A stretch of 64,000 nt of DNA from Saccharibacillus kuerlensis DSM 22868 (GTDB lineage: Bacteria > Bacillota > Bacilli > Paenibacillales > Paenibacillaceae). The position numbers were made by a program, and so were the translations under genes. The stretch spans positions 124,001-188,000 of the forward strand of contig NZ_KB899278.1 of NCBI RefSeq assembly GCF_000378145.1, in the 5' to 3' direction. Shown here piece by piece: positions 1 to 64,000 of this stretch (positions are counted from its first letter, which is position 1; the number at the start of each line of letters is the position of its first letter). The notes beneath the pieces were generated by a model that made no database searches, was not told the DNA's origin, and worked only from the letters and a program-made list of their open reading frames with translations.

Positions 1-539
1 AAGATTCCGTGCCGATTCGCATCGATCAAGGCTTCTTTTTTTTGAGCATGGGCTCCCCACAAAATGAATACTGCAGGCTGCTCCCGTTCTCCGATCGCTT
101 GAATAATCGCATCGGTAAAACGCTGCCATCCCAGCTTCTGATGCGAAGCCGCTTGGCCTTCTCGCACGGTCAGCACTGTGTTCAGCAGCAGCACGCCTTC
201 TTCCGCCCAGTGAATCAGATAGCCGTGGTCAGGTACCGGAACGCCGAGATCCGAAGCCATTTCCTTATACATATTTCTTAGCGAGGGCGGAATCCGCACA
301 CCTGGTAGAACCGAGAAGCTCAATCCGTGCGCCTGTCCTGGTCCGTGATAAGGGTCTTGACCGAGAATCACCGCTTTGACAGAAGCAAAAGGGGTCAGCT
401 TCAATGCCTGAAACAAAAGCGGCTCCGGTGGATACACAGTATGTGTCCGGTATTCTTCCTGAACCCGCTGCATCAGCTCCTTGAAATACGGCTGATGAAG
501 TTCGTCTTTCAATACATCATCCCAATCGTTACCGAACAT
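1..539 (-). CDS. ung: Uracil-DNA glycosylase, C-terminus outside window
   Basis: Family 1 uracil-DNA glycosylase, which removes uracil from DNA to start base excision repair in the cytoplasm. The minus strand from the ATG at 539 gives 179 residues of a protein that is usually about 225 long; the rest lies beyond base 1. The active-site motif GQDPYHGPGQAHGLSFSV, with the catalytic Asp, is present, as are the LLLNTVLTVR segment and the ILWGAHAQKK strand. The late HPSPLS DNA-intercalation loop falls outside the window. A GGAAAGGAG site sits just upstream of the start. It follows rnhA on the same strand but a terminator separates them. Identification is secure; the missing end is a window edge, not a truncation. 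Confidence 0.95.
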   Translation of the reverse strand, partial: MFGNDWDDVLKDELHQPYFKELMQRVQEEYRTHTVYPPEPLLFQALKLTPFASVKAVILGQDPYHGPGQAHGLSFSVLPGVRIPPSLRNMYKEMASDLGVPVPDHGYLIHWAEEGVLLLNTVLTVREGQAASHQKLGWQRFTDAIIQAIGEREQPAVFILWGAHAQKKEALIDANRHGI

Positions 540-639
540 TTTGTCACTCCTTTCCCAATATTTCGACATGCCATGAAAAATTCGTCATGGCTTCTATTAC
601 CCGAAATCGATTCCTTCGCTCCGAACATCCAAAACGCTC

Positions 640-674
640 AAAAAAAGCCGACTCTCGCGTGAACAAGAGCCGGC
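640..674 (-). terminator. Intrinsic terminator after rnhA
   Basis: Read on the minus strand, a 9-bp stem (666-674 with 647-655, one G-U pair) with a 10-nt loop is followed by a run of T at 640-646. It lies between the rnhA stop and the ung start, so ung probably has its own promoter. Confidence 0.75.
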
Positions 675-753
675 CTGGCGGTCCGGTAGACGTTAGAAAT
701 TATACTAGCATGTTTAGGAGCACTGCGCAATTTGGCAAGCACTTTCAACCGGT

Positions 754-1395
754 TTATTTTCGTCCATAGTCGGCTTTAATTTCGCCCCAATCCCGGGTTT
801 CCCATTTCATGATCTTTGTGCTGTATGGGTGCGTTTCCAGCCACTCTACTGCCCGGTCAACCAACATCCAGATTTCCTCGGTCGACTTATCGCGCGGCAG
901 CGTGGAAGATACTCTGCGCTGTTTCACCCATTTGATCGCATTGACGGAGTCGCTGTAGACCGATTTATCACTACCTTCACGCTGGATATGAGCCAAAGCA
1001 TGCACAATTGCGAGAAATTCACCAAGGTTATTTGTTCCTTTTGCAATCGGTCCGTGTGAAAAAATGACCTCGCCGGTTGCCGTATCCACTCCCTTGTATT
1101 CGACAGGGCCCGGATTACCGCGTGTCCCTACGTCTACCGAGATACTATTGTAATCGATGTCACTTGTCGGTTTTGCTCCCGCTCTAGGGGCTGTCGGCTT
1201 TTTAGCAGCTCCACTGCCCGATCTTGCGTACGGCTTGGCTCCACCGGCGTATGCCGCTTCCGCCTCACTTTTCGATTCGAAAGACTTATACCGGGCACCC
1301 GGAAATCCGTCGACCTGTGCTTTGCATTCTGCCCAGGTGGCGTAAATGCCAGGCTGTCTGCCTGTCCAGACTACATAAAATTTAGACTTGCTCAT
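754..1395 (-). CDS. rnhA: Ribonuclease H1 with viroplasmin-like N-domain
   Basis: Cytoplasmic RNase H1, which cleaves the RNA strand of RNA-DNA hybrids such as R-loops and primers. It has 213 residues from the ATG at 1395, preceded by GGAGGT; an in-frame start at 1452 has no such site. Residues 3-50 form a viroplasmin-type hybrid-binding domain (FYVVWTGRQPGIYATW). A Gly/Ala/Lys linker covers about 51-80, and the catalytic domain covers about 83-213. The four metal-binding acids are D88 (SVDVGT), E126 (GEFLAI), D149 (YSDS) and D209 (KADYG). The catalytic part closely resembles, from memory, the Bacillus halodurans enzyme used for hybrid co-crystals. It is followed by a terminator. Confidence 0.93.
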   Translation of the reverse strand: MSKSKFYVVWTGRQPGIYATWAECKAQVDGFPGARYKSFESKSEAEAAYAGGAKPYARSGSGAAKKPTAPRAGAKPTSDIDYNSISVDVGTRGNPGPVEYKGVDTATGEVIFSHGPIAKGTNNLGEFLAIVHALAHIQREGSDKSVYSDSVNAIKWVKQRRVSSTLPRDKSTEEIWMLVDRAVEWLETHPYSTKIMKWETRDWGEIKADYGRK

Positions 1396-1593
1396 GCGCA
1401 CCTCCAGCCGCTGGGGCTTTTTAGAAAACTTTTTAAAGTACAAAATACTCATGGGATATCAAACACTTCATTATAAATGTTCGCTTCGTGGAAATGCAAC
1501 AGAAGAAGAATCTTTTGGAAGAGGAAAGTCATTTCGTTTGCGCTTTTAGTTCATCTCCCTACTAACTGCCTCTATACCCGTTTCCTCATCCCT

Positions 1594-1624
1594 TTGTATA
1601 CACTTGTATACAAAACTTTATAAT
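1594..1624 (+). promoter_or_regulatory. Promoter and dyad operator before ABC exporter
   Basis: A -10 box TATAAT lies at 1619-1624, with a possible TTGTAT -35 at 1594-1599 (19-bp spacer). The spacer region contains a repeated TTGTATACA (1594-1602 and 1604-1612), each with a GTATAC dyad. This looks like an operator for a dimeric repressor; no regulator gene is adjacent. Confidence 0.45.
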
Positions 1625-1688
1625 GATAAACTATTTACATATTAGATGTCGTTGTTCAATCTTATTCTTATATTCAAGGAGCTGGTTC

Positions 1689-3503
1689 ATGCCCATGTCC
1701 AAATTTGGAACCCCTTCAATGGGACGTATGAAATTTGATGAAAATACCGAAAAGCCCGATCTGTCGTCTGCCATGCTGCGCCGGATTGCCGCTTATTTCT
1801 ACCCTTACCGAAAACGCACCCTTATCGTATTCGCCGTCTTGACGATCACTTCGCTGCTCGGTCTTCTGCCTCCCCTGCTGATTCAACAAATTGTCGATCG
1901 CGCGCTGCCAGACCGGGATCTGCGGTTACTCGCCTTCCTTGTATCGGCTTCGCTTGCGACAACCATTCTCTCCGGTGTACTCGGCGTGCTGCAAAGCTAC
2001 CTGAATACGTACATTTCGCAGCATATCGTGTACGATATGAAGAACCGAATGTATCGCCATCTGCAAAGCCTGCCGCTGTCGTTTTTTTCGAATGTCAAAC
2101 AGGGTGAAGTCATTACTCGCATGACAAGCGATATCACCGGTATTCAAGGCGTTTTTAGCGGTACTATCGTCAATTTCGCCAGCAATCTGCTGATTCTTCT
2201 CACAACCTCGTTCACCCTTTTTATTATGAATTGGAAGCTTGCGATACTTAGTCTGTGCGTGCTGCCGTTATTTGCCGCTCCTACCCGTCGTATGGGCCGC
2301 GTTCGCTGGAAATTCGCCAAGCAAACGCAAGAAAAGCTGGGTGAGCAGAACCGAATCATTGAAGAAACACTCGGCCTCAGCGGCTATCTGCTGATGAAGC
2401 TGTTTGCGCGGGAATCCCGCGAGTACGAAGCTTTTCGCGAAGCCAATGCCGAAACTACCCGACTGCAAATTCGCGAATCTACTGCAGGCCGTTGGTTTAT
2501 GATGATGGTCGGCACTTTCGGTACGATCGGTCCTATGCTCATCTATTTATACGGCGGTTACCTGTTTATTCAGGGAGAAATTTCGGTCGGCGCCATTATC
2601 GCGTTCGTTGCTCTGCTTGGTCGTCTGTACGGTCCTGTAGGCCAACTGACCAACCTGTATGTCGATATCAAGCGTTCGGTTGCCTTGTTTCAGCGCATCT
2701 TCGATTACTTTGATATTGTCCCGGAAATCGCGAATCTACCGGACTCTTCTCCAAAATTCCCGCAGGGCGGCATACAGTTTCGTGATGTCGGCTTCGCTTA
2801 CCGCCCTGACAAGCTGGCACTGCGTGGTATTTCCTTTACAGCGGAACCCGGTACAATGACCGCCTTGGTGGGACCGAGCGGTGCAGGCAAAACGACGATT
2901 ACCCAGCTGATTCCCCGACTATACGAAGTTAGCGAAGGGCAAGTTTTGATCGGGGAAACGGACGTACGCGCCCTGACACTGGAATCACTGCGATCGAATA
3001 TTGGACTTGTTACGCAGGACACCTATCTGTTCAACGGTACGATCCGCGAGAACCTGCTGTATGCCGACGAACGTGCCGATGAAGATCGGATGATCGCCGC
3101 CTGCCGAGCCGCTTATATTCACGACTTTATCGCTTCCCTGCCGGACGGTTATGATACGCTTGTCGGCAACCGTGGGATCAAACTGTCCGGCGGCGAGAAG
3201 CAGCGTATTGCGATCGCGAGAGTACTGCTGAAAAATCCTCCGATCGTCATTCTCGACGAGGCCACCTCTGCGCTGGATACACGTTCCGAACATTACGTAC
3301 AGCAGGCGATGAAGGCGCTGCTCGTCGGCAAGACAGGCATTGTAATCGCCCATCGCCTCTCTACCGTTCGCAGTGCCGATCAGATTCTCGTTGTGGAAAA
3401 CGGCGTGATCGCCGAACGAGGCCGCCATGAAGAACTGCTGGCGCTCGGCGGCTTGTATAAAGAGCTGCATGATAAACAGTTTGCGGTACAAAATCCGGAT
3501 TGA
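1689..3503 (+). CDS. ABC exporter half-transporter (TM domain fused to ATPase)
   Basis: Membrane ABC exporter of the MsbA/LmrA/BmrA type, with the permease and ATPase in one 604-residue chain that would act as a dimer. The ATG at 1689 is preceded by AAGGAG at 8-nt spacing; an upstream in-frame start at 1623 overlaps the -10 box and is unlikely. Six hydrophobic segments occupy roughly residues 38-310. The nucleotide-binding domain has Walker A GPSGAGKTT (about 395), signature LSGGEKQR (about 499), Walker B VILDEATSALD (about 520) and the H-loop IAHRLS (about 553). The substrate cannot be told from sequence; drugs, lipids or peptides are possible. It stands alone with its own promoter. Confidence 0.88.
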   Translation: MPMSKFGTPSMGRMKFDENTEKPDLSSAMLRRIAAYFYPYRKRTLIVFAVLTITSLLGLLPPLLIQQIVDRALPDRDLRLLAFLVSASLATTILSGVLGVLQSYLNTYISQHIVYDMKNRMYRHLQSLPLSFFSNVKQGEVITRMTSDITGIQGVFSGTIVNFASNLLILLTTSFTLFIMNWKLAILSLCVLPLFAAPTRRMGRVRWKFAKQTQEKLGEQNRIIEETLGLSGYLLMKLFARESREYEAFREANAETTRLQIRESTAGRWFMMMVGTFGTIGPMLIYLYGGYLFIQGEISVGAIIAFVALLGRLYGPVGQLTNLYVDIKRSVALFQRIFDYFDIVPEIANLPDSSPKFPQGGIQFRDVGFAYRPDKLALRGISFTAEPGTMTALVGPSGAGKTTITQLIPRLYEVSEGQVLIGETDVRALTLESLRSNIGLVTQDTYLFNGTIRENLLYADERADEDRMIAACRAAYIHDFIASLPDGYDTLVGNRGIKLSGGEKQRIAIARVLLKNPPIVILDEATSALDTRSEHYVQQAMKALLVGKTGIVIAHRLSTVRSADQILVVENGVIAERGRHEELLALGGLYKELHDKQFAVQNPD

Positions 3504-3539
3504 TGCCAATGGAGGCGTCTTCTATCCTTAACTTGGTAA

Positions 3540-3794
3540 ACTGTCTATGCTTTTGCCCGCAGTCATGTGATATCCCTCCTTCGGAGCTTGGATTACGGCG
3601 TTACGGAAATGCTGTTCCATCCTTCCCACGAAACGGAAGAACTCAAAGCCATTACGGATTCCTGGCCTTTTCGTCTATTCGACTATGATCTGTTTCTCGA
3701 TCCCGAGGTTCGCCATACGCTGGAGGAAGATAATATTGAACTCATCGGCTGGCGCGAACTGCGTGATATACAGCGCGGCTTATCGCTTGGCTGA
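3540..3794 (+). pseudogene. C-terminal remnant of a YdjC/ChbG-like deacetylase
   Basis: An open frame from just after the TAA at 3537 to a stop at 3794 encodes a C-terminal piece of about 75-84 residues (LLRSLDYGVTEMLFHPSH, then SWPFRLFDYDLFLDPEVR and ELIGWRELRD). This resembles the end of the carbohydrate-deacetylase (YdjC/ChbG or polysaccharide-deacetylase-like) fold, where a G-x-T-E-hydrophobic-HP motif lies near the C-terminus. No N-terminal half, ATG or ribosome site is visible; the only starts are a GTG at 3567 or weaker codons. I read it as a 5'-truncated pseudogene left behind the ABC transporter. The family assignment is from memory of motif shape and is tentative. Confidence 0.45.
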
Positions 3795-3832
3795 AGACGC
3801 AGCCGTTCTTATTAAACTTGAAAAACAGATCA

Positions 3833-3858
3833 AAGCCGCGGAAGAAATTCCGCGGCTT
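3833..3858. terminator. Hairpin between the ABC exporter region and Gfo/Idh gene
   Basis: An 11-bp perfect stem (3833-3843 with 3848-3858) with a 4-nt loop lies between convergent reading directions. The minus-strand flank has only a weak T stretch, so it may act as a bidirectional terminator. Confidence 0.6.
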
Positions 3859-3866
3859 AACTGTTC

Positions 3867-5156
3867 TCAATCAAAACGAACCAGCTCGCTCACTTTCACC
3901 GCACGTTCCTGTGCCATTGAAAGATTGGCCGCGATTCCTGTAAGAATCGAGCGTGCACCGTCAACATGGTCGGCCGCCCGATTGAATCGATCTTCTACGG
4001 GCTCTCCGAACAGATCGTTCAGCAGCACCGGGTCGCCGCCGCCGTGGCCGCCTTCCCCTTCTTCAAACTCCGCTTTGTAAGGCTCCCCGAACATTGGGAA
4101 AACAAGAATGCTTGCGCCTTGAAGTGCGCCTTCCAAAGCTTTGTCGCCGCCAGAATTGACGTAAGACTGCTCAACCACATTGGCTTCGATCCGTCCCTTA
4201 GTCCCGTTGAATGCAATCCGGTAGCCTTCCCAAGGCAGGTAAGCATTGAGCGAATAAGTTAACAGTGCACGGTTTTGATACCGGACCGTAACGCTCATCG
4301 TATCTTCGATCGAGATGCCGTCGCCGAATACGCTCTGATCGCGGCGGTAGCCGTCTTCACTCTCCGCATCGAGATACATTGCTTTCAGATGCTCGTTGTC
4401 GTCCAGCGTTAGTGCAAAGGGGTCGCCTTCCGCATTCGGATTGCCTGTAGCCCGATCATAGAACTTCGTAACACCGCGTCGTTCGGCATTTTCTCTCCCA
4501 TAGAATAGCAGATCACCCATCGCAAACACGGTCTCCGGCTGTGAACCGATCCAGAAATTCACCAGATCGAAATGATGTGTCGACTTGTGCACGAGCAGTC
4601 CGCCGCTGTTGCGTTTGTCCCGATGCCATCTGCGGAAGTAGTCGGCGCCGTGCTTCGTGTTCAGCAGCCATTCGAAATGAACGGAAGTAACGTCCCCGAT
4701 TGCTCCGTCTTCGATCAATTCCCGGATTTTCGTATGATGCGGGGCGTAGCGATAATTGAAACTCACCCGCACTTTGCGGCCTGTACGCGCAACAGCGTCC
4801 AGAATCTCTTGGCATTTCTCCGCATCGGTTGTCATCGGCTTCTCCGTAATGACGTCACATCCCAGTTCCATCGCCCGAACGATATACAGATAATGCGTAC
4901 GATCCACGCTGGTTACGATTACACAGTCCGGCTTTAGTTCCGCAATCATCTCGTCGAACCGATCGCTGCTATACGTTTGGACTTCCGGATAATCGTACTT
5001 CTCCCGCAGCATGCGATTAGCGTAATCCATTCGTACCCGGTTAATATCGCAAAAAGCGAGCAGTTCCGCCGTTTCGCGGAATCGTCCGGCGATCGCCCCA
5101 TAGAAAAATTCTGCCCGGCCCCCCGTTCCGACCAGGACATACGTTTTTTTGCCCAT
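3867..5156 (-). CDS. Gfo/Idh/MocA family oxidoreductase
   Basis: NAD(P)-dependent sugar or sugar-acid dehydrogenase of 429 residues, cytoplasmic. The start is the ATG at 5156, behind a GAGGAGGA site; a longer frame from 5204 lacks one. The N-terminal Rossmann fold shows YVLVGTGGRAEFF (residues 6-18), CDINR as the acidic end of beta-2 (36-40), and the family EKP motif at 105-107 with the usual catalytic or cofactor Lys. The C-terminal alpha/beta domain follows (FNYRYAPHHTKIREL). It is the last gene of the saccharide locus but lies behind a terminator at 5285-5308, so it may be expressed partly on its own. Together with the TIM-barrel isomerase it suggests conversion of an imported uronate-type sugar; the substrate is unknown. 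Confidence 0.88.
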   Translation of the reverse strand: MGKKTYVLVGTGGRAEFFYGAIAGRFRETAELLAFCDINRVRMDYANRMLREKYDYPEVQTYSSDRFDEMIAELKPDCVIVTSVDRTHYLYIVRAMELGCDVITEKPMTTDAEKCQEILDAVARTGRKVRVSFNYRYAPHHTKIRELIEDGAIGDVTSVHFEWLLNTKHGADYFRRWHRDKRNSGGLLVHKSTHHFDLVNFWIGSQPETVFAMGDLLFYGRENAERRGVTKFYDRATGNPNAEGDPFALTLDDNEHLKAMYLDAESEDGYRRDQSVFGDGISIEDTMSVTVRYQNRALLTYSLNAYLPWEGYRIAFNGTKGRIEANVVEQSYVNSGGDKALEGALQGASILVFPMFGEPYKAEFEEGEGGHGGGDPVLLNDLFGEPVEDRFNRAADHVDGARSILTGIAANLSMAQERAVKVSELVRFD

Positions 5157-5284
5157 ATTTATTTCCTCCTCGGCTTGGTTCTTCTCCATGTAAGCGTAAT
5201 GCAAAAAGGGATTTTCCGCTCCGCTTTTATCGCTTCAATGAAGGCAACCCCGCTTTTTTTGCGAATGCTCATAAATACAAACAC

Positions 5285-5308
5285 AAAAAAAACGGTTCAT
5301 TCGAACCG
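5285..5308 (-). terminator. Intrinsic terminator inside the saccharide locus
   Basis: On the minus strand a stem CGGTTC/GAACCG with loop GAAT is followed by eight T. It follows the stop codon of the lyase-like gene and separates it from the Gfo/Idh gene. Confidence 0.75.
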
Positions 5309-5325
5309 CTTGAAAGTCTCGAATC

Positions 5326-7119
5326 TTAAGCACGCGGCGACAGCCGGATCTTCACCGTCTTGTCGAACGGCGTCATCAAGTTCAACAGCACGACCTTGCA
5401 GCCGTCCGGCAGATTCGCTTCGCGTACCGTTGGCGACAGATGGGCCAGTTCGGCACCTGTTAGCTCGATCCAGTCCTCGCCGCACTCGAAGCGGAGTGTT
5501 CCGCCACTCCACAACCATCGATCTCTGCCCACTTCCCTGAGCTCACCGGAAACGATCTCCCCTTCGCTGCCGAATACAAACGACAACTGTGTCATGACGT
5601 CAACAGGCTCGTCGGCTTTCACATTTAAGTCCCACCCGTCTTCCAAAGGGATCAATTCCGTTTGCACACGAAAAGTCTGCTCATGGGTCAACTCCCGATT
5701 ATGATGCGGCAGCAAATACCAGGGGCTCACTTCGCTGCCTGATCCTAACGCAGCAGACGCTTCGACTTTCGGCGGCAGGAGTTCGACCGGCCCATAATAG
5801 CCTTTGCGCTGTTCGCCGGACAATCGGTATCCTCCACTATCCAGTCTCTCCATCTTCTGCATCGGCACATAGCCGGGATAGAAATACGAAGATGCCTGAA
5901 CGGCGAGCAGCCGCGTCTCTCCATGGCGCAGAGCGAAGAACGACGGCGTCTCGGTCATCAGAGTGACGCTGGTATTTCCGTCCCGGATTCGGGCAACAGG
6001 CGCGCCAAAGTCAGTATGCAGACGGCTGTGAGATATACGGCCGTAATGACCGACCTCTTCCATGCCGTTCAAATAGCCCGCCCGCAAAAATTCGCCGTTC
6101 AATACCTTCTCATAGCTTGCCGGTACCGCCTCTTCGCCGGCTTCGAAAGGACCTCTGAGCTCCGGCTCCAGCAGCATGCGAACCAGCACATGAACAGAAG
6201 CGACTCCCGGACCTTCCAGCGTTTCTCCTGCCAGCTTCGCCATTCCCACAAACAGCGGGTCTTGGTCTTCCAATGCCAGTATGGCGTAAGGTAGATAATA
6301 CGGCGACAGATCGTGAAACCGGCCCAGATCCTGTCGACCGGAATAATCGGTCACAACCTCGCCGGACGGATGCACCAGATAGACCATCATGCGCAGATTG
6401 AGTCTCACAGGTTCCAACAGCTCCCGCCGATTCAGCAGCTTGGCGGCATAGATCAGCATAATGTCGCTGACCGCACTATAAATGCCGTTGCTTCGCTCCG
6501 TCCATTCCCCATCCGGTGTAATATCCATTCCTTCCGCCAGCCACTGTTCGGCCCGGCGGACAGTCTCTTCTCCGCCGAACAACCGATACAGACAGCCAAG
6601 CGCAGCACACAATACCCAGCGGTGATTCGGCGTATGGCACCCGCCGGTCAGCATTGCCGGCAGCGTCCGCTTCAGAAACAGCTTCATGTTGTCCAAGACA
6701 GGTGTGAGCGGCGCCCAATTCTCCCGTTGCAGCAGCTCGTACAGCTGATAATAACCGACGATAACAAAAGCGGTGTCCGGCGGCGAATGATAGTTGGTCC
6801 AGCCGGGAGAGATCGATCCGTCTTCATGCTGGGACCGCAGCACAAATTCAGATGCCAACGTCAGCCGCTCCAGCAGTTTCTCGTTCCGATAGTAAGACGA
6901 ATCAGAGTTCGCCAGCGCGGCTCCCCAATTGCACATCTCGGTCGGCGTCCCTGTCGTATGATTGACCCAGGCGATTCCTGTCGCCGGATCGACCGTACCG
7001 CCGTAATAGCGGCTTTCCGGATCCATCACTTGACGGGATAACCCGAGTTGTACCGCTTCATCATTTTTTTGTACCAGCCGTTTATAGATTTCAGTGTTTT
7101 CTTTCTCAATAATTCGCAT
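5326..7119 (-). CDS. Heparinase/lyase-like (alpha/alpha)6 enzyme, unassigned family
   Basis: I do not recognise an exact family. The 597-residue product has no signal peptide, so it is probably cytoplasmic. The first two thirds is helical with regularly spaced aromatic/His motifs (TPTEMCNWGAALANSDSSYY, GCHTPNHRWVLCAALG, WTERSNGIYSAVSDIMLIYA, DYSGRQDLGRFHDLSPYY). The last third is beta-rich (ARIRDGNTSVTLMTETPS, ASSYFYPGY). This layout matches polysaccharide lyases of the heparinase II/III superfamily, with a toroid followed by a beta-sandwich. The ATG at 7119 is preceded by GGAGGG and overlaps the isomerase stop by 14 bases, so the two genes are translationally linked. Neighbours (GH105, importer, isomerase, oxidoreductase) support a role in cleaving an imported acidic oligosaccharide. 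The function is inference. Confidence 0.6.
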   Translation of the reverse strand: MRIIEKENTEIYKRLVQKNDEAVQLGLSRQVMDPESRYYGGTVDPATGIAWVNHTTGTPTEMCNWGAALANSDSSYYRNEKLLERLTLASEFVLRSQHEDGSISPGWTNYHSPPDTAFVIVGYYQLYELLQRENWAPLTPVLDNMKLFLKRTLPAMLTGGCHTPNHRWVLCAALGCLYRLFGGEETVRRAEQWLAEGMDITPDGEWTERSNGIYSAVSDIMLIYAAKLLNRRELLEPVRLNLRMMVYLVHPSGEVVTDYSGRQDLGRFHDLSPYYLPYAILALEDQDPLFVGMAKLAGETLEGPGVASVHVLVRMLLEPELRGPFEAGEEAVPASYEKVLNGEFLRAGYLNGMEEVGHYGRISHSRLHTDFGAPVARIRDGNTSVTLMTETPSFFALRHGETRLLAVQASSYFYPGYVPMQKMERLDSGGYRLSGEQRKGYYGPVELLPPKVEASAALGSGSEVSPWYLLPHHNRELTHEQTFRVQTELIPLEDGWDLNVKADEPVDVMTQLSFVFGSEGEIVSGELREVGRDRWLWSGGTLRFECGEDWIELTGAELAHLSPTVREANLPDGCKVVLLNLMTPFDKTVKIRLSPRA

Positions 7120-8074
7120 GATCGCGCTCCCTCCCCCGGGCTGCCAATTTTGTCGACAGCAGCCGGTGGCTTTCTTCGATCTCATCCGGCAGGCAGGCCG
7201 CCTTCAATTCGTATACCTTTACTTTCGCCCGCTCGATCATCGGCAGATAGGCGTCATAGAACTCCCGGTCCCCACTGTGGACATAAGGACACCAATGATC
7301 GGACAATCCGATTGTCTCGTGAATATGTACGCCGACGATGTGATCCATCAAGCCGTTCATTTCGCCGACGCTGTCATACAGACCGAGACGGTCCATCATA
7401 ATCGCATGGCCCGTATCGTACCAGATTCCTACCGGCGCGCCCCGCAGCCTATCGATCACGTTCTTTGCTTCCGCCAGTGTCGGTATCTGATTTGGACGCG
7501 ATCTCGTTTCGATACCGAACGATACATTCAACCCGCGCGATTCGGACGCCTCGCATGCTTCCTCCAGACTGACAGCGATCCTCTTCAGATAGCTTTCGGC
7601 TTCGCGTTCTCTTTGTTCCAGAAATAAACGCCAAGCCTGCAGATAAACTTCCGATTCAGTGCCCTGCTCATGGTAAAGCTTCTCCAGCATTTTCACATCC
7701 GCATGATCGATCGGTACTTCGCCCGGATGAACAACCACCGCCTCCGCTCCGTACCGATGTGCGTATTCCGCCGAGCCGACAAGCAGCTCTACCGCTTTTT
7801 TACGCTTGGTTTCGTCCGCGAATCCGAGCAGCATCGAATCGGTTCCGTAATCGGGGTCAGCAGTATGGGGAAAGGTATTGTGCACACTGGAGACGACGAT
7901 CTTCCCGCATTCGATCATCGGCTCAATGTCCTTCAGCATCCTCTGCGTTACGTTATAATTCAACTCTACACGGCGGAATCCGAGGTTCACAATTTCTTCG
8001 ATCATTGCCCGAGCATCTGGTTGACGCTTGATATTCCAGCAGGTCGAGAACGAAAACTCTCCTTTGTCCCGCAT
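7106..8074 (-). CDS. Sugar phosphate isomerase/epimerase-type TIM barrel
   Basis: A 322-residue cytoplasmic protein of the xylose isomerase-like (AP endonuclease 2) TIM-barrel superfamily. Candidate metal and catalytic residues lie on successive strands: H116 in VVVHPGE, E189 in SFGIETRSR, D220 and H223 in WYDTGHA, and H250/H252 in VGVHIHE. The ATG at 8074 has GGAGG upstream. Members of this superfamily isomerise or epimerise keto-sugars and often pair with Gfo/Idh oxidoreductases, as here. The 3' end overlaps the lyase-like gene. The exact substrate cannot be read from the sequence. Confidence 0.82.
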   Translation of the reverse strand: MRDKGEFSFSTCWNIKRQPDARAMIEEIVNLGFRRVELNYNVTQRMLKDIEPMIECGKIVVSSVHNTFPHTADPDYGTDSMLLGFADETKRKKAVELLVGSAEYAHRYGAEAVVVHPGEVPIDHADVKMLEKLYHEQGTESEVYLQAWRLFLEQREREAESYLKRIAVSLEEACEASESRGLNVSFGIETRSRPNQIPTLAEAKNVIDRLRGAPVGIWYDTGHAIMMDRLGLYDSVGEMNGLMDHIVGVHIHETIGLSDHWCPYVHSGDREFYDAYLPMIERAKVKVYELKAACLPDEIEESHRLLSTKLAARGRERDHANY

Positions 8075-8182
8075 CGCCGCGTCCTCCTTCCGCTTCTCGC
8101 AGCCTTTTTCGCTTTCACTCTAATTCGCTGCTATTCCGACTTGCTTTTGTTCCAGCTTGTTCCTGTCCTCATTTGTTTCAAC

Positions 8183-9055
8183 TCAGCCTTTCACAGCTCC
8201 CAACATGACGCCGCTGACGAAATATTTTTGCAGCCAAGGGTACACGCACAGAATCGGAACGGTAGCGAAAATGACGGTAGCGGCTTTGAGTGCTTCCGGT
8301 GTCAGCGCTGCACGGTTTGCCCCTTCCATCTGCGTCAGCTCGGTGACCATATTGTTCTGCACCATCTGGAACAGCTTGAGCTGCAGCGGATAGATCTGCG
8401 GATCCGTCACATACATCAGCGCATCCTGGAAACCGTTCCAGCGGCCGACCGCATAGAAGAGCGCCAGTGTTGCCATGACAGGCAGCGACAGGGGGAGCAC
8501 AATTCGAAGCAGGGTGTTGATAAACGAGCTGCCGTCAATTTCCGCGGATTCTTCCAGACTCGGCGGAATATTTTTGAAGAAAGAGATCAGGATAATGAGG
8601 TTGAACGGACTGACCAATCCTGGCAGAATCAGCGCCCAGACCGTATTGATCATATTCAGATCGCGGATCAGCAGGTACTCTGGAATGATGCCGCCGCTGA
8701 AGAACATCGTAATAATGATCATGTACATGAAAAATTTGCGCCCTTTCAATCTGCCCTTGGTCAGCGGGTAGGCGGCGGCAATCGTAAACAGCATGCACAG
8801 CAGCGTCGTTGCCAGCGTCAATATGACAGTGAAGCCGAGCGAATTCAGCATGGACTGGTCGGAGAAGACTTGGACATAGGCGTCCCAATTGAATTCCACA
8901 GGCCACAGCGTGACTTCACCCGAGGTGATTGCACGGTTCGAACTGAGCGACACGGCGATTGTATGAACAAACGGAGCCAGACAGAAGATAACGAATAGGG
9001 ATACGAATGTAATGTTGACGGTATCAAAAATTCGGTTGGAGGTACGTTCACTCAT
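8183..9055 (-). CDS. Carbohydrate ABC transporter permease (YtcP/LplC type)
   Basis: A 290-residue inner-membrane permease of the MalG/YtcP class, half of the translocation channel for an oligosaccharide. Six hydrophobic segments are visible, beginning with VNITFVSLFVIFCLAPFVH (about 13-31). The EAA-type cytoplasmic loop that contacts the ATPase is seen as LEESAEIDGSSFINTLLRIV (about 178-197), and the C-terminus PWLQKYFVSGVMLGAVKG is typical of the class. The ATG at 9055 follows a GAGGAAGGGAGAG stretch. It is the partner of the next gene upstream. No ATPase gene is in the locus, so a shared MsmX-type ATPase encoded elsewhere is expected. Confidence 0.92.
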   Translation of the reverse strand: MSERTSNRIFDTVNITFVSLFVIFCLAPFVHTIAVSLSSNRAITSGEVTLWPVEFNWDAYVQVFSDQSMLNSLGFTVILTLATTLLCMLFTIAAAYPLTKGRLKGRKFFMYMIIITMFFSGGIIPEYLLIRDLNMINTVWALILPGLVSPFNLIILISFFKNIPPSLEESAEIDGSSFINTLLRIVLPLSLPVMATLALFYAVGRWNGFQDALMYVTDPQIYPLQLKLFQMVQNNMVTELTQMEGANRAALTPEALKAATVIFATVPILCVYPWLQKYFVSGVMLGAVKG

Positions 9056-9097
9056 CGAATTGACTCTCCCTTCCTCACTTCGGTTAGCGGCGCCGCA

Positions 9098-10051
9098 TTA
9101 CAGGATGCCGTCTCCGGTCGTTTTTTTGGAAATATAGTTGGAGCCCAGAATAAAGATCAGACCGACAACCGCTTGGAACAATCCGACAACCGTTGCCAGC
9201 GTATATTGTCCGGACTCCAGGCCGATTCGGTAGACGAACGTGCTGAGCACGTCGGAATATTCGCGAACTGCAGTATTACCGATAATGTACGGACGATCAA
9301 AGCCGATACTGACCATCCGGCCGAGGTTAAGAATCAGCAGCGTGACGATAGTCGGCTTGATACTCGGAAGCGTAATATGCCAGATTTTCCGCAGCCGGGA
9401 AGCTCCATCTACATCGGCCGCTTCAAACAATTCTTTGTTTACGCCGGTCAGCGCCGCCAAATACAGAATCGTGCCCCAACCTGCGCTCTGCCAAACACCG
9501 GTGAACAAATAAGTAACCAGCCAAGAGTTTTTCTCCGTCAAAAAAGGAATGGCTTCGAACCCCATGCCTTGCAGCAGGCCGTTGATCATCCCCGATTGAG
9601 TACCGAACAGCTGATACACAATCCCGCCGATAATAACCCAGGAAATAAAGTGCGGAATATACAGGATCGTTTGGGAAATGCGTTTGAAACGGGCGGAACG
9701 GATCTCGTACAGCATGATCGCCAAAATGATTGGAGCAGGGAATGAGACGATCAGATCCAGGAAGTTCAGCATGAACGTATTGCGCAGCGTAATATAGAAG
9801 TCGTTCATCGCAAACACTTCGCGGAACGCTTCCAACCCGATCCATTCACTGCCGTTTATGCCTTGAAACAGATTGAAATCTTTGAATGCGATCTGTACGC
9901 CGTACATCGGACCGTAGCGGAAGATGAGGAAATACAGAATTGGAAGCGACAGCAGCGCATACAGCTGCCAATAGCGCTTGAAGTAAGTTGTGCGTTTATT
10001 CAGTTCGCCGTATCCATTCATCTGAGTCAGAGTCGATTTCGCCTTAGTCAC
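9098..10051 (-). CDS. Carbohydrate ABC transporter permease (YteP/LplB type)
   Basis: A 317-residue MalF-like membrane permease of the LplB/YteP class. I place the start at the GTG at 10051, 8 nt after AGGAGG; the longer frame reaching 10147 runs through an intergenic hairpin and has no ribosome site. Hydrophobic segments begin with WQLYALLSLPILYFLIF. The region PMYGVQIAFKDFNLFQGI is characteristic of the LplB group, and the EAA loop appears as ELFEAADVDGASRLRKIWHI. It pairs with the YtcP-type permease downstream and the lipoprotein upstream to form an importer for an oligosaccharide. Confidence 0.92.
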   Translation of the reverse strand: MTKAKSTLTQMNGYGELNKRTTYFKRYWQLYALLSLPILYFLIFRYGPMYGVQIAFKDFNLFQGINGSEWIGLEAFREVFAMNDFYITLRNTFMLNFLDLIVSFPAPIILAIMLYEIRSARFKRISQTILYIPHFISWVIIGGIVYQLFGTQSGMINGLLQGMGFEAIPFLTEKNSWLVTYLFTGVWQSAGWGTILYLAALTGVNKELFEAADVDGASRLRKIWHITLPSIKPTIVTLLILNLGRMVSIGFDRPYIIGNTAVREYSDVLSTFVYRIGLESGQYTLATVVGLFQAVVGLIFILGSNYISKKTTGDGIL

Positions 10052-10119
10052 GTCGTTCTCCTCCTGTCGGGCACAGCGGCCTTTTTTCTGCCGAGCGCCG
10101 GGCCTTTGCCTTAAAAATC

Positions 10120-10166
10120 GGCCGAAGCGAAGCGGAATGTTCCGCATTTCCGCTTCTGCTTCGGCC
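10120..10166 (-). promoter_or_regulatory. Long intergenic hairpin between binding protein and permease
   Basis: On the minus strand about 18 bp of nearly perfect stem (10149-10166 with 10120-10137) with an 11-nt loop is followed by ATTTTTA. Placed between the binding-protein stop and the permease start, it could be a partial terminator or an RNA stabiliser. Either would let the binding protein be made in excess, as known for several importer operons. Confidence 0.65.
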
Positions 10167-10189
10167 CTTTTCCCGGTTTCGGTTTTGGA

Positions 10190-11785
10190 TTAACCCTGTT
10201 CCTGCAGCGCCTGCTCCAGTTCTTTCTGCAGTTCTGCTCCGCCGATATTCATAAAGTCTTTCATTTCGCGCTCATATACGGCTTCGAACTGGTCGGGCTT
10301 CGCCATGGTGGACTGTACGATAATGACTTTAAGCTTGTCGTTCAGCGCCGTGCCGTATTTGGCTTCCGCCTCGATCGGACGGTCGAACACGATCGGACCG
10401 ATTGTATCGGTATTGGCGACCGCAATCGACTGCCGCATCAATTCCTGGTTTTGTTTCGGGAATCCTACGGTCCAGGCTTCTTCGTTCGTTTCCTGGTCGC
10501 CGATCACTTTGCCGTTCGCCAGGATCGCCATATCGCCGCCGTTATAAACCCGGTCCTTTATTTCCTGCGCGGCGTCTTCCTTGACGACCGGAATACCGTC
10601 TTCCATCACGTAGTTCTCGCCTTCTACGCCGGTAGACATGGTCAGCAGATTATCACCGGACGCCATCCAATCCAGATACTTGACGGCTTCTACAGAGCGT
10701 TTGCTGCTTTTCGGAATCATGATGTACATCCCGTTGCTTCCGTAGCGGGATTTCGTGTACTTATTGTCGGCGTTCGGATTAGTCAGCGTATCGATTGCAG
10801 CGACTTCGCTGTCCGGAAGATTTTTCTTCAGATTGTCCAGCACGCCGTCTGCGTACAGAATCTGGCCGACGTCCTCTGTTATGAAACCGACATTACCGTT
10901 CTGGAAGTCTTTCGCCAGCTGTTCTTCTTCCTCGTCGAGGCTGAAGTCTTGGCTGACCAGCCCTTCGTTGTACAGTTTATTCATGAACTGCATCGCTTCT
11001 TTGAATCCTTCGTGCAGCGGCAGCTCGTAGCGCTGGCTGTACGTTAGATCGCCTTGAATCGGTTTGATGAACGAGTAGATCAGCGGCTCGTAGCCGGAAG
11101 GTGCAAGCGCCAGACCCATCGGAATGTTTTTACTGCCGAGACCGCCCGGATCTTTCTCTTTGAACGCTTTCAACGTTTCATACAGCTCGTCTGTCGTTGT
11201 AGGCGCCGGCATATTCAGCTTGTCCAGCCAATCCTGCCGAATATAAGAGTTGTAGCGAGCCGTGATAGCCCGTTTGCCCGGAATAGCGAACTGCTGCCCT
11301 TCCAGCTGGCCGAACTTCAACGTCTCTTCACCAAGGTATTCTTTCAAATTCGGACCGTGTTCATTGATTAGTTCGCCTACATCGGTCAGACCGCCCTGCT
11401 GTGCATAACGATAAAATACACTGGAATCATATACAAACACGATGTCCGGAACGTCGCTGGCGCTTGCCATCAAGACGTTCAGTTTGGTCGTTTCCTCGGA
11501 ACGCTGCACCGGAACGAATTCAACATCGATATTGTTTGGGTCGCCGAATTCCTTCTGGACGTACTGCGTCAGCCAGTTATTCGTAATAGTATGAGGCGAT
11601 GGGCTGTTGCCCCGATCAAACACTTCGACCTTCAATGTAACGCGTTTGCCATCTCCGCTGCCGTCCGATGCTGCTCCTTCATTGGAACCTGAACCGCAGC
11701 CCGACAGCAGTGATACCCCCATTAACGCGGTAAGCACTGCACCTGCTGCCTTCTTCATAACCCCTCTTCGCATATTTCCTGTCAT
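10190..11785 (-). CDS. Extracellular solute-binding lipoprotein (LplA/YtcQ type)
   Basis: A 531-residue sugar-binding lipoprotein anchored outside the membrane. The N-terminus is a lipoprotein signal: positive residues, a hydrophobic stretch AGAVLTALMGVSL, then the lipobox LSGC with the acylated Cys at about 30, followed by a Ser/Gly-rich spacer. The rest has the two-lobe family 1 binding-protein pattern (VPDIVFVYDSS, VGFITEDVGQIL, SKRSVEAVKYLDWMASG). The ATG at 11785 follows AAGGAGATGGG. It is the first gene after a 486-bp gap containing a CcpA-like site, so it probably heads the importer operon. Confidence 0.92.
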   Translation of the reverse strand: MTGNMRRGVMKKAAGAVLTALMGVSLLSGCGSGSNEGAASDGSGDGKRVTLKVEVFDRGNSPSPHTITNNWLTQYVQKEFGDPNNIDVEFVPVQRSEETTKLNVLMASASDVPDIVFVYDSSVFYRYAQQGGLTDVGELINEHGPNLKEYLGEETLKFGQLEGQQFAIPGKRAITARYNSYIRQDWLDKLNMPAPTTTDELYETLKAFKEKDPGGLGSKNIPMGLALAPSGYEPLIYSFIKPIQGDLTYSQRYELPLHEGFKEAMQFMNKLYNEGLVSQDFSLDEEEEQLAKDFQNGNVGFITEDVGQILYADGVLDNLKKNLPDSEVAAIDTLTNPNADNKYTKSRYGSNGMYIMIPKSSKRSVEAVKYLDWMASGDNLLTMSTGVEGENYVMEDGIPVVKEDAAQEIKDRVYNGGDMAILANGKVIGDQETNEEAWTVGFPKQNQELMRQSIAVANTDTIGPIVFDRPIEAEAKYGTALNDKLKVIIVQSTMAKPDQFEAVYEREMKDFMNIGGAELQKELEQALQEQG

Positions 11786-12271
11786 TTTCCCATCTCCTTT
11801 GTCTGTAGTGTGACGGTACTTCGGACAATCCTCGTCTTCCGTTCAAGCAGCAGCTGCCGCCCGTGTGGAGTGAACTCAGTATTCCATACCGCTGCTTGTT
11901 CTGGCAATAAACTAGTTTCGGACGTTCTTTCTGTACAAAATCCCCCTTTTGGTTTATTCCATCACCCATTTTCATACAGTTGATTATTTTCTCCAATCCT
12001 CTAAAAGTAAGCGTTTACAACAAGCGGCTTAGGCGTTCAATAAACGATTTTCGTGCGATAAACTGGATTCGCAGACGCTTAATCGCAGCGATTTGACACC
12101 CTAAATTCCAAAACAAACGCTTTTCCGGTTATTAACGGTTTAAAATTCTCCAAATCGCACAAAGCCGCATGGCCGACATCTTCGCTGAGGAAGACGCTGC
12201 TCATGCGGCATAGGAACAAACGAGGGACATCAGATAAACAATTTCAATATTCAAATCTCAAGTTTCAATTT
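11786..12271. promoter_or_regulatory. Intergenic region upstream of the importer operon
   Basis: No gene is seen in these 486 bases. It should carry the minus-strand promoter for the binding-protein operon, but I cannot choose a convincing -35/-10 pair. A CcpA-like site lies at 12006-12019. Several copies of AAACG, AAGCG or AGCGAT words occur around 12000-12130 without clear symmetry. Confidence 0.5.
12006..12019. promoter_or_regulatory. cre-like operator (CcpA or LacI family)
   Basis: AGTAAGCGTTTACA matches the catabolite-responsive consensus TGWAANCGNTNWCA at every defined position except the first. It lies about 220 bases upstream of the binding-protein start on the minus strand, a position compatible with carbon catabolite control. 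Confidence 0.55.
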
Positions 12272-14515
12272 TCAAGTCTCAAATGGAGATAGTCCACGGT
12301 TTTGCCGGCGATAGTCACCGGGCGTAATACCCGATATCCGTTTGAAGACCCGACCGAATGTAATGGCATTGGCATAGCCGACTTGAAGAGCAATATCCTG
12401 AAGTGGACAATCGCTTTCCAGCAGCAGGCGTTCCGCTTCTTTCATTCGAAGCTGTGTCAGGAAGTCGACAAATTTCATGTCAAATTCTGTCTTGAACAGA
12501 TAGCTCGCGTATTTGCCCGAAATCTGGAATCGATCGCTCAGATGCTTTAAGGACAGATCCGGATTCGCAAAGTTTTCTTCAATGTAAGTCTTCATTTCAT
12601 TGACCATTGCGCGATAACTTTTTGTTTCGCTGACAGATACGTATAAACGGAATAGATCGGTCAAGTAATCTGCCAGCATGCTTTTCACTTCGGTCAGCGT
12701 ATCTGCTTCGAGAAGGCGATGTTCAAATTCTGTCGTCCGTCCGTCGGACAATGCTTCCTGCAGCCCTTCGGACATTACGGCAACTTCCCGTCCGAGCATC
12801 TCTAACAGTGCCTGAATCAACGAGCGAATCGCTTCGTCTTGGACAAAGTCCCGCTCGAATTCTCCGAACAGCTTATCCAGCTGCTCGCGCCACTGACTAT
12901 TGGACATCCGGAACTGCTTCACCAACTCGGCGATGGTCTGCAAATATTTGTACGTCTCGAGCAGCTGCGGAGAAGAGTCTTCGGCATTCGCCAGCACAAT
13001 GTCTCCGCTTAACAGCAGTTTGTGTCGTATGACTGATTCGGCCGCTTCGTATGAAATCCGAATATTTTCCGCTCCTCGGACAATCGGCCCGATTCCGCAG
13101 CAGAGAGACAGACGAAGATGATCTTTTGCCCAGGTTCGGTAATTGCCGGCCAGCACACGAAGAGTTTCCGTCAATTGGCTGTCCTCTTCTTCGGCCAGAA
13201 AAATGACGGCCAGCCGATCGCTGCCGATCCATTCTGCCCAAGCCTGCAGGCCTGAGCTTCTTGCCAACTCTTGAAATACATTCATCAGAGCGAATTTGAG
13301 TGTATTTTGGTCGCCTCGCGTATAACGGTCGCGAAAGACGTTCTCGTACCGATCAATTTCATGGACAACAACGGCAAAACGTGAAGAAGCGGAGACCGAT
13401 CCGAGCGGAGATAACACTTCCAAGCGCTCCGCAGCCTGCTCGGTCCGCTCGCCCCGCAGCAGATCGGAGAACAAACGGCTGCGTTGAAGGCGTTCATTCT
13501 CCCGGCTCTTCTGCTCGTAGTCCTTTGTATGATGGATCAGACTTTCCAGAACTCCGTCGATCAGCTTAAGCTCATCGGTTCTCGCTTCGCCATGATCCTG
13601 CGTTCGAATCTGATGTGCTTCGATCCGGTTCATGATAACCTGCACCGGCTTGTAATTGCGCCGAGTGATATAGATCAGATACAGAATCGCGCATACAACA
13701 GTTCCGACTGCAATCGCAACCCAGAGATAAGAGATAACCGATACCCAGCCGAACAGACTGCCTGACTTGATTCCGCTGGAAAAAGTCCATCCTAGTCTCT
13801 CCAACCGCAATTCGTTCAATGTCTGCCTTCCGTCTCCCGATTCCGCATGTGCTTGATAGATCGCTTCTCCATTTGCATTGGTGACGATCATGAATGAAAG
13901 CTGTTCATTCACCATATTGTCGACCAATCGTTCGATAGCACTCATCTTCACATTGATGACCAGCACACCTTCTGAGCCAAACGGCAGCGGCATATCCTTG
14001 TTAATTGTAAGGACACGAACAGGCTGCGTACTCAGACCGGATACGTATTCTCGAAGCGGCTGCCAACCCGGCGCAAGATCGCCTGCATCAATGCGTGCCA
14101 GCCAGCTTTCGTCAGAGAAACCTTCCACTTCGCTCAGACCGCTTTGCGTTACAACGCTCTTTTTTTCTTTGTCGTACAAATATGCGGACTCGATGTATAC
14201 GGAAGAATCGATTACGCTGCGAAGGCTGCGAGCAATCGCATATACATTCGCTGTTCCTCCGCCTTCCGGCTCATGAAAATATGCCTTATAAGCCGGCGTT
14301 TCTTCAACGGTCTGGAGTACCGACATTTCGGCTTCTCGAACAGCTCGATCCACATTGTCCACCAAATAACGCGAGGCGGTACGGTCCGCTTTTTTTGTTT
14401 CCTGCCGGGAGATGTCGTTTACGAACACGAATGAAGTAAAGATCAGAATCGTAACGGTGAGCAAAAAAATCGGAAAATACGACAGCAGCAGCCGACGATA
14501 CCATGTTCGAGACAT
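12272..14515 (-). CDS. Membrane-bound AraC-family regulator with extracellular sensor
   Basis: A 747-residue transcription factor in the style common beside Paenibacillus sugar importers. Residues about 9-32 form a first membrane helix (LLLSYFPIFLLTVTILIF). A Cache-like extracellular part follows to about 275, then a second helix (YLWVAIAVGTVVCAILYLIY), a cytoplasmic linker containing the HTKDYEQKSRENERLQRSR coiled segment, and a C-terminal AraC/XylS DNA-binding domain (about 645-742). In that domain LSLKHLSDRFQISGKYASYL and LQDIALQVGYANAITFGRVF are the two helix-turn-helix units. The ATG at 14515 follows AAGGAGGG. Between GH105 and the importer genes, it probably senses the sugar or a bound binding protein and activates the locus. 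Confidence 0.9.
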   Translation of the reverse strand: MSRTWYRRLLLSYFPIFLLTVTILIFTSFVFVNDISRQETKKADRTASRYLVDNVDRAVREAEMSVLQTVEETPAYKAYFHEPEGGGTANVYAIARSLRSVIDSSVYIESAYLYDKEKKSVVTQSGLSEVEGFSDESWLARIDAGDLAPGWQPLREYVSGLSTQPVRVLTINKDMPLPFGSEGVLVINVKMSAIERLVDNMVNEQLSFMIVTNANGEAIYQAHAESGDGRQTLNELRLERLGWTFSSGIKSGSLFGWVSVISYLWVAIAVGTVVCAILYLIYITRRNYKPVQVIMNRIEAHQIRTQDHGEARTDELKLIDGVLESLIHHTKDYEQKSRENERLQRSRLFSDLLRGERTEQAAERLEVLSPLGSVSASSRFAVVVHEIDRYENVFRDRYTRGDQNTLKFALMNVFQELARSSGLQAWAEWIGSDRLAVIFLAEEEDSQLTETLRVLAGNYRTWAKDHLRLSLCCGIGPIVRGAENIRISYEAAESVIRHKLLLSGDIVLANAEDSSPQLLETYKYLQTIAELVKQFRMSNSQWREQLDKLFGEFERDFVQDEAIRSLIQALLEMLGREVAVMSEGLQEALSDGRTTEFEHRLLEADTLTEVKSMLADYLTDLFRLYVSVSETKSYRAMVNEMKTYIEENFANPDLSLKHLSDRFQISGKYASYLFKTEFDMKFVDFLTQLRMKEAERLLLESDCPLQDIALQVGYANAITFGRVFKRISGITPGDYRRQNRGLSPFET

Positions 14516-14608
14516 TAGACAACTCCCTCCTTTCGTTTTGCGGACTGCAGATCGATAACTCTGGTCCGCAGCTGGTTTGTATCCAACAGCTGCGGATACG
14601 CCTTCCAC

Positions 14609-15745
14609 CTAGTTCCGGTAGAGCGCTTCTCCAAGCAGAACGATAGCGAGCGCTTGACCGTAGGCCATTGGTGCAGTCACAATGTGTGCGTAATCCTCAC
14701 GCTGTTTGCCAATCGGAGTGCCGGCGGACACCCCTTCAACAATGCCGTCTTCACGGATCTGCTCCAGCAACGCTTTTACGGTACGCATCGCTGGTCCGGC
14801 AAAGCTTTCCGGCAGCAGTCCTCGCCGTACGCCAAATAGAATGCCTGCAGCAATTGCTGCGGAACCGGACGTCTCGGTATAGCTGTCCGGGTCATCCAGC
14901 AGAGTATGCCATAGACCGCTCTTATGCTGAAGCCCCAGCAGCGCTTCGCTTTGAGCACGGAAAGTCTGATTCAGATAGAGGAGCACACCTTCGTCCAAGT
15001 ATGGACGCATCAGATCGATATATTCGGGAAGCCCCAACGTAAACCACCCGTTGCCGCGGCACCAGAACGCTTCGCTGAAATTATGCCGGCCAGTAAAGTG
15101 CCAGCCGTGGAAGAACAATCCCGTTTTGCGGTCGTATAAATACTTAATATGTATGAGGAGTTGATGCAGCGAAGTCTCCCGCCAGTCTTTCCGATCATAT
15201 TTCACCCCCATCTTAGCGGTAAACAGAATGGCCATAAACAAGGTGTCAATCCAAATTTCGTTTTCGTTAAGCGTTACTTCAGCCGCCGTACTGCCGGTTG
15301 TAACATGTTGATAACCGTTCTCTTCGGTTCGCGGCAGGCCCTCGGCCAACCACTCGGCCCACTCCAGGCTAATTGCTTCCGCTTCAGGCAATCCCATCAG
15401 TGAAAGCAGAGGCGCCGTTGTATTGATGTTGCGGCTGGGCAGCCCTTCGGCTATACGTGCTTCCATCCATGGACGTGCATATTCTGCAAACCGTTCATCT
15501 TTGAAGTAGCTGGCAACTTTCGCAAGACCGTACAGTCCAATCCCCTGCGGCCAATCCCACGCATCCATGCCGAAGTCCCGGGCAAAATACCCCCGACGCT
15601 CAGCTTCGCCTTCCATAGCCTGCAGTTCGCCCTCATTTTCGGGACGTTGAAGATTCATTAACCTGTCGGTTACGCGATTTAATGCTACAGTTAACTGCTC
15701 CTGTTCTTCATTTCGTCTTTTTTCAACCACTTCATTTCTGTTCAT
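14609..15745 (-). CDS. GH105 unsaturated rhamnogalacturonyl hydrolase-like
   Basis: A 378-residue glycoside hydrolase of family GH105/GH88 (YteR/YesR-like). Such enzymes hydrate and remove the unsaturated uronic acid left at the non-reducing end by polysaccharide lyases. Signatures include WDWPQGIGLYGLAKV, EIWIDTLFMAILF with D167 at the catalytic Asp position, HNFSEAFWCRGNGWFTLG, and SGLWHTLLDDPDSYTETSGS. There is no signal peptide, so it is cytoplasmic. The ATG at 15745 follows GGAGG. The segment NINTTAPLLSL, where YteR has its first active-site Asp, seems to lack it. It is the promoter-proximal gene of the locus and directly precedes the AraC regulator. Confidence 0.9.
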   Translation of the reverse strand: MNRNEVVEKRRNEEQEQLTVALNRVTDRLMNLQRPENEGELQAMEGEAERRGYFARDFGMDAWDWPQGIGLYGLAKVASYFKDERFAEYARPWMEARIAEGLPSRNINTTAPLLSLMGLPEAEAISLEWAEWLAEGLPRTEENGYQHVTTGSTAAEVTLNENEIWIDTLFMAILFTAKMGVKYDRKDWRETSLHQLLIHIKYLYDRKTGLFFHGWHFTGRHNFSEAFWCRGNGWFTLGLPEYIDLMRPYLDEGVLLYLNQTFRAQSEALLGLQHKSGLWHTLLDDPDSYTETSGSAAIAAGILFGVRRGLLPESFAGPAMRTVKALLEQIREDGIVEGVSAGTPIGKQREDYAHIVTAPMAYGQALAIVLLGEALYRN

Positions 15746-15801
15746 TGCGCGCCTCCATTCGTCTGCTTGTCAAACTATTCATCAGTTGAACACCATGCAA
15801 T

Positions 15802-15858
15802 GTTAAGCGCTTACTTTTATATTAGTGATTATTATACCACTTGACCGGGCTGTGCAAA
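15802..15858 (-). promoter_or_regulatory. Promoter with cre/LacI-like operator for GH105 operon
   Basis: On the minus strand a TATAAT -10 (15831-15836) has a TTTGCA or TTGCAC -35 (about 15852-15858) at 15-16 bp. About 16 bases downstream lies the dyad GTTAAGCGCTTAC (15802-15814), a cre- or LacI-type operator placed to block a transcribing polymerase. Confidence 0.65.
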
Positions 15859-15860
15859 AT

Positions 15861-15905
15861 AAAAAACACCGTAGATTTTCCGCTTAAAACGGAAAATCTA
15901 CGGTG
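15861..15905 (-). terminator. Strong terminator of tRNA-Leu
   Basis: A perfect 16-bp stem (890-905 with 867-882 of the 15-kb block) with a 7-nt loop is followed on the minus strand by six T. It separates tRNA-Leu from the GH105 promoter. Confidence 0.85.
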
Positions 15906-15922
15906 CTGCTGAACTTTATGGA

Positions 15923-16005
15923 TGCCGAGAACCGGACTCGAACCGGTACGGGATTGCTCCCGGCAGATTTTAAGTCTGCTGTGTCTGCCATTCCACCACC
16001 CCGGC
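15923..16005 (-). tRNA. tRNA-Leu (anticodon UAA)
   Basis: An 83-nt class II tRNA read on the minus strand. The acceptor stem GCCGGGG pairs with TCTCGGC (two G-U), with discriminator A. The anticodon loop CTTAAAA gives anticodon TAA. A long variable arm (CCGGGAGCAATCCCG area) and the T-loop TTCGAGT are present. CCA is not encoded. It is a single tRNA with its own promoter (16036-16065) and terminator. Confidence 0.95.
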
Positions 16006-16035
16006 ATATGGGATGCAATATTGCCGACTTAAAAG

Positions 16036-16065
16036 ATCATAGCATGCCCCCATTTAACGTGTCAA
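16036..16065 (-). promoter_or_regulatory. Sigma-A promoter of tRNA-Leu
   Basis: On the minus strand TTGACA (16060-16065) and TATGAT (16036-16041) are separated by 18 bp. The tRNA begins about 30 bases downstream. Confidence 0.75.
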
Positions 16066-16110
16066 TAAAAAACCCACTTCTCCTATTTCAGGATCTACGA
16101 AGCTTTCAAA

Positions 16111-16145
16111 AAAAAGAAAAAACCCTATTTCAAAAAGAAATAGGG
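16111..16145 (-). terminator. Terminator of the chemoreceptor gene
   Basis: On the minus strand a 9-bp stem CCCTATTTC/GAAATAGGG (16137-16145 with 16123-16131) with a 5-nt loop is followed by a T-rich run. Confidence 0.8.
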
Positions 16146-16187
16146 GCAGGTCTTCGAACATGATTTTCTGCAGCAATCCGAAATCAA

Positions 16188-17888
16188 TCAGATCTTGAAA
16201 CGGCCGACATTATGATACAACTGTTCTGCTGTCTCCGATAGCGAAGACGAAGAAGAAGCGATCTCTTCTATTGAAGCCAACTGCTGCTGTGTAGCGGAGG
16301 CGACTTCGCTCATTCCTGAAGAAGCTTCGCCGGCAATGGTCGAACTCTGCCTCACGTACTGCAAAATCTCGGTCGTACTCGCCGACATCTCTTCGGCTCC
16401 TGCCGATACTTCCTCAATATCGCCGGCTACTTGTCCGACGGCTTCAAGAATATTCTCGAATGCTTCACCGGCGGCAGAGACCAATTCGATCCCCTTATAG
16501 ACTTCACGGTCATTGGCTTCAACCGCTTCGATCGCACTATTGGTATCAGATTGAATCAATGCAATCAAATCGGTAATCCGTTTTGCCGATTCTGAGGATT
16601 GCTCGGCCAACTTACGAACTTCGTCTGCAACAACTGCAAATCCTCGTCCGGCTTCACCAGCACGGGCCGCTTCGATCGCAGCATTTAGAGCCAACAGATT
16701 GGTCTGTGAAGAAATAGCGGTAATATCATTCGTAATCGTCCCGATTTCCTCAGACCGTGAACTCAATTCCTTGACCACACCACTCATGGACGTTACGGAA
16801 GCGCGAATCGAATCCATTTGTCCGATTGCCTGCCTGATCGCTTCATTACCGCTTTGTGATTTTTGTGCCGCTTCAGCTGCAGAAGAAGCAACGGTCTGGG
16901 CTCTTTCCGCAATCTGATCTGCACCGATCGACATCTCCTGCATCGCCTGTGCGGAAGTATCCGCAATATCGACCTGCCGAGCCGTGCCCGCAGCTGTTTC
17001 CTGTACAGTCGCGGCAATTTGATCGGATGCCAGCTTGTTCTGTTCCGCGCTGGCCGTCAATTCCTGCGAAGAAGCTGCAACCAGTTCCGAAGAAGCCGCC
17101 ACGGACTCAATCAGCTCTCTGAGGCTGAGCGTCATTGCATTAAAAGATGACGCCAGTGCACCGATCTCGTCACGGCCGCGTACCTTGACTTCCTCACCGG
17201 TCAGATCGCCGGAAGCAATCTGCTGAGCTGCCTTCTGGACACGCTTCAACGGCGTAACGATCATTCGCCCAAGCAGTACGGCAATAAGGGCTCCCAGTAC
17301 AATCGCTACAAGACTGAGCCCAATAACAACCATACGTGCAGAATCAGCTTTGTTTACCGTCATCGAAGCCATTTCGTTAGCATGAATGTTATCCAATTCA
17401 ATCAACTTGACGATCGCCTCGCTAGCATTGTTCCAAGAAACATATAATTCGCGGTGCAGTTCGCGCGACTTGTCTGACTGATTATTCTGAGCCGCGTCGA
17501 TCAGCGGCGACAATCCTGTAATAAACGCGTCATAATTGACCGAAAATTGATCATACAGCTGCCGCTCTTCGTCGCTGCGAATCAACTTCTGGTAAGCTTC
17601 GCGTTCCTGCTCGATTTTGCCCAGCAGCTCCGTATACTCTTTTTTGATCGACATAAACTGGCTTGAATGATTTTCTACAATCATGTTCAGCACAAGACGT
17701 TCAAGATCAGAGACGCCTCCGTTGAGCGTTCCTAATAACGTAACGCTCGGCATCCACTTGGCGTTTACTTCTTGAGCCTGATGCCGCATACCGTTCAGAT
17801 TGCTCAGCGATACGAAGCTGACAAGTACGAGCAGCAGGATCACTCCTGCAAATCCGCTCAACAGCTTGGATTGGATATTCATTTTCAT
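16188..17888 (-). CDS. Methyl-accepting chemotaxis protein (four-helix-bundle sensor)
   Basis: A 566-residue chemoreceptor. The first membrane helix is at about 10-29 ([20 protein letters not shown]). An extracellular four-helix-bundle-type sensor follows to about 185, the second helix is [21 protein letters not shown], then HAMP at about 207-260, and the signalling coiled coil to the end. The hairpin tip contains [20 protein letters not shown] and [18 protein letters not shown], the CheA/CheW contact region. The ligand is unknown because the sensor lacks a Cache domain. The ATG at 17888 follows GGGAGAG. A near-consensus sigma-D promoter upstream ties it to the flagellar regulon, and a terminator follows, so it is monocistronic. 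Confidence 0.95.
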
Positions 17889-17975
17889 TGCTTTTTCTCT
17901 CCCGTCCGTAATTACTCCAATTTAATACATTTGGACTCGTTTCCGTTCGCCGTCCAAATACTAAATTCTATTTAT

Positions 17976-18002
17976 TTATCGACCAATATATCAATTAATT
18001 TA
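17976..18002 (-). promoter_or_regulatory. Sigma-D (motility) promoter of the chemoreceptor
   Basis: On the minus strand TAAA (17999-18002), a 15-bp spacer, and GTCGATAA (17976-17983) match the B. subtilis sigma-D consensus TAAA-N15-GCCGATAA with one mismatch. It lies about 88 bases upstream of the chemoreceptor start. Confidence 0.75.
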
Positions 18003-18132
18003 ATGCAACTGACGAATTCGCTTTTTTAAATATCCATTGGTCAAATCTTATAGGTTTTCTTTTATGAATTTTTCACAATTTTACTTTTTTAAGTGAGGAA
18101 TAAATAATTTATAAATTTTGTGTAAAAATAGC

Positions 18133-18161
18133 TTGGCATTCCCTATGTGCTGTGCTACTAT
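18133..18161 (+). promoter_or_regulatory. Sigma-A promoter of the structured RNA
   Basis: TTGGCA (18133-18138), a 17-bp spacer, and TACTAT (18156-18161). Transcription is expected to start near 18168. Confidence 0.75.
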
Positions 18162-18167
18162 AGTGGC

Positions 18168-18330
18168 AACCGAAAGGAGGTGCGTTCACATCTATAATGA
18201 TATGCTGAACGTATCCCTTACCCGAACCGGTGCAGCTCTCTAAGGAGAGACTGCCCGGTGGCGCGGGATACGGAAAACAGCAAGCAAATAGCGCCACGGG
18301 TAAAAAGGCCGTCCTCCGGGACGGCCTTTT
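18168..18330 (+). ncRNA. Candidate novel pseudoknotted small RNA, about 165 nt
   Basis: A free-standing transcription unit with its own promoter and terminator but no convincing ORF. Four helices can be paired by eye. A: 18210-18217 with 18265-18272 (8 bp). B: 18227-18240 with 18245-18258 (13 bp, one bulge, TAAG loop). C: 18218-18224 with 18297-18303 (7 bp). D: 18259-18264 with 18291-18296 (6 bp). A crosses C and D, so the fold is a pseudoknot, with an 18-nt A-rich linker (18273-18290). Near the 5' end is AAAGGAGGTG, followed by a weaker hairpin; the nearest ATGs give 3- or 13-codon frames at poor spacing. I do not recognise a known riboswitch, ribozyme, 6S or SRP pattern. No gene lies downstream within 600 bases on this strand. 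Confidence 0.7.
18304..18330 (+). terminator. Intrinsic terminator of the structured RNA
   Basis: An 8-bp GC-rich stem (18307-18314 with 18319-18326) with loop TCCG is followed by TTTT. Confidence 0.85.
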
Positions 18331-18399
18331 GTATGTCTTAATGTTGTAAAACCCAGGTTTGCATAAAGCTTTATAATTTCGGTATACCAATCCTGCTTA

Positions 18400-18500
18400 T
18401 ATACTGATCGCTTCCTTCTGTAATCTTGCTTCCTTCTGCGATCTTATATCTTCTTAAACTTATATTCTTTTGAGCTTATATCCTTTTGAACTATACCTTT
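18400..18500. repeat. Short degenerate tandem repeats
   Basis: Two imperfect copies of a 19-bp GCTTCCTTCTG-NN-ATCTT word are followed by three to four imperfect 16-17-bp copies of AGCTTATATCCTTTTGA. They lie between the small RNA and the end of the WYL-like gene. No coding sense is seen. Confidence 0.5.
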
Positions 18501-18506
18501 TCGAGC

Positions 18507-18755
18507 TTATAGTGATTTCCCTGCCGCATAGGCTGCTTTCCGTTCGCTTTTGGACATCTCACGCCGTCGAAACGGCGATGGTCGGCAGGCCAAAATTCGA
18601 TCTTGACGAAACGTACGCCGTTCTCCGCTCGCCAGACAAGTCGAATATACCAACTCTCCGCGAATGCCATGTACTTCAATTCTCCGCTGCGACAAATGAC
18701 CAGACTTGTCCATATATACAATTTCAACGACTTCCCCTATATACTTACCAGGCAT
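18507..18755 (-). CDS. Small WYL-like domain protein, SOS-controlled
   Basis: An 82-residue protein from the ATG at 18755, preceded by GGAGGT; the longer in-frame start at 18824 is upstream of the -10 box. Residues about 6-55 (EVVEIVYMDKSGHLSQR, GIRGELVYSTCL, SGERRTFRQDRILA) resemble a single WYL-type Sm-like beta-barrel. That domain binds nucleotides or single-stranded DNA in some transcription factors. The basic C-terminus has no helix-turn-helix. Two LexA-type boxes surround its promoter, so induction by DNA damage is expected. The WYL assignment is by eye and tentative; the ORF itself is well supported by its ribosome site and promoter. Confidence 0.75.
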   Translation of the reverse strand: MPGKYIGEVVEIVYMDKSGHLSQRRIEVHGIRGELVYSTCLASGERRTFRQDRILACRPSPFRRREMSKSERKAAYAAGKSL

Positions 18756-18774
18756 CTTCGCACCTCCAGATTCA

Positions 18775-18824
18775 GAACACTTGTTCGATATACTCATTAT
18801 ATACGAACATTTGTTCTTTAACAA
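18775..18824 (-). promoter_or_regulatory. Sigma-A promoter with two LexA (SOS) boxes
   Basis: On the minus strand TTGTTA (18819-18824), 17 bp, and TATAAT (18796-18801). GAACAAATGTTC (18805-18816) fills the spacer and GAACAAGTGTTC (18775-18786) lies just past the start site. Both fit the Gram-positive LexA consensus GAAC-N4-GTTC. Confidence 0.8.
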
Positions 18825-18936
18825 GCGAACACTACTCTTTCTGTTCTATAAATTGAACACGAATGTTTCATCCCGAAAGCTAACGTGTATGCTTTTAACA
18901 AACGGCGGCTTTATCGTCGCGGAAAGGGTGAAATCT

Positions 18937-19119
18937 ATGGATAAGAAGCGAGAAATCGACTTGTCGGACCGTGGACCCGGTTTCGAGAACATTCCCGAAG
19001 GCGATCCCCATTACCAAGGTAAAGATGTAGGCTCGTTCAAGAAACTGACCAAAGGCAATATGACAAACGACGAAAGTCTTGTCGAAGATACCGAAGACTC
19101 CAAAAAACTCGACGAGTAA
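18937..19119 (+). CDS. Small acidic hydrophilic protein, unknown
   Basis: A 60-residue product from the ATG at 18937, preceded by GGAAAGGGTG. It is charged and contains no hydrophobic segment (LSDRGPGFENIPEGDPHY, then KKLTKGNMTNDESLVED). I do not recognise the family. A longer in-frame extension upstream overlaps the SOS promoter region of the divergent gene and is unlikely. No terminator or operon partner is evident; nucB begins about 170 bases downstream on the same strand with its own ribosome site. Confidence 0.6.
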   Translation: MDKKREIDLSDRGPGFENIPEGDPHYQGKDVGSFKKLTKGNMTNDESLVEDTEDSKKLDE

Positions 19120-19290
19120 GTGATCCGCATATGTTCGAAACCTGCCGCTCCCTATTTCCTTTATCGGGACGGCCGTTTCGCGGGCGTTTATGACGTCTCA
19201 AGATGTATCACAGAGCAAAATTTGCTGCACGAAGCAGCCTCTTTTCCGGTATAATGAGCTCCGACTACCGGTTTAAGGAGGCTTCTTCGT

Positions 19291-19776
19291 GTGAGCAAAA
19301 AGAAATCCGCCAAAAGGCGCGGCCGTGCTCCGTCGCTTATTACGATTGTAATTGCGGTCATGCTGGCCTTATTTGCCCCCCAATTATACAAAGTGGTCGG
19401 GCCCCTGCTTGATCTGGATATTGATTTTGGCCATACCGAAACAAGAACGGGCGAGGTCATCGAAATTGTATTTCCGGTCGATCGCTACCCCAAGACAGCC
19501 GAACATATTCAAAACGCAATTGCCAAAGGCGAATCCGCAATCTGTACCATCGACCGTGACGGAGCGCAGGATAACCGGGATGATTCACTCCGCGGCATTC
19601 CGACCAAGAAAGGCTACGACCGAGATGAATGGCCGATGGCGATGTGCAGCGAAGGCGGCGCAGGTGCACACATCGAATACATTTCACCGTCCGACAATCG
19701 CGGTGCAGGCTCCTGGGTCGGCAATGCGGTATCGGATTATCCGGACGGCACGCAAATCAAGTTTATTTTTAAGTAA
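19291..19776 (+). CDS. nucB: NucB-like secreted deoxyribonuclease
   Basis: A 161-residue protein with a basic N-terminus and one hydrophobic segment ([18 protein letters not shown], about 16-33), acting as a signal peptide or anchor. The rest matches the NucB/NucA non-specific DNase family: [38 protein letters not shown] and [16 protein letters not shown], including the conserved DRDEWP active-site motif and two Cys. The GTG start at 19291 follows AAGGAG at 10 nt. In Bacillus subtilis NucB is made during sporulation under sigma-E and degrades mother-cell or biofilm DNA. Here no sporulation promoter was identified. Confidence 0.9.
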
Positions 19777-19852
19777 AGCCAAGGAGTGAACGATAAGTAT
19801 AATATTTCATCCAAAACGTATCGCTCAATTCGAAAGGTTGGAGGAATGCCCG

Positions 19853-20227
19853 TTGACCAGACAGGACTCGAATTCGCCGATTGAAAACAAATACGTACAG
19901 CAGCATCTTGCCAATGAACGAACTTACCTTGCCTGGGTCCGAACTTGTATTGCCATTGCGGGTCTCGGATTTTTGGCAGCTGGATTGACATTTAACTCGG
20001 CTTACGGCGAAAGAGCCCATTTGTTTGCCGTAGCGGCAGGAATAGGCTCTCTTCTGTTTGCTCTATCGCTGCTGATCTCCGCTACGTTCGAATACAAACG
20101 TAAGCGTCGTGACATTAATGAGGGGATCTTCCGCTCTTCTCGCCTTATCGTCAATTTAACGCTCGGCTTCCTGCTCGTTCTGTTTGTCCTGCTGTTTGTG
20201 CTCGCCGGTTTCCTTCTGTTCGGCTGA
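19853..20227 (+). CDS. DUF202/YidH-family membrane protein
   Basis: A 124-residue protein. The TTG at 19853 lies 8 nt after GGAGG; an earlier TTG at 19838 overlaps that site. The signature QQHLANERTYLAWVRTCIAIAG (residues about 17-38) is typical of DUF202, and three membrane helices follow (IAIAGLGFLAAGLTF, LFAVAAGIGSLLFALSLLI, IVNLTLGFLLVLFVLLFVL). The biochemical role of the family is not established. It follows nucB by about 75 bases and could be co-transcribed. Confidence 0.88.
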   Translation: MTRQDSNSPIENKYVQQHLANERTYLAWVRTCIAIAGLGFLAAGLTFNSAYGERAHLFAVAAGIGSLLFALSLLISATFEYKRKRRDINEGIFRSSRLIVNLTLGFLLVLFVLLFVLAGFLLFG

Positions 20228-20252
20228 CAAACATTGAAGATACGAAAATCGC

Positions 20253-20282
20253 TTGACGATTCCCCTCTTTTTTTTCCATAAT
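20253..20282 (+). promoter_or_regulatory. Sigma-A promoter in the DUF202-azoreductase gap
   Basis: TTGACG (20253-20258), 18 bp, and CATAAT (20277-20282). A GGAAGGG site and ATG (20326) follow about 40 bases downstream. Confidence 0.6.
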
Positions 20283-20325
20283 AGATGAGAACGTTAATAA
20301 TTGAATCGGTCGGAAGGGCAACAAA

Positions 20326-20415
20326 ATGAGCGACAGAAACGGTTATTCGGGAGCAAATTTTCTGTTGTACTGTTCTGTTTGCTGTTTGTCCTGCTGCCCC
20401 ATGTTCGCTTCATAA
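20326..20415 (+). CDS. Tiny ORF of 29 codons behind a promoter, uncertain
   Basis: The ATG at 20326 has a GGAAGGG ribosome site 7 nt upstream and a good promoter at 20253-20282. The 29 codons begin MSDRNGYSGANFLLYC and end Cys-rich. The start resembles the small Gly/Tyr-rich YjcZ-type proteins, and the alternative frame through 20350-20420 encodes a hydrophobic segment (FSVVLFCLLFVLLP). A one-base frameshift may therefore have broken a small membrane protein. The same bases are antisense to a candidate minus-strand frame. I keep it because the expression signals are good; the product is uncertain. Confidence 0.35.
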   Translation: MSDRNGYSGANFLLYCSVCCLSCCPMFAS

Positions 20416-20677
20416 GCCCTGAACACATCCCCCGCAGACGAAACTGAGCGACGCGGCTTATCATCAGCAGCATCCCTATACACCGCCCTCTCTGCAGCAT
20501 TCAGCTTCCGATATGTCCGAACTGCTCGCTTTTCCAAAGGCTTGCGCTGTCAATCTGGTTGTCCTGCTGTTCCGGCTGCATGCGGATTGCCGCATCCCGA
20601 TTCTGTGCAAACATCGTATGCTCCGGCTGCTTAAATTTAGGGGTTCGTTCCTTTCTCTGTCGTCGGGCTTTATTCAT
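20343..20677 (-). pseudogene. Possible frameshifted Gln-rich hypothetical gene
   Basis: Two overlapping minus-strand frames look like one interrupted protein. The first (from the ATG at 20677) encodes a basic, Gln-rich segment (RQRKERTPKFKQPEHTMF, AIRMQPEQQDNQIDSASL). Just after that Leu, near 20534, a one-base shift enters a second frame (EKRAVRTYRKLNAAERAVYR to EQYNRKFAPE, stop at 20343). Codon choice looks ordinary in both. There is no ribosome site before 20677, and both strands of this segment could be coding, so this may be non-coding. I do not recognise a family. Confidence 0.3.
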
Positions 20678-20711
20678 TTGATTGAACTTTGTCCGGAAGG
20701 AGGAAAGATAA

Positions 20712-20849
20712 ATGTCCAAAAATATCCCAAATCGCAAAGACGAGCATTCTTACCAAGAGGGCTTTGTTATGGTTCGTGAACTTCGTACCATACTGGTTTT
20801 CACATTGGCTTCGGTCGCTGTGGTAGTCGGATTATCGTTTTTGATGTAA
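20712..20849 (+). CDS. 45-residue single-helix membrane protein
   Basis: A strong AAGGAGGAAAG site precedes the ATG at 20712. The product has a hydrophilic N-terminus (MSKNIPNRKDEHSYQEGF) and one membrane helix close to the C-terminus (ILVFTLASVAVVVGLSFLM). A T-tailed hairpin follows at 20893-20918. I do not recognise a family. The ribosome site, clean composition and terminator make it a credible gene despite its size. Confidence 0.6.
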   Translation: MSKNIPNRKDEHSYQEGFVMVRELRTILVFTLASVAVVVGLSFLM

Positions 20850-20892
20850 GCTGTTACTTCCGACGAAAATTAGTTTTAATACAAGATAATTA

Positions 20893-20918
20893 GACTCTCC
20901 TTGCTGAGAGCTTTTTTT
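20893..20918 (+). terminator. Terminator after the 45-residue gene
   Basis: A short stem CTCTC/GAGAG (20895-20899 with 20906-20910) with flanking pairs is followed by seven T. Confidence 0.65.
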
Positions 20919-20931
20919 ATCGAAGAAATCA

Positions 20932-20964
20932 AAAAAAGGACCCCGATGCCTAGGCATCGGGGTC
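20932..20964 (-). terminator. Perfect 26-bp palindrome with T tail on minus strand
   Basis: 20939-20964 is a perfect palindrome (GACCCCGATGCCT and its complement). Minus-strand reading gives a following T7. No minus-strand gene lies upstream, so it may block antisense transcription. Confidence 0.6.
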
Positions 20965-21079
20965 AAAGTCTATGTTACAGAGGGGTTGTAGGGTTAATAT
21001 AACTCCCCAAGCTTAAATTCAGCTGATAGAAACCTGAAATTCCGATTAAAATTCAAATTTGCTTTTTTTATTGAAAAGC

Positions 21080-21108
21080 TTGACTCTTGATTTTATTTTA
21101 TATACTAT
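21080..21108 (+). promoter_or_regulatory. Promoter of the azoreductase gene
   Basis: TTGACT (21080-21085), 17 bp, and TACTAT (21103-21108), in a very AT-rich stretch about 50 bases upstream of the start codon. Confidence 0.65.
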
Positions 21109-21156
21109 AATTAAGAAAGTTAAATAATAAAAGATATTGCCAGGAGGAACCTATTT

Positions 21157-21783
21157 ATGTCTCATGTTCTGTTTATCAAAGCCAACAACCGTCCTGCCGA
21201 TCAGTCGGCCACGGTTAAATTGTACAACAGCTTCGTAGAAAGCTATAAGGCTGCTCACCCGGATGATCTTGTAACCGAATTGAACCTGTTCGAAGCGGAT
21301 CTTCCCTACTACGACAACGATATGATGACGGGTCTGTTCAAAGCAGGTCAAGGAATCGAAGCAACTCCGGAAGAACAGCGTCTGGCTGGTCTGGCCAACA
21401 CCTATCTGGATCAGTTCCTGGGTGCTGACAAAGTCGTATTTGCTTTCCCACTGTGGAACTTCACGATTCCGGCTCAACTGCTGACTTACCTGTTCTACCT
21501 GAACCAAGCCGGCAAAACATTCAAATACACAGCTGAAGGTCCTGTAGGCCTTGTAACCGACAAAAAAGTTGCTCTGCTGCAAGCACGCGGCGGTGTATAC
21601 TCCATCGAGCCAATGAGCGGCATGGAAATGTCTCTGAACTACGTGAAAAATACCCTGGCATTCTGGGGCATTCAAAATCCGGAAGTCGTTGTTGTCGAAG
21701 GACACAACCAATTCCCAGATCGCGCAGCTTCGATCATCGAAGAAGGCGTGAAGCAGGCCGCTGAACTGGCTGCAAAATTCTAA
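21157..21783 (+). CDS. azoR: FMN-dependent NADH-azoreductase
   Basis: A 208-residue flavodoxin-fold oxidoreductase of the AzoR/AcpD family, which reduces quinones and azo compounds with NADH and protects against thiol-reactive stress. The FMN-binding features are SHVLFIKANNRPADQSATVK at the N-terminus, FAFPLWNFTIPAQLLTYL (about 90-107), and the QARGGVYS loop (about 145-152). The ATG at 21157 follows CAGGAGGA. It is monocistronic, with its own promoter and terminator. Its codon use is strongly biased to frequent codons, suggesting high expression. Confidence 0.92.
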   Translation: MSHVLFIKANNRPADQSATVKLYNSFVESYKAAHPDDLVTELNLFEADLPYYDNDMMTGLFKAGQGIEATPEEQRLAGLANTYLDQFLGADKVVFAFPLWNFTIPAQLLTYLFYLNQAGKTFKYTAEGPVGLVTDKKVALLQARGGVYSIEPMSGMEMSLNYVKNTLAFWGIQNPEVVVVEGHNQFPDRAASIIEEGVKQAAELAAKF

Positions 21784-21798
21784 ATCCGATTAACGAAA

Positions 21799-21825
21799 AG
21801 ACTCCGCTTCGGCGGAGTCTTTTTT
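21799..21825 (+). terminator. Terminator of azoR
   Basis: A perfect 9-bp stem AGACTCCGC/GCGGAGTCT with loop TTCG is followed by six T. Confidence 0.9.
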
Positions 21826-21860
21826 ATATGCACAATCTGTTGAATCGATTTTTCGCAAAA

Positions 21861-21887
21861 TAAAAAGCTTCGTCCAAAGACGAAGCT
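21861..21887 (-). terminator. Terminator of the 75-residue small gene
   Basis: A 9-bp stem AGCTTCGTC/GACGAAGCT with a 4-nt loop; on the minus strand it is followed by TTTTTATTTT. It is convergent with the azoR terminator. Confidence 0.75.
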
Positions 21888-21961
21888 CGAAGCGCCAAAG
21901 GAACCAAATCTTTCAATAAGGTACCGGCGCTGCTCTATACAATCACTAAGGTTGTCTTCTT

Positions 21962-22189
21962 CTATTCGTGGCCCGGAACTTCCGTGCTTAAAATATCATC
22001 GATTGCAAGCTCTTTTAATTCTCCCCATTTGCCAATTGTCAGCTTTCCGCCGTCCAAGTCGAGTTCAGTGATCTGTCCTACAAACAGCTCGTCCGAATGA
22101 TAAATGCGAATTACGACAAAGTAACCGTTCGTAAAAATGCGCTGCAGATCTGCATGCATTGTTACCACGTTCTGTTCTTCAATTTCCAT
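21962..22189 (-). CDS. Small YolD-like or Sm-like beta protein, unknown
   Basis: A 75-residue product from the ATG at 22189, preceded by AAGGAGA; an in-frame extension to 22261 lacks a site. The core (YFVVIRIYHSDELFVGQITE, LDLDGGKLTIGKW, LAIDDILSTEV) reads as a small five-strand barrel like YolD or Sm-like domains, in which a peptide strand pattern ends in a D-I motif. It is acidic and has no helix-turn-helix or membrane segment. The function is unknown. A similar pattern occurs in the 64-residue gene at 30769. The 304 bases to the next gene show no clear feature. Confidence 0.6.
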   Translation of the reverse strand: MEIEEQNVVTMHADLQRIFTNGYFVVIRIYHSDELFVGQITELDLDGGKLTIGKWGELKELAIDDILSTEVPGHE

Positions 22190-22493
22190 ATGAGTCTCCT
22201 TCATAAGGACCCACAAACGGACAGCTCGAACTAATAAATACGCACGACCATCAAATTGCACCCCTTTGTCAATAGTTCTACTTTACCACTCCCATGGTAC
22301 AAAAAGCAAATTTTTTCAGGGGAAGAAGCGTTTCTTAAGACTTAAAACGGGTAAATAAATGGGTTGTATGTTAGAATTGCTCACTTGGTTGCTTGGTTAA
22401 AATTAAATCTATGAGTCTCTCTTTTCAGGAAACTTTCCAGTTTATCGCACGTTTATATAGAAAGAACAAATCTAAAAAACAGAGGCGACTACA

Positions 22494-22646
22494 ATGTTTG
22501 GAAAAAAGAAACAGAATTCGGGCGGCAGCGCAGATCATTCTGAAGGAGCCGCGATAGGCGCACAATTTATGCTGGAATCTCTGATGTACATCCCACGCTT
22601 GATTTCCGCTCTGTTCCGGATTCTGTTGAAGTTTGTAGGAGCCTAA
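22494..22646 (+). CDS. 50-residue amphipathic small protein
   Basis: An ATG at 22494 with a modest AGAGGCG site opens a 50-codon frame. The N-terminus is Lys/Gly/Ser-rich (MFGKKKQNSGGSADHSEG) and the C-terminal half is amphipathic or membrane-associating (MLESLMYIPRLISALFRILL). The frame is clean and ends just before the convergent DUF2264 gene. I do not recognise it. The support is composition and start context only. Confidence 0.4.
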   Translation: MFGKKKQNSGGSADHSEGAAIGAQFMLESLMYIPRLISALFRILLKFVGA

Positions 22647-22658
22647 GCCGGACTAACT

Positions 22659-23810
22659 TTAAAATCCTTGCAGGGCAAAGTCCATTCCTACGTTTTCTCC
22701 CGCTGCAATCTTCATAGATGTCCATCTGGCGTCGTCATCTGTCCAGAATGAATCTTCCGGCGGCAGTCCCAAGGGAAGAAACACAGTCGAACACAGATAC
22801 AAACTTCCGACACTGATATACCCTTCCGCCAAATTCGGTTGATATCCATATAATCCAGGCGCCAACCATCCCTGCTCATCAAGCGTACCGGGAGCCTCCA
22901 TAATACGACGAATAACCGCAGTCAGTGCACATCGTACTTGAGCCGGGGCAATCTTTTCTTCCAAAAAATGCTGCAGGCTGGCTTGGGCCAAATGTTGAAA
23001 AGCTCCGAAGCGGTATGTGATCGACCGGCCGATATACGGATATATGCCGTCGGGGGCGATCATATGCTCCTGCACCGAAGCATATCGTTTAGCTCTCGCC
23101 AAAATAATCTTCTCCATCTCTCCGTAGACGGGCGAGGCCTGCCGAAACCTGACAATCAAGTCCACCAGCATCGGCTGAATGACGAAGCTGTTGTAATAAT
23201 CCCAGTGAAAGTCTTTACCGTCTCCGTACATCCCGTCGCCTTTGTACCACTCCATATGAAAATGCAGCGCCATATCGATTCGCATCCGATCATAGTCTTT
23301 GTCGCCCAACAGATCCAGCGCCGCCTCCACCATAGCGCTAAAGAGCAGCCAGTTGTTTTTGAACGGTACGGTACGCCGGGTACGCCGAAACTCCGCTATC
23401 AGTCGTTCCCGAACCCGATCCGGAAGCTGAGCTGCGATTGCACGCGGCGCCCGGATCAGAGCATGCGCCAGAAAGGCAGCGTCAACCAGGGGCTGCCCTT
23501 CTCCCGAGAAATTCATGTAGTCCGGCGATTCCGGATCGACAGCCGCATCGATCCCTTCCAACACCAGCCGTTCATAACGGGCCCGCAGCTCTTCTTCTTC
23601 GCCCTGCAGCCCCTCCAGTTCCAGCCAGGGAGCCATTCCGCAGACAAGCCGTCCGAACGCTTCCAAGCAGGCGTATTCGGCGCGGTCGGGGTGGAACTCA
23701 ATCGGCAGCCGTTCATTAAGCTTTCGTGCTTCAAGGGCACTTAATACCGGTTCTCCGATCTGAAGCATCGTATCTAGCCAGTACTTGCGCTGTTCAAGTC
23801 CGCTCACCAC
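22659..23810 (-). CDS. DUF2264 family protein
   Basis: A 383-residue protein matching DUF2264 by its opening YWLDTMLQIGEPVLSALEA and ACLEAFGRLVCGMAPWLEL, with later PFKNNWLLFSAMVEAALDL and YGDGKDFHWDYYNSFVIQP. The pattern suggests an alpha-barrel enzyme acting on uronic-acid-containing saccharides, but no activity is established to my knowledge. The start is the GTG at 23810, or the adjacent GTG, 7 nt after AGGAGGT. It overlaps the GH88 stop by 7 bases, so the two genes are translationally coupled. No signal peptide is seen. Confidence 0.85.
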   Translation of the reverse strand: MVSGLEQRKYWLDTMLQIGEPVLSALEARKLNERLPIEFHPDRAEYACLEAFGRLVCGMAPWLELEGLQGEEEELRARYERLVLEGIDAAVDPESPDYMNFSGEGQPLVDAAFLAHALIRAPRAIAAQLPDRVRERLIAEFRRTRRTVPFKNNWLLFSAMVEAALDLLGDKDYDRMRIDMALHFHMEWYKGDGMYGDGKDFHWDYYNSFVIQPMLVDLIVRFRQASPVYGEMEKIILARAKRYASVQEHMIAPDGIYPYIGRSITYRFGAFQHLAQASLQHFLEEKIAPAQVRCALTAVIRRIMEAPGTLDEQGWLAPGLYGYQPNLAEGYISVGSLYLCSTVFLPLGLPPEDSFWTDDDARWTSMKIAAGENVGMDFALQGF

Positions 23811-24967
23811 AAATCTACCTCCTGACTTCTCAGACGAAGCACAGCCTCAATGAAGAAGTAATCGCCGTAAATGATGGGAACAGCCTGTTCTCCGTCATGA
23901 TAAGCAACTGTTCCGCCTCCAATTATTCCATCTTCATCCGGATTCCAGTTTCCGTATTTCTCCTCTACTGCCCTTACGATCTTCAGCGCAGCTTCGGTAT
24001 ACATGCTGCGTTCGTGTTCGGCCGACATTTCCGCAATCTGAAGCAGGCCGCAGGCTGCGCAGAGCGCCGCCGTCGTGTCGTAAGATACCGGCTCCGCCGG
24101 AGCCCGGAAGTCGGTTAGAGGCACCCAACCTGTTACGGCAACGTTCGCGATAAAATAATGGGCGGTACGCTTGGCGGCATTCAGATACTCTTCTTTTCCC
24201 GTATGTTTGTGGCTCAGTGCCATCCCGTACAAGGCCCATGCTTGTCCCCGACTCCAGGAGGAACCGCTTTCAAATCCTTGTCCACCGGGCGTTTCAAGAA
24301 CCGTACCTTCGCTCGGATCGAAAATGACGATATGGTTGGAAGAACCGTCTGCTCGGAGCGCGGTTCTCAGAGCAGTATCCGCATGGCTGATCGCAATGTC
24401 CCTGAATCTCGGATCGTTTGTCTCCTGGCTTGCCCAATACAGCAGCGGAATATTCATCAGACAGTCAATAATCATCCAACCAGCCACATTGTTGTTCGGA
24501 CCGTCATTCCAAGCTCTCAGAAATCGTCCTGCAGGATTGTAGCGCCCAGCCAAAATATTTGCAGCATGCAGACCTCTCGTTCGGGAAGGCTTGCTGCCGG
24601 TCAGACGATAATTGGCAACAGCGCTGTGCAGCCACATAAAGCCTACATCATGATGCAGTCCTTCAAAACCATGCAAAGCGGCATCCAGCCGCTCCTCTAC
24701 TTTCTCCGCGGCGGCTCTGTAAGCATTTCCCCCGGTTGCATGGTGCATCTGCCACAGCATTCCGGCCCAAAAACCGTTCGTCCACCAATAGATGTCTTTT
24801 TTACCTAGATCCTCATACTTTCCGTTTACCGGAATATACGGAATGTTTCCTCCGATACGCTCGCATTCCGCCGACATTTTGCTTTTCAACTTGCCCCAGA
24901 CCGTTTCCAACCATTCTTGATCCCCGCCGCCGATCTGTCCGCTCATCTGCTGCGTTACATTTGTCAT
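23804..24967 (-). CDS. GH88 unsaturated glucuronyl hydrolase
   Basis: A 387-residue cytoplasmic enzyme of family GH88. It removes 4,5-unsaturated glucuronic acid from lyase-generated oligosaccharides by hydrating the double bond. The catalytic-region Asp residues are D107 (HHDVGFMW) and D168 (IIDCLMN). Their 61-residue spacing equals that of D88 and D149 in the Bacillus UGL enzyme. Further conserved parts are WWTNGFWAGMLW and SSWSRGQAWALYG. The ATG at 24967 follows AAGGAGTG. It is the first gene of a two-gene operon with the DUF2264 gene and is divergent from an AraC regulator. Confidence 0.93.
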   Translation of the reverse strand: MTNVTQQMSGQIGGGDQEWLETVWGKLKSKMSAECERIGGNIPYIPVNGKYEDLGKKDIYWWTNGFWAGMLWQMHHATGGNAYRAAAEKVEERLDAALHGFEGLHHDVGFMWLHSAVANYRLTGSKPSRTRGLHAANILAGRYNPAGRFLRAWNDGPNNNVAGWMIIDCLMNIPLLYWASQETNDPRFRDIAISHADTALRTALRADGSSNHIVIFDPSEGTVLETPGGQGFESGSSWSRGQAWALYGMALSHKHTGKEEYLNAAKRTAHYFIANVAVTGWVPLTDFRAPAEPVSYDTTAALCAACGLLQIAEMSAEHERSMYTEAALKIVRAVEEKYGNWNPDEDGIIGGGTVAYHDGEQAVPIIYGDYFFIEAVLRLRSQEVDLW

Positions 24968-25151
24968 ATTCCTTCACTCCTTCGAAAAATAGGATGTCCT
25001 GCGGCAACCTTCACTTTTATTCGTAATTCGATAAGCGGCCGTCTTTCTAGGTTTTGCTGCTGCAGAACCAAAGCAAAAAACGCAAAACGGCGGCTAAATG
25101 CGCGTGACGAATGTTGAAGATTAACCCCGGCTCTTCTTTTACTATAAAATC

Positions 25152-25181
25152 TTGCGGTCGGTAAAAGCGATAATCTATAAT
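25152..25181 (+). promoter_or_regulatory. Promoter of the divergent AraC gene
   Basis: TTGCGG (25152-25157), 18 bp, and TATAAT (25176-25181), about 40 bases before the start codon. The shared 255-bp divergent region should also hold the GH88 promoter, which I could not place. Confidence 0.65.
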
Positions 25182-25222
25182 AAGCAAAAACTGATCTATT
25201 GTGCGAACGTGAGGAGAAGCTC

Positions 25223-26014
25223 ATGCTAAAATTGATCAAATGCGGATTCAATACGACGCATCCCGAAGGAATTCTGATCGACCGACCTGACGGCTCGGGC
25301 TGCTATGTTTTTGTCTTGTTCAAAAGCAAATCACAGGTTGTTACGGCCGGTAAAACCTTGGAGGTGGATGCGGACACCTGGATGATCTTCCGTCCGGAAA
25401 CGCCTTATCGCTATCGCAATCTGGAAACACCGTTTATCAATGACTGGCTGCATTTTGGGGGCGACGAAGCCCAAGCTTTTCTCGAAGAATTGGAGCTTCC
25501 GCTCGATGAACCCATTCCCGCTGTCCATTCTGCCTCGCTGTCCCGGTTGGTTATGGAACTGCAGCGCAGCAGTTGGCTCGGCGGGCCTTTTCAAGAGCGA
25601 ATCATTGATTCTGATCTGACGGGCTTCCTGATGAAGTTGGTCAATCTGCGTCAACTGCGCCCCCATTCGGAGCATATGGCCCGGTATTTTTCCCAACTGT
25701 CGGAGATTCGCAGCCGGATTTACGGTACGCCGCAGCAGCGGTATACGATCAACGAGCTGGCAGCAGAAGTGAATCTGAGCCGCTCCCATTTCCAGCATCT
25801 GTACAAAGAACTTTTCGGCTGTGCCGTCTCGCTGGACATGATTCGCAGCCGGCTTGAATTTGCCAAGTATTTGCTTGAAAATGGCTCCCAGCCGATCAGT
25901 GCCGTATCCCGCATGTGCGGTTACGAGAACGAGACACACTTCATGCGGCAGTTCAAAAAGTTTATGGGCAAAACGCCGAGTCAGTATCGGAAAGGATGTA
26001 TGGCAGAAAGTTAA
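25223..26014 (+). CDS. AraC-family transcriptional regulator
   Basis: A 263-residue soluble regulator from the ATG at 25223, preceded by GAGGAGA. The N-terminal cupin-like sensor covers about 1-150 (HPEGILIDRPDGSGCYVFVL, WMIFRPETPYRYRNLETPF). The C-terminal AraC/XylS domain covers about 160-260, with helix-turn-helix units INELAAEVNLSRSHFQHLY and ISAVSRMCGYENETHFMRQF. It is transcribed away from the GH88-DUF2264 operon and probably controls it in response to a saccharide. Confidence 0.9.
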   Translation: MLKLIKCGFNTTHPEGILIDRPDGSGCYVFVLFKSKSQVVTAGKTLEVDADTWMIFRPETPYRYRNLETPFINDWLHFGGDEAQAFLEELELPLDEPIPAVHSASLSRLVMELQRSSWLGGPFQERIIDSDLTGFLMKLVNLRQLRPHSEHMARYFSQLSEIRSRIYGTPQQRYTINELAAEVNLSRSHFQHLYKELFGCAVSLDMIRSRLEFAKYLLENGSQPISAVSRMCGYENETHFMRQFKKFMGKTPSQYRKGCMAES

Positions 26015-26016
26015 AA

Positions 26017-26030
26017 TGATAACGTTTACC
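26017..26030. promoter_or_regulatory. Weak cre-like site upstream of serine hydrolase
   Basis: TGATAACGTTTACC has two mismatches to the CcpA consensus TGWAANCGNTNWCA. It starts three bases after the AraC stop. Confidence 0.35.
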
Positions 26031-26097
26031 CCTATACAATCAGACAGAATAAGCTTACTATTTCCTGGGGAATGATTTACAAAAAAGGAGACGTTGA

Positions 26098-27276
26098 ATG
26101 ATGTTGAATGCTTACATAACCGACAAATTGCAAAAGACGTTAAGAACAAGCATCGATAACAAAGAAATTGCCGGTGCAAACATGATGATTATCAAGGACG
26201 GCGAAGAAATTTTTTATCATGAAGACGGTTATGCCGATATTGAAGCGGGACTTCCAATTGCCCAAGATTCGATTTTCCGGTTATATTCGATGACCAAGCC
26301 GATCACGGCCACCGCTGTCATGATGCTGCTCGAACGCGGAAAAATCGATCTATTTGATCCGGTAAGTCAATATATTCCAGGTTTCCGCAGCCAGCTGCTC
26401 GAGAAAAATGGCCAATTGATTCCGCCCGGCCGAGAAGCCAATATTCATGACCTCATGAATATGACTTCCGGGCTTGTCTATGGAGGAGAAGACATGGCGG
26501 GACGACACACAGATGCCCTATTTCGAGAATTGAATGACCGCCTACATAGTGATACGCCAATGAGTACGCTCGAATTTGCCAATCGGCTTGGTGAAGGGCC
26601 TCTGACCTTCGAACCTGGCTCAAATTGGAACTACGGCACCTCTGCAGATGTGCTGGGTGCAATTATAGAGACAGTCAGCGGCATGCGCTACGGGGAGTTT
26701 TTGTGGAAAGAAATATTTGAGCCGCTCGGTATGCGGGATACCGGCTTCTGGCTGACGGAAGAACAGCAGGAACGCCTTGTCAAAGTGTACCAAAGCGACA
26801 GTAAAGGCGACCTTCAGCCGTATACGGACAGTCATCTGGGAGTCATGCACCGGATGGACCGCGAGCCTGCCTTCGAATCCGGCGGTGCCGGGCTGGCTTC
26901 CACAATCGTCGATGCTGCCAAGTTTACAACCATGCTGATGAACGAAGGATCTCTGGACAATACTCGACTGCTGAATCCGAAAACGGTTCAAAAGCTGGTC
27001 TCGCCAGGTTTGACAGATTGGCAGCAGAAAGGTCTCGACGGCTGGCATACTCTGGCAGGACACAGTTACGGCAGCCAAATGCGAATCCTGACAGATCCCG
27101 GCAAAGCCGGCTTGATCGGCAGTGTCGGCGAATACGGCTGGGACGGCTGGTTGGGAGCTTATTTTACGAACAGCCCGGTGGACAGACTGACCTTCTTGTT
27201 TATGGTACAAAGGCGGGATGCTGGAACGCTGCCGATCACGCGGAAACTGCGAAACATCGTATTCAGCTGCTTGTAA
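26098..27276 (+). CDS. Serine hydrolase, beta-lactamase family (class C/EstB-like)
   Basis: A 392-residue cytoplasmic serine hydrolase of the beta-lactamase/penicillin-binding-protein superfamily. The nucleophile motif S-x-x-K is SMTK at residues 64-67. A Tyr of the second motif lies in NWNYGTSADVLG, and the third motif region is near the C-terminus (GEYGWDGWLGAYFTNSP). No signal peptide is seen, so an esterase role is more likely than antibiotic resistance. The ATG at 26098 follows AAAGGAGA. A terminator follows. Confidence 0.85.
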   Translation: MMLNAYITDKLQKTLRTSIDNKEIAGANMMIIKDGEEIFYHEDGYADIEAGLPIAQDSIFRLYSMTKPITATAVMMLLERGKIDLFDPVSQYIPGFRSQLLEKNGQLIPPGREANIHDLMNMTSGLVYGGEDMAGRHTDALFRELNDRLHSDTPMSTLEFANRLGEGPLTFEPGSNWNYGTSADVLGAIIETVSGMRYGEFLWKEIFEPLGMRDTGFWLTEEQQERLVKVYQSDSKGDLQPYTDSHLGVMHRMDREPAFESGGAGLASTIVDAAKFTTMLMNEGSLDNTRLLNPKTVQKLVSPGLTDWQQKGLDGWHTLAGHSYGSQMRILTDPGKAGLIGSVGEYGWDGWLGAYFTNSPVDRLTFLFMVQRRDAGTLPITRKLRNIVFSCL

Positions 27277-27292
27277 TTGGATAAGGGCAAAT

Positions 27293-27336
27293 AAAAGAAC
27301 CGCTCGAAAGCTTTTAAGCTTCGCTGCGGTTCTTTT
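27293..27336. terminator. Bidirectional terminator
   Basis: A 10-bp outer stem AAAGAACCGC/GCGGTTCTTT with an inner AAGCTT-rich hairpin. T runs on both strands serve the convergent serine hydrolase and GGDEF genes. Confidence 0.75.
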
Positions 27337-27362
27337 GTATTTCAATAGCAGGGGACGGGATA

Positions 27363-28946
27363 TTAAGTCAAAGAAGAAATGACGATACGGTTTCTGCCTG
27401 TTTCTTTGGCCCGGTACAGAGCCATGTCGGCTTTATGAAAGAGCTCTTGAGGAGTAGCCTCAGACGCGTATAGCGTAATTCCGAGAGAGATGGTAACTTG
27501 TTTTGGAACCGGCATCCTGCAGGCTTTTACTTTTTTGCGAATCCGTTCTGCGATAAAGAAAGCTTCGTCTTTTTCGGCATTGGCCAAAAGGAGAACAAAT
27601 TCTTCACCTCCGTAACGGAAGCAGTAGTCATGCGCTCCAACCTCTTCGCTCAAAATCGCACCGAGTTTTTTCAACACCTCATCTCCTTGTTGATGCCCGT
27701 ATTCGTCGTTAATCGATTTGAAATGATCAATATCGAGAAATACGACCGAAAACTTTTTGTGCTGCCTCATCCAGTCTTCCGTCAAATTTTCGAGCGTACG
27801 ACGGTTCAGCAGGCCTGTCAGCGAATCGTGATTCACTTCTCTCATCAGTTCTTCTTCCGTTTGCCGGTTTTTTTCTTCCGCCAGAAGAATCGCTTTTTGC
27901 AGCATCACACTCTCGTAATTCCAGCTTCCTACATTCAGCGGAACATTCTGCTCTTTTCGATTAGCCAGATTTTCGGTATATCGGGCCAAAATGTACAGAG
28001 GCTTCGATAACCAGTTCGCGGTCAAAAACACCAAAACCAAAGACAGCAGCACAGAAGGAATCAAGTACTTGGAAGTGTTGAAAGTGGATTGAACAGCAAA
28101 TGCCGTTATATTTTCCGAAGGCGTCTGAAAAATCACATGCCATCCTGTTTGTGAGATCGAAGCATGACCTGCCAAAAACGGCTTTCCATCACGTTCGATC
28201 ACTTTTCGAGATCCGCTTTTTTCTTTCATCAGACCCAGTAGAGCCGGATCTGCGGCCGCTATACTTTTTCCGATCAATTTTTCATTAGGATGATACAGAT
28301 AATGACCTTGATCGTCTACAACGTAAAAATAAGAGCCATCCATCTTTTGATTTTGTGTTCCGAGAATGGCTCTAAGCCGATTTTCTTCTTTTAGATAAAT
28401 AGAACCCGCAATAATCCCCTCGTATTGGCCGTCTAGCGAATATAAAGGATGGGTTACGGTCGACAAATAGCGTCCTGACGGACCGACATAAGGCGACATG
28501 ATATAAGGTTTCTGAATAGAAAGCGCTTTTAAAAGTTGAGGGGTATGAATCGTTTTCCCTGTCAAGCCTAAATTAACTGGAGCATTGTAAGTTAAAAGGG
28601 CATTTTTATCAATGATCACTACAGAATTAAAAAAGCTGTTTGAATTTTTGAAAAAGATTAAACTCTTTTGAATGGTCTCCGATGTCATATCGCGATCAGC
28701 CAAATAAAAAGCCGCTTCACTGAGCGATTTTTGCATAGAAAAAATAGTGGTGTCGGCAATATAGGCCAATTCATCCGCATGATACTCGTTGAGCCTAAGA
28801 GTCTGCCATTCCAAGGCTTTCTTGTCATTGTTGTAGCCGACCACGACTCCAATTGTTGTGGCAGACAACAAAATGAATATGCACAGCAGACCGATCACTG
28901 TAGAAAGCTTGATGCCTTGTCTGACTTTCTTTGATTTTTTTCTCAT
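27363..28946 (-). CDS. Diguanylate cyclase (dCache sensor plus GGDEF)
   Basis: A 527-residue membrane protein that should make c-di-GMP. The first membrane helix is LSTVIGLLCIFILLSATTIGVV (about 13-34). The extracellular double-Cache sensor follows (about 40-285) with the typical YIMSPYVGPSGRYLSTVTHP. The second helix is YLIPSVLLSLVLVFLTANWL, then a short linker and the GGDEF domain (about 355-525) with LDIDHFKSINDEYGHQQGD and the active-site RYGGEEF. The inhibitory I-site Arg is absent (GAHD in place of RxxD), so product inhibition may be lost. The ATG at 28946 follows AGGAGA; an upstream ATG at 28979 lacks a site. Confidence 0.92.
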   Translation of the reverse strand: MRKKSKKVRQGIKLSTVIGLLCIFILLSATTIGVVVGYNNDKKALEWQTLRLNEYHADELAYIADTTIFSMQKSLSEAAFYLADRDMTSETIQKSLIFFKNSNSFFNSVVIIDKNALLTYNAPVNLGLTGKTIHTPQLLKALSIQKPYIMSPYVGPSGRYLSTVTHPLYSLDGQYEGIIAGSIYLKEENRLRAILGTQNQKMDGSYFYVVDDQGHYLYHPNEKLIGKSIAAADPALLGLMKEKSGSRKVIERDGKPFLAGHASISQTGWHVIFQTPSENITAFAVQSTFNTSKYLIPSVLLSLVLVFLTANWLSKPLYILARYTENLANRKEQNVPLNVGSWNYESVMLQKAILLAEEKNRQTEEELMREVNHDSLTGLLNRRTLENLTEDWMRQHKKFSVVFLDIDHFKSINDEYGHQQGDEVLKKLGAILSEEVGAHDYCFRYGGEEFVLLLANAEKDEAFFIAERIRKKVKACRMPVPKQVTISLGITLYASEATPQELFHKADMALYRAKETGRNRIVISSLT

Positions 28947-29080
28947 AATTTCTCCTGAACAATCAGATCGATACATCATTGATATGTACCTTATATATCG
29001 GAGAAAATCGATGTTTTTATAAATTTTTTAACAGTCAGAATGAGCAATCCTTCCCGTCAAATTGTCCAAATGTACAAAAA

Positions 29081-29146
29081 AACCTGACTCCGCGAAGAGT
29101 GAGGGTTTTCGCTATAATGGCCCCTACAGGATTCGAACCTGTAACC
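29081..29146 (-). pseudogene. Truncated tRNA 3' end with its terminator
   Basis: 29118-29146 read on the minus strand is a T-arm (ACAGG-TTCGAAT-CCTGT) plus the 3' acceptor strand AGGGGCC and discriminator A. No matching 5' half (GGCCCCT) is found upstream. The following hairpin (29081-29108) resembles the terminator after tRNA-Ile2 at 31144-31173. About 47 bases match that tRNA end with 6 mismatches. It is probably a recombination or integration scar. Confidence 0.7.
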
Positions 29147-29330
29147 GAAACTGCCTCTCCCCTATCAAACGAAAATAAGTGTATTTTAAATAGACTAAAT
29201 AGAACCTTTTTCTTTAATTCCCAACCTATTCTAAAAAATAAAATAGCAGTTTAAATTAATTATATGGAAAGGCTTATTGCTCTCTGTTAAACTAATTTTG
29301 GTAAATATATTGAATTCAGGGGGCACAGAA

Positions 29331-30527
29331 TTGAGAGAGAGTAACCAATTGAAGTGGCTTAAAATTGCGGGCTGGCTATTTATCCCGTACATCATGATCC
29401 TATTTACATTCAAAAAAATGGGAGTGGCACGACGAACCGTTGGCATAATCTGGGCCGTATTCGTGTTGTTTGCCACGATTGCATCACAAAGTGAAACTCC
29501 GACCGCTAACGTTGCCACAACGGAAACTCCAATTACACCGGCTGTTGCCAAGACCGAAGCTTCTACACAAGTTAAAGAACCAGCTGTTAAAGAACCAGCC
29601 GCTGTATTAGAACCAGCCGCTGAGCCTGCCACTGAACCGGCTTCAACTGCAGATTGGAAATCAGAAATCGACAAGATCGCAAGCTCAAATGGATCGCCGA
29701 CCGAAAAATCCGATGCTGCTGAAGCACTGGCTAAGCATTATAAATCCGATGCTGCTGAGTCCAAAGAATTTGAAACGTATATTATTGATGAATTTGAAAG
29801 TGGGAAATATCTCACTGGACTAAGCGATCCAAAATATGCGCTTGCAAATATCTTTAAAGCTTCTGTCATCGAAAACCAAAATGTTAATAAACCTATTGGA
29901 GACTTTGCATTCGATTTTTATCAGAACAGTAAATATGTTTATCGCGGAGTTGATGCTCCAGACAGCGATGCTGTGAAGTCAAATGAAGAACAAATGAATA
30001 AAGCCCTCGCTAAGATCAATCCTTCTGCAGCAAAAACAAAGACTGAAACAGATCCTCAAGTGACAGACATCCCTGGAACATTAGGCATGACGACCGAAGA
30101 ATTTAGAACTGCGTTTAATAATCGTGTCGATCAGCTTGGAGCCTCGATTACCATTGATAACCTGGAAGTGAAAGAAGGGGAAGTTCAGGATGTATTCCAA
30201 TATATGTTCACTGAAGATCTGGCGATGACCGGAACAGTAAACAAGGCTGATGGATCGGTGCGTGATGTTTTGCTCTTGACTCAAGGTAAGACTGAGGAAT
30301 CGTCCAGTAATTTTTTAATCATAATGGGCTTACTGATGATGACAACAAATCCAGATGCTGAATCAAATTTTGCTCAAACGGTCAGCAACGAACTAGGGCT
30401 CTTCGATGACGGTGTGAATTTTAGCACGATTGATAATACTACCGTGCAGGCTGGAGTCAAATATCACATTCAGGGTTCTCCGCAGATTGGGCTAATGTTC
30501 AGCGCTGGCGATCCAAACGATAACTGA
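29331..30527 (+). CDS. Membrane-anchored hypothetical protein with Ala/Pro/Glu linker
   Basis: A 398-residue product I do not recognise. The start chosen is the TTG at 29331, 8 nt after AGGGGG; an in-frame TTG at 29277 is possible. Residues about 9-50 hold two hydrophobic segments (IAGWLFIPYIMILFTF, GIIWAVFVLFATIAS). A low-complexity Thr/Ala/Glu/Pro-rich linker follows (about 53-105), then an external domain of about 290 residues with no motif I can name. Its base composition is visibly more AT-rich than the flanks. After the stop the same frame continues as an Excalibur-type tail (to 30581), so a longer ancestor is likely. A terminator follows. Confidence 0.7.
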   Translation: MRESNQLKWLKIAGWLFIPYIMILFTFKKMGVARRTVGIIWAVFVLFATIASQSETPTANVATTETPITPAVAKTEASTQVKEPAVKEPAAVLEPAAEPATEPASTADWKSEIDKIASSNGSPTEKSDAAEALAKHYKSDAAESKEFETYIIDEFESGKYLTGLSDPKYALANIFKASVIENQNVNKPIGDFAFDFYQNSKYVYRGVDAPDSDAVKSNEEQMNKALAKINPSAAKTKTETDPQVTDIPGTLGMTTEEFRTAFNNRVDQLGASITIDNLEVKEGEVQDVFQYMFTEDLAMTGTVNKADGSVRDVLLLTQGKTEESSSNFLIIMGLLMMTTNPDAESNFAQTVSNELGLFDDGVNFSTIDNTTVQAGVKYHIQGSPQIGLMFSAGDPNDN

Positions 30528-30581
30528 ATAGGATACGATACACATCTTGATCGTGACAGAGATGGTGTAGGCTGCGAATAG
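30528..30581 (+). pseudogene. Excalibur-motif tail left in frame after the stop codon
   Basis: Directly after the TGA at 30525-30527 the same frame reads IGYDTHLDRDRDGVGCE and then TAG. This is the C-terminal calcium-binding half of an Excalibur domain (D-x-D-x-D-G-x-x-C-E). The first Cys half of that domain is missing upstream. Confidence 0.6.
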
Positions 30582-30583
30582 AA

Positions 30584-30622
30584 AAATCCTGCTGCAGGAC
30601 CTCTCCTGAGCAGGATTTTTTT
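30584..30622 (+). terminator. Terminator after the hypothetical membrane protein
   Basis: A 10-bp stem AAATCCTGCT/AGCAGGATTT (30584-30593 with 30609-30618) with T7. Confidence 0.8.
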
Positions 30623-30768
30623 CTGTGATGAAGAAAGGTGCAGGGTGAATGATTTGAATTTTAGTCAGCACCGTTGTTGCTTAATGATTACAAGGTTGAC
30701 ATCAATGGTTCTTTCCCGCCTTTTTAAGTTATATACTTCAGAAGGCTACTAGAAAGGATTTGGTTTCA

Positions 30769-30963
30769 ATGCTGATCACCTTGGATGAGGCACTCAGTTG
30801 CAATTCAGATGTCGTAATCCATACAGTCTGTGGTGGATACTTTAAAGGGATTTGCGTATCACTTGATAATAAACTCTCCTTTGAAGTTCATAATGAAGAT
30901 CAAATCACTATTCTTCCAATTTGGGCAATTAAACGCATCCATGCAAGCTCCAATTCGCAATAA
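30769..30963 (+). CDS. Small beta-rich hypothetical protein
   Basis: A 64-residue product. The ATG at 30769 has AAAGGA about 10 nt upstream; a TTG at 30760 is too close to it. The sequence (DVVIHTVCGGYFKGICVSLD, LSFEVHNEDQITILPIWAIK) reads as a small beta-barrel ending in an I-x-x-I motif. It recalls the 75-residue protein at 21962. I do not recognise a family. It sits in an AT-rich segment between the tRNA remnant and the tRNA pair. Confidence 0.5.
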   Translation: MLITLDEALSCNSDVVIHTVCGGYFKGICVSLDNKLSFEVHNEDQITILPIWAIKRIHASSNSQ

Positions 30964-31143
30964 ACAAGTCTGCTCCAAAGCTTCAATTTGGGTAGGCTTT
31001 TTCTTATTCCTCAATTTTAAAGATATACATATGCTGCGGTGATAGATGCTATTAATCCATACACTGAATTATTAACAAAAAGTCCGAACCTCTATTCTAA
31101 CTTCTGAAAACAACTCGAGACATTTATCTCTGAAGACGCAAAA

Positions 31144-31173
31144 ACACCCTCACTCCGTAAAGAGTAAGGGTGT
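31144..31173 (-). terminator. Terminator of the tRNA pair
   Basis: A 12-bp stem (31162-31173 with 31144-31155, one mismatch) followed on the minus strand by TTTTT. Confidence 0.8.
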
Positions 31174-31182
31174 TCGCCATAA

Positions 31183-31256
31183 TGGGCCCTACAGGACTCG
31201 AACCTGTGACCAACCGGTTATGAGCCGGGAGCTCTAACCAACTGAGCTAAGGGCCC
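31183..31256 (-). tRNA. tRNA-Ile2 (CAT anticodon, lysidine type)
   Basis: A 74-nt tRNA on the minus strand. The acceptor GGGCCCT pairs perfectly with AGGGCCC, discriminator A, anticodon loop CTCATAA. The body closely matches the Bacillus tRNA-Ile2 (TTAGCTCAGTTGGTTAGAGC, T-loop TTCGAGT) rather than elongator tRNA-Met. C34 should therefore be converted to lysidine by TilS. CCA is not encoded. Confidence 0.88.
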
Positions 31257-31305
31257 TGGTTCCGAGGGCAGCCATAAGGCCGCGCCGGGACAATAATTTC
31301 TTCAA

Positions 31306-31379
<74 letters not shown>

Positions 31380-31415
31380 ACACTTGTAAGTCGTTTGCGA
31401 ACAGCGACAATAATT

Positions 31416-31444
31416 AATATACCCTTTTGTGTGAAGCAAGTCAA
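31416..31444 (-). promoter_or_regulatory. Sigma-A promoter of the tRNA pair
   Basis: On the minus strand TTGACT (31439-31444), 17 bp, and TATATT (31416-31421), about 35 bases before tRNA-fMet. Confidence 0.8.
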
Positions 31445-31455
31445 GAACTTTCTTA

Positions 31456-33039
31456 TCAAGTTTGTTTCTGGGTTCTTACTCTGTTATTTTTGTTGGTTTT
31501 TTCGAAGAAAACAACTCTAGGTAATCCGCTCGGAGGCGGATCGCCAAATGTCAGCGTTCCATCCTCCGTAAACGGTCCTCCCAACCAGCGGCGTCCGTCA
31601 TTTTCCCATTGTTCCAATCCTTGTTTCGCTGGCAGTTCACCCTGTAAAACGCGCTGGAACAATGTTCTGCCGGTCTCGCCGATCTGCCACAGCTGCGGAT
31701 TTTTCTGCACGGCCTGGTCTTCGCGCTCCGCAATGGGCTCGGCCGGGCGCAGCTGAGTAAAAGCTTCGCTCCGATATCCGTTTTTCTCCGCTTCCCGAGC
31801 AATGGCGCTCAGCCGACTGGGCATCCGGTACGCATCATGCAGACCCATTGCCTGTATACGATCGCTTGTTGCAAAACGAATGAATTCCCAGGCTTCCTCT
31901 TTATGCGAACTTGATGAAGCGATGGAGAAGGTATCGCCGAGCTTAACGCCAGCACCTATTCCTTCCCTGCCGGGATGCACGGGCAGTGTTACTGTTCTCC
32001 ATTTGAACGGCTCAAATCCTTCGATTCTCTCCGCATTGCGTGAAGCTGTTTGCAGATCGGCAGCATAGCTGCTATCTGCAAATACCATTGCCGTTTTTCC
32101 GCCGAGAAACAAATCTCCTCCAAAAGGATCATAGCTTTCCGTAGTTGACTCCGGACGTAAAGCCAAAGGCAGCGCTTTTTCACGTGTCATATCGGCCAGC
32201 TTCGTCCAGACCTCCAACCATTCGGGCGTATTGACCGTCATCTCTTTCTTTTTCAAATCGAAAATGGACAGCCCCAGCGGATCGGTATAAGGACGAATAG
32301 CCCACAAAGGATCTTCTGCCAGCGTATGCGTGAACGATAAGCCGTAAACATGCTCCCCCTGCTCATCTTCTCCGCTGGCCGCCCTTGCCAACGCAAAGAC
32401 TTCCTCCCAAGACATGTCGTCTTCCGGCGGTTTAACACCCTTCTCTTCAAACCAATCGACGTTATAGTAGAGTGCAGACGACGTATAGTCCGACACGAGT
32501 CCATGCAGCTCGCCGCCTCCAAGCTCTTTCAATCCTTCGACTACAGCCGGTGCAAATTCATCCGTAGATTCGCCTGTACGTTTCATGTAGGGAGCCAGCT
32601 CTTCTGTCCATCCGCTGTCAATCGCCGAACGCAGTGTTTCGGGATCGAGAATCAACACATCGACCGGATTGTCGCCTTCAATAAGCTTTTTCAATTCTTC
32701 CAGCGGAGCCTTGGATTGATAATGCTCCGAATCCGGATCAAGATAGCGATAGCGCGTCGTGTCAATCGCAGGAACAATCTCAATATGTAAATCTGGATGA
32801 GTATATTCATATATGTCCGTGTAAGATTCGCGATAATAGCGGTCCCCTGCTTCTCCGGTCAAAATTCCGATCCGCAGTGTATCTTCATTTCCTGAGCCTG
32901 GAGTCATCCCACTTGATACTTCCTTTACAGGAGAACCCTTTGCTTCCTGATCATTCCCCGAAAAACAGCCCGGCAGCAGTAACAATGCTGCCAAAGCCGC
33001 CGTTACGCCTTTCCAGGAAAGGCCGATCCCCCTCTTCAT
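31456..33039 (-). CDS. Extracellular solute-binding lipoprotein, orphan
   Basis: A 527-residue binding lipoprotein (family 1 type). The ATG at 33039 follows GAGGGGCAGGG; the frame reaches 33084 without a site. The signal is KRGIGLSWKGVTAALAALLL, then the lipobox LPGC with Cys at about 25. Binding-protein features include NPVDVLILDPETLRSA, SDYTSSALYYNVDWFEEKG and KLGDTFSIASSSSHKEEAWE. No permease, ATPase or sensor is adjacent. It may serve a transporter elsewhere or be a relic. Its stop falls within about 15 bases of the tRNA promoter, and no terminator was seen. Confidence 0.88.
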   Translation of the reverse strand: MKRGIGLSWKGVTAALAALLLLPGCFSGNDQEAKGSPVKEVSSGMTPGSGNEDTLRIGILTGEAGDRYYRESYTDIYEYTHPDLHIEIVPAIDTTRYRYLDPDSEHYQSKAPLEELKKLIEGDNPVDVLILDPETLRSAIDSGWTEELAPYMKRTGESTDEFAPAVVEGLKELGGGELHGLVSDYTSSALYYNVDWFEEKGVKPPEDDMSWEEVFALARAASGEDEQGEHVYGLSFTHTLAEDPLWAIRPYTDPLGLSIFDLKKKEMTVNTPEWLEVWTKLADMTREKALPLALRPESTTESYDPFGGDLFLGGKTAMVFADSSYAADLQTASRNAERIEGFEPFKWRTVTLPVHPGREGIGAGVKLGDTFSIASSSSHKEEAWEFIRFATSDRIQAMGLHDAYRMPSRLSAIAREAEKNGYRSEAFTQLRPAEPIAEREDQAVQKNPQLWQIGETGRTLFQRVLQGELPAKQGLEQWENDGRRWLGGPFTEDGTLTFGDPPPSGLPRVVFFEKTNKNNRVRTQKQT

Positions 33040-33252
33040 GATCCCTGCCCCTCTCGTTGTCTGGGTTATCTGGTTACGCCTCATCTGATAAACGCAGCTT
33101 CCAGCCGATTAGTTGCGGATGGAACAGCTGTTTAACTATGTTTTCCGTATATTTATAAGCGAACAACCGCTTATTATTAATGTTTTCCTAAATTCAGCTT
33201 AACTCATTCCCGAAACCGAGTCTAGGCATACACCGGGAAAGAAAGATAAAAA

Positions 33253-33279
33253 AACCCGTGTCACCTTAATGACCGGGTT
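33253..33279 (-). terminator. Terminator of the pyr operon
   Basis: On the minus strand a stem AACCC(G)GTCA/TGAC(A)CGGGTT with a 6-nt loop is followed by a T run. It lies just past the pyrE stop. Confidence 0.75.
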
Positions 33280-33310
33280 CTTTTCGATAAATGATGTGAA
33301 GAAATGTCAC

Positions 33311-33952
33311 TCAACGGCCAAAAGCTGCCGGATCCTTGCGCCAAGATTGAAGCAGTTCAACCTGACTTTCTTGAATGGTGCCGAGCTGCAGAGCCGTCTG
33401 CATCAGTGCCGTATAGTTCGACAGCGTAACTAGCGGCACGTTCTCTTCGGCAAAAGCCTGCACTGCACGATCCAATTGATAGCTGAAAATCGCAAGTACC
33501 GCCAGCGGCTCGGCTCCTACTTCGCGCACGGCCAGAGCCGCTTTGAGCGAACTGCCACCGGTAGAGATCAAATCTTCGATTACCACGACTTTCTGACCCG
33601 GCTTGATCAGACCTTCAATCTGATTCTGCTTGCCGTGTCCTTTGGCTTTGTCGCGAATGTAGGCCATTGGCAGATTCAACTTCTGCGCTACCCATGCGGC
33701 ATGAGGAATGCCCGCCGTAGCGGTTCCGGCAATGACTTCTGCGTCAGGATACTGGCTGCGGATCAGCTCGGCAAATCCTTCCGCAATACGCTCGCGTACT
33801 TCTGGGTAAGCCATAGTCAACCGATTGTCGCAGTAGATCGGCGACTTGATGCCCGATGTCCAGGTAAAAGGCTCATCCGGACTCAGAGCTACTGCCCCGA
33901 TCTGAAGCAGATCCGCCGCAATTTTCGTTTCCGTTGTCATTTCAGTTGTCAT
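33311..33952 (-). CDS. pyrE: Orotate phosphoribosyltransferase
   Basis: A 213-residue enzyme that joins orotate to PRPP to make orotidine monophosphate, the fifth step of pyrimidine synthesis. Conserved parts are [16 protein letters not shown] (about 29-44), the flexible loop with [13 protein letters not shown] (about 98-110) and the PRPP loop [14 protein letters not shown] (about 122-135). The ATG at 33952 follows GGAGGAG. It is the last gene of the pyr operon, 46 bases after pyrF. Confidence 0.96.
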
Positions 33953-33998
33953 ATCATTCTCTCCTCCGGATTCTTATTCCCTCATCACGATGCCTGCT

Positions 33999-34745
33999 CT
34001 ACTGCTGCTGTCGACTCATGTCTTCCAGGATCTGCAGCGCGGCTTCTCTCGGATCGGCAGCTGCCGTAATAGGTCGGCCGACAACGATATAATCGCTGCC
34101 GCCGGAGATTGCTTCACCCGGCGTTTTGGTGCGCGACTGATCGTTTGCTGCACTGCCCGCTGGGCGGATTCCCGGCGTAACTGTGCGGAAGGACGATCCG
34201 CATGCCCTTTTGATACCTTCCGCTTCGAGAGGACTCGCTACTACACCGTCCAACCCGGCTCCTGCAGCCAGCTTGGCATAGCGAATAACCGTATCTTCCA
34301 CACTGCCTGGAATTCCGATTTCTTCATTCATCGTGACAGAATCTGTGCTGGTCAGCTGCGTAACAGCGATAACAAGCGGTCGGCTCAGTGAAGAATCTGC
34401 AGCTAACGCTTCTTCTACGCCCTCCACCGCCGCCGCCATCATTTTCGATCCGCCTGCGGCATGAACATTGAACATATCGACACCAAGTTTAGCGATGCTG
34501 TTTGCGCCGCCTTTGACCGTATTCGGGATGTCGTGCATTTTCAAGTCGAGGAAGACCGAATAGCCGAGCGATTTCAATTCGCGTACGAACTGCGGCCCCG
34601 CTTGATAATACAGCTGCATGCCCACTTTCATATAGCAGGGAATACCTTCAAGCTTGCGAATCAGAGTCCGGGCCGATTCTGCATCGGGATAATCAAGCGC
34701 AATCATAAGCCGCTGTGCCATTTCTGAAGTCAGTGTCGAAGTCAT
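33999..34745 (-). CDS. pyrF: Orotidine 5'-phosphate decarboxylase
   Basis: A 248-residue TIM-barrel enzyme that decarboxylates OMP to UMP. The active-site motif DLKMHDIPNTVKGG (about 60-73), with the catalytic D-x-K-x-x-D triad, is intact. The phosphate-binding VTPGIRPAG lies near 188-196. The ATG at 34745 follows GGAGGA; the frame extends to 34850 without a site. A 217-bp gap with two strong hairpins separates it from carB, where pyrK and pyrD lie in Bacillus subtilis. Confidence 0.96.
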   Translation of the reverse strand: MTSTLTSEMAQRLMIALDYPDAESARTLIRKLEGIPCYMKVGMQLYYQAGPQFVRELKSLGYSVFLDLKMHDIPNTVKGGANSIAKLGVDMFNVHAAGGSKMMAAAVEGVEEALAADSSLSRPLVIAVTQLTSTDSVTMNEEIGIPGSVEDTVIRYAKLAAGAGLDGVVASPLEAEGIKRACGSSFRTVTPGIRPAGSAANDQSRTKTPGEAISGGSDYIVVGRPITAAADPREAALQILEDMSRQQQ

Positions 34746-34855
34746 CCGTTTCCTCCGTGTTTCGTATTTGGCTTCCCAACCGTCTGTTCCAGCCGATTCA
34801 GCCATATGTTCCGGCCGTATGCTGCGTATACTTACAGCAGACGAGCGCATACGAG

Positions 34856-34937
34856 AGGCGCCTGCAAAATCTGCATGGCGCCTGTCGTCCGATCATAATG
34901 TCGTCCCGGTATGACGGATAACCGTTATACCGGGACG
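34856..34937 (-). promoter_or_regulatory. Two strong hairpins between carB and pyrF
   Basis: One stem is AGGCGCC/GGCGCCT (34856-34862 with 34877-34883). The other is a 16-bp stem with one G-U (34902-34917 with 34922-34937) and a 4-nt loop. Neither has a minus-strand T tail, so they may shape or stabilise the mRNA. There is no gene in this 217-bp gap. Confidence 0.55.
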
Positions 34938-34962
34938 TTTGCTGCCTTTTATGGCGAATCGT

Positions 34963-37900
34963 TTAGCGGTTGAGCGCACCTACAGGCATAGCTCGGGATG
35001 TAAAACTTACCGTCTCCAGCATGTCCAGAAGCGCTGCAACTGTATCGAGAGAGGTCATGCAGACCACACCGTTTTCAACTGCTTCCCGGCGGATGCGGAA
35101 GCCGTCGCGTACCGGCGTCTTGCCTTTCGTCAGCGTACTGAATACGAAGTTCGCTTCGCCGCTGCGGATCTTGTCAAGAATGTTCGGTTCGCCTTCACTC
35201 AGCTTGTTCACGCGCGTAACCGGAATGCCCGCGTCTTCAAGCGCTTTGGCCGTACCGCCAGTTGCCATCAGCGAGTAGCCCAGCGTGTAGAAACCTTCCA
35301 TCAGTTTCACCGCTTCTTCTTTATCCTTGTCGGCTACCGTTACAATGATCGACCCGGTAGAAGGAATTTTCATGCCTGCTCCTATAAGACCTTTGTACAG
35401 CGCCTTGGCGTAATGCTTGTCGCGGCCCATCACTTCGCCTGTCGACTTCATTTCCGGACCGAGCGTAGGCTCGACGCGGCGCAGCTTGGCAAAGGAGAAT
35501 ACCGGAACTTTGACCGCGACTTGGTCGCTTTCCGGCCACAGACCTTCCTTGTAATCCAGATCCTTCAGTTTGACACCAAGGATCGCCTGAGTAGCCAGGT
35601 TTGCCATCGGGATGTCCGTGACTTTGCTCAGGAACGGAACCGTACGCGACGAACGCGGATTTACTTCGATGACGTAGACTTCATCTTTGAAAATGACGAA
35701 CTGAATGTTCAGCAGCCCGATCGTTTTCAGTTCTTTGGCAATGCGGATCGTAATGTCTACCACTTTTTCCTGCAGTTCCTTGGACAGATGCTGCGGCGGA
35801 TATACGGCTATGGAGTCGCCGGAGTGAACGCCTGCACGTTCGATATGTTCCATAATCCCCGGAATGAGTACGGTCTCGCCGTCGCAGATCGCGTCGACCT
35901 CGACTTCCTTGCCCAGCATGTAGCGGTCAATCAGAACCGGATGCTCCGGATTGATATCTACCGCTTCTTTCATATAGCTCAGCAGATCCTCATCGGAGTA
36001 TACGATTTCCATCGCGCGGCCGCCGAGGACATACGATGGACGTACAAGTACCGGATAGCCCAGTCCCTGTGCCGTTTCAACAGCCTGGTCAACCGACGTG
36101 ACCGTCTTGCCTTTCGGCTGCGCGATATCCAAGCGGGACAGCATCGCTTCAAACCGCTTGCGGTCTTCCGCTTCGTCAATGCTGTCAAGCGACGTGCCGA
36201 GGATGTTTACACCTGCATCCTGCAGCGGTTTTGCCAGATTGATCGCCGTTTGTCCGCCGAACTGCACGATAACGCCGACCGGCTTCTCCTGTTCGATCAC
36301 ATTCATTACATCTTCGAAGAACAGCGGCTCGAAGTAAAGACGATCGGATGTGTTGAAGTCGGTCGAGACCGTCTCCGGGTTGTTATTGATAATGATTGCT
36401 TCGTAACCGGCTTTGCGAATCGCCCACACCGCATGAACCGTAGAGTAGTCAAATTCGATACCCTGACCGATCCGGATCGGTCCGGAACCGAGCACGATAA
36501 TTTTCTGCTTATCCGTCTGGGTAACTTCATTTTCCTGCTCATAAGTGGAGTAGTAGTAAGGCGTCTCCGATTCAAACTCGGCCGCACATGTATCAACCAT
36601 CTTGTAGACCGGAACCAGTCCGATTTCTTTGCGGTAAGCGCGGACTTCGGCTTCCTTCGTCAGTCTTCCTCCTTGACGACCCGGTGCACGCAGCTCTGCG
36701 ATTGCGCGGTCGGTGAAGCCCATGCGCTTCGCTTCGGTCAGCAGCTCGTCCGACAGCTCGTCAGTCTCGGCCAGTACCGTTTCGAATACGACAATACGTT
36801 CGATCTTATCAAGGAACCACCAATCCACCTTGGTCAGGTCTTGGATGGTTTCCAGCGTATAGCCGCGGCGGAACGCTTCGGCAATCAGGAACATCCGCTC
36901 GTCGTCAGGCTTCGTCAGACGGCTGTTCAGTTCGTCTTCACTCAGCGCATTCGCACCTTTGATCAGCAGACGATGCGTGCCGATCTCCAGCGAACGGACC
37001 GCTTTCTGGATCGACTCTTCAAACGTTCGGCCGATTGCCATAACTTCGCCGGTCGCTTTCATCTGCGTACCAAGCTTACGGTTGGCATGAGTGAATTTAT
37101 CGAACGGCCAGCGTGGGATTTTCGATACAATATAGTCAAGCGCCGGCTCGAAGCACGCGTAAGTCTGTCCGGTTACCGGATTCATCAGCTCGTCCAGCGT
37201 GTAGCCGAGCGCAATCTTCGACGCCATTTTGGCAATTGGATATCCGGTTGCTTTGGATGCGAGCGCCGACGAGCGGCTAACCCGCGGATTGACTTCGATC
37301 ACATAGTATTGGAAGCTGTGCGGGTCGAGCGCGAACTGCACATTGCAGCCGCCTTCGATATTCAGTGCACGAATGATCTTCAGCGATGCGGAACGCAGCA
37401 TCTGATATTCGCGATCGGACAGCGTCTGGCTCGGCGCAACTACGATACTGTCGCCGGTATGTACGCCGACCGGATCGAAGTTTTCCATATTGCAGACAAC
37501 GATACAGTTGTCGTTCGCGTCGCGCATGACTTCGTATTCGACTTCCTTCATGCCGGCGATGCTGCGCTCAACCAAGCACTGCCCGATTGGGCTGTAGCGC
37601 AGGCCAGATACGACGATCTCGCGCAGTTCTTCCTCATTGATACAGATGCCGCCACCTGTTCCGCCAAGCGTGTAGGCCGGACGCACAATGATCGGATAGC
37701 CGATTTCGTTTGCAAAATCGAGAGCTTCATTCAGCGTTGTGACGATAACGCTGTCCGGTACCGGCTGGTCCAGCTCGCGCATCAGATCGCGGAACAGATC
37801 GCGGTCTTCCGCTTTTTCGATCGATTCCAACTGCGTACCAAGCAGCTTCACATTTTCACTTTCAAGTACACCGGCACGCGCCAGCTCAACCGCCATGTTC

Positions 37901-38187
37901 AGGCCGGTCTGTCCGCCAAGAGTTGGCAGCAGACCGTCCGGACGTTCATGACGAATGATCTGAGTCACAAAATCGAGTGTAATCGGTTCGATGTAGACTT
38001 TGTCCGCCATGTTCGTATCGGTCATGATTGTCGCCGGGTTGCTGTTGATAAGGACGACTTCTACGCCCTCTTCCTTCAGTGCCTGACACGCTTGAGTACC
38101 GGCATAGTCGAACTCGGCCGCCTGGCCAATAACGATCGGACCTGAGCCGATCACCAGAATTTTTTTGAGTTTATCGTTTTTCGGCAT
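34963..38187 (-). CDS. carB: Carbamoyl phosphate synthase, large subunit
   Basis: A 1074-residue synthetase subunit that makes carbamoyl phosphate from bicarbonate, ATP and ammonia delivered by CarA. Two homologous ATP-grasp halves are evident: [20 protein letters not shown] at the start and [20 protein letters not shown] near 555. Each is followed by its own carbamate- or carboxyphosphate-forming domain ([40 protein letters not shown]). The C-terminal methylglyoxal synthase-like allosteric domain (about 935-1060, [20 protein letters not shown]) would bind UMP. Length is standard. It begins two bases after the carA stop. Confidence 0.97.
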
Positions 38188-38189
38188 AA

Positions 38190-39320
38190 TTAACGTGCTC
38201 CTCTCATGGCGGCCATCATTGCCGCTTGACGCGGCTGCTTTGGACTGCTCTTTTTATATTCGCGGATTGTGTCAATGAAACGGTCAAACAGATAGCTGTT
38301 GTCGAATGGTCCAGGCGCCGCTTCCGGGTGATACTGAACGGAGAAGGCCGGGAACTTTTTATGGCGCAGTCCTTCGATTGTCTTATCGTTATTGTTGATA
38401 TGCGTCACTTCGAAATCGGTATTGGCCAGCGAATCCGCTTTGACCGTATAACCATGATTCTGCGAAGTGATGTAGCAGCGGCCCGTATCGAGCTCTTTGA
38501 CCGGGTGATTGCCACCGCGATGCCCGAATTTCAGCTTCTCGGTATCCGCTCCGCCAGCCAGAGCCAGCAGTTGATGTCCAAGGCAGATACCGAAGATCGG
38601 GTATTCGCCAAGAAGCTGTTTGATCGTCTCGACTGCCTGCGGCACATCTTTCGGATCTCCAGGGCCGTTGGAGAGTTGGATACCGTCCGGATTAAGCCGG
38701 CGGATCTGATCGGCCGTTGTATCTTGAGGTACTACAACGATGTCGCAGCCGCGAGCACTTAACTCCCGCACGATACCGCTCTTCGCTCCGTAATCGATCA
38801 GAACGATGCGCTCGCCATTTCCGGGGCTGTTGTAAACATGCTGTGTTGAGGTGCGTTTTACCTGATCGTTCGCAAACGCGGAACCGCTCAGCATCTCTTT
38901 CAATTCTTCGACCGATTTGTCTCCTGCCGTCAGGATGCCTCGCATTGTACCGTGATTGCGCAAAATTCGAGTCAGCATCCGAGTGTCGATATCGCTGATG
39001 CCGACAATGCCATGTTCCTTGAGCAGTTCGTCAAGGGTATATTCTGCACGCCAGTTGCTTGGTACCGGCTCGTATCGCCGCACAACGAAGCCGTTCACGA
39101 ACGGACGGACCGATTCGAAGTCGTCGCGGGTAATGCCGTAGTTCCCGATCAGCGGGTAGGTCATCGTTACGATTTGATTGCAATAAGAAGGATCGGACAA
39201 TACCTCCTGGTAGCCTGTGATGCCTGTATTGAATACGACCTCTCCGGTTGTATCTCCCTGAGCGCCGAACGAGCGGCCGGTAAACAGGGTACCGTCTTCG
39301 AGCAGAAGTTTTGCCTGCAT
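38190..39320 (-). CDS. carA: Carbamoyl phosphate synthase, small (glutaminase) subunit
   Basis: A 376-residue glutaminase subunit that supplies ammonia to CarB. The N-terminal domain starts [19 protein letters not shown]. The class I amidotransferase domain has the nucleophile Cys in [18 protein letters not shown] (about 240-257) and the His/Glu pair in [14 protein letters not shown] (about 336-349). The ATG at 39320 follows AAGGAGG. It is tightly coupled to carB and lies 137 bases after pyrC, the largest gap in the 5' part of the operon. Confidence 0.97.
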
Positions 39321-39457
39321 GGTATAGAATCCTCCTTGTAAGTGGGACTTTCATTGTAAGTGGACTTTCACTGATCTTGATCAGCTGTCTTTATTTCTAT
39401 CTATATGGAAGAACTTGCGTTCTTCGTATATTCAAGTTTGTGATAATTTGACGAAGC

Positions 39458-40807
39458 TCAGATGTTTACATGCTGTGCATGTTCAGCACCGAACACGGCG
39501 CGGCCCGCGACGAATGTCACAACCGGCCAGCCGGAAAGCCGGCGTCCTGTGAACGGAGTATTGCGTCCTTTGCTGGCGAATTCGTTCGGATCGACCGCTT
39601 TTTCAAGTTCCAGATCGATTACCGTAAGGTCGGCGGCTGCGCCAACTTCCAACTTGCCGGATGCCAGACCGAACACGCGGGCCGGGTCCTGGGTCATGCG
39701 CCGAACGAGGAAGTCGAGATTCCAGCGTCCTGTCTTGACGAATTCCGTATACAGCAGCGGGAAGGCGGTCTCGAAGCCAACAATGCCGAATGGAGCGAGC
39801 TGCATTCCTTTTGCTTTTTCTTCTTCACTGTGCGGTGCGTGGTCGGTCACGATAATATCGATTGTGCCGTCCTCCAGTGCTTCAATGCATGCCGCGACAT
39901 CGCGAGGTGTACGCAGTGGAGGGTTCATTTTCCAATTGGAGTCCATGCCCGGGATGTCTTCGTCCGACAGGACCAGATGGTGCGGACATACTTCGGCGGT
40001 TACTTTCACACCGATCGATTTGGCGAGACGGATCAGGCGGATCGACTGCTCGGTGCTGACGTGGCAGACATGGTAGTGTACGCCTGTCGCTTCAGCCAGC
40101 AGTACATCGCGTCCGACATGAATCGCTTCGGATTCGTTCGGGATGCCTTTGATGCCGTGCTTTTTCGCGAAGTTTCCTTCCGAAACGTACAACCCTTTTA
40201 CCAACGAATCGTCTTCGCAGTGGGCGATAACTGGCATGCCGAGCTCGGCGGCTTTTGTCATGGCGTCCTTCATCATTTGCGCATTTTGCACGCCCACTCC
40301 GTCATCCGTAAAGCCGATTGCGCCTGCTGCTTTTAAGGCTTCGAAGTCGGTCAGCTCGCGGCCCAGCTCATTTTTGGTAATCGCCGCATAAGGCAGCACA
40401 TTGACCAGGTTCGCTTCTTTCGCCTTGTCCAGCACCAACTTGACCGTATCCGGATTGTCCGTTACCGGCTTGGTGTTCGGCATGCAGGCGATAGTCGTGA
40501 ATCCGCCCTGGGCTGCCGAACGCGCGCCGCTTTCGATCGTTTCTTTATGTTCAAAACCGGGTTCGCGCAGATGCACATGCATGTCGATCAGACCCGGTGT
40601 CACGAGCTTGCCCTGCGCATCGTACACGGTCATTGTTCCGCTCCCATTTTCGATCAGCCGCTGATCGGCCGCCTTGTAGGAACCCGAAGCTAAAATCGCC
40701 AGCACTTTTCCGTTTTGAATCAGGATGTCGCTGCGCTGCATCTGTCCATCCTCGTTCAGCACGTTTGCATTTTGAATCCACACGTCTACGTTCGAATAAT
40801 TTTTCAT
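39458..40807 (-). CDS. pyrC: Dihydroorotase
   Basis: A 449-residue zinc amidohydrolase that cyclises carbamoyl aspartate to dihydroorotate. The metal-site motif is DMHVHLREPGFEHKETI (about 75-91). Further ligands are expected in the HVGRDVLLAEATGVHYHVCH region and in IIVTDHAPHSEEEK (about 313-326). I take the ATG at 40807, which lies 7 nt after GGGAGGG; the in-frame TTG at 40813 is too close to it. Class I (Bacillus) type by length and motif. Confidence 0.96.
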   Translation of the reverse strand: MKNYSNVDVWIQNANVLNEDGQMQRSDILIQNGKVLAILASGSYKAADQRLIENGSGTMTVYDAQGKLVTPGLIDMHVHLREPGFEHKETIESGARSAAQGGFTTIACMPNTKPVTDNPDTVKLVLDKAKEANLVNVLPYAAITKNELGRELTDFEALKAAGAIGFTDDGVGVQNAQMMKDAMTKAAELGMPVIAHCEDDSLVKGLYVSEGNFAKKHGIKGIPNESEAIHVGRDVLLAEATGVHYHVCHVSTEQSIRLIRLAKSIGVKVTAEVCPHHLVLSDEDIPGMDSNWKMNPPLRTPRDVAACIEALEDGTIDIIVTDHAPHSEEEKAKGMQLAPFGIVGFETAFPLLYTEFVKTGRWNLDFLVRRMTQDPARVFGLASGKLEVGAAADLTVIDLELEKAVDPNEFASKGRNTPFTGRRLSGWPVVTFVAGRAVFGAEHAQHVNI

Positions 40808-40901
40808 CTTCAAAGCCCTCCCGGTTCCGTTCTCGCTTATCCCTATTTCCCGTTCATTTTTCCCGATTCGCTTTATTGCTTGATCGCTTTGCTACCGCAA
40901 T

Positions 40902-42436
<1,535 letters not shown>

Positions 42437-42442
42437 TTATAC

Positions 42443-42490
42443 AAAAAGACCCCTTGCCCATTCGGATGATCCGAGTACAGGCAAGGGGTC
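42443..42490 (-). terminator. PyrR-controlled attenuator terminator
   Basis: On the minus strand an 11-bp GC-rich stem (42480-42490 with 42448-42458) with a 21-nt loop is followed by TTTTTG. It lies in the pyrR leader, downstream of the PyrR-binding loop. Confidence 0.85.
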
Positions 42491-42582
42491 GAAATCGACA
42501 CAACCATGTGACGAAGCGCGCCAAAAATAATCTGCTCTCGGCAGATACATTCCTGGTGAATCGTCGTTCACGTTACCTTGCC

Positions 42583-42596
42583 AGTCTCACGGGACT
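42583..42596 (-). promoter_or_regulatory. PyrR-binding loop (anti-antiterminator)
   Basis: The minus-strand AGTCCCGTGAGACT matches the PyrR RNA consensus ARUCC-N-G-N-GAG-R-YU and forms its own short hairpin. It lies about 45 bases after the predicted start of the pyr transcript. Confidence 0.8.
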
Positions 42597-42646
42597 GAAT
42601 TAAAGGTGCTATTCATTGGGCGCAACCTGCGCCGCTGTTGCAATGA

Positions 42647-42675
42647 ATTATGACAGAAGGGACTTCTTCTGTCAA
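42647..42675 (-). promoter_or_regulatory. Sigma-A promoter of the pyr operon
   Basis: On the minus strand TTGACA (42670-42675), 17 bp, and CATAAT (42647-42652). The predicted leader to the pyrR start is about 270 nt and carries the PyrR loop and attenuator. The remaining gap to 42991 holds nothing else except a possible chemoreceptor promoter. Confidence 0.85.
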
Positions 42676-42927
42676 CCACCTATGCTCGCCTTTACCTTCG
42701 CCGTTCGGTCGGCCATCACTTTCCGACTTTGTCATTATGCATGATATATGCATAAAATCAACGTATTTGCTTTTTCTCTTTATAATTATACATCATAATG
42801 TTGTATTTATTCAATAGTTATTTCTTTTTATTCGGGAGCAGCTCGGGTTCGGAACTTCTATATCCTTTCTCAACTGCTAAAATACAAATTTTTATGATCT
42901 ATAGAACATTTTATGAAAACGATTGCT

Positions 42928-42954
42928 TGACTTTCGTTCCGTCTTTGCCGACAT
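42928..42954 (+). promoter_or_regulatory. Possible weak sigma-D promoter of second chemoreceptor
   Basis: GCCGACAT (42947-42954) is one base off the sigma-D -10 consensus, but the -35 position reads TGAC, not TAAA. It lies about 38 bases upstream of the start codon. Confidence 0.3.
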
Positions 42955-42991
42955 ATAAAGTAATATGCATGATACAAGAGGAGGTTAACAT

Positions 42992-44983
42992 ATGCGTTTG
43001 ACTAAAGGCAGACGTTTTTCGTTATCATTGGGCAATAAATTATTGATTTTCTTTATCTCCATTTTGGTTGTCGCACTGCTTGCATCGGCAATCCTTTCAT
43101 ATCAGTCGGCCAAATCGGCACTCAGTGCTGAACTGTTGATGAATTCTGCGTCAAGTGTACAAACGATGAATGCTATTATCGATCGCGACTTGAAATCCAA
43201 GGTTGCGACCGTCGATTACTTGGCAGAAACATTAAACAGTGCGTCTTTTCAGAGTGGAGGAGCAGAGTCCGGTATAATAAATTCATCTCTTGAAACGTAC
43301 GACCTTGCACAAAATGATGTAGATCTGGCTTACGCAGGATCGGAAACGGGAGTGTTTATCGCTTCGAATTACGATAATCTTCCGGAAGGCTTCGATCCGC
43401 GTACTAGAGATTGGTACAATCTTGCTATGAAAAACCCTGACAAAGCCGTGATCAGCGAGCCTTACATTTCCGCTACGACAGATACAACTGGAGTAGCCAT
43501 CGCCAAACGTTTGAACGACGGAAGCGGCGTTGTTGCGCTCGACATATCGCTCGATTCTCTACTGCAAACGAGAGAAACCATTCAAATTGGTACCGGAGGT
43601 TATGCCTTTATCATGACAAGCGAAGGCACCTACATTTCACATCCCACTATTGAGGCTGGCTCAAGCGATAGTGTTTCTATGAGAATTTCTGACCAAGGTA
43701 CGGATTCCGGTACATTCCACTATACTTTCGAATCCCAGCCCAAAGTTCTGGTATACGAAACCAATGAATTGAGCGGCTGGATCATTGCAGGCAGCTATTA
43801 TGAGAATGAAGTTCAAACGGCTGCACAGCCAATCCTGTACCGCCTTCTTCTCGTGCTCGCCGCATCGCTGCTTATTGGCGGAACGATTATCTGGCTGCTT
43901 ACGCGTTCTATCGCACGCCGCCTAGGCCGTGTTACCAAAGCCGCCGAAGCCATCAGCTCCGGCAACCTGACCAGTACCATAAACGACTCCAGCAGAGACG
44001 AAATCGGACAGCTGGCGGATTCATTCCAGCGTATGAATACTTCGCTCGGCTCCCTTATCCGTTCGATCACTTCATCCGTATCGGATGTAGCCGCTTCGTC
44101 AGAGCAGCTCAGCGCCAGTGCCGAACATACGGGCAAAGCCAGCCGGCAAATTACAGAGGCTATCGAAGGATTTGCGGCGGTCAGTGAGCGGCAAAACGAA
44201 AAGGTATCCGACAGTTCTCAAAGACTCGAGGAAGTCTTCGAATGGCTGGCCGAAATCCGCAGCGGCTCTGAGCGTCTCGCGGTAGCTTCGCGCAGCTCGG
44301 CCGAAATGGCCGAGGAAGGGGACTTGTTGGTCGACCGGACATTAGAACGCATTCGTGAAATTGATGGGTCGGTGCGCGAAGGCGGCGAGGTCATTTCCGG
44401 GCTGGCAGACAAATCGAAGACGATTACCGGCATCCTGCATACAATCGACGAGATCGCATCGCAGACCAATCTGCTGGCGCTGAACGCTTCGATCGAAGCT
44501 GCAAGAGCCGGCGAAGCCGGACTCGGCTTCACTGTTGTTGCAAGCGAGGTCAAGAAGCTCGCTCAGCAGTCCGCCGATTCTGCCAAAATGATTGAAGGAC
44601 TTATTCAAGATATTGTTTCCGATATTCGGGCTTCATTGGAAACATTCGTCAAGATCCGTTCTTCCGTCACCGATGGATTGGAGAGCGCGGAGCTTACGGC
44701 AGATAATCTGCGCCGCCTCAAAACAGCTTCTGAACATGTGGCCGACGATCTCAACGGCATGAACACACGGGTCGGTGAAGTGACCGGCCATGCTGAAGAG
44801 GTAGCACAGTCCGTACGTGAAATTGCAAAAGCCGCTGAAGCCAATCAATCCGGTACACACGAGATTGCCGCAGCAGCCGAAGAACAGTTGGCTTCGATGG
44901 AAGAAATCCGAGAATCCTCCTCCTCATTGGCCGGTTTGGCCGAACAGCTCCAAGAAGAAGTGGAGAAATTCCAGATCGATTGA
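42992..44983 (+). CDS. Methyl-accepting chemotaxis protein with dCache sensor
   Basis: A 663-residue chemoreceptor. The first membrane helix is [21 protein letters not shown] (about 14-34). A double-Cache extracellular sensor follows (about 40-275) with the typical [20 protein letters not shown]. The second helix is [20 protein letters not shown] (about 286-305), then HAMP (about 305-360) and the signalling domain with the tip [20 protein letters not shown]. Double-Cache receptors usually sense amino acids, organic acids or other small molecules. The ATG at 42992 follows GAGGAGG. It is divergent from pyrR and splits the pyr genes from rluD-lspA-ileS, next to which they lie in Bacillus. Confidence 0.94.
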
Positions 44984-45005
44984 GATGAAACTTTGTCAGC
45001 ATAAG

Positions 45006-45037
45006 AAAAAGGCTTTCCGAAATCGGAAAGCCTTTTT
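45006..45037. terminator. Bidirectional terminator between chemoreceptor and pgmB
   Basis: A 10-bp stem AGGCTTTCCG/CGGAAAGCCT with A/T runs on both sides, between convergent genes. Confidence 0.85.
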
Positions 45038-45086
45038 GCCTATCAAGATTGTTGGGCCGCTTGAAGTCAGCAAACCATTTTTATAC

Positions 45087-45713
45087 TTACAGCTTCGCTT
45101 CGCCCAGTGTCAGTGCCCAGCGATCCGCACCGCTGTTCTGCACGAATTCACCAACGCCAATCGTTTTCATTCCGGCAGCTTTGGCAGCTACAATGCCCGC
45201 CGGAGCATCTTCAATCACCCAGCATTGTTCAGGTCCAGCACCCAAACGTTCGGCAGCCAGCAGAAAAATATCCGGTGCCGGCTTGCTGTGCTCTACGTCC
45301 GCCCCTGTAACCACCGCATCGAACGTATCTGACAAGCCGATACGCTCCAGAATGAAGTCCGTATTTTTACTCGAAGATCCAATCGCTATGCGCAATCCCT
45401 TCTCCTTGGCTTCATCAATCCAAGTCAGGACGCCTGGCAAAATATCCGCGGGAGTCAACTCCTGCAGCAGTTGACGGTAAATCTTATTTTTTTCCTCGGC
45501 CAACTGCTTCTTCTCTTCCGCCGAGTAAGTTCGGGGAGCAAGTTCCAACAAAATCTCTAAGCTTTTCTCCCGGCTTACACCACGCAGCAGTCCATTCCGT
45601 TCCTCATCAAATGGTACATGTTCTCTGTCGGCAATCTCTTTCCATGCCCGGTAATGATAATGGTCGGTGGACACGATCACTCCGTCAAGGTCAAAAATAA
45701 TAGCTTCATTCAT
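45087..45713 (-). CDS. pgmB: Beta-phosphoglucomutase (HAD family)
   Basis: A 208-residue HAD-superfamily mutase that converts beta-glucose 1-phosphate to glucose 6-phosphate in maltose, trehalose or kojibiose phosphorolysis. The nucleophile motif is AIIFDLDGVIVSTDHYHYRA (residues 4-23) with both catalytic Asp. The cap has LLRGVSREKSLEILL, characteristic of beta-phosphoglucomutase. Motif II is IGSSSKN and the metal-site Asp lies in WVIEDAPAGIVAA. The ATG at 45713 has AAGGAG 13 nt upstream, a long spacing. No sugar phosphorylase gene is adjacent, so its sugar source is not visible here. Confidence 0.88.
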   Translation of the reverse strand: MNEAIIFDLDGVIVSTDHYHYRAWKEIADREHVPFDEERNGLLRGVSREKSLEILLELAPRTYSAEEKKQLAEEKNKIYRQLLQELTPADILPGVLTWIDEAKEKGLRIAIGSSSKNTDFILERIGLSDTFDAVVTGADVEHSKPAPDIFLLAAERLGAGPEQCWVIEDAPAGIVAAKAAGMKTIGVGEFVQNSGADRWALTLGEAKL

Positions 45714-45866
45714 AATAGATGTAAGACTCCTTTCCAAAAAGGCGAAATTTGATTTCCGGTATGACGCGTCTATCATCCTACGATAAACAGACATATTCTC
45801 ACCGGAACTTCTCTCTTTGTTTATACCCTTTGTTTGCAGCTTTTCGCTGTCATTTTTCTCAATCCA

Positions 45867-45900
45867 CAAAAAAAGCTTCCGTCATTAGATGACGGAAGCT
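45867..45900 (-). terminator. Terminator of dapL
   Basis: A 12-bp stem (45889-45900 with 45874-45885) with a short loop is followed on the minus strand by TTTTTTTG. Confidence 0.85.
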
Positions 45901-45947
45901 GCTTTCGATGCTTACTTAATGACTATCCCATTCGGTATCGAATATAA

Positions 45948-47201
45948 TTAAAATTCAAATTCCACGTCGCTCAGACGACGTTTAATTTCTTCGATAACCC
46001 GTTTTTCTTCATCCAAGCCTTTTGCTTCGAATGTAACGGAGAAACGTACAAACGAACCCGCGTCATCCCAAGGTACAGTGGAGATCAGCTTTTCGCGGAT
46101 CAGGAACTGCGAGAACGCCTCGCCGCTGCCGAATGTTTCGCCGCCCTTGATGCCTTTAGGTGCCTGCACATACAGGAAGAACGAACCTTTTGGTTTCTCG
46201 GCTGTAAAGCCCAGTTCATTCAGCGCAGCTACGAGCATGTCGTGACGACGCGAATATTTTTCGGCGATTTGTTCCGTAATTTGCGGATTCGCCAAACCGT
46301 AAGCAGCTGCCTTTTGAATCGCAATGAACTGACCGGAGTCATTGTTGTCCTTCACGTCGCTGAAAGCTTTGACTACAAGCGGGTTGCCCGCTACGAAGCC
46401 GATTCTCCAGCCGGTCATGTTATAGGACTTGGAAAGCGAGTGCAGTTCAACGCCAACATCCTTCGCGCCCGGTACGGACAAGAAGCTGAGCGGCTTCAAA
46501 CCGTCGTAAGTCAGCGCCGCATACGGAGCATCGTGTACAACGATGACTTCGTTCTTTTTCGCCCACTCCACGACTTTCGTGAAGAACTCTACTGTTGCAC
46601 TTGCGCCGGTCGGGTTGTTCGGGTAGTTCAAGTACAGCAGCTTGGCGCGTTTCGCGATATCGGACGGAATGGAATCCAGATCCGGCAGGAAGTTGTTTTC
46701 TTTGGTCAGCTGTACATTATACACTTCGCCGCCCACGTATTTCGTGTGCGTGCCCAGAACCGGATAGCCCGGAACGGTTAGAATCGATACGTCGCCCGGA
46801 TTGATGAATACGGATGGGAGCATGGCCAACGCCGGCTTGGAGCCGATGGAATGCACGATTTCGGTATTAGGATCAATGCCTTCGACTTTGAAAACGTCTG
46901 CCAAGTATTGAGCAGCAGCGGCTTTGAACTCCGGAATGCCGTTATCAGCATAACCGCGGTTTTCCGGCTTCGCCGCTTCTTCAGCCAGCTTGGCAACGAT
47001 GCCTGCGTCCGCCATTTCGTCCGGCTCGCCGACTCCCATGTCGATCAGTTCGACGTCAGGGAATGCCTGGCGTGCAGCTGCTTTGGCGCGTTTGATTTTT
47101 TCGAATTTATAAATATTGGTGTCTTTGCCGTAATTCGATCCGCCGATGCGGTCTGCGAATACTTGCTGGATGTAAGTGTTTTGATACTGTTCGATACTCA
47201 T
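45948..47201 (-). CDS. dapL: LL-diaminopimelate aminotransferase
   Basis: A 417-residue PLP enzyme that makes LL-diaminopimelate directly from tetrahydrodipicolinate. This is the DapL shortcut for lysine and cell-wall synthesis. The fold type I motifs are LIDMGVGEPDEMAD (about 51-64), YLNYPNNPTGASA, VHDAPYAALTYDG and the PLP-lysine segment LHSLSKSYNMTGWRIGF (about 250-266). Paenibacillus-type bacteria are known to use DapL in place of the acetylase route. The ATG at 47201 follows AAGGAG at 12 nt. The same minus strand carries pgmB beyond a terminator. Confidence 0.92.
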   Translation of the reverse strand: MSIEQYQNTYIQQVFADRIGGSNYGKDTNIYKFEKIKRAKAAARQAFPDVELIDMGVGEPDEMADAGIVAKLAEEAAKPENRGYADNGIPEFKAAAAQYLADVFKVEGIDPNTEIVHSIGSKPALAMLPSVFINPGDVSILTVPGYPVLGTHTKYVGGEVYNVQLTKENNFLPDLDSIPSDIAKRAKLLYLNYPNNPTGASATVEFFTKVVEWAKKNEVIVVHDAPYAALTYDGLKPLSFLSVPGAKDVGVELHSLSKSYNMTGWRIGFVAGNPLVVKAFSDVKDNNDSGQFIAIQKAAAYGLANPQITEQIAEKYSRRHDMLVAALNELGFTAEKPKGSFFLYVQAPKGIKGGETFGSGEAFSQFLIREKLISTVPWDDAGSFVRFSVTFEAKGLDEEKRVIEEIKRRLSDVEFEF

Positions 47202-47529
47202 GGATAAATTCAGCTCCTTGAACGGTATGATCTAGTTTCCATGATGCCGCAAATCGGGGATAAGCGTACATGGATTATGTGGTGGAAAATTTGGTGTTTT
47301 TGCGCAGGGGGAGACGCTCCGGGGAGGAGGAGCCTGCGGATCGCCGTTTCAAACCGGTTTTCTACTGATTGGACTAAAACATTACTCGTGGTAGAAAACC
47401 TCTTGAAAATGCGAACGCTCCGCTTCCTCCGGCTCCCTCCTCCCCTCCGCTCCCGTCTGCGCATTGGGGGCGTGGGAAGGCGTCTGCTCCCTTAATACGG
47501 AGCAGACGTCTGAGCGCGTGGTGCTTTAG

Positions 47530-47549
47530 GTTCGCCTATATAGGCGAAC
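47530..47549. repeat. Perfect 20-bp palindrome
   Basis: GTTCGCCTATATAGGCGAAC is fully self-complementary. It directly precedes the tandem repeat and could be an operator, hairpin or recombination site. Confidence 0.6.
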
Positions 47550-47555
47550 GAAGGG

Positions 47556-47800
47556 CTGGACTCCGCTTTGCGAATCGTCAAAGGCTTAAGGGCAAGAGCA
47601 AAAGCAAAGAACTGGGCTCCGCTTCGCGAACGCCAAAAGCTTAAAGGCAAGAGCGAAAGAAAAAAGCTCGGCTCCGCTTCGCGAACGCCAAAGGCTTTAA
47701 AGGCAAAGGCAAAAGCGAAGAGCTGGGCTCCGGCTTCGCGGACGCCAAAGGCTCAAGGGCAAAAGCAAGAGCGGAGAGCTGGGCTTCGCGGACGCTAAAA
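47556..47800. repeat. 56-bp tandem repeat, four copies plus a partial
   Basis: The word CTCCGCTTCGCG recurs at 47561, 47617, 47672 and 47728 (spacings 56, 55 and 56), each followed by AACGCCAAAGGCTTAAAGGCA-like text and a run of GCAAAAGC-type words. A partial fifth copy abuts the rluD-like stop. Copies differ by 10-20 percent, so the array is not recent. Confidence 0.8.
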
Positions 47801-47805
47801 GCTGC

Positions 47806-48777
47806 TTAGCGGCTGCGGAGATGAGTCAATAATTCATCCAGATCGGCAGGAATCGGAGCAGAGAACTCCAGGCGCTCGCCTGTCGACGGATGAGTGAAAC
47901 CCAGCGAAGCAGCGTGCAGAGCTTGGCCCTGCAGCTTAAGACCACCGCTTCGGCCATACATCGGGTCGCCTACAAGGGGATTCCCGATAAACTTCATATG
48001 TGCGCGAATCTGGTGTGTACGACCCGTTTCAAGCTTCAACTCCAGCAGTGTGTAATCGCCGAAGCGCTCTACTACATTGAAATGCGTGATCGCATGCTTT
48101 CCGCCTTTTGGAACGACGGTGAACATCTTGCGATGATGAGAATCACGAGCCAGATTGGCGTCGACTGTTCCGTGGTCGTGAGCTATGTTACCGTGTACCA
48201 ATGCCGTATAGATCCGGCTTACGGAGTGTTCTTTGAGCTGGGCAGCCAAGGAAGTGTGCGCTTTATCGTTCTTGGCTGCCATCAGCAGGCCGCTGGTGTC
48301 CTTGTCAATCCGATGTACGATGCCCGGGCGCAGTTCGCCGTTAATGCCCGAGAGGTCTTTACAGTGGAACATCAGGGCGTTCACCAGTGTGCCGGACGAG
48401 TGCCCCACAGCAGGATGAACGACCATCCCGCGCCGTTTGTTGACGACGATGACATCCTTGTCTTCGTACACGACTTCGAGCGGAATGTCTTCCGACACGA
48501 TATCGACCGTTTCGGCCGGAGGTACGCGAACCTCGACCGTTTCGCCTTCTGACAACTTGTGGTTGGCTTTGGCAGCACGGCCGTTCACAGTCACATGTCC
48601 CTGGTCGATCCAAAGCTGAATTTGCGATCGGGACACTTCTTCTTCCATCGCCTCGGTTACATACTTATCGAGACGATGTTTTTTGTATTCGGCAGCGACG
48701 CTCCACTGCAGTACTTCTTCTTCTGTTGCATGCTCTTCCGCCATGGCGGAGAGATCGTCCTGTCGATTGTCGGTCAT
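47806..48777 (-). CDS. RluA-family pseudouridine synthase (RluD/YlyB-like)
   Basis: A 323-residue rRNA or tRNA pseudouridine synthase. It has an S4 RNA-binding domain (about 30-95, HRLDKYVTEAMEEEVSRSQI, VTVNGRAAKANHKLSEGE) and the catalytic domain with the Asp motif GIVHRIDKDTSGLLMAAK (about 151-168). The ATG at 48777 follows GGAGG and overlaps the lspA stop by four bases, so the two are coupled. In Bacillus the orthologue ylyB lies between lspA and pyrR; here dapL, pgmB and a chemoreceptor are inserted in between. Confidence 0.93.
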   Translation of the reverse strand: MTDNRQDDLSAMAEEHATEEEVLQWSVAAEYKKHRLDKYVTEAMEEEVSRSQIQLWIDQGHVTVNGRAAKANHKLSEGETVEVRVPPAETVDIVSEDIPLEVVYEDKDVIVVNKRRGMVVHPAVGHSSGTLVNALMFHCKDLSGINGELRPGIVHRIDKDTSGLLMAAKNDKAHTSLAAQLKEHSVSRIYTALVHGNIAHDHGTVDANLARDSHHRKMFTVVPKGGKHAITHFNVVERFGDYTLLELKLETGRTHQIRAHMKFIGNPLVGDPMYGRSGGLKLQGQALHAASLGFTHPSTGERLEFSAPIPADLDELLTHLRSR

Positions 48778-49286
48778 TGTTGTTCCTCCGTACGCTGTTC
48801 AAGCTTATCCGCAGGATGCGGTTCGTTCGGACGCTTGGCATCGAATATTGTATCCAGAATGATCAGAGCGACGCCGACTACGATGCAGGCATCCGCCACA
48901 TTGAAGATCGGGAAGCTGTAGCTGCCAAAATTGAACAGGAAAAAGTCTACGACTTCTCCCATCCGCACCCGGTCCAGGAAGTTGCCGAGCGCTCCGCCAA
49001 GTACGAGGCTGAGTGCGATAGGCAGCATGCGCGCCGAGCCTTTGGCATTTTTCACCCGCTGGAGATACCAGACAATGCCGGCAACGACGATCAGGGTCAC
49101 AATGATGAAAAACCACCGCTGCTCCTGAAGAATTCCGAATGCTGCGCCTTTATTGCGGTGCGAGGTCAGAAGAAAGAAATTTCCGATGACCGGAATTTTT
49201 TCACTGATTTCCATGCGCGTAACGACCAGATATTTCGTTCCCTGATCGATCAGAAAAGCAACAAGCGCAATTACATAATAAATCAC
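48774..49286 (-). CDS. lspA: Lipoprotein signal peptidase (signal peptidase II)
   Basis: A 170-residue membrane aspartyl protease that cuts prolipoproteins before the lipidated Cys. Four membrane helices are visible. The catalytic Asp motifs are GGALGNFLDRVRMGEVVDFF (about 110-129, first Asp in N-F-L-D-R) and FPIFNVADACIVVG (about 138-151, second Asp). HRNKGAAFGILQ (about 49-60) is the conserved loop. The start is the GTG at 49286, 10 nt after GAGGTG. The two sugar-binding lipoproteins in this window are among its expected substrates. Confidence 0.95.
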   Translation of the reverse strand: MIYYVIALVAFLIDQGTKYLVVTRMEISEKIPVIGNFFLLTSHRNKGAAFGILQEQRWFFIIVTLIVVAGIVWYLQRVKNAKGSARMLPIALSLVLGGALGNFLDRVRMGEVVDFFLFNFGSYSFPIFNVADACIVVGVALIILDTIFDAKRPNEPHPADKLEQRTEEQQ

Positions 49287-49500
49287 GTTAATCCGTCACC
49301 TCGTACTTCTTTAAGATACCTTCAATTTGGAACCGGCGGGCGGCAGACGCTTCCTTCCGGCTTGTCTATTGTAGCACAGCGCCGAAGAGAGCGTCTATTG
49401 CACGACCGGAGGTTGCAGCGGCTGCCGGCCCTATATCGGCAGGACGGTTACCGCTGCAGCAGAACAAAAAAATGCAGAAAACCGCCTTATCCGAGCAAAG

Positions 49501-49550
49501 AAAAGCCCCGCTGGCGGCCGTCCCGATCGACGATCTCCGCGGGGCTTTTA
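49501..49550. terminator. Terminator of ileS
   Basis: An AAAAGCCCCGC/GCGGGGCTTTT outer stem (49501-49511 with about 49538-49548) with T runs on both strands. It lies in the 288-bp gap between ileS and lspA, which shows no other feature. Confidence 0.75.
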
Positions 49551-49574
49551 TCACGCTAAGGACATGAAAGACAA

Positions 49575-52500
49575 TCAGTCGATCTTGATGCCGACTTCTT
49601 TCCCGTTAAGCGTCACTCTTTCCATACCGTCCTTCGAACCAAACGATACCTCGTTAACCAGTACATTCTCGCGCAGCACGGAGTCGAATGCTTCAAGAGC
49701 CGTTTGCAGCTCGTTGTCGACGTCGAGCGTCAGATCTACACGCTGTTCGACTTTGAGATCAAGCTTTTTGCGCGTATCCTGTACGGCGCGGACGATCTCG
49801 CGTACCCAGCCTTCCTGCTCGAGTTCCGGCGTCACATCCGTGTTCAGCGCTACCGTCAGACCGTAACCGGACGCGGATGCAAAACCTTCCTTCGCTTTCT
49901 TCTCGATCAGCAGCTCTTCGCCGGTCACCTGCAGCTCTTCCCCTTCCGGCGAAGTGATGTTGAACGAACCGCTGTCTACGACTGCACGCGTCTGATCCGC
50001 TGTCATGCCTTTGAAGTGGTTCTGCAGGAAACCGACGTTTTTGCCGTATTTCTTGCCCGCTACCTTGAGGTTCAGCTTGAGCGTATAGTCAACAAAGTCG
50101 CTGTCCCCACTCTCTACACGGATTTCTTTGACATTGATCTCGTCCTTGACGATATCCGCGTAATCCGCCAGATCAAACTCGCGGTCCATGGATACAATCA
50201 GCTCGGACAGCGGTTGGCGCGTTTTCAGGCTGTTTTCGTTCCGCACGTTGCGGGCAAGTTCTACGATCTGCTGCGATGTCTTCATGTCGCGCTCCAATTC
50301 GGTGTCGATCAGCGAAACGTCGGCTTCCGGATAGTCGGCCAGATGCACGCTTGTCTTGCCGCCCAGGTTGCTGTACAGATCTTCCGCCAATACCGGCATA
50401 AACGGAGCGATCAGACGAGCCAGCGTCGACAGAACTTCGGTCAGCGTGCGGTACGCATCCAACTTGTCGTCCGTCAGGCCGCTGCCCCAGAACCGGTCAC
50501 GCGAACGGCGGATATACCAGTTGCTCAGACCGTCGACAAATTCTTCGATGCCTTTGGCTGCTGTCAGGAAATCATTATCCGCCAGTGCTTCGTTGGCCGT
50601 CGCGATCAAGCTGTGCAGACGGGACAGAATCCAGCGGTCCAGACGACCGGTCGGCACTTGGAATGGATGCTGTTCCGGATCAAATCCGTCGATGTCCGCA
50701 TACAGCGTCAGGAATGCGTGCGTATTGACGATCGTATCGACGACTTTAGATTTTGCTTCGCCGACGACGCCTTTCGAGAAACGCTTTGTATTCCACGGTG
50801 CGCTGTCGGCCAGCATTACCCAGCGGAATGCGTCCATGCCGTATTCTTCAAGCACTTCCCACGGATCAACAACATTGCCTTTGGACTTCGACATTTTCTG
50901 TCCGTTTTCATCCAGAATATGGCCGGTTGCCATAACGGATTTGTATGGCGCTTCTCCGGTAACCATTGTAGAGATTGCGAGCAGACTGTAGAACCAGCCG
51001 CGCGTCTGGTCGATTCCTTCGACGATCATATCGGCCGGGTACTGCGCTTTGAAGTCTTCTTGATTTTCAAATGGATAATGCTGCTGGGCAAAAGGCATCG
51101 AGCCGCTGTCGAACCACACGTCGATAACTTCCGGCGTACGGGTCATAACTGCACCTTCCGCAAATGGCGACTTTAGTTTGATTTCATCCACGTAAGGCTT
51201 ATGCAGCTCGATATCTTCCGGAACGAAATCTACAGCACGTTCACGCAGATCTGCGATGCTTTTCGGTGCGTACTGCTTGCCTGTTTCCTCGCACACCCAG
51301 ACATTGAGCGGCGTTCCCCAGTAGCGGTTCCGGCTGATGTTCCAGTCGATCAAGTCGTCCAGGAACTTGCCGAAGCGTCCTTCGCGGACATGGTCCGGAT
51401 ACCATTTAACGCCTTTGTTGTTTTCGATCAGCTTGTCTTTAACAGCTGTCGTCTGGATAAACCAGCTGTCTGTCGCATAGTAGACAAGCGGGGTGTGGCA
51501 GCGCCAGCAGAACGGATAGCTGTGCTCGTATTTTTCTTTGCTGTACAGCCGTCCTTTTTCAGAAAGGGACTTCACGATTTCGATATCGGTCTCTCCATCC
51601 TTCACGAAGCGTCCTGCAAAATCAGTCACATCGGCTACAAAACGTCCTTGCGAATCGACCAGATTGACGAAGCTGATTCCGTTCTCTCGGCAGACCCGGT
51701 AGTCGTCCTCACCGTGCGCTGGAGCCATGTGGACAACACCCGTACCGCTGGAATCAGTAACGAAGTCCGCACCTACGATGAAATGTCCTTTTTCCGGTGT
51801 AAAGTAGTGGAACGGTGCATCGTAGTTCAGGCCGACCAGTTCCGAACCCTTCAGCTCCGACAGCATCTCGTATTCGCCTTTGAGTACACTCTCCGTCAGA
51901 TTCTTTGCCAAGATCAGCACTTCGCCATCCTGCTTAACCTTTACGTAAGTCATGTCCGGATTGACAGCCAATGCAATATTCGAAGGCAGCGTCCAAGGCG
52001 TCGTCGTCCAAGCCAGCACATACTCGCCGCTTTCCAGCTTGAACTTGGCTGTCGCGCTCAGGTCCTTCACGTCTTCGTAGCCCTGTGCCACTTCGTGCGA
52101 GCTCAGTGTTGTTTGGCAGGACGGACAGTATGGGCTTACACGGTGTCCGCGGTAGAGCAGTCCTTTGTCATGGATTGTGCCCAGCAGGTTCCAAACGCTC
52201 TCGATATATTTATTATCCAGCGTGATGTACGGGTTATCGAGATCCGTCCAATAGCCGATCGCTTCGGTCAGATCGCGCCACTGCTTTTCATACGTAAAGA
52301 CGCTCTCTTTGCACTTCTTGATAAATTTCTCGACGCCGTATTCTTCGATATCGTGTTTGCCGGAAATACCCAGCTGTTTCTCCACACCCAGCTCAACCGG
52401 AAGACCATGTGTATCCCAGCCCGCTTTGCGCACAACATGATAGCCCTTCATTGTCTGGTAGCGGCCTACGAAGTCTTTGATTACGCGGCCCAATACGTGA

Positions 52501-52667
52501 CCGATATGCGGCACACCGTTCGCTGTCGGCGGTCCTTCGTAAAAGACGAAGTTTGGTTTACCTTCCCGGTTTTCGATCGACTTTTTAAACGTATCTTCTT
52601 CGTTCCAACGGTTCAATATCCGTAGATCGCGCGCCCGTGCTTTCTCTTTCACATCGACTCTTTGCAT
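49575..52667 (-). CDS. ileS: Isoleucyl-tRNA synthetase
   Basis: A 1030-residue class I synthetase charging tRNA-Ile. HIGH motif PHIGHVLG (about 52-59); editing domain about 200-400; WFIQTTAVKDKLIENN and the KMSKS motif GQKMSKSKGNVVDP near 595; anticodon domain after 640. The N-terminus resembles the eukaryote-like, mupirocin-tolerant IleS2 group in lacking a long lead, but I cannot assign the type firmly. The ATG at 52667 follows AAAGGAG; the frame continues upstream through the T-box leader, which is not translated. Controlled by the T-box riboswitch at 52720-53090. Confidence 0.95.
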   Translation of the reverse strand: MQRVDVKEKARARDLRILNRWNEEDTFKKSIENREGKPNFVFYEGPPTANGVPHIGHVLGRVIKDFVGRYQTMKGYHVVRKAGWDTHGLPVELGVEKQLGISGKHDIEEYGVEKFIKKCKESVFTYEKQWRDLTEAIGYWTDLDNPYITLDNKYIESVWNLLGTIHDKGLLYRGHRVSPYCPSCQTTLSSHEVAQGYEDVKDLSATAKFKLESGEYVLAWTTTPWTLPSNIALAVNPDMTYVKVKQDGEVLILAKNLTESVLKGEYEMLSELKGSELVGLNYDAPFHYFTPEKGHFIVGADFVTDSSGTGVVHMAPAHGEDDYRVCRENGISFVNLVDSQGRFVADVTDFAGRFVKDGETDIEIVKSLSEKGRLYSKEKYEHSYPFCWRCHTPLVYYATDSWFIQTTAVKDKLIENNKGVKWYPDHVREGRFGKFLDDLIDWNISRNRYWGTPLNVWVCEETGKQYAPKSIADLRERAVDFVPEDIELHKPYVDEIKLKSPFAEGAVMTRTPEVIDVWFDSGSMPFAQQHYPFENQEDFKAQYPADMIVEGIDQTRGWFYSLLAISTMVTGEAPYKSVMATGHILDENGQKMSKSKGNVVDPWEVLEEYGMDAFRWVMLADSAPWNTKRFSKGVVGEAKSKVVDTIVNTHAFLTLYADIDGFDPEQHPFQVPTGRLDRWILSRLHSLIATANEALADNDFLTAAKGIEEFVDGLSNWYIRRSRDRFWGSGLTDDKLDAYRTLTEVLSTLARLIAPFMPVLAEDLYSNLGGKTSVHLADYPEADVSLIDTELERDMKTSQQIVELARNVRNENSLKTRQPLSELIVSMDREFDLADYADIVKDEINVKEIRVESGDSDFVDYTLKLNLKVAGKKYGKNVGFLQNHFKGMTADQTRAVVDSGSFNITSPEGEELQVTGEELLIEKKAKEGFASASGYGLTVALNTDVTPELEQEGWVREIVRAVQDTRKKLDLKVEQRVDLTLDVDNELQTALEAFDSVLRENVLVNEVSFGSKDGMERVTLNGKEVGIKID

Positions 52668-52719
52668 TTCTGTAGGCTCCTTTTTGTTGAAAAATAAATG
52701 CTTTTTAAAACAAATAAAA

Positions 52720-53090
52720 CCCCGCCCCTGGAAAGGGACGAGGCTTGCTCGCGATACCACCCTTGTTTCGCCTGTCTGCACAGTCTGTCCGAAAAACGCC
52801 GGAGCACGCCGCTTTTCGGGCATCGCGCAGCAGAGCGACACCTTGTCTCCGCGTCCAATAACGCGGGGCCGCTGTAACGGTCGGCTTCCGGTACGGCCTA
52901 CTCTCTCTGCCGATACACGGTCAAAGAATTCGGACGTACTTCTCCGGGACGATCTTCGGTCTATGCTTCGTACACCGGCTTGCAGCTCATAAAGGCCCGG
53001 CTCTCTGGAGAACGATTGCATGACGTACTGTTCCCATCGTTGAATTTGAGTTGTAATGGTTACTGAATCAAATCTGTCTGATAACGTTCT
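52720..53090 (-). promoter_or_regulatory. T-box riboswitch of ileS
   Basis: The minus-strand leader contains AGGGTGGTATCGCG (52750-52763), one base off the T-box consensus. It is followed by a 10-bp terminator stem with a TTTTA tail (52720-52743). Uncharged tRNA-Ile should pair with it and allow readthrough. The large upstream part folds into the stem I region; I did not fix the specifier codon. Confidence 0.9.
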
Positions 53091-53093
53091 TTA

Positions 53094-53122
53094 TTTATAG
53101 CGCTATACGCACCCGTTGTCAA
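53094..53122 (-). promoter_or_regulatory. Sigma-A promoter of ileS
   Basis: On the minus strand TTGACA (53117-53122), 17 bp, and TATAAA (53094-53099), giving a leader of about 420 nt. Confidence 0.85.
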
Positions 53123-53154
53123 TAGCTCACATCATTTGGTGGGGTACGCAGCAA

Positions 53155-53682
53155 TCAGTAAGATTCGCTTGCACGCCGGTCGGCTTGAGCTTGTTCCATC
53201 TCGCGATCAAGCTCACGGCTCTGGCGATCAAGCGCATCCCAGCCATCTTGGGCCAGCAGTTCCAACTGCGCTTCGATCAGCGTACGGAAACGAGTCCGGT
53301 AGATCGACGCCTGCTTCTTGAGTTCTTCCATCTCTACAGCTACTTTACGTGATTTAACAAGCGCTTCATTGATGATCCGGTCGGCATTCTTTTCCGCTTC
53401 CTTCACGACCAGCTGCGCTTCCTTCTTCGCATTGCCGCGCACTTCGTCAGCCGCTTCCTGTGCGACAATAATCGTCTTGCTGAGCGTATCTTCCAAGTTC
53501 ATAAAATGATTCAGACGCTCTTCCATTGATGCCATACGGTGCAGCAAATCCTTGTTTTCGCGAATCAGACTTTCGTAATCTTTGATGACCTGATCCAGAA
53601 ACTCGTTGACTTCATCTTCATCGTATCCACGAAGACGTCGGCTGAATTCTTTACTATGTATATCCAGCGGTGATAATGCCAT
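53155..53682 (-). CDS. divIVA: Cell-division and polarity protein DivIVA
   Basis: A 175-residue coiled-coil protein that marks negatively curved membrane at septa and poles and positions division or growth factors. The N-terminal lipid-binding domain is LSPLDIHSKEFSRRLRGYDE (about 3-22), followed by VNEFLDQVIKDYESLIREN. The remainder is heptad-rich coiled coil, with a Gln/Arg-rich tail. The ATG at 53682 follows GGAGGT; the frame continues to 53754 without a site. It lies between ylmH and ileS, as in Bacillus. Confidence 0.95.
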   Translation of the reverse strand: MALSPLDIHSKEFSRRLRGYDEDEVNEFLDQVIKDYESLIRENKDLLHRMASMEERLNHFMNLEDTLSKTIIVAQEAADEVRGNAKKEAQLVVKEAEKNADRIINEALVKSRKVAVEMEELKKQASIYRTRFRTLIEAQLELLAQDGWDALDRQSRELDREMEQAQADRRASESY

Positions 53683-53846
53683 GTTGTGCACCTCCAATGT
53701 ATTAAGCACGCTGCCATCCTTCGACAGTACGGCGGATGTATCCGGTTCGTGCATAAGACCGCCGCGCTCCCCGCGCAGCGGTCCTCTTCGGTTTATCGGA
53801 ATTTCGACGCCAAAACGTGAATTCCTGCTTGCTCCTGCACAACCCG

Positions 53847-54629
53847 CTACACAAATTTGCCGATTCGTACGCGGTAACGACCTTTTTTTGTCAAATCGCC
53901 GACTTCCAGCACTCGAAAGCGCCCGAAGCCCTGCAGCGAGACCGTATCACCTTCGCGCAGCGTTTTGGAGGGATCTTCCTCCACCTTCCAATTTACCCGG
54001 CAGCGGCCGGCTTTAATCGGAGGCAGAATTTTCGCTCGGCTCATCCGGTAAACGTCACTCGCAATTCCGTCGAGACGCGGCGAAGCTACAGTCAGTTCCA
54101 TTTCCGCCAGTTCCGATTCCGAAGCCAGCAGCGACGCAATCGGCAGAAGTTCGGTGAATACGTTTACCCGATGCACCTGCCTAAGCTCCAGATTAAGGAA
54201 ATCCGCGATCTCGGCGGCAGCCACAATGTGGCATCCGTCTTCGCGCGGATGAATATCACCGATCTTGGAACGCTTGATTCCGAGTCCCAATACCGATCCC
54301 ATATAATCGCCATGCCCGATCTCCGTGAATTTGCTGTCTGCCGGAGTGATCGACAGCACAACCATTTTCATGTCTTCGTCGTCCAATTCCCGATAATCCG
54401 GTGCAATCAATGCCCGCTTGCGTTCGGCATGCGGACTTCCGCCGTCCAGACGCATGACAACATCTCTCTCCGAACCGGCCAGCATGGACAGGATCTGCAG
54501 CTGCCGAGGATCGAGAAAATCGGTCAACTTCATTTCATGATAACGGGCCGCGCCTTCAAGCCATTCAGAGGCGCGGTCTACAAACTCCCGTTCATCGGGG
54601 TGCACATGTTCATACAAGTTTTTAGACAT
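53847..54629 (-). CDS. ylmH: S4-domain RNA-binding protein YlmH
   Basis: A 260-residue protein of the YlmH family. The N-terminal part (VHPDEREFVDRASEWLEGAA, LTDFLDPRQLQILSMLAG) is family-specific. The S4 domain is at the C-terminus, from about 180 (LDGIASDVYRMSRAKILPPI, LREGDTVSLQGFGRF). YlmH-type proteins associate with ribosomes and have been linked to rescue of stalled peptidyl-tRNA complexes and to the division cluster. The ATG at 54629 follows CGGAGA. It is followed by divIVA. Confidence 0.93.
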   Translation of the reverse strand: MSKNLYEHVHPDEREFVDRASEWLEGAARYHEMKLTDFLDPRQLQILSMLAGSERDVVMRLDGGSPHAERKRALIAPDYRELDDEDMKMVVLSITPADSKFTEIGHGDYMGSVLGLGIKRSKIGDIHPREDGCHIVAAAEIADFLNLELRQVHRVNVFTELLPIASLLASESELAEMELTVASPRLDGIASDVYRMSRAKILPPIKAGRCRVNWKVEEDPSKTLREGDTVSLQGFGRFRVLEVGDLTKKGRYRVRIGKFV

Positions 54630-54641
54630 AAGTTTTCTCCG

Positions 54642-54935
54642 TTAAGTGATTGCCAGTCTTAAGAGCTCAACCAGATACATAACTCCCCGCTGAACAAAAC
54701 GCAAAACGAAAAACGCAACAATCGGGGAAATATCGAGCATTCCGCCGATCGGCGGAATAAAGCGGCGGAAAATGGACAAATACGGTTCTACAACTTTTCC
54801 GAGCATAACGCCGACTTGGCTTTCGCGTACATTCGGCAGCCAAGACATCAGGATATAAATAATCAGCAGCCAGCTATAAATTTGAAAAAGCAAAGGAATC
54901 CATTGATACTCAAGCCGTAAGAGAAATTCTACCAA
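54642..54935 (-). CDS. ylmG: YggT-family membrane protein YlmG
   Basis: A 97-residue membrane protein with the family pair of helices: [20 protein letters not shown] (about 16-35) and the conserved [23 protein letters not shown] followed by [13 protein letters not shown] (about 48-83). It starts at a TTG at 54935, 8 nt after GAGGTG. It is known from division clusters of Gram-positive bacteria; its role there is accessory and not well defined. It lies just after sepF. Confidence 0.9.
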
Positions 54936-54942
54936 TCTATCT

Positions 54943-55395
54943 TCACCTCATTTGATTAAATTCTTGGTCCTCGCGCATCAGATCGGCGATTGTCCCTTCG
55001 ACTTCGACCGTATCCGGCGTGCAGAGAAAAATATCTCCTCCGACTTTGGAAATGCTGCCGTTAATGGCATAGACCGTACCGCCGAGAAAATCGATAATCC
55101 GCTTGGCATGATCACGGCGGACCTGCTGCAGATTAACAACAACGGAACGATGCGCACGGAGATGATCGGCGATTATCTGAGCATCTTCGTAGGTGCGCGG
55201 TTCGGACAGGATAACTTTAACACTCTTTTGCGCATGGATGCTGACCACATTGTTCGTTTTCGCATTTTTGCGCGTTTCGTAATTTTGGGTCGAATCGTTC
55301 TGAGGTTCTTCCTGCTCTACCACTCTTTCGCGTTCCACGATTTCCTCTTCTTCCTGCAGGCCAAGAAAATTCATAAAACGGTTCATGACACCCAT
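54943..55395 (-). CDS. sepF: Division protein SepF
   Basis: A 150-residue FtsZ-associated protein that anchors and aligns FtsZ filaments at the membrane. The N-terminal amphipathic helix [14 protein letters not shown] is the membrane anchor. An acidic linker follows to about 55, and the compact C-terminal domain runs from about 60 ([60 protein letters not shown]). The ATG at 55395 follows GAGGAGG. Neighbours pgeF, ylmE, ylmG and ylmH match Bacillus order. Confidence 0.96.
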
Positions 55396-55397
55396 CG

Positions 55398-56087
55398 TCA
55401 GTCCTCCTCTTTTCCTACCAGAATAGAGCCCAGGCGCAGCCAGGTTGCCCCTTCTTCAATCGCCACTTCGAAATCTCCCGACATGCCCATCGACAAATGT
55501 GTGATCGGGTAAGGCAGTACATTACCAGCGTTCAGCTCGTCCCTAAGCTCTCGCAATCCCCGGAATACGGGCCGAGCGGCTTCGGCATCGGATTCCAGCG
55601 GTGCCATGGTCATCAAGCCGACAATCTCGATATGGGGATAATCACGCATCTGCCTTACAAAATCGAATACCTCTTCCGGCGGCATACCTGATTTGGAGTC
55701 TTCGCCCGATATATTGACTTGAACGAAAACCTTAACCGTTATATCGGCCGCTGACGCCTGACGCTCCAGTTCTTTTGCCAGAGACAGACGATCCAACGAG
55801 TGAATATAAGCGAATTTGCCTATAACATCTTTGACTTTGTTACTCTGAAGCTGACCGATGAAGTGCCAGACTCCCCGATCTCCGAGTGCTTCCCACTTGG
55901 ATTTGGCATTCTGCCAGCGATTCTCGCCAATATGGAGAATTCCGCTGTCGAATACCTGAGCCGTTTTTTCCGTTGAGACATATTTGGTCACGGCTACAAT
56001 GTTGATTTCTTCGGGCGATCTACCCGCGCGTTCGCAAGCTTGAGAGACCAGCCTGTTCACCTGCGCGATCCGCTGTTCCAATGTCAC
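55398..56087 (-). CDS. ylmE: PLP homeostasis protein YlmE (YggS/PROSC family)
   Basis: A 229-residue single-domain PLP-binding protein that buffers free pyridoxal phosphate. The cofactor Lys lies in INIVAVTKYVSTEK (about 29-42), followed by the family HIGENRWQNAKSKWE and WHFIGQLQSNKVKD. The phosphate-site SMGMSGDFEVAIEEG lies at about 200-214. I start at the GTG at 56087, 9 nt after AAGGAGG; the frame to 56204 overlaps pgeF and lacks a site. The GTG overlaps the pgeF stop by 4 bases. Confidence 0.93.
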   Translation of the reverse strand: MTLEQRIAQVNRLVSQACERAGRSPEEINIVAVTKYVSTEKTAQVFDSGILHIGENRWQNAKSKWEALGDRGVWHFIGQLQSNKVKDVIGKFAYIHSLDRLSLAKELERQASAADITVKVFVQVNISGEDSKSGMPPEEVFDFVRQMRDYPHIEIVGLMTMAPLESDAEAARPVFRGLRELRDELNAGNVLPYPITHLSMGMSGDFEVAIEEGATWLRLGSILVGKEED

Positions 56088-56959
56088 CGGAACGTGCCTC
56101 CTTCTTTCCGTCCAATCCAGCTGGCCATGCGCCCGGTCCGTCCATTTTCCTGTCTGTGCGAAAAAAACAGATCGGTCCGGCTGCTGGTGCACCAGCTCGT
56201 ACATGCAATGTTTTCCGGACGTATTCCTGATCTTATCATAATGTGTCGGTTCAATTCTTTCAAGTTCAGCAGAGCTTTGCCGCCACCCAGATCTTTTGAA
56301 AAGTCAGACAGCGAACATGGATCATTACCCGAGTCTTTTTCAAGCAAAACCCGGACCTGTTCCAGTACCTTGTCATCCACTTCATATCGGGTTTCGCCGA
56401 TACAAGGGCCGATCGCCGTCTGGATGTCTTCCACGCGGCTTCCATAATGCTCCTGCATCTTCTCAACCATACGGCGTCCGATTTCTGCTACTGTCCCTTT
56501 CCAGCCTGCATGTGCAAGACCGACTGCCTTTGTAATCGGATCAAAGAAATAGAGCGGCACACAGTCAGCGTAAAATGAAGTCAGCAGAATTCCGGGTACA
56601 TCCGTCAGCAGTCCATCGGTATCGGGAAAAGCGCTCTCGCGATCAAGTCGACCGCGGCCGCGGTCGACTTCCTTGACGATCGCAATCTCTGCCAGGTGCA
56701 CCTGCTCTCCGCTCGTCCAATCTTCGAAGCGGAAACCAGCTGCAGCTGCCACTCTGGACCGATTCTCTGCCACATGGACAGGATCATCGCCCACATGCAG
56801 CGCACAATTGAGTGAAGCATGAAACCCTTGGCTTACTCCGCCCGAGCGTCCCGTAAACCCTGCACTAAGCCCTTTGAAAGCCTTCCAAGGCTCCAGTTCA
56901 AATACTTCTGCACCACTTTCCGCTATTCTGCGAACGAACGGTTCTTGAATCGTCGTCAT
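56084..56959 (-). CDS. pgeF: Peptidoglycan editing factor/laccase-domain protein (YlmD)
   Basis: A 291-residue protein of the multi-copper-like (laccase-domain) PgeF family. It hydrolyses mis-built muropeptides or acts on purine nucleosides and polyphenols. Conserved parts are GFTGRSGGVSQG (about 35-46), LNCALHVGDDP (about 51-61), the metal site TSFYADCVPLYFFDP (about 142-156) and AVGLAHAGWKGTVAEIG (about 160-176). His residues sit in the expected places. The ATG at 56959 follows AAGGAGGAG. It is first of the pgeF-ylmE-sepF-ylmGH-divIVA string after the ftsZ terminator. Confidence 0.93.
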   Translation of the reverse strand: MTTIQEPFVRRIAESGAEVFELEPWKAFKGLSAGFTGRSGGVSQGFHASLNCALHVGDDPVHVAENRSRVAAAAGFRFEDWTSGEQVHLAEIAIVKEVDRGRGRLDRESAFPDTDGLLTDVPGILLTSFYADCVPLYFFDPITKAVGLAHAGWKGTVAEIGRRMVEKMQEHYGSRVEDIQTAIGPCIGETRYEVDDKVLEQVRVLLEKDSGNDPCSLSDFSKDLGGGKALLNLKELNRHIMIRSGIRPENIACTSWCTSSRTDLFFSHRQENGRTGRMASWIGRKEGGTFR

Positions 56960-57003
56960 CTTCTGCTGCTCCTCCTTGCCGGATTATTCAGGTGTCGATC
57001 TTG

Positions 57004-57039
57004 AAAAAAAGATCCGCTTCCGTATAGCGAAAGCGGATC
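57004..57039 (-). terminator. Terminator of ftsZ
   Basis: On the minus strand a 9-bp stem GATCCGCTT/AAGCGGATC (57031-57039 with 57011-57019) is followed by TTTTTTTC. Confidence 0.85.
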
Positions 57040-57061
57040 CTCCATAAGCGCTTCATGGCTT

Positions 57062-58186
57062 TTAATCGTTGTTTTGACGCGAACGGTTACGCAGGAACGT
57101 TGGAATGTCCAGCTGATCGGTATCCGCCTGCGGCTCGAAAGCCGGACGCGGCGGCTGCTTTGGACGTTCACCCGGAGCGGCTTCCGGCTGCTGGGCTGCA
57201 GGACGACGCACAATCGGTTTCATAGGCGCTGGCTTATGTTCAAAACCGGTCGCAATAACCGTTACTTTGATATCTTCTTTCATGGTCTCGTCGATGATGG
57301 CACCAAAGATCATGTTCACTTCCGGATCGGAAGCTTCGATAACGATCTCCGCTGCTTCGTTGACTTCATACAGCGAAAGGTTCGACCCACCGGTGATGTT
57401 CATGATGACGCCTCTTGCGCCTTCAATCGATGTCTCCAGCAGAGGACTCATAATCGCTTTGCGTGCTGCTTCCGCCGCACGGTTCTCTCCGGAAGATTCA
57501 CCGATGCCCATCAGCGCGGATCCGCGCTCGGTCATGATCGTTTTGACGTCAGCAAAGTCAAGGTTGATCAGACCCGGAACCGCAATCAGGTCGGAAATGC
57601 CCTGTACCGCTTGACGCAGTACGTTATCCGCTTCGCGGAAAGCTTCGAGCATAGGCGTCTTCTTATCAACAATCTCAAGCAGTCGATCGTTCGGAATTAC
57701 GATCAGCGTATCGACTTTTTCTTTGAGCGCTTCAATGCCCAGTTCAGCCTGTCCGGCACGTTTACGGCCTTCGAAAGTGAACGGACGTGTAACGACGCCT
57801 ACTGTCAATGCGCCGCACTCACGAGCGATTTCGGCGATGACCGGCGCGGCACCTGTACCTGTGCCACCGCCCATTCCTGCGGTAACAAATACCATGTCTG
57901 CGCCTTTCAGCGTATTGCTGATCAGTTCGCGGGATTCTTCGGCTGCTTTTTTGCCGACATCAGGGTTGGCTCCTGCACCAAGGCCTCGAGTCAGCTTGTC
58001 GCCGATCTGCAATTTATGTTCCGACTTAGCCAGGTGCAAAGCCTGAGCATCCGTATTTACTGTAATAAACTCCACGCCCTGCACACCGTTCTCGATCATG
58101 CGGTTGACAGCGTTGCTTCCGCCGCCGCCGACGCCGATGACTTTAATGCGCGCCAGGCTCTCCATTTCGAAATCGAATTCCAACAT
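57062..58186 (-). CDS. ftsZ: Cell division GTPase FtsZ
   Basis: A 374-residue tubulin homologue that polymerises into the Z ring. It has the GTP-binding motifs [15 protein letters not shown] (about 16-30) and the tubulin signature [10 protein letters not shown] (about 105-114), the T7 loop [11 protein letters not shown] (about 204-214), a variable Pro-rich linker, and the conserved C-terminal peptide [10 protein letters not shown] that contacts FtsA and SepF. The ATG at 58186 follows GGAGATGGAGG. It lies 51 bases after ftsA, and a terminator follows. Confidence 0.98.
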
Positions 58187-58237
58187 AGTCCTCCATCTCC
58201 CCCTCGTTTTCCTTGGATGGGCTCGTTTTTGTGTTCC

Positions 58238-59491
58238 TCATATAAATTCGCTAAACATATTTTTGAGCTTTTCTAGGAAACCGGTTTTCTGAGCCGTCTC
58301 CGGCGCGGGGCTTGATTTAGGTCGACTGACGGGTTTCTTGCCAGGCGCTGCACTTCCTCTGCCGCGGTTTTTCCGAATGACGCTGTACAAAATGCCGATC
58401 CCACTGGTGAAGGCCGGGTCCCGCACACCGATATAATCCGGTACAGCGAGACGAACGGATGCAGTCAGCTCACTTTGGGCAACCTGCAGCACACCGGGCA
58501 TTGCGACGGTTCCGCCGCTTAGCACATAGCCGCCGGCAATATCTCGATAGCCCATGCGTTGAATTTCCTGATGAATGAGCTGGAAAATCTCTTGAACCCG
58601 AGGCTCGATAATGGCCGCAAGGTCTTCCTGTGTATATTCCTTCTCGATGGTGCTTCCAATCCGATTGACCTTGAAAACAACATCCGCCGCAGCATCCGCC
58701 ATCATGGCACAACCGTATTTAAGCTTGACCTTTTCAGCCTGGTCGGTTACCGTACGCAGACCGTAGGCGATGTCGTTTGTGACATATTCGCCTCCGACCG
58801 GCAGTGTCGAGACGGCCGATAGATGGCCGTTTTCAAAGATCGAAATCGTTGCCTGTCCGGCTCCGATATCAATCAGGGCCGTACGCATCGTCTTCTCATC
58901 TTTGGTAAGTGCCAGCTGGCCGGCCCCGAGGGAAATCAGCACCAGTTCTTTCACCTTGAGGTCGGCTTTCTCCACACAGCGCAAGAGGTTATGTATGGCC
59001 GTCTTCGCGCCTGTGACGATCGTAGCTTCCACCTCCAAGCGGGATCCGATCATGCCCCGAGGATCCTGAATTCCCTCCAAGCCGTCAACCACGAACTGCT
59101 TGGCCACGACATCGATGATTTCACGCTCCGGCGGCAGAGCTACAACTTCGGCAGCCTTCGTTACGCGCTCGAGGTCGTCCTCTCCGATCTCGCGATCCTC
59201 GTTCGATACGGTCACAACGCCGCGGCTTGACTGCAGTCCGATATGGCTGCCCGATATGCCGACATAAACTTCTGTTATCTGAATGCCGACCATTCGCTCG
59301 GCATGCTCTACGGCGTCACGAATCGATTGGACGGTTTGATCGACGTCAACGATAGCGCCTTTTCGGATTCCTTCCGAATCGGCCGATCCAACTCCAATAA
59401 TATTAAAGGTTCCGTTGCTTATCTCCCCAATAATAGCACGAACTTTGGATGTACCGATGTCCAAACTAACAATGATGTCATTGCTGCTCAA
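58238..59491 (-). CDS. ftsA: Cell division protein FtsA
   Basis: A 417-residue actin-like ATPase that tethers FtsZ to the membrane. Phosphate 1 motif VSLDIGTSKVRAIIGE (about 8-23), phosphate 2 ALIDIGAGQATISIFENG (about 205-222), the adenosine motif YVLSGGTVAMPGV (about 318-330), and the C-terminal amphipathic helix FLEKLKNMFSEFI. The start is a TTG at 59491, 8 nt after GGAGGTG. Expected partner of ftsZ and sepF. Confidence 0.97.
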   Translation of the reverse strand: MSSNDIIVSLDIGTSKVRAIIGEISNGTFNIIGVGSADSEGIRKGAIVDVDQTVQSIRDAVEHAERMVGIQITEVYVGISGSHIGLQSSRGVVTVSNEDREIGEDDLERVTKAAEVVALPPEREIIDVVAKQFVVDGLEGIQDPRGMIGSRLEVEATIVTGAKTAIHNLLRCVEKADLKVKELVLISLGAGQLALTKDEKTMRTALIDIGAGQATISIFENGHLSAVSTLPVGGEYVTNDIAYGLRTVTDQAEKVKLKYGCAMMADAAADVVFKVNRIGSTIEKEYTQEDLAAIIEPRVQEIFQLIHQEIQRMGYRDIAGGYVLSGGTVAMPGVLQVAQSELTASVRLAVPDYIGVRDPAFTSGIGILYSVIRKNRGRGSAAPGKKPVSRPKSSPAPETAQKTGFLEKLKNMFSEFI

Positions 59492-59697
59492 GCCCTTGGC
59501 ACCTCCCGTTTACAAAATTAATCATCTGGTTTGTTTAAAGCCGGGTCTTATTTGGCATCTCATTAAAAGAATTCAACGCGACTTAAACTTTCCCTCTTTC
59601 GTTTCTGATTTTTTTATGCTTTTTATACGATTGTGTATCTTTTTGTGAGAACACAGCAAACATTATAGCATTTTTTATAATCCAAGAGTAGCAGGCT

Positions 59698-60474
59698 CTA
59701 AGGCGCTTGTTCACCTTCCTCAGATTCGTTTTCGGCGTTTACGAAAGGCATGAAGTAATCGGCTTCGAGCAAATCGATAAATCCGGGGCTCTGTGTTTCG
59801 GTAATGCCGCCCAAAATCTCGAGTTTGTCTTTCAGCAGAGAAACGGTTGTTTCCACTTCAAACCGCGACCGCGTGTATAAGCGGATCTTGTCCGGATAAG
59901 ATTCGGTAGGAGTAGGTGTAATCTCGGAAAGGTCGGACAGCAGGCTGTCCGGCACTGAGGCCAGCACCCGGCATAACTTGATCTTCTCCTCTTCTTTCCC
60001 TTCCCACTCGGTCAGCATCGGCTTCTCGGCAGGCAGACCCCGATCCTTGAGCGGAATCTCAGCTCCGCTGCCCAGCAGCGCCTGAACGCTGCCATCGTCG
60101 AGCAGCTCGTAAGCAACTGGATCATACTCGTCAACAATAAGCCGAATGGTGCCTGGAAACCGCTTCTCTACCTTCGCATGCTCGACCGCATTCAGGTTCG
60201 CCACAATTCGCTGCTCCACACTAGCCGCACTTGATGCAAAAAAGTGACTGCCGATACTCAATTCCGCCGCCTCAATCACCGCAGAGCGATCGATGTACAC
60301 ATTGCCCTCGACTTCGATCTGCTGAATACGACTCAACGATGAGCGGAAAAATAGAACACTCAGCATCGCAACCAGCAGTACGATCACCGTTAGCCAAAGT
60401 TTCCATCGACCGCTGCGCCGGAGCCGACGCGGCTCTTCCTCTTGATGTTCGCTTGGTTTGACTACTTTCAGCAT
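59698..60474 (-). CDS. divIB: Division protein DivIB/FtsQ
   Basis: A 258-residue bitopic membrane protein of the divisome. It has a short basic cytoplasmic part, one membrane helix (LWLTVIVLLVAMLSVLFF, about 27-44), then the extracellular POTRA domain starting IQQIEVEGNVYIDRSAVIEA (about 51-70), the beta domain and an acidic tail. I prefer the ATG at 60474, which has GGAG at 7 nt; the ATG two codons earlier directly abuts it. The ribosome site follows immediately after a perfect 18-bp inverted repeat. ftsA lies 206 bases on. Confidence 0.93.
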   Translation of the reverse strand: MLKVVKPSEHQEEEPRRLRRSGRWKLWLTVIVLLVAMLSVLFFRSSLSRIQQIEVEGNVYIDRSAVIEAAELSIGSHFFASSAASVEQRIVANLNAVEHAKVEKRFPGTIRLIVDEYDPVAYELLDDGSVQALLGSGAEIPLKDRGLPAEKPMLTEWEGKEEEKIKLCRVLASVPDSLLSDLSEITPTPTESYPDKIRLYTRSRFEVETTVSLLKDKLEILGGITETQSPGFIDLLEADYFMPFVNAENESEEGEQAP

Positions 60475-60491
60475 GGCCATTCTCCATCCGG

Positions 60492-60536
60492 CCGCCCTTT
60501 TTCGTCTGTATGAAACAGACAGACGAAAAAGGGCGG
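60492..60536 (-). promoter_or_regulatory. Perfect 18-bp inverted repeat at the divIB ribosome site
   Basis: 60492-60509 and 60519-60536 are exact reverse complements with a 9-nt loop. In the mRNA this hairpin ends about 7 bases before the divIB GGAG. No T tail follows, so an mRNA-stability or translational role is more likely than termination. Confidence 0.7.
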
Positions 60537-60613
60537 TTAATTGCGCAATACGCGGAATTTTGTATTACGTTCATTATACACGTGCCGCGCACGATGGCAA
60601 AGAAAGATCAGAC

Positions 60614-61747
60614 TTATAGCGCTCCCCGACGAATGGCTTGTGCTCTCACCGCCAATTTTCGCAGTTCTGCCGCAATAATCGAAGCGGAATCGGGCTTGCC
60701 GAGTCCAGCTGAACGTTCGGACATTCTGGCACGCAGATACTCATCGTTCACAACCGCCTCTACGGCCTCGAGCAGGCTTCGTCCGTTTAGATCACGTTCC
60801 AAGATCATAAGGGCCGCACCCTCGTCTTCCAGAGCTCTGGCATTGACTTCCTGATGATTGTTTGTAACGTTAGGAGACGGAATTAGTACTGCGGGAATGC
60901 CCAGTGATGTCACTTCCGCGAGAAACGATGCGCCGGCGCGGCTGATAACAAGCATGGAAGCGGCCAGTACCTCCGGCATCCGCTCCACATAAGGCAAAAC
61001 TTTTAAATTCGCCGGAGTCACCCAAGGCGCTTCGTCAAGACCGCGCTTGATCTCGTCATAATATCTCTTGCCGGTTACATACACAAATTGTACATCAGGC
61101 ATTCGCATAATATCCGGCACCATCTGCAGCATTGCTTCGTTAATCGCCTTGGCTCCGATACTCCCGCCTACGACAAGCACGATCGGGGTCCCTTCCGGAA
61201 GCCCCAGCATCCGAAATCCTTCGGCCGCATTGGCTCTGTGAACCGTCGTAGCCCGCGGATTCCCACTGTACATGACCCTTTTCGCTTTCGGAAACTGATT
61301 CTGCGTCCCGTCGAAGCTTACAGCCACTGTATTGACGTATCGGCTGAGAAAACGGTTAGTCAGTCCGGGGATCGCATTTTGCTCGTGAATCAGTGTCGGA
61401 ATTCTCAGCTTGTGAGCTGCATAGACAACGGGTCCGCAAACATAACCTCCGGTACCAACGACGACATCCGGTTTAAACTTCTCCAGCAGTTCTGAAGAAC
61501 TCTGTACCCCCCGCAGAAAGCGGAGAACGGTCTTGATGTTGTCGGCGGAGAGACTGCGGCGAAATCCTGTAATATCCAGCGTCTCGAACGGTATCTGGGT
61601 TTCGGGCACAATGGAATTTTCGAGACCGCGCTTTCCCCCAATATACAAAAATTCGGTATCCGGTCTATCGGCTTTCAACTGCTCGGCAATGGCAAGGGCA
61701 GGATAGATATGTCCACCGGTCCCGCCTCCGGTCAATACGACGCGCAT
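60614..61747 (-). CDS. murG: UDP-GlcNAc:lipid I transferase MurG
   Basis: A 377-residue glycosyltransferase that converts lipid I to lipid II on the cytoplasmic membrane face. Motifs: VLTGGGTGGHIYPALAIAE (about 4-22), GTGGYVCGPVVYAAH (about 97-111), VVGGSIGAKAINEAM (about 192-206) and SRAGASFLAEVTSLGIPAVL (about 266-285). The ATG at 61747 follows GGGAGGA. It lies 15 bases after murD with no ftsW/spoVE between, and is followed by divIB with no murB. Confidence 0.97.
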   Translation of the reverse strand: MRVVLTGGGTGGHIYPALAIAEQLKADRPDTEFLYIGGKRGLENSIVPETQIPFETLDITGFRRSLSADNIKTVLRFLRGVQSSSELLEKFKPDVVVGTGGYVCGPVVYAAHKLRIPTLIHEQNAIPGLTNRFLSRYVNTVAVSFDGTQNQFPKAKRVMYSGNPRATTVHRANAAEGFRMLGLPEGTPIVLVVGGSIGAKAINEAMLQMVPDIMRMPDVQFVYVTGKRYYDEIKRGLDEAPWVTPANLKVLPYVERMPEVLAASMLVISRAGASFLAEVTSLGIPAVLIPSPNVTNNHQEVNARALEDEGAALMILERDLNGRSLLEAVEAVVNDEYLRARMSERSAGLGKPDSASIIAAELRKLAVRAQAIRRGAL

Positions 61748-61762
61748 ACGACTTCCTCCCGT

Positions 61763-63196
61763 CTAATTCGATATCGAACGAACCGCCTGCTTAAACAGCA
61801 GCCCCCGTTCTTCAAACGAAGCGAACATATCCCAGCTTGCACAGGCCGGAGACAGAAGCACTGTATCTCCAGGTTCGGCCAGTTGACGCGCTTCGTCTAC
61901 AGCACGGATCAGCGTTTCTGCGGAATCTCCTGCCGGATCGACGACCTTAATATGTTCTACGCCCGCACGGCGAGCCACACCGGCAATCTTCTCGCGTGTT
62001 TCTCCAAGTGTGACAAGCGCCTTTACCTTACTCTGCAAAGCAGGCAGCAGTTCCTCGTAATCAGAACCCCGGTCCAGTCCGCCCGCAATCAATACCACCG
62101 GCCGTTCGAAAGCCGAGAGTGCCGTCAGCGTCGCTTTGGAATTGGTTGCTTTCGAGTTGTTGTAGTAATGAATAGCGCCGATCTCGCCCAGCGATTCCAA
62201 ACGATGCTCTACACCTCCAAATCCGGCAAGCGGCTCTTTGAGCGCTTCCGGACTTACACCAGCCGCAATCGCTGCCGCGCAGGCCGCCATTGCATTTGCC
62301 GTGTTGTAACTGCCTGGAATACCGATATCCGCAATCCTGATAATCGTGTGCACCTCTCCCGCCGCATCGCGATATACGATAGAACGGTCGATCAAGTTGT
62401 CCTCACCTTCCAGCAGACCGGACGGTGAGACGTATACACCTTCCAGAGTCAGCTCTTCGGTCATCGAAAACGGAAGAACCTTTCCTTTCAGGTAAGGAAC
62501 CAGTTCTCTGCAAAAAGGATCATCCCAGTTGATGATGCTTGTATCTTGAGGTGTCTGATTTTCGAAAATTTTGGCTTTGGAGGACGTATAATCTTCCATT
62601 GAACCGTGGTAATCCAAATGCGTCTCTGCAATATTAAGCAGACAGGCGATCCGCGGTGCAAAATCCTGAGTCCCTTTCAGTTGGAAGCTGCTTAATTCAA
62701 CCACAAGCCAGCTGTCGTCCGGAGCCTGCAGAGCGGCATCGCAGAGAGGCGTTCCGATATTCCCGGCAACAATCGGTTTTAGACCCGCTGCTTCTAACAT
62801 GTTACCGATCCATGTTGTGGTCGTTGTCTTCCCGTTAGAACCGGTGATTCCGATCATCGGAGCCGCTGACAACTGATAGGCGACTTCGACTTCGGTTACG
62901 ACTTCAATGCCGAGCTCAAGCGCTCTTGCAACCGGAGGCGCGGAGTAAGGAATACCCGGATTCTTAATTACCAGCGCCACTCCCGGATGAATCAGATCAT
63001 CCGGATGTTCGCCGCATATAACAGAAATGCCCAATTCCTCGAGAACGCCCGCTTCTGGACTGTCTTCCCGCGGCTTACGGTCGTTGACCGTCACATTTGC
63101 GCCGAAGCCGTGCATCGTTTTTGCCGCCGATACGCCGCTTCGCGCAAGCCCCAGTACAACGACTTCGCGATTTGCATACTTTTTAGGATGTTCCAT
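61763..63196 (-). CDS. murD: UDP-MurNAc-L-alanine:D-glutamate ligase MurD
   Basis: A 477-residue ATP-dependent ligase adding D-Glu to UDP-MurNAc-L-Ala. The N-terminal nucleotide-sugar domain has VVVLGLARSGVSAAKT (about 13-28). The Mur ATP motif is GITGSNGKTTTTTWIG (about 117-132), with NIAETHLDYHGSMEDY (about 193-208) and HYYNNSKATNSKAT (about 331-344). The ATG at 63196 follows AGGGGC. The mraY stop lies only two bases upstream. The frame extends to 63277 inside mraY and is not used. Confidence 0.96.
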   Translation of the reverse strand: MEHPKKYANREVVVLGLARSGVSAAKTMHGFGANVTVNDRKPREDSPEAGVLEELGISVICGEHPDDLIHPGVALVIKNPGIPYSAPPVARALELGIEVVTEVEVAYQLSAAPMIGITGSNGKTTTTTWIGNMLEAAGLKPIVAGNIGTPLCDAALQAPDDSWLVVELSSFQLKGTQDFAPRIACLLNIAETHLDYHGSMEDYTSSKAKIFENQTPQDTSIINWDDPFCRELVPYLKGKVLPFSMTEELTLEGVYVSPSGLLEGEDNLIDRSIVYRDAAGEVHTIIRIADIGIPGSYNTANAMAACAAAIAAGVSPEALKEPLAGFGGVEHRLESLGEIGAIHYYNNSKATNSKATLTALSAFERPVVLIAGGLDRGSDYEELLPALQSKVKALVTLGETREKIAGVARRAGVEHIKVVDPAGDSAETLIRAVDEARQLAEPGDTVLLSPACASWDMFASFEERGLLFKQAVRSISN

Positions 63197-63198
63197 CT

Positions 63199-64000
63199 CT
63201 ACAGCCCCTTGACAAGATACAGTCCGAACACGGATAGAATCAGCGAGACGACGAAGAATACGACGACGATTCGCCATTCCGACCAGCCGGAAAGCTCGTA
63301 ATGATGATGAATCGGACTCATTTTGAAAATCCGCTTGCCTCGCGTTTTGAACGACAATACCTGCAGCACGACGGACAGCATTTCAATTACAAAAACGCCT
63401 CCAATCACGAGAAACAGAAATTCCTGTTTCGTCAGGATGGCAATCATGCCGAGCGCTCCGCCGATCCCGAGCGAGCCTGTGTCGCCCATGAACATTTTGG
63501 CGGGATGCGCATTGTAGACCAGGAAGCCGAGTACAGCTCCTGCCATCGCCGAAGCTCCGATCGCCGAAGGGAACTGTGTCGCCTGCATGGCAATCAGTGC
63601 ATAGGCTCCAAAAGCAGGGGCACTGACTGAAGACAGCAGACCGTCTACGCCATCAGTGAAATTGACCGCATTGGATACAGCCAGCAGCATAATTACGATG
63701 AACGGATAATAAAACCAACCGCCCCAATCGAAGGTGCCGGAAATTCCCGGAATCGACAATGCGGTGCTGTGTCCAGAGTCGATCAGCAGCCAACAGGCGA
63801 TCGTTGAGAAGAGGAGCTGGCCCGCCAGCTTTTGCAGCGAAGTAAGGCCAAGCGAACGCTTTTTCACTACTTTGATGAAATCGTCCAACAGACCGACGAA
63901 GCCGAAGCCCAGCGTCGTCGTCAGCAGAACATAGAATTCGGTGTTGATTACGGAAAATTTGACGAAGGCCAACGTAAAGGCCAGCAAAATGACGATACCG
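63199..64000 (-). CDS. mraY: Phospho-MurNAc-pentapeptide transferase MraY, N-terminus outside window
   Basis: The C-terminal 267 residues of a membrane enzyme usually about 320 long, running off the window edge; the frame is open to base 64000. It transfers phospho-MurNAc-pentapeptide to undecaprenyl phosphate to make lipid I. Signatures: GFGFVGLLDDFIKVVKKRS with the Asp pair, NAVNFTDGVDGLLSS with catalytic Asp residues, FMGDTGSLGIGGALG, and the cytoplasmic IHHHYELSGWSEWRI. At least seven hydrophobic segments remain. The stop is two bases from murD. Confidence 0.96.
   Translation of the reverse strand, partial: GIVILLAFTLAFVKFSVINTEFYVLLTTTLGFGFVGLLDDFIKVVKKRSLGLTSLQKLAGQLLFSTIACWLLIDSGHSTALSIPGISGTFDWGGWFYYPFIVIMLLAVSNAVNFTDGVDGLLSSVSAPAFGAYALIAMQATQFPSAIGASAMAGAVLGFLVYNAHPAKMFMGDTGSLGIGGALGMIAILTKQEFLFLVIGGVFVIEMLSVVLQVLSFKTRGKRIFKMSPIHHHYELSGWSEWRIVVVFFVVSLILSVFGLYLVKGL

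Follow-up and report, generated by a model that had tools for sequence, protein, structure and literature searches.

A candidate family of stand-alone small RNAs in Paenibacillaceae with a predicted bistable pseudoknot and a conserved mini-ORF behind a non-AUG start

The window analyzed here is the whole stretch of 64,000 nucleotides at positions 124,001 to 188,000 of contig NZ_KB899278.1 from Saccharibacillus kuerlensis DSM 22868, and all coordinates below refer to it. A consensus scan of the plus strand identified a promoter at 18133-18161, in which the hexamers TTGGCA and TACTAT are separated by 17 nt, as claimed in a preliminary description made from the sequence of the locus. TG precedes the second hexamer (extended -10). 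Promoter-like sites were about as common in the scan as in shuffled sequences (4 versus 2.5). Support for the promoter therefore comes from the homologues, in which, by visual inspection, the extended -10 was aligned (TRTGnTAnnnT) and the first hexamer was poorly kept. The predicted transcript (18166-18330, plus strand) is approximately 165 nt long, its start being estimated about 7 nt past the -10 element. It ends in an intrinsic terminator (18303-18330, plus strand), also claimed previously, which was detected as a terminator-like site in the scan. In the homologues, a terminator lay directly 3' of helix C (see below) in 107 of the 110 sequences in which this helix was located; L072, L073 and L101, in which it was not located, were left out of the count. 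The rule for a terminator was not satisfied by L083, L084 and L090, although at least L083 and L084 showed further hairpins before a T run. Judged by comparison of sequences, the RNA at 18166-18330 is real, with a sigma-A-type promoter, a length of about 165 nt, an intrinsic terminator and no match in Rfam, and it is probably transcribed in cells. Three tRNA genes (15923-16005, 31183-31256 and 31306-31379) also lie in the window, all encoded by the minus strand.

No family of Rfam 15 reached its gathering score over the RNA in the window, in agreement with the earlier statement that it could not be matched to a known riboswitch, ribozyme, 6S RNA, SRP RNA or tmRNA. When E values up to 10 were admitted, the best sub-threshold matches were far below the cut-off and mostly covered the terminator. 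The sole match in eight divergent homologue loci was a tRNA located elsewhere in L011. Among open-licence papers in PMC, we found none describing this RNA. An RNA-seq study of P. riograndensis reports 77 intergenic transcripts and 27 small RNAs, with three named (PMC5670726), and the present RNA may figure among them.

To determine the distribution of the RNA, we searched related genomes. BLAST of 98 genomes gave 30 matches in 29 of them, of which 24 were the RNA; the other six (L025-L030) were short (24-30 nt) and for the most part covered the terminator, and we discarded them. With a covariance model based on the 24 homologues, the RNA was detected in 132 of the 344 sampled genomes of the family (6 of 19 genera), each time as a single copy. 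The RNA was absent from the other 212 genomes and is therefore not essential to the family. In a sample of the order, matches were found in 77 of 246 genomes, all within the family except for G075 and G463, the only two order-mates outside it with strong matches. In a sample of the class (348 genomes, model R1), there were 27 matches, comprising 25 in the family and two weak ones. G680 and G645 (22.8 and 22.5 bits; E approximately 0.002 per genome) were considered as more widely spread copies and rejected, because such scores are at chance level over 348 genomes. A DNA pattern applied to one genome per species detected 95 stretches; the 80 that were listed belonged to Paenibacillus, Saccharibacillus or Cohnella, plus one Bacillus sp. 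These family, order, class and per-species samples overlap. Phage and plasmid records contained no match to the RNA (blastn with short words, E 1e-5). One copy, L089 (genome G267), looked decayed: the Shine-Dalgarno sequence (SD) and the 5' arm of hairpin P0 were replaced and one pair of helix D was lost, with the remainder conserved.

When we inspected by eye the ORFs around 24 homologue loci, no common downstream or neighboring gene was evident across genera, so that a conserved downstream gene in the same direction, as expected of a cis-acting riboswitch or attenuator, was not found at these loci. Given the lack of a common neighbor and the terminator that followed helix C in nearly all homologues (107 of 110), the RNA is best regarded as a stand-alone unit.

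The strand 18166-18335, with the terminator included, had a predicted folding energy of -80.5 kcal/mol, compared with a mean of -49.3 kcal/mol for 200 dinucleotide shuffles (z = -7.58), none of which folded as well; a fold beyond chance had been proposed, and this agrees with it. The paired segments (all on the plus strand) were recovered with a single correction. Helix A is formed by the strand A5' (CGTATCCC, 18210-18217) and the strand A3' (GGGATACG, 18265-18272). Helix C pairs 18219-18224 with 18297-18302, and helix D pairs the almost invariant GGCGC at 18260-18264 with 18291-18295. The sixth pair that had been assigned to helix D (18259-18296) was not kept in the homologue columns, and D is therefore 5 bp long. 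Hairpin B (18226-18259) is variable, with 96 distinct versions of approximately 24-38 nt among the homologues, and the A-rich linker of 18 nt (18273-18290) is variable as well. Helix A, through its A3' strand, crosses helices C and D.

In an alignment of 88 homologues, helices A, C and D were paired in 99.4% of the cells (99.9% for helix A alone), a level reached by none of 500 shuffles, and when the pairing was slid by 1-3 columns, only 23-64% of the cells were paired. The helices thus persist in the homologues. Two-sided changes were detected at 3 of the 19 pairs of these helices: in 13 rows at a pair of A, in 2 rows at a pair of C and in 6 rows at the adjoining pair of C. A smaller alignment agreed broadly with this and showed many two-sided changes in hairpin B. 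The compensatory changes for which the preliminary description had proposed a search therefore occurred in A, C and B but not in D, and the conserved crossing of helices is supported through A and C. Since the model used for fitting the alignment comprised P0, B, C and D and left out A, the alignment is free of model bias with respect to helix A. Part of the conservation may have another cause, since D and most of C lacked compensatory changes.

The statement that the RNA contains no credible ORF did not hold, because the homologues share a reading frame. In the window, this mini-ORF (18190-18243, plus strand) comprises 17 codons (IYNDMLNVSLTRTGAAL); it starts with AUC at 18190, and its stop, UAA (18241-18243), lies in the hairpin B loop. 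The strong ribosome-binding sequence at the 5' end, previously suggested as possible bait, instead precedes by 9 nt an AUH codon (AUU, AUC or AUA) that opens a frame of 15-17 codons ending in the apical loop of B. Among 113 distinct core sequences, the codon 9 nt past GGAGG was AUU in 59, AUC in 47, AUA in 7 and AUG in none, and the stop was UAA in 93, UGA in 18 and UAG in 2. That the distance to the stop was divisible by three was true by construction of the in-frame search, and the evidence for the frame is instead the comparison of frames in hairpin B. In all of the 96 distinct B hairpins, the stop of the AUH frame touched the apical loop, compared with 13 and 2 of the 96 for the other frames. 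The length of the arm before the stop changed at least seven times on a tree of 86 rows (L075 and L089 left out); the match between stop and loop is therefore not due to common ancestry alone. Further, the loop of P0 contained no AUH-frame stop in any of 42 distinct segments, whereas 2000 shuffles gave a mean of 8.6 and a minimum of 2.

Of the 120 loci that were read, five lacked the search motif (L075, L087, L088, L089 and L093). By eye, the divergent L087 and L088 had a spacer shorter by 1 nt (8 nt) and still possessed AUU with an in-frame stop, and L075 also possessed AUH and an in-frame stop. L093 was identical to a sequence used later (L189), and L089 kept the 3' part only. Thus, on comparative evidence, the small RNA holds a conserved ORF, and the mini-ORF is presumably translated in cells. 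The peptide itself was less constrained: 62 different peptides were encoded by the 113 sequences, both ends of the peptide varied, and its constant middle (MLNVSLTR-like) coincided with P0, A5' and the 5' strand of C. Among near neighbors, 8 of 20 changes in the loop codons and 11 of 22 in the B-arm codons were synonymous (expected fractions 0.19 and 0.29), a modest excess that is confounded by the structure. Conservation concerns the frame, the weak start and the site of the stop, and the sequence of the peptide much less.

The P0 loop (18190-18204 and its counterparts in the homologues) also displayed stops in the -1 frame relative to AUH. These occurred in 39 of 42 distinct segments, as TAA, TAG or TGA at three alternative positions, whereas 2000 within-segment shuffles averaged 8.7 and never exceeded 19. 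We considered whether GUG within the SD opens a further tiny frame that ends at these stops and rejected this idea, because L087 and L088 break that frame but keep AUH in frame with its stop.

The SD (GAAAGGAGGTG, 18172-18182, plus strand) was delimited from alignment counts. Its part AAAGGAGG was invariant across the 113 distinct cores, save for rare changes in the leading As. Its complement GGATCACCTCCTTT was present in all five relatives searched, and a 16-nt version of the complement was not found in the assembly that contains the window. The SD is followed by hairpin P0 (18183-18211, plus strand), in which CGTTCACAT (18183-18191) pairs with ATG-C-TGAACG (18202-18211) and which holds the AUH codon and the following AUG. 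Two pairing registers of P0 were observed in the homologues, TTCACAT/ATGCTGAA and TCAACAT/ATGTTGAA. AUH could be kept not for the weakness of the start but because a G at its third position would form a pair with the opposite side of the P0 loop.

A5' has a second potential partner in the SD, with which it forms 11 pairs that were kept in 99.4% of the cells of the aligned homologues. Columns 41 and 42 varied only between U and C and between A and G, respectively, so that the G and U that are fixed in the SD could still be paired, and column 99 of A3' tracked column 41. Because the SD is invariant, its pairing with A5' shows no covariation and shuffles are uninformative. Both partners of A5' are supported by comparison, and since A5' can pair with either the SD or A3', the RNA is predicted to be bistable. 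In the predicted minimum-energy fold, A5' masks the SD in a 5' hairpin, accompanied by B, C and D. The pseudoknot described previously was therefore sustained as to its crossing helices, which are kept in the homologues, but is not the predicted minimum-energy state. In the full RNA, keeping the SD free of pairing cost 5.8-12.9 kcal/mol in all 13 homologues that we folded, these energies not including that of the pseudoknot, and in three of the 13 (L016, L020 and L088) the exact SD register was absent from the minimum-energy fold. When the SD was held unpaired and the RNA ended just past A3', helix A formed in 13 of 13 homologues, with 7 or 8 of its 8 pairs. When the SD was held open in the full RNA, the nested prediction kept A in 4 of 13 and preferred C and D in 9 of 13, as nested folding cannot combine A with C and D.

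Initiation factor IF3 discriminates against AUU-, AUC- and AUA-type starts. We compared the start of the mini-ORF with that of infC. In 51 of 51 family genomes, infC started with ATT or ATC, and in 50 of these the start was exactly 9 nt past GGAGG. The same combination of a strong SD and AUH at matching spacing was found in all 113 distinct cores of the RNA (9 nt); in L087 and L088 the spacing is 8 nt. Genomes without the RNA exhibited this infC layout too, and it therefore characterizes infC of the family and is not tied to the RNA. The S. aureus genes infC, cvfC1 and ccpN are reported to have AUA or AUU starts with extended SDs, yielding about 10% of the output of AUG in poor medium (PMC13009471). 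The mini-ORF has a strong SD and AUH in common with infC-type starts, and the 9-nt spacing with infC of the family; in contrast, those starts serve a real protein in an operon, whereas the mini-ORF has 15-17 codons in a stand-alone terminated RNA. IF3 was encoded in 344 of 344 family genomes, mostly in two copies. We also asked whether an IF3 paralogue was linked to the RNA and rejected this idea, because there was no association and many genomes without the RNA have two IF3 copies.

On these comparisons, the RNA represents a new family, well supported as a structured stand-alone RNA that is very probably translated. Its existence, single copy, structure, mini-ORF with start and stop, and the two partners of A5' are each supported by comparison. 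Somewhat better than an even chance, in our judgement, is the reading that, in this stand-alone small RNA, folding is linked both to the binding of ribosomes and to translation of the weak mini-ORF within it. With no ribosome bound, A5' (CGYRUCCYUU) would mask the SD in the extended 5' hairpin, and C, B and D would form downstream. Binding of a 30S subunit to the SD would free A5', which would then pair with A3' across C and D and close the pseudoknot; this flip of the fold is a reasoned prediction. Whether the bound 30S subunit fires would be decided at a non-AUG codon, AUU, AUC or AUA, a type of start that IF3 disfavors and infC uses, and the rate of starting may be set by IF3 status. An initiating ribosome would read 15-17 codons and terminate on hairpin B. 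The stop lies 13-22 nt (27 in one case) before the 5' strand of D in the homologues, and we speculate that a terminating ribosome would just spare this strand and A3'. The output would more plausibly be the stability of the RNA, or its access to a partner, than the peptide. An extension of this reading, which we consider unlikely, is that the RNA is a trans-encoded sensor of start-codon fidelity. In such a sensor, the infC-type SD-AUH arrangement would let the rate of 30S firing, as governed by IF3 or by the number of free 30S subunits, pick the SD-masked state, the 30S-bound pseudoknot or the translated state, with a downstream regulatory effect.

A strong SD close to the 5' end may also serve a purpose other than initiation. 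The cry3A STAB-SD of B. thuringiensis binds the 30S subunit without initiation and blocks RNase J1 (PMC4113751), and the present RNA likewise carries, in a Gram-positive bacterium, a very strong SD at an estimated 5-8 nt from its predicted 5' end. The RNA could then be a structural small RNA in which an SD-bound 30S subunit blocks 5'-3' decay, with the function residing in the pseudoknotted 3' part and the ORF being incidental. However, a STAB-SD does not direct initiation and needs no frame, whereas here a conserved frame follows the SD, ends in the B loop in 96 of 96 hairpins and lacks early stops in all 42 loop segments, and we give this explanation a small chance. The conserved frame and the partial synonymous excess would also suit an mRNA for a tiny protein, in which a peptide of 15-17 amino acids is the product and the RNA structure merely tunes its yield. 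The peptides argue against it, as their ends vary freely and their constant middle coincides with structural elements, with 62 versions in 113 sequences, and much of the conserved RNA lies downstream of the stop; we regard this as slightly less probable than protection by a STAB-SD.

About as improbable as the tiny-protein mRNA is a dual-function RNA in which the mini-ORF gates the exposure of a conserved segment, GGCGCGGGAUACGG, that pairs with mRNAs. The segment GGCGCGGGAU is almost invariant, and helix D is paired yet shows no covariation, so that an additional constraint on its sequence is likely. In the window's own genome, complements of GGCGCGGGAUACGGAA with up to 3 mismatches occurred at 72 places, compared with 24 in the reversed control. 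No convincing target was found there, however: the five best listed near-complements besides the RNA itself (1-2 mismatches) all lay inside long open frames, on either strand, and a 10-nt complement in the infC leader, considered as a target and rejected, was not kept in relatives. A compact pseudoknot with an A-rich linker is reminiscent of a metabolite-binding riboswitch or an orphan aptamer. We hold this to be very improbable, as the 24 inspected loci lacked a consistent downstream gene, the terminator ends nearly all copies, and few unpaired positions outside the SD are conserved.

The favored reading, a small RNA whose fold responds to translation of its own mini-ORF, has parallels in known systems. 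SgrS/SgrT, RNAIII/hld and SR1/SR1P are stand-alone RNAs that hold a short ORF, as the present RNA does; they have AUG or similar starts and longer, better-conserved peptides, and the present RNA differs from them in that its stop is fixed at the tip of a hairpin and its SD has a self-masking partner. The leaders of erm and amino-acid genes sense the ribosome, typically through a stall signal or a codon run. They share with the present RNA the idea that the position of a ribosome could choose between alternative helices, but the present RNA has no attached downstream gene, and neither a stall signal nor a codon run was seen in it. tmRNA, too, possesses a short frame that stops within a hairpin loop, as well as pseudoknots, but also has a tRNA-like domain, which the present RNA lacks, and Rfam gave no tmRNA match. 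If the favored reading is true, a previously undescribed RNA of an entire bacterial family unites in one device a ribosome-binding site, a deliberately weak start, a tiny frame whose stop sits at the tip of a hairpin, and a bistable pseudoknot. It would provide a small, single-locus system for studying how an RNA reads initiation fidelity and 30S occupancy, and would indicate that non-AUG starts can conceal translated frames within structured "non-coding" RNAs.

Two observations concern the IF3 genes. The genome that contains the window encodes, besides infC, a second IF3-like gene (G000:C9:138253-138714; 101 bits). Further, a GC-rich hairpin with a T run behind it, resembling an attenuator, precedes infC in most of the loci examined (L222 and L268-L283).
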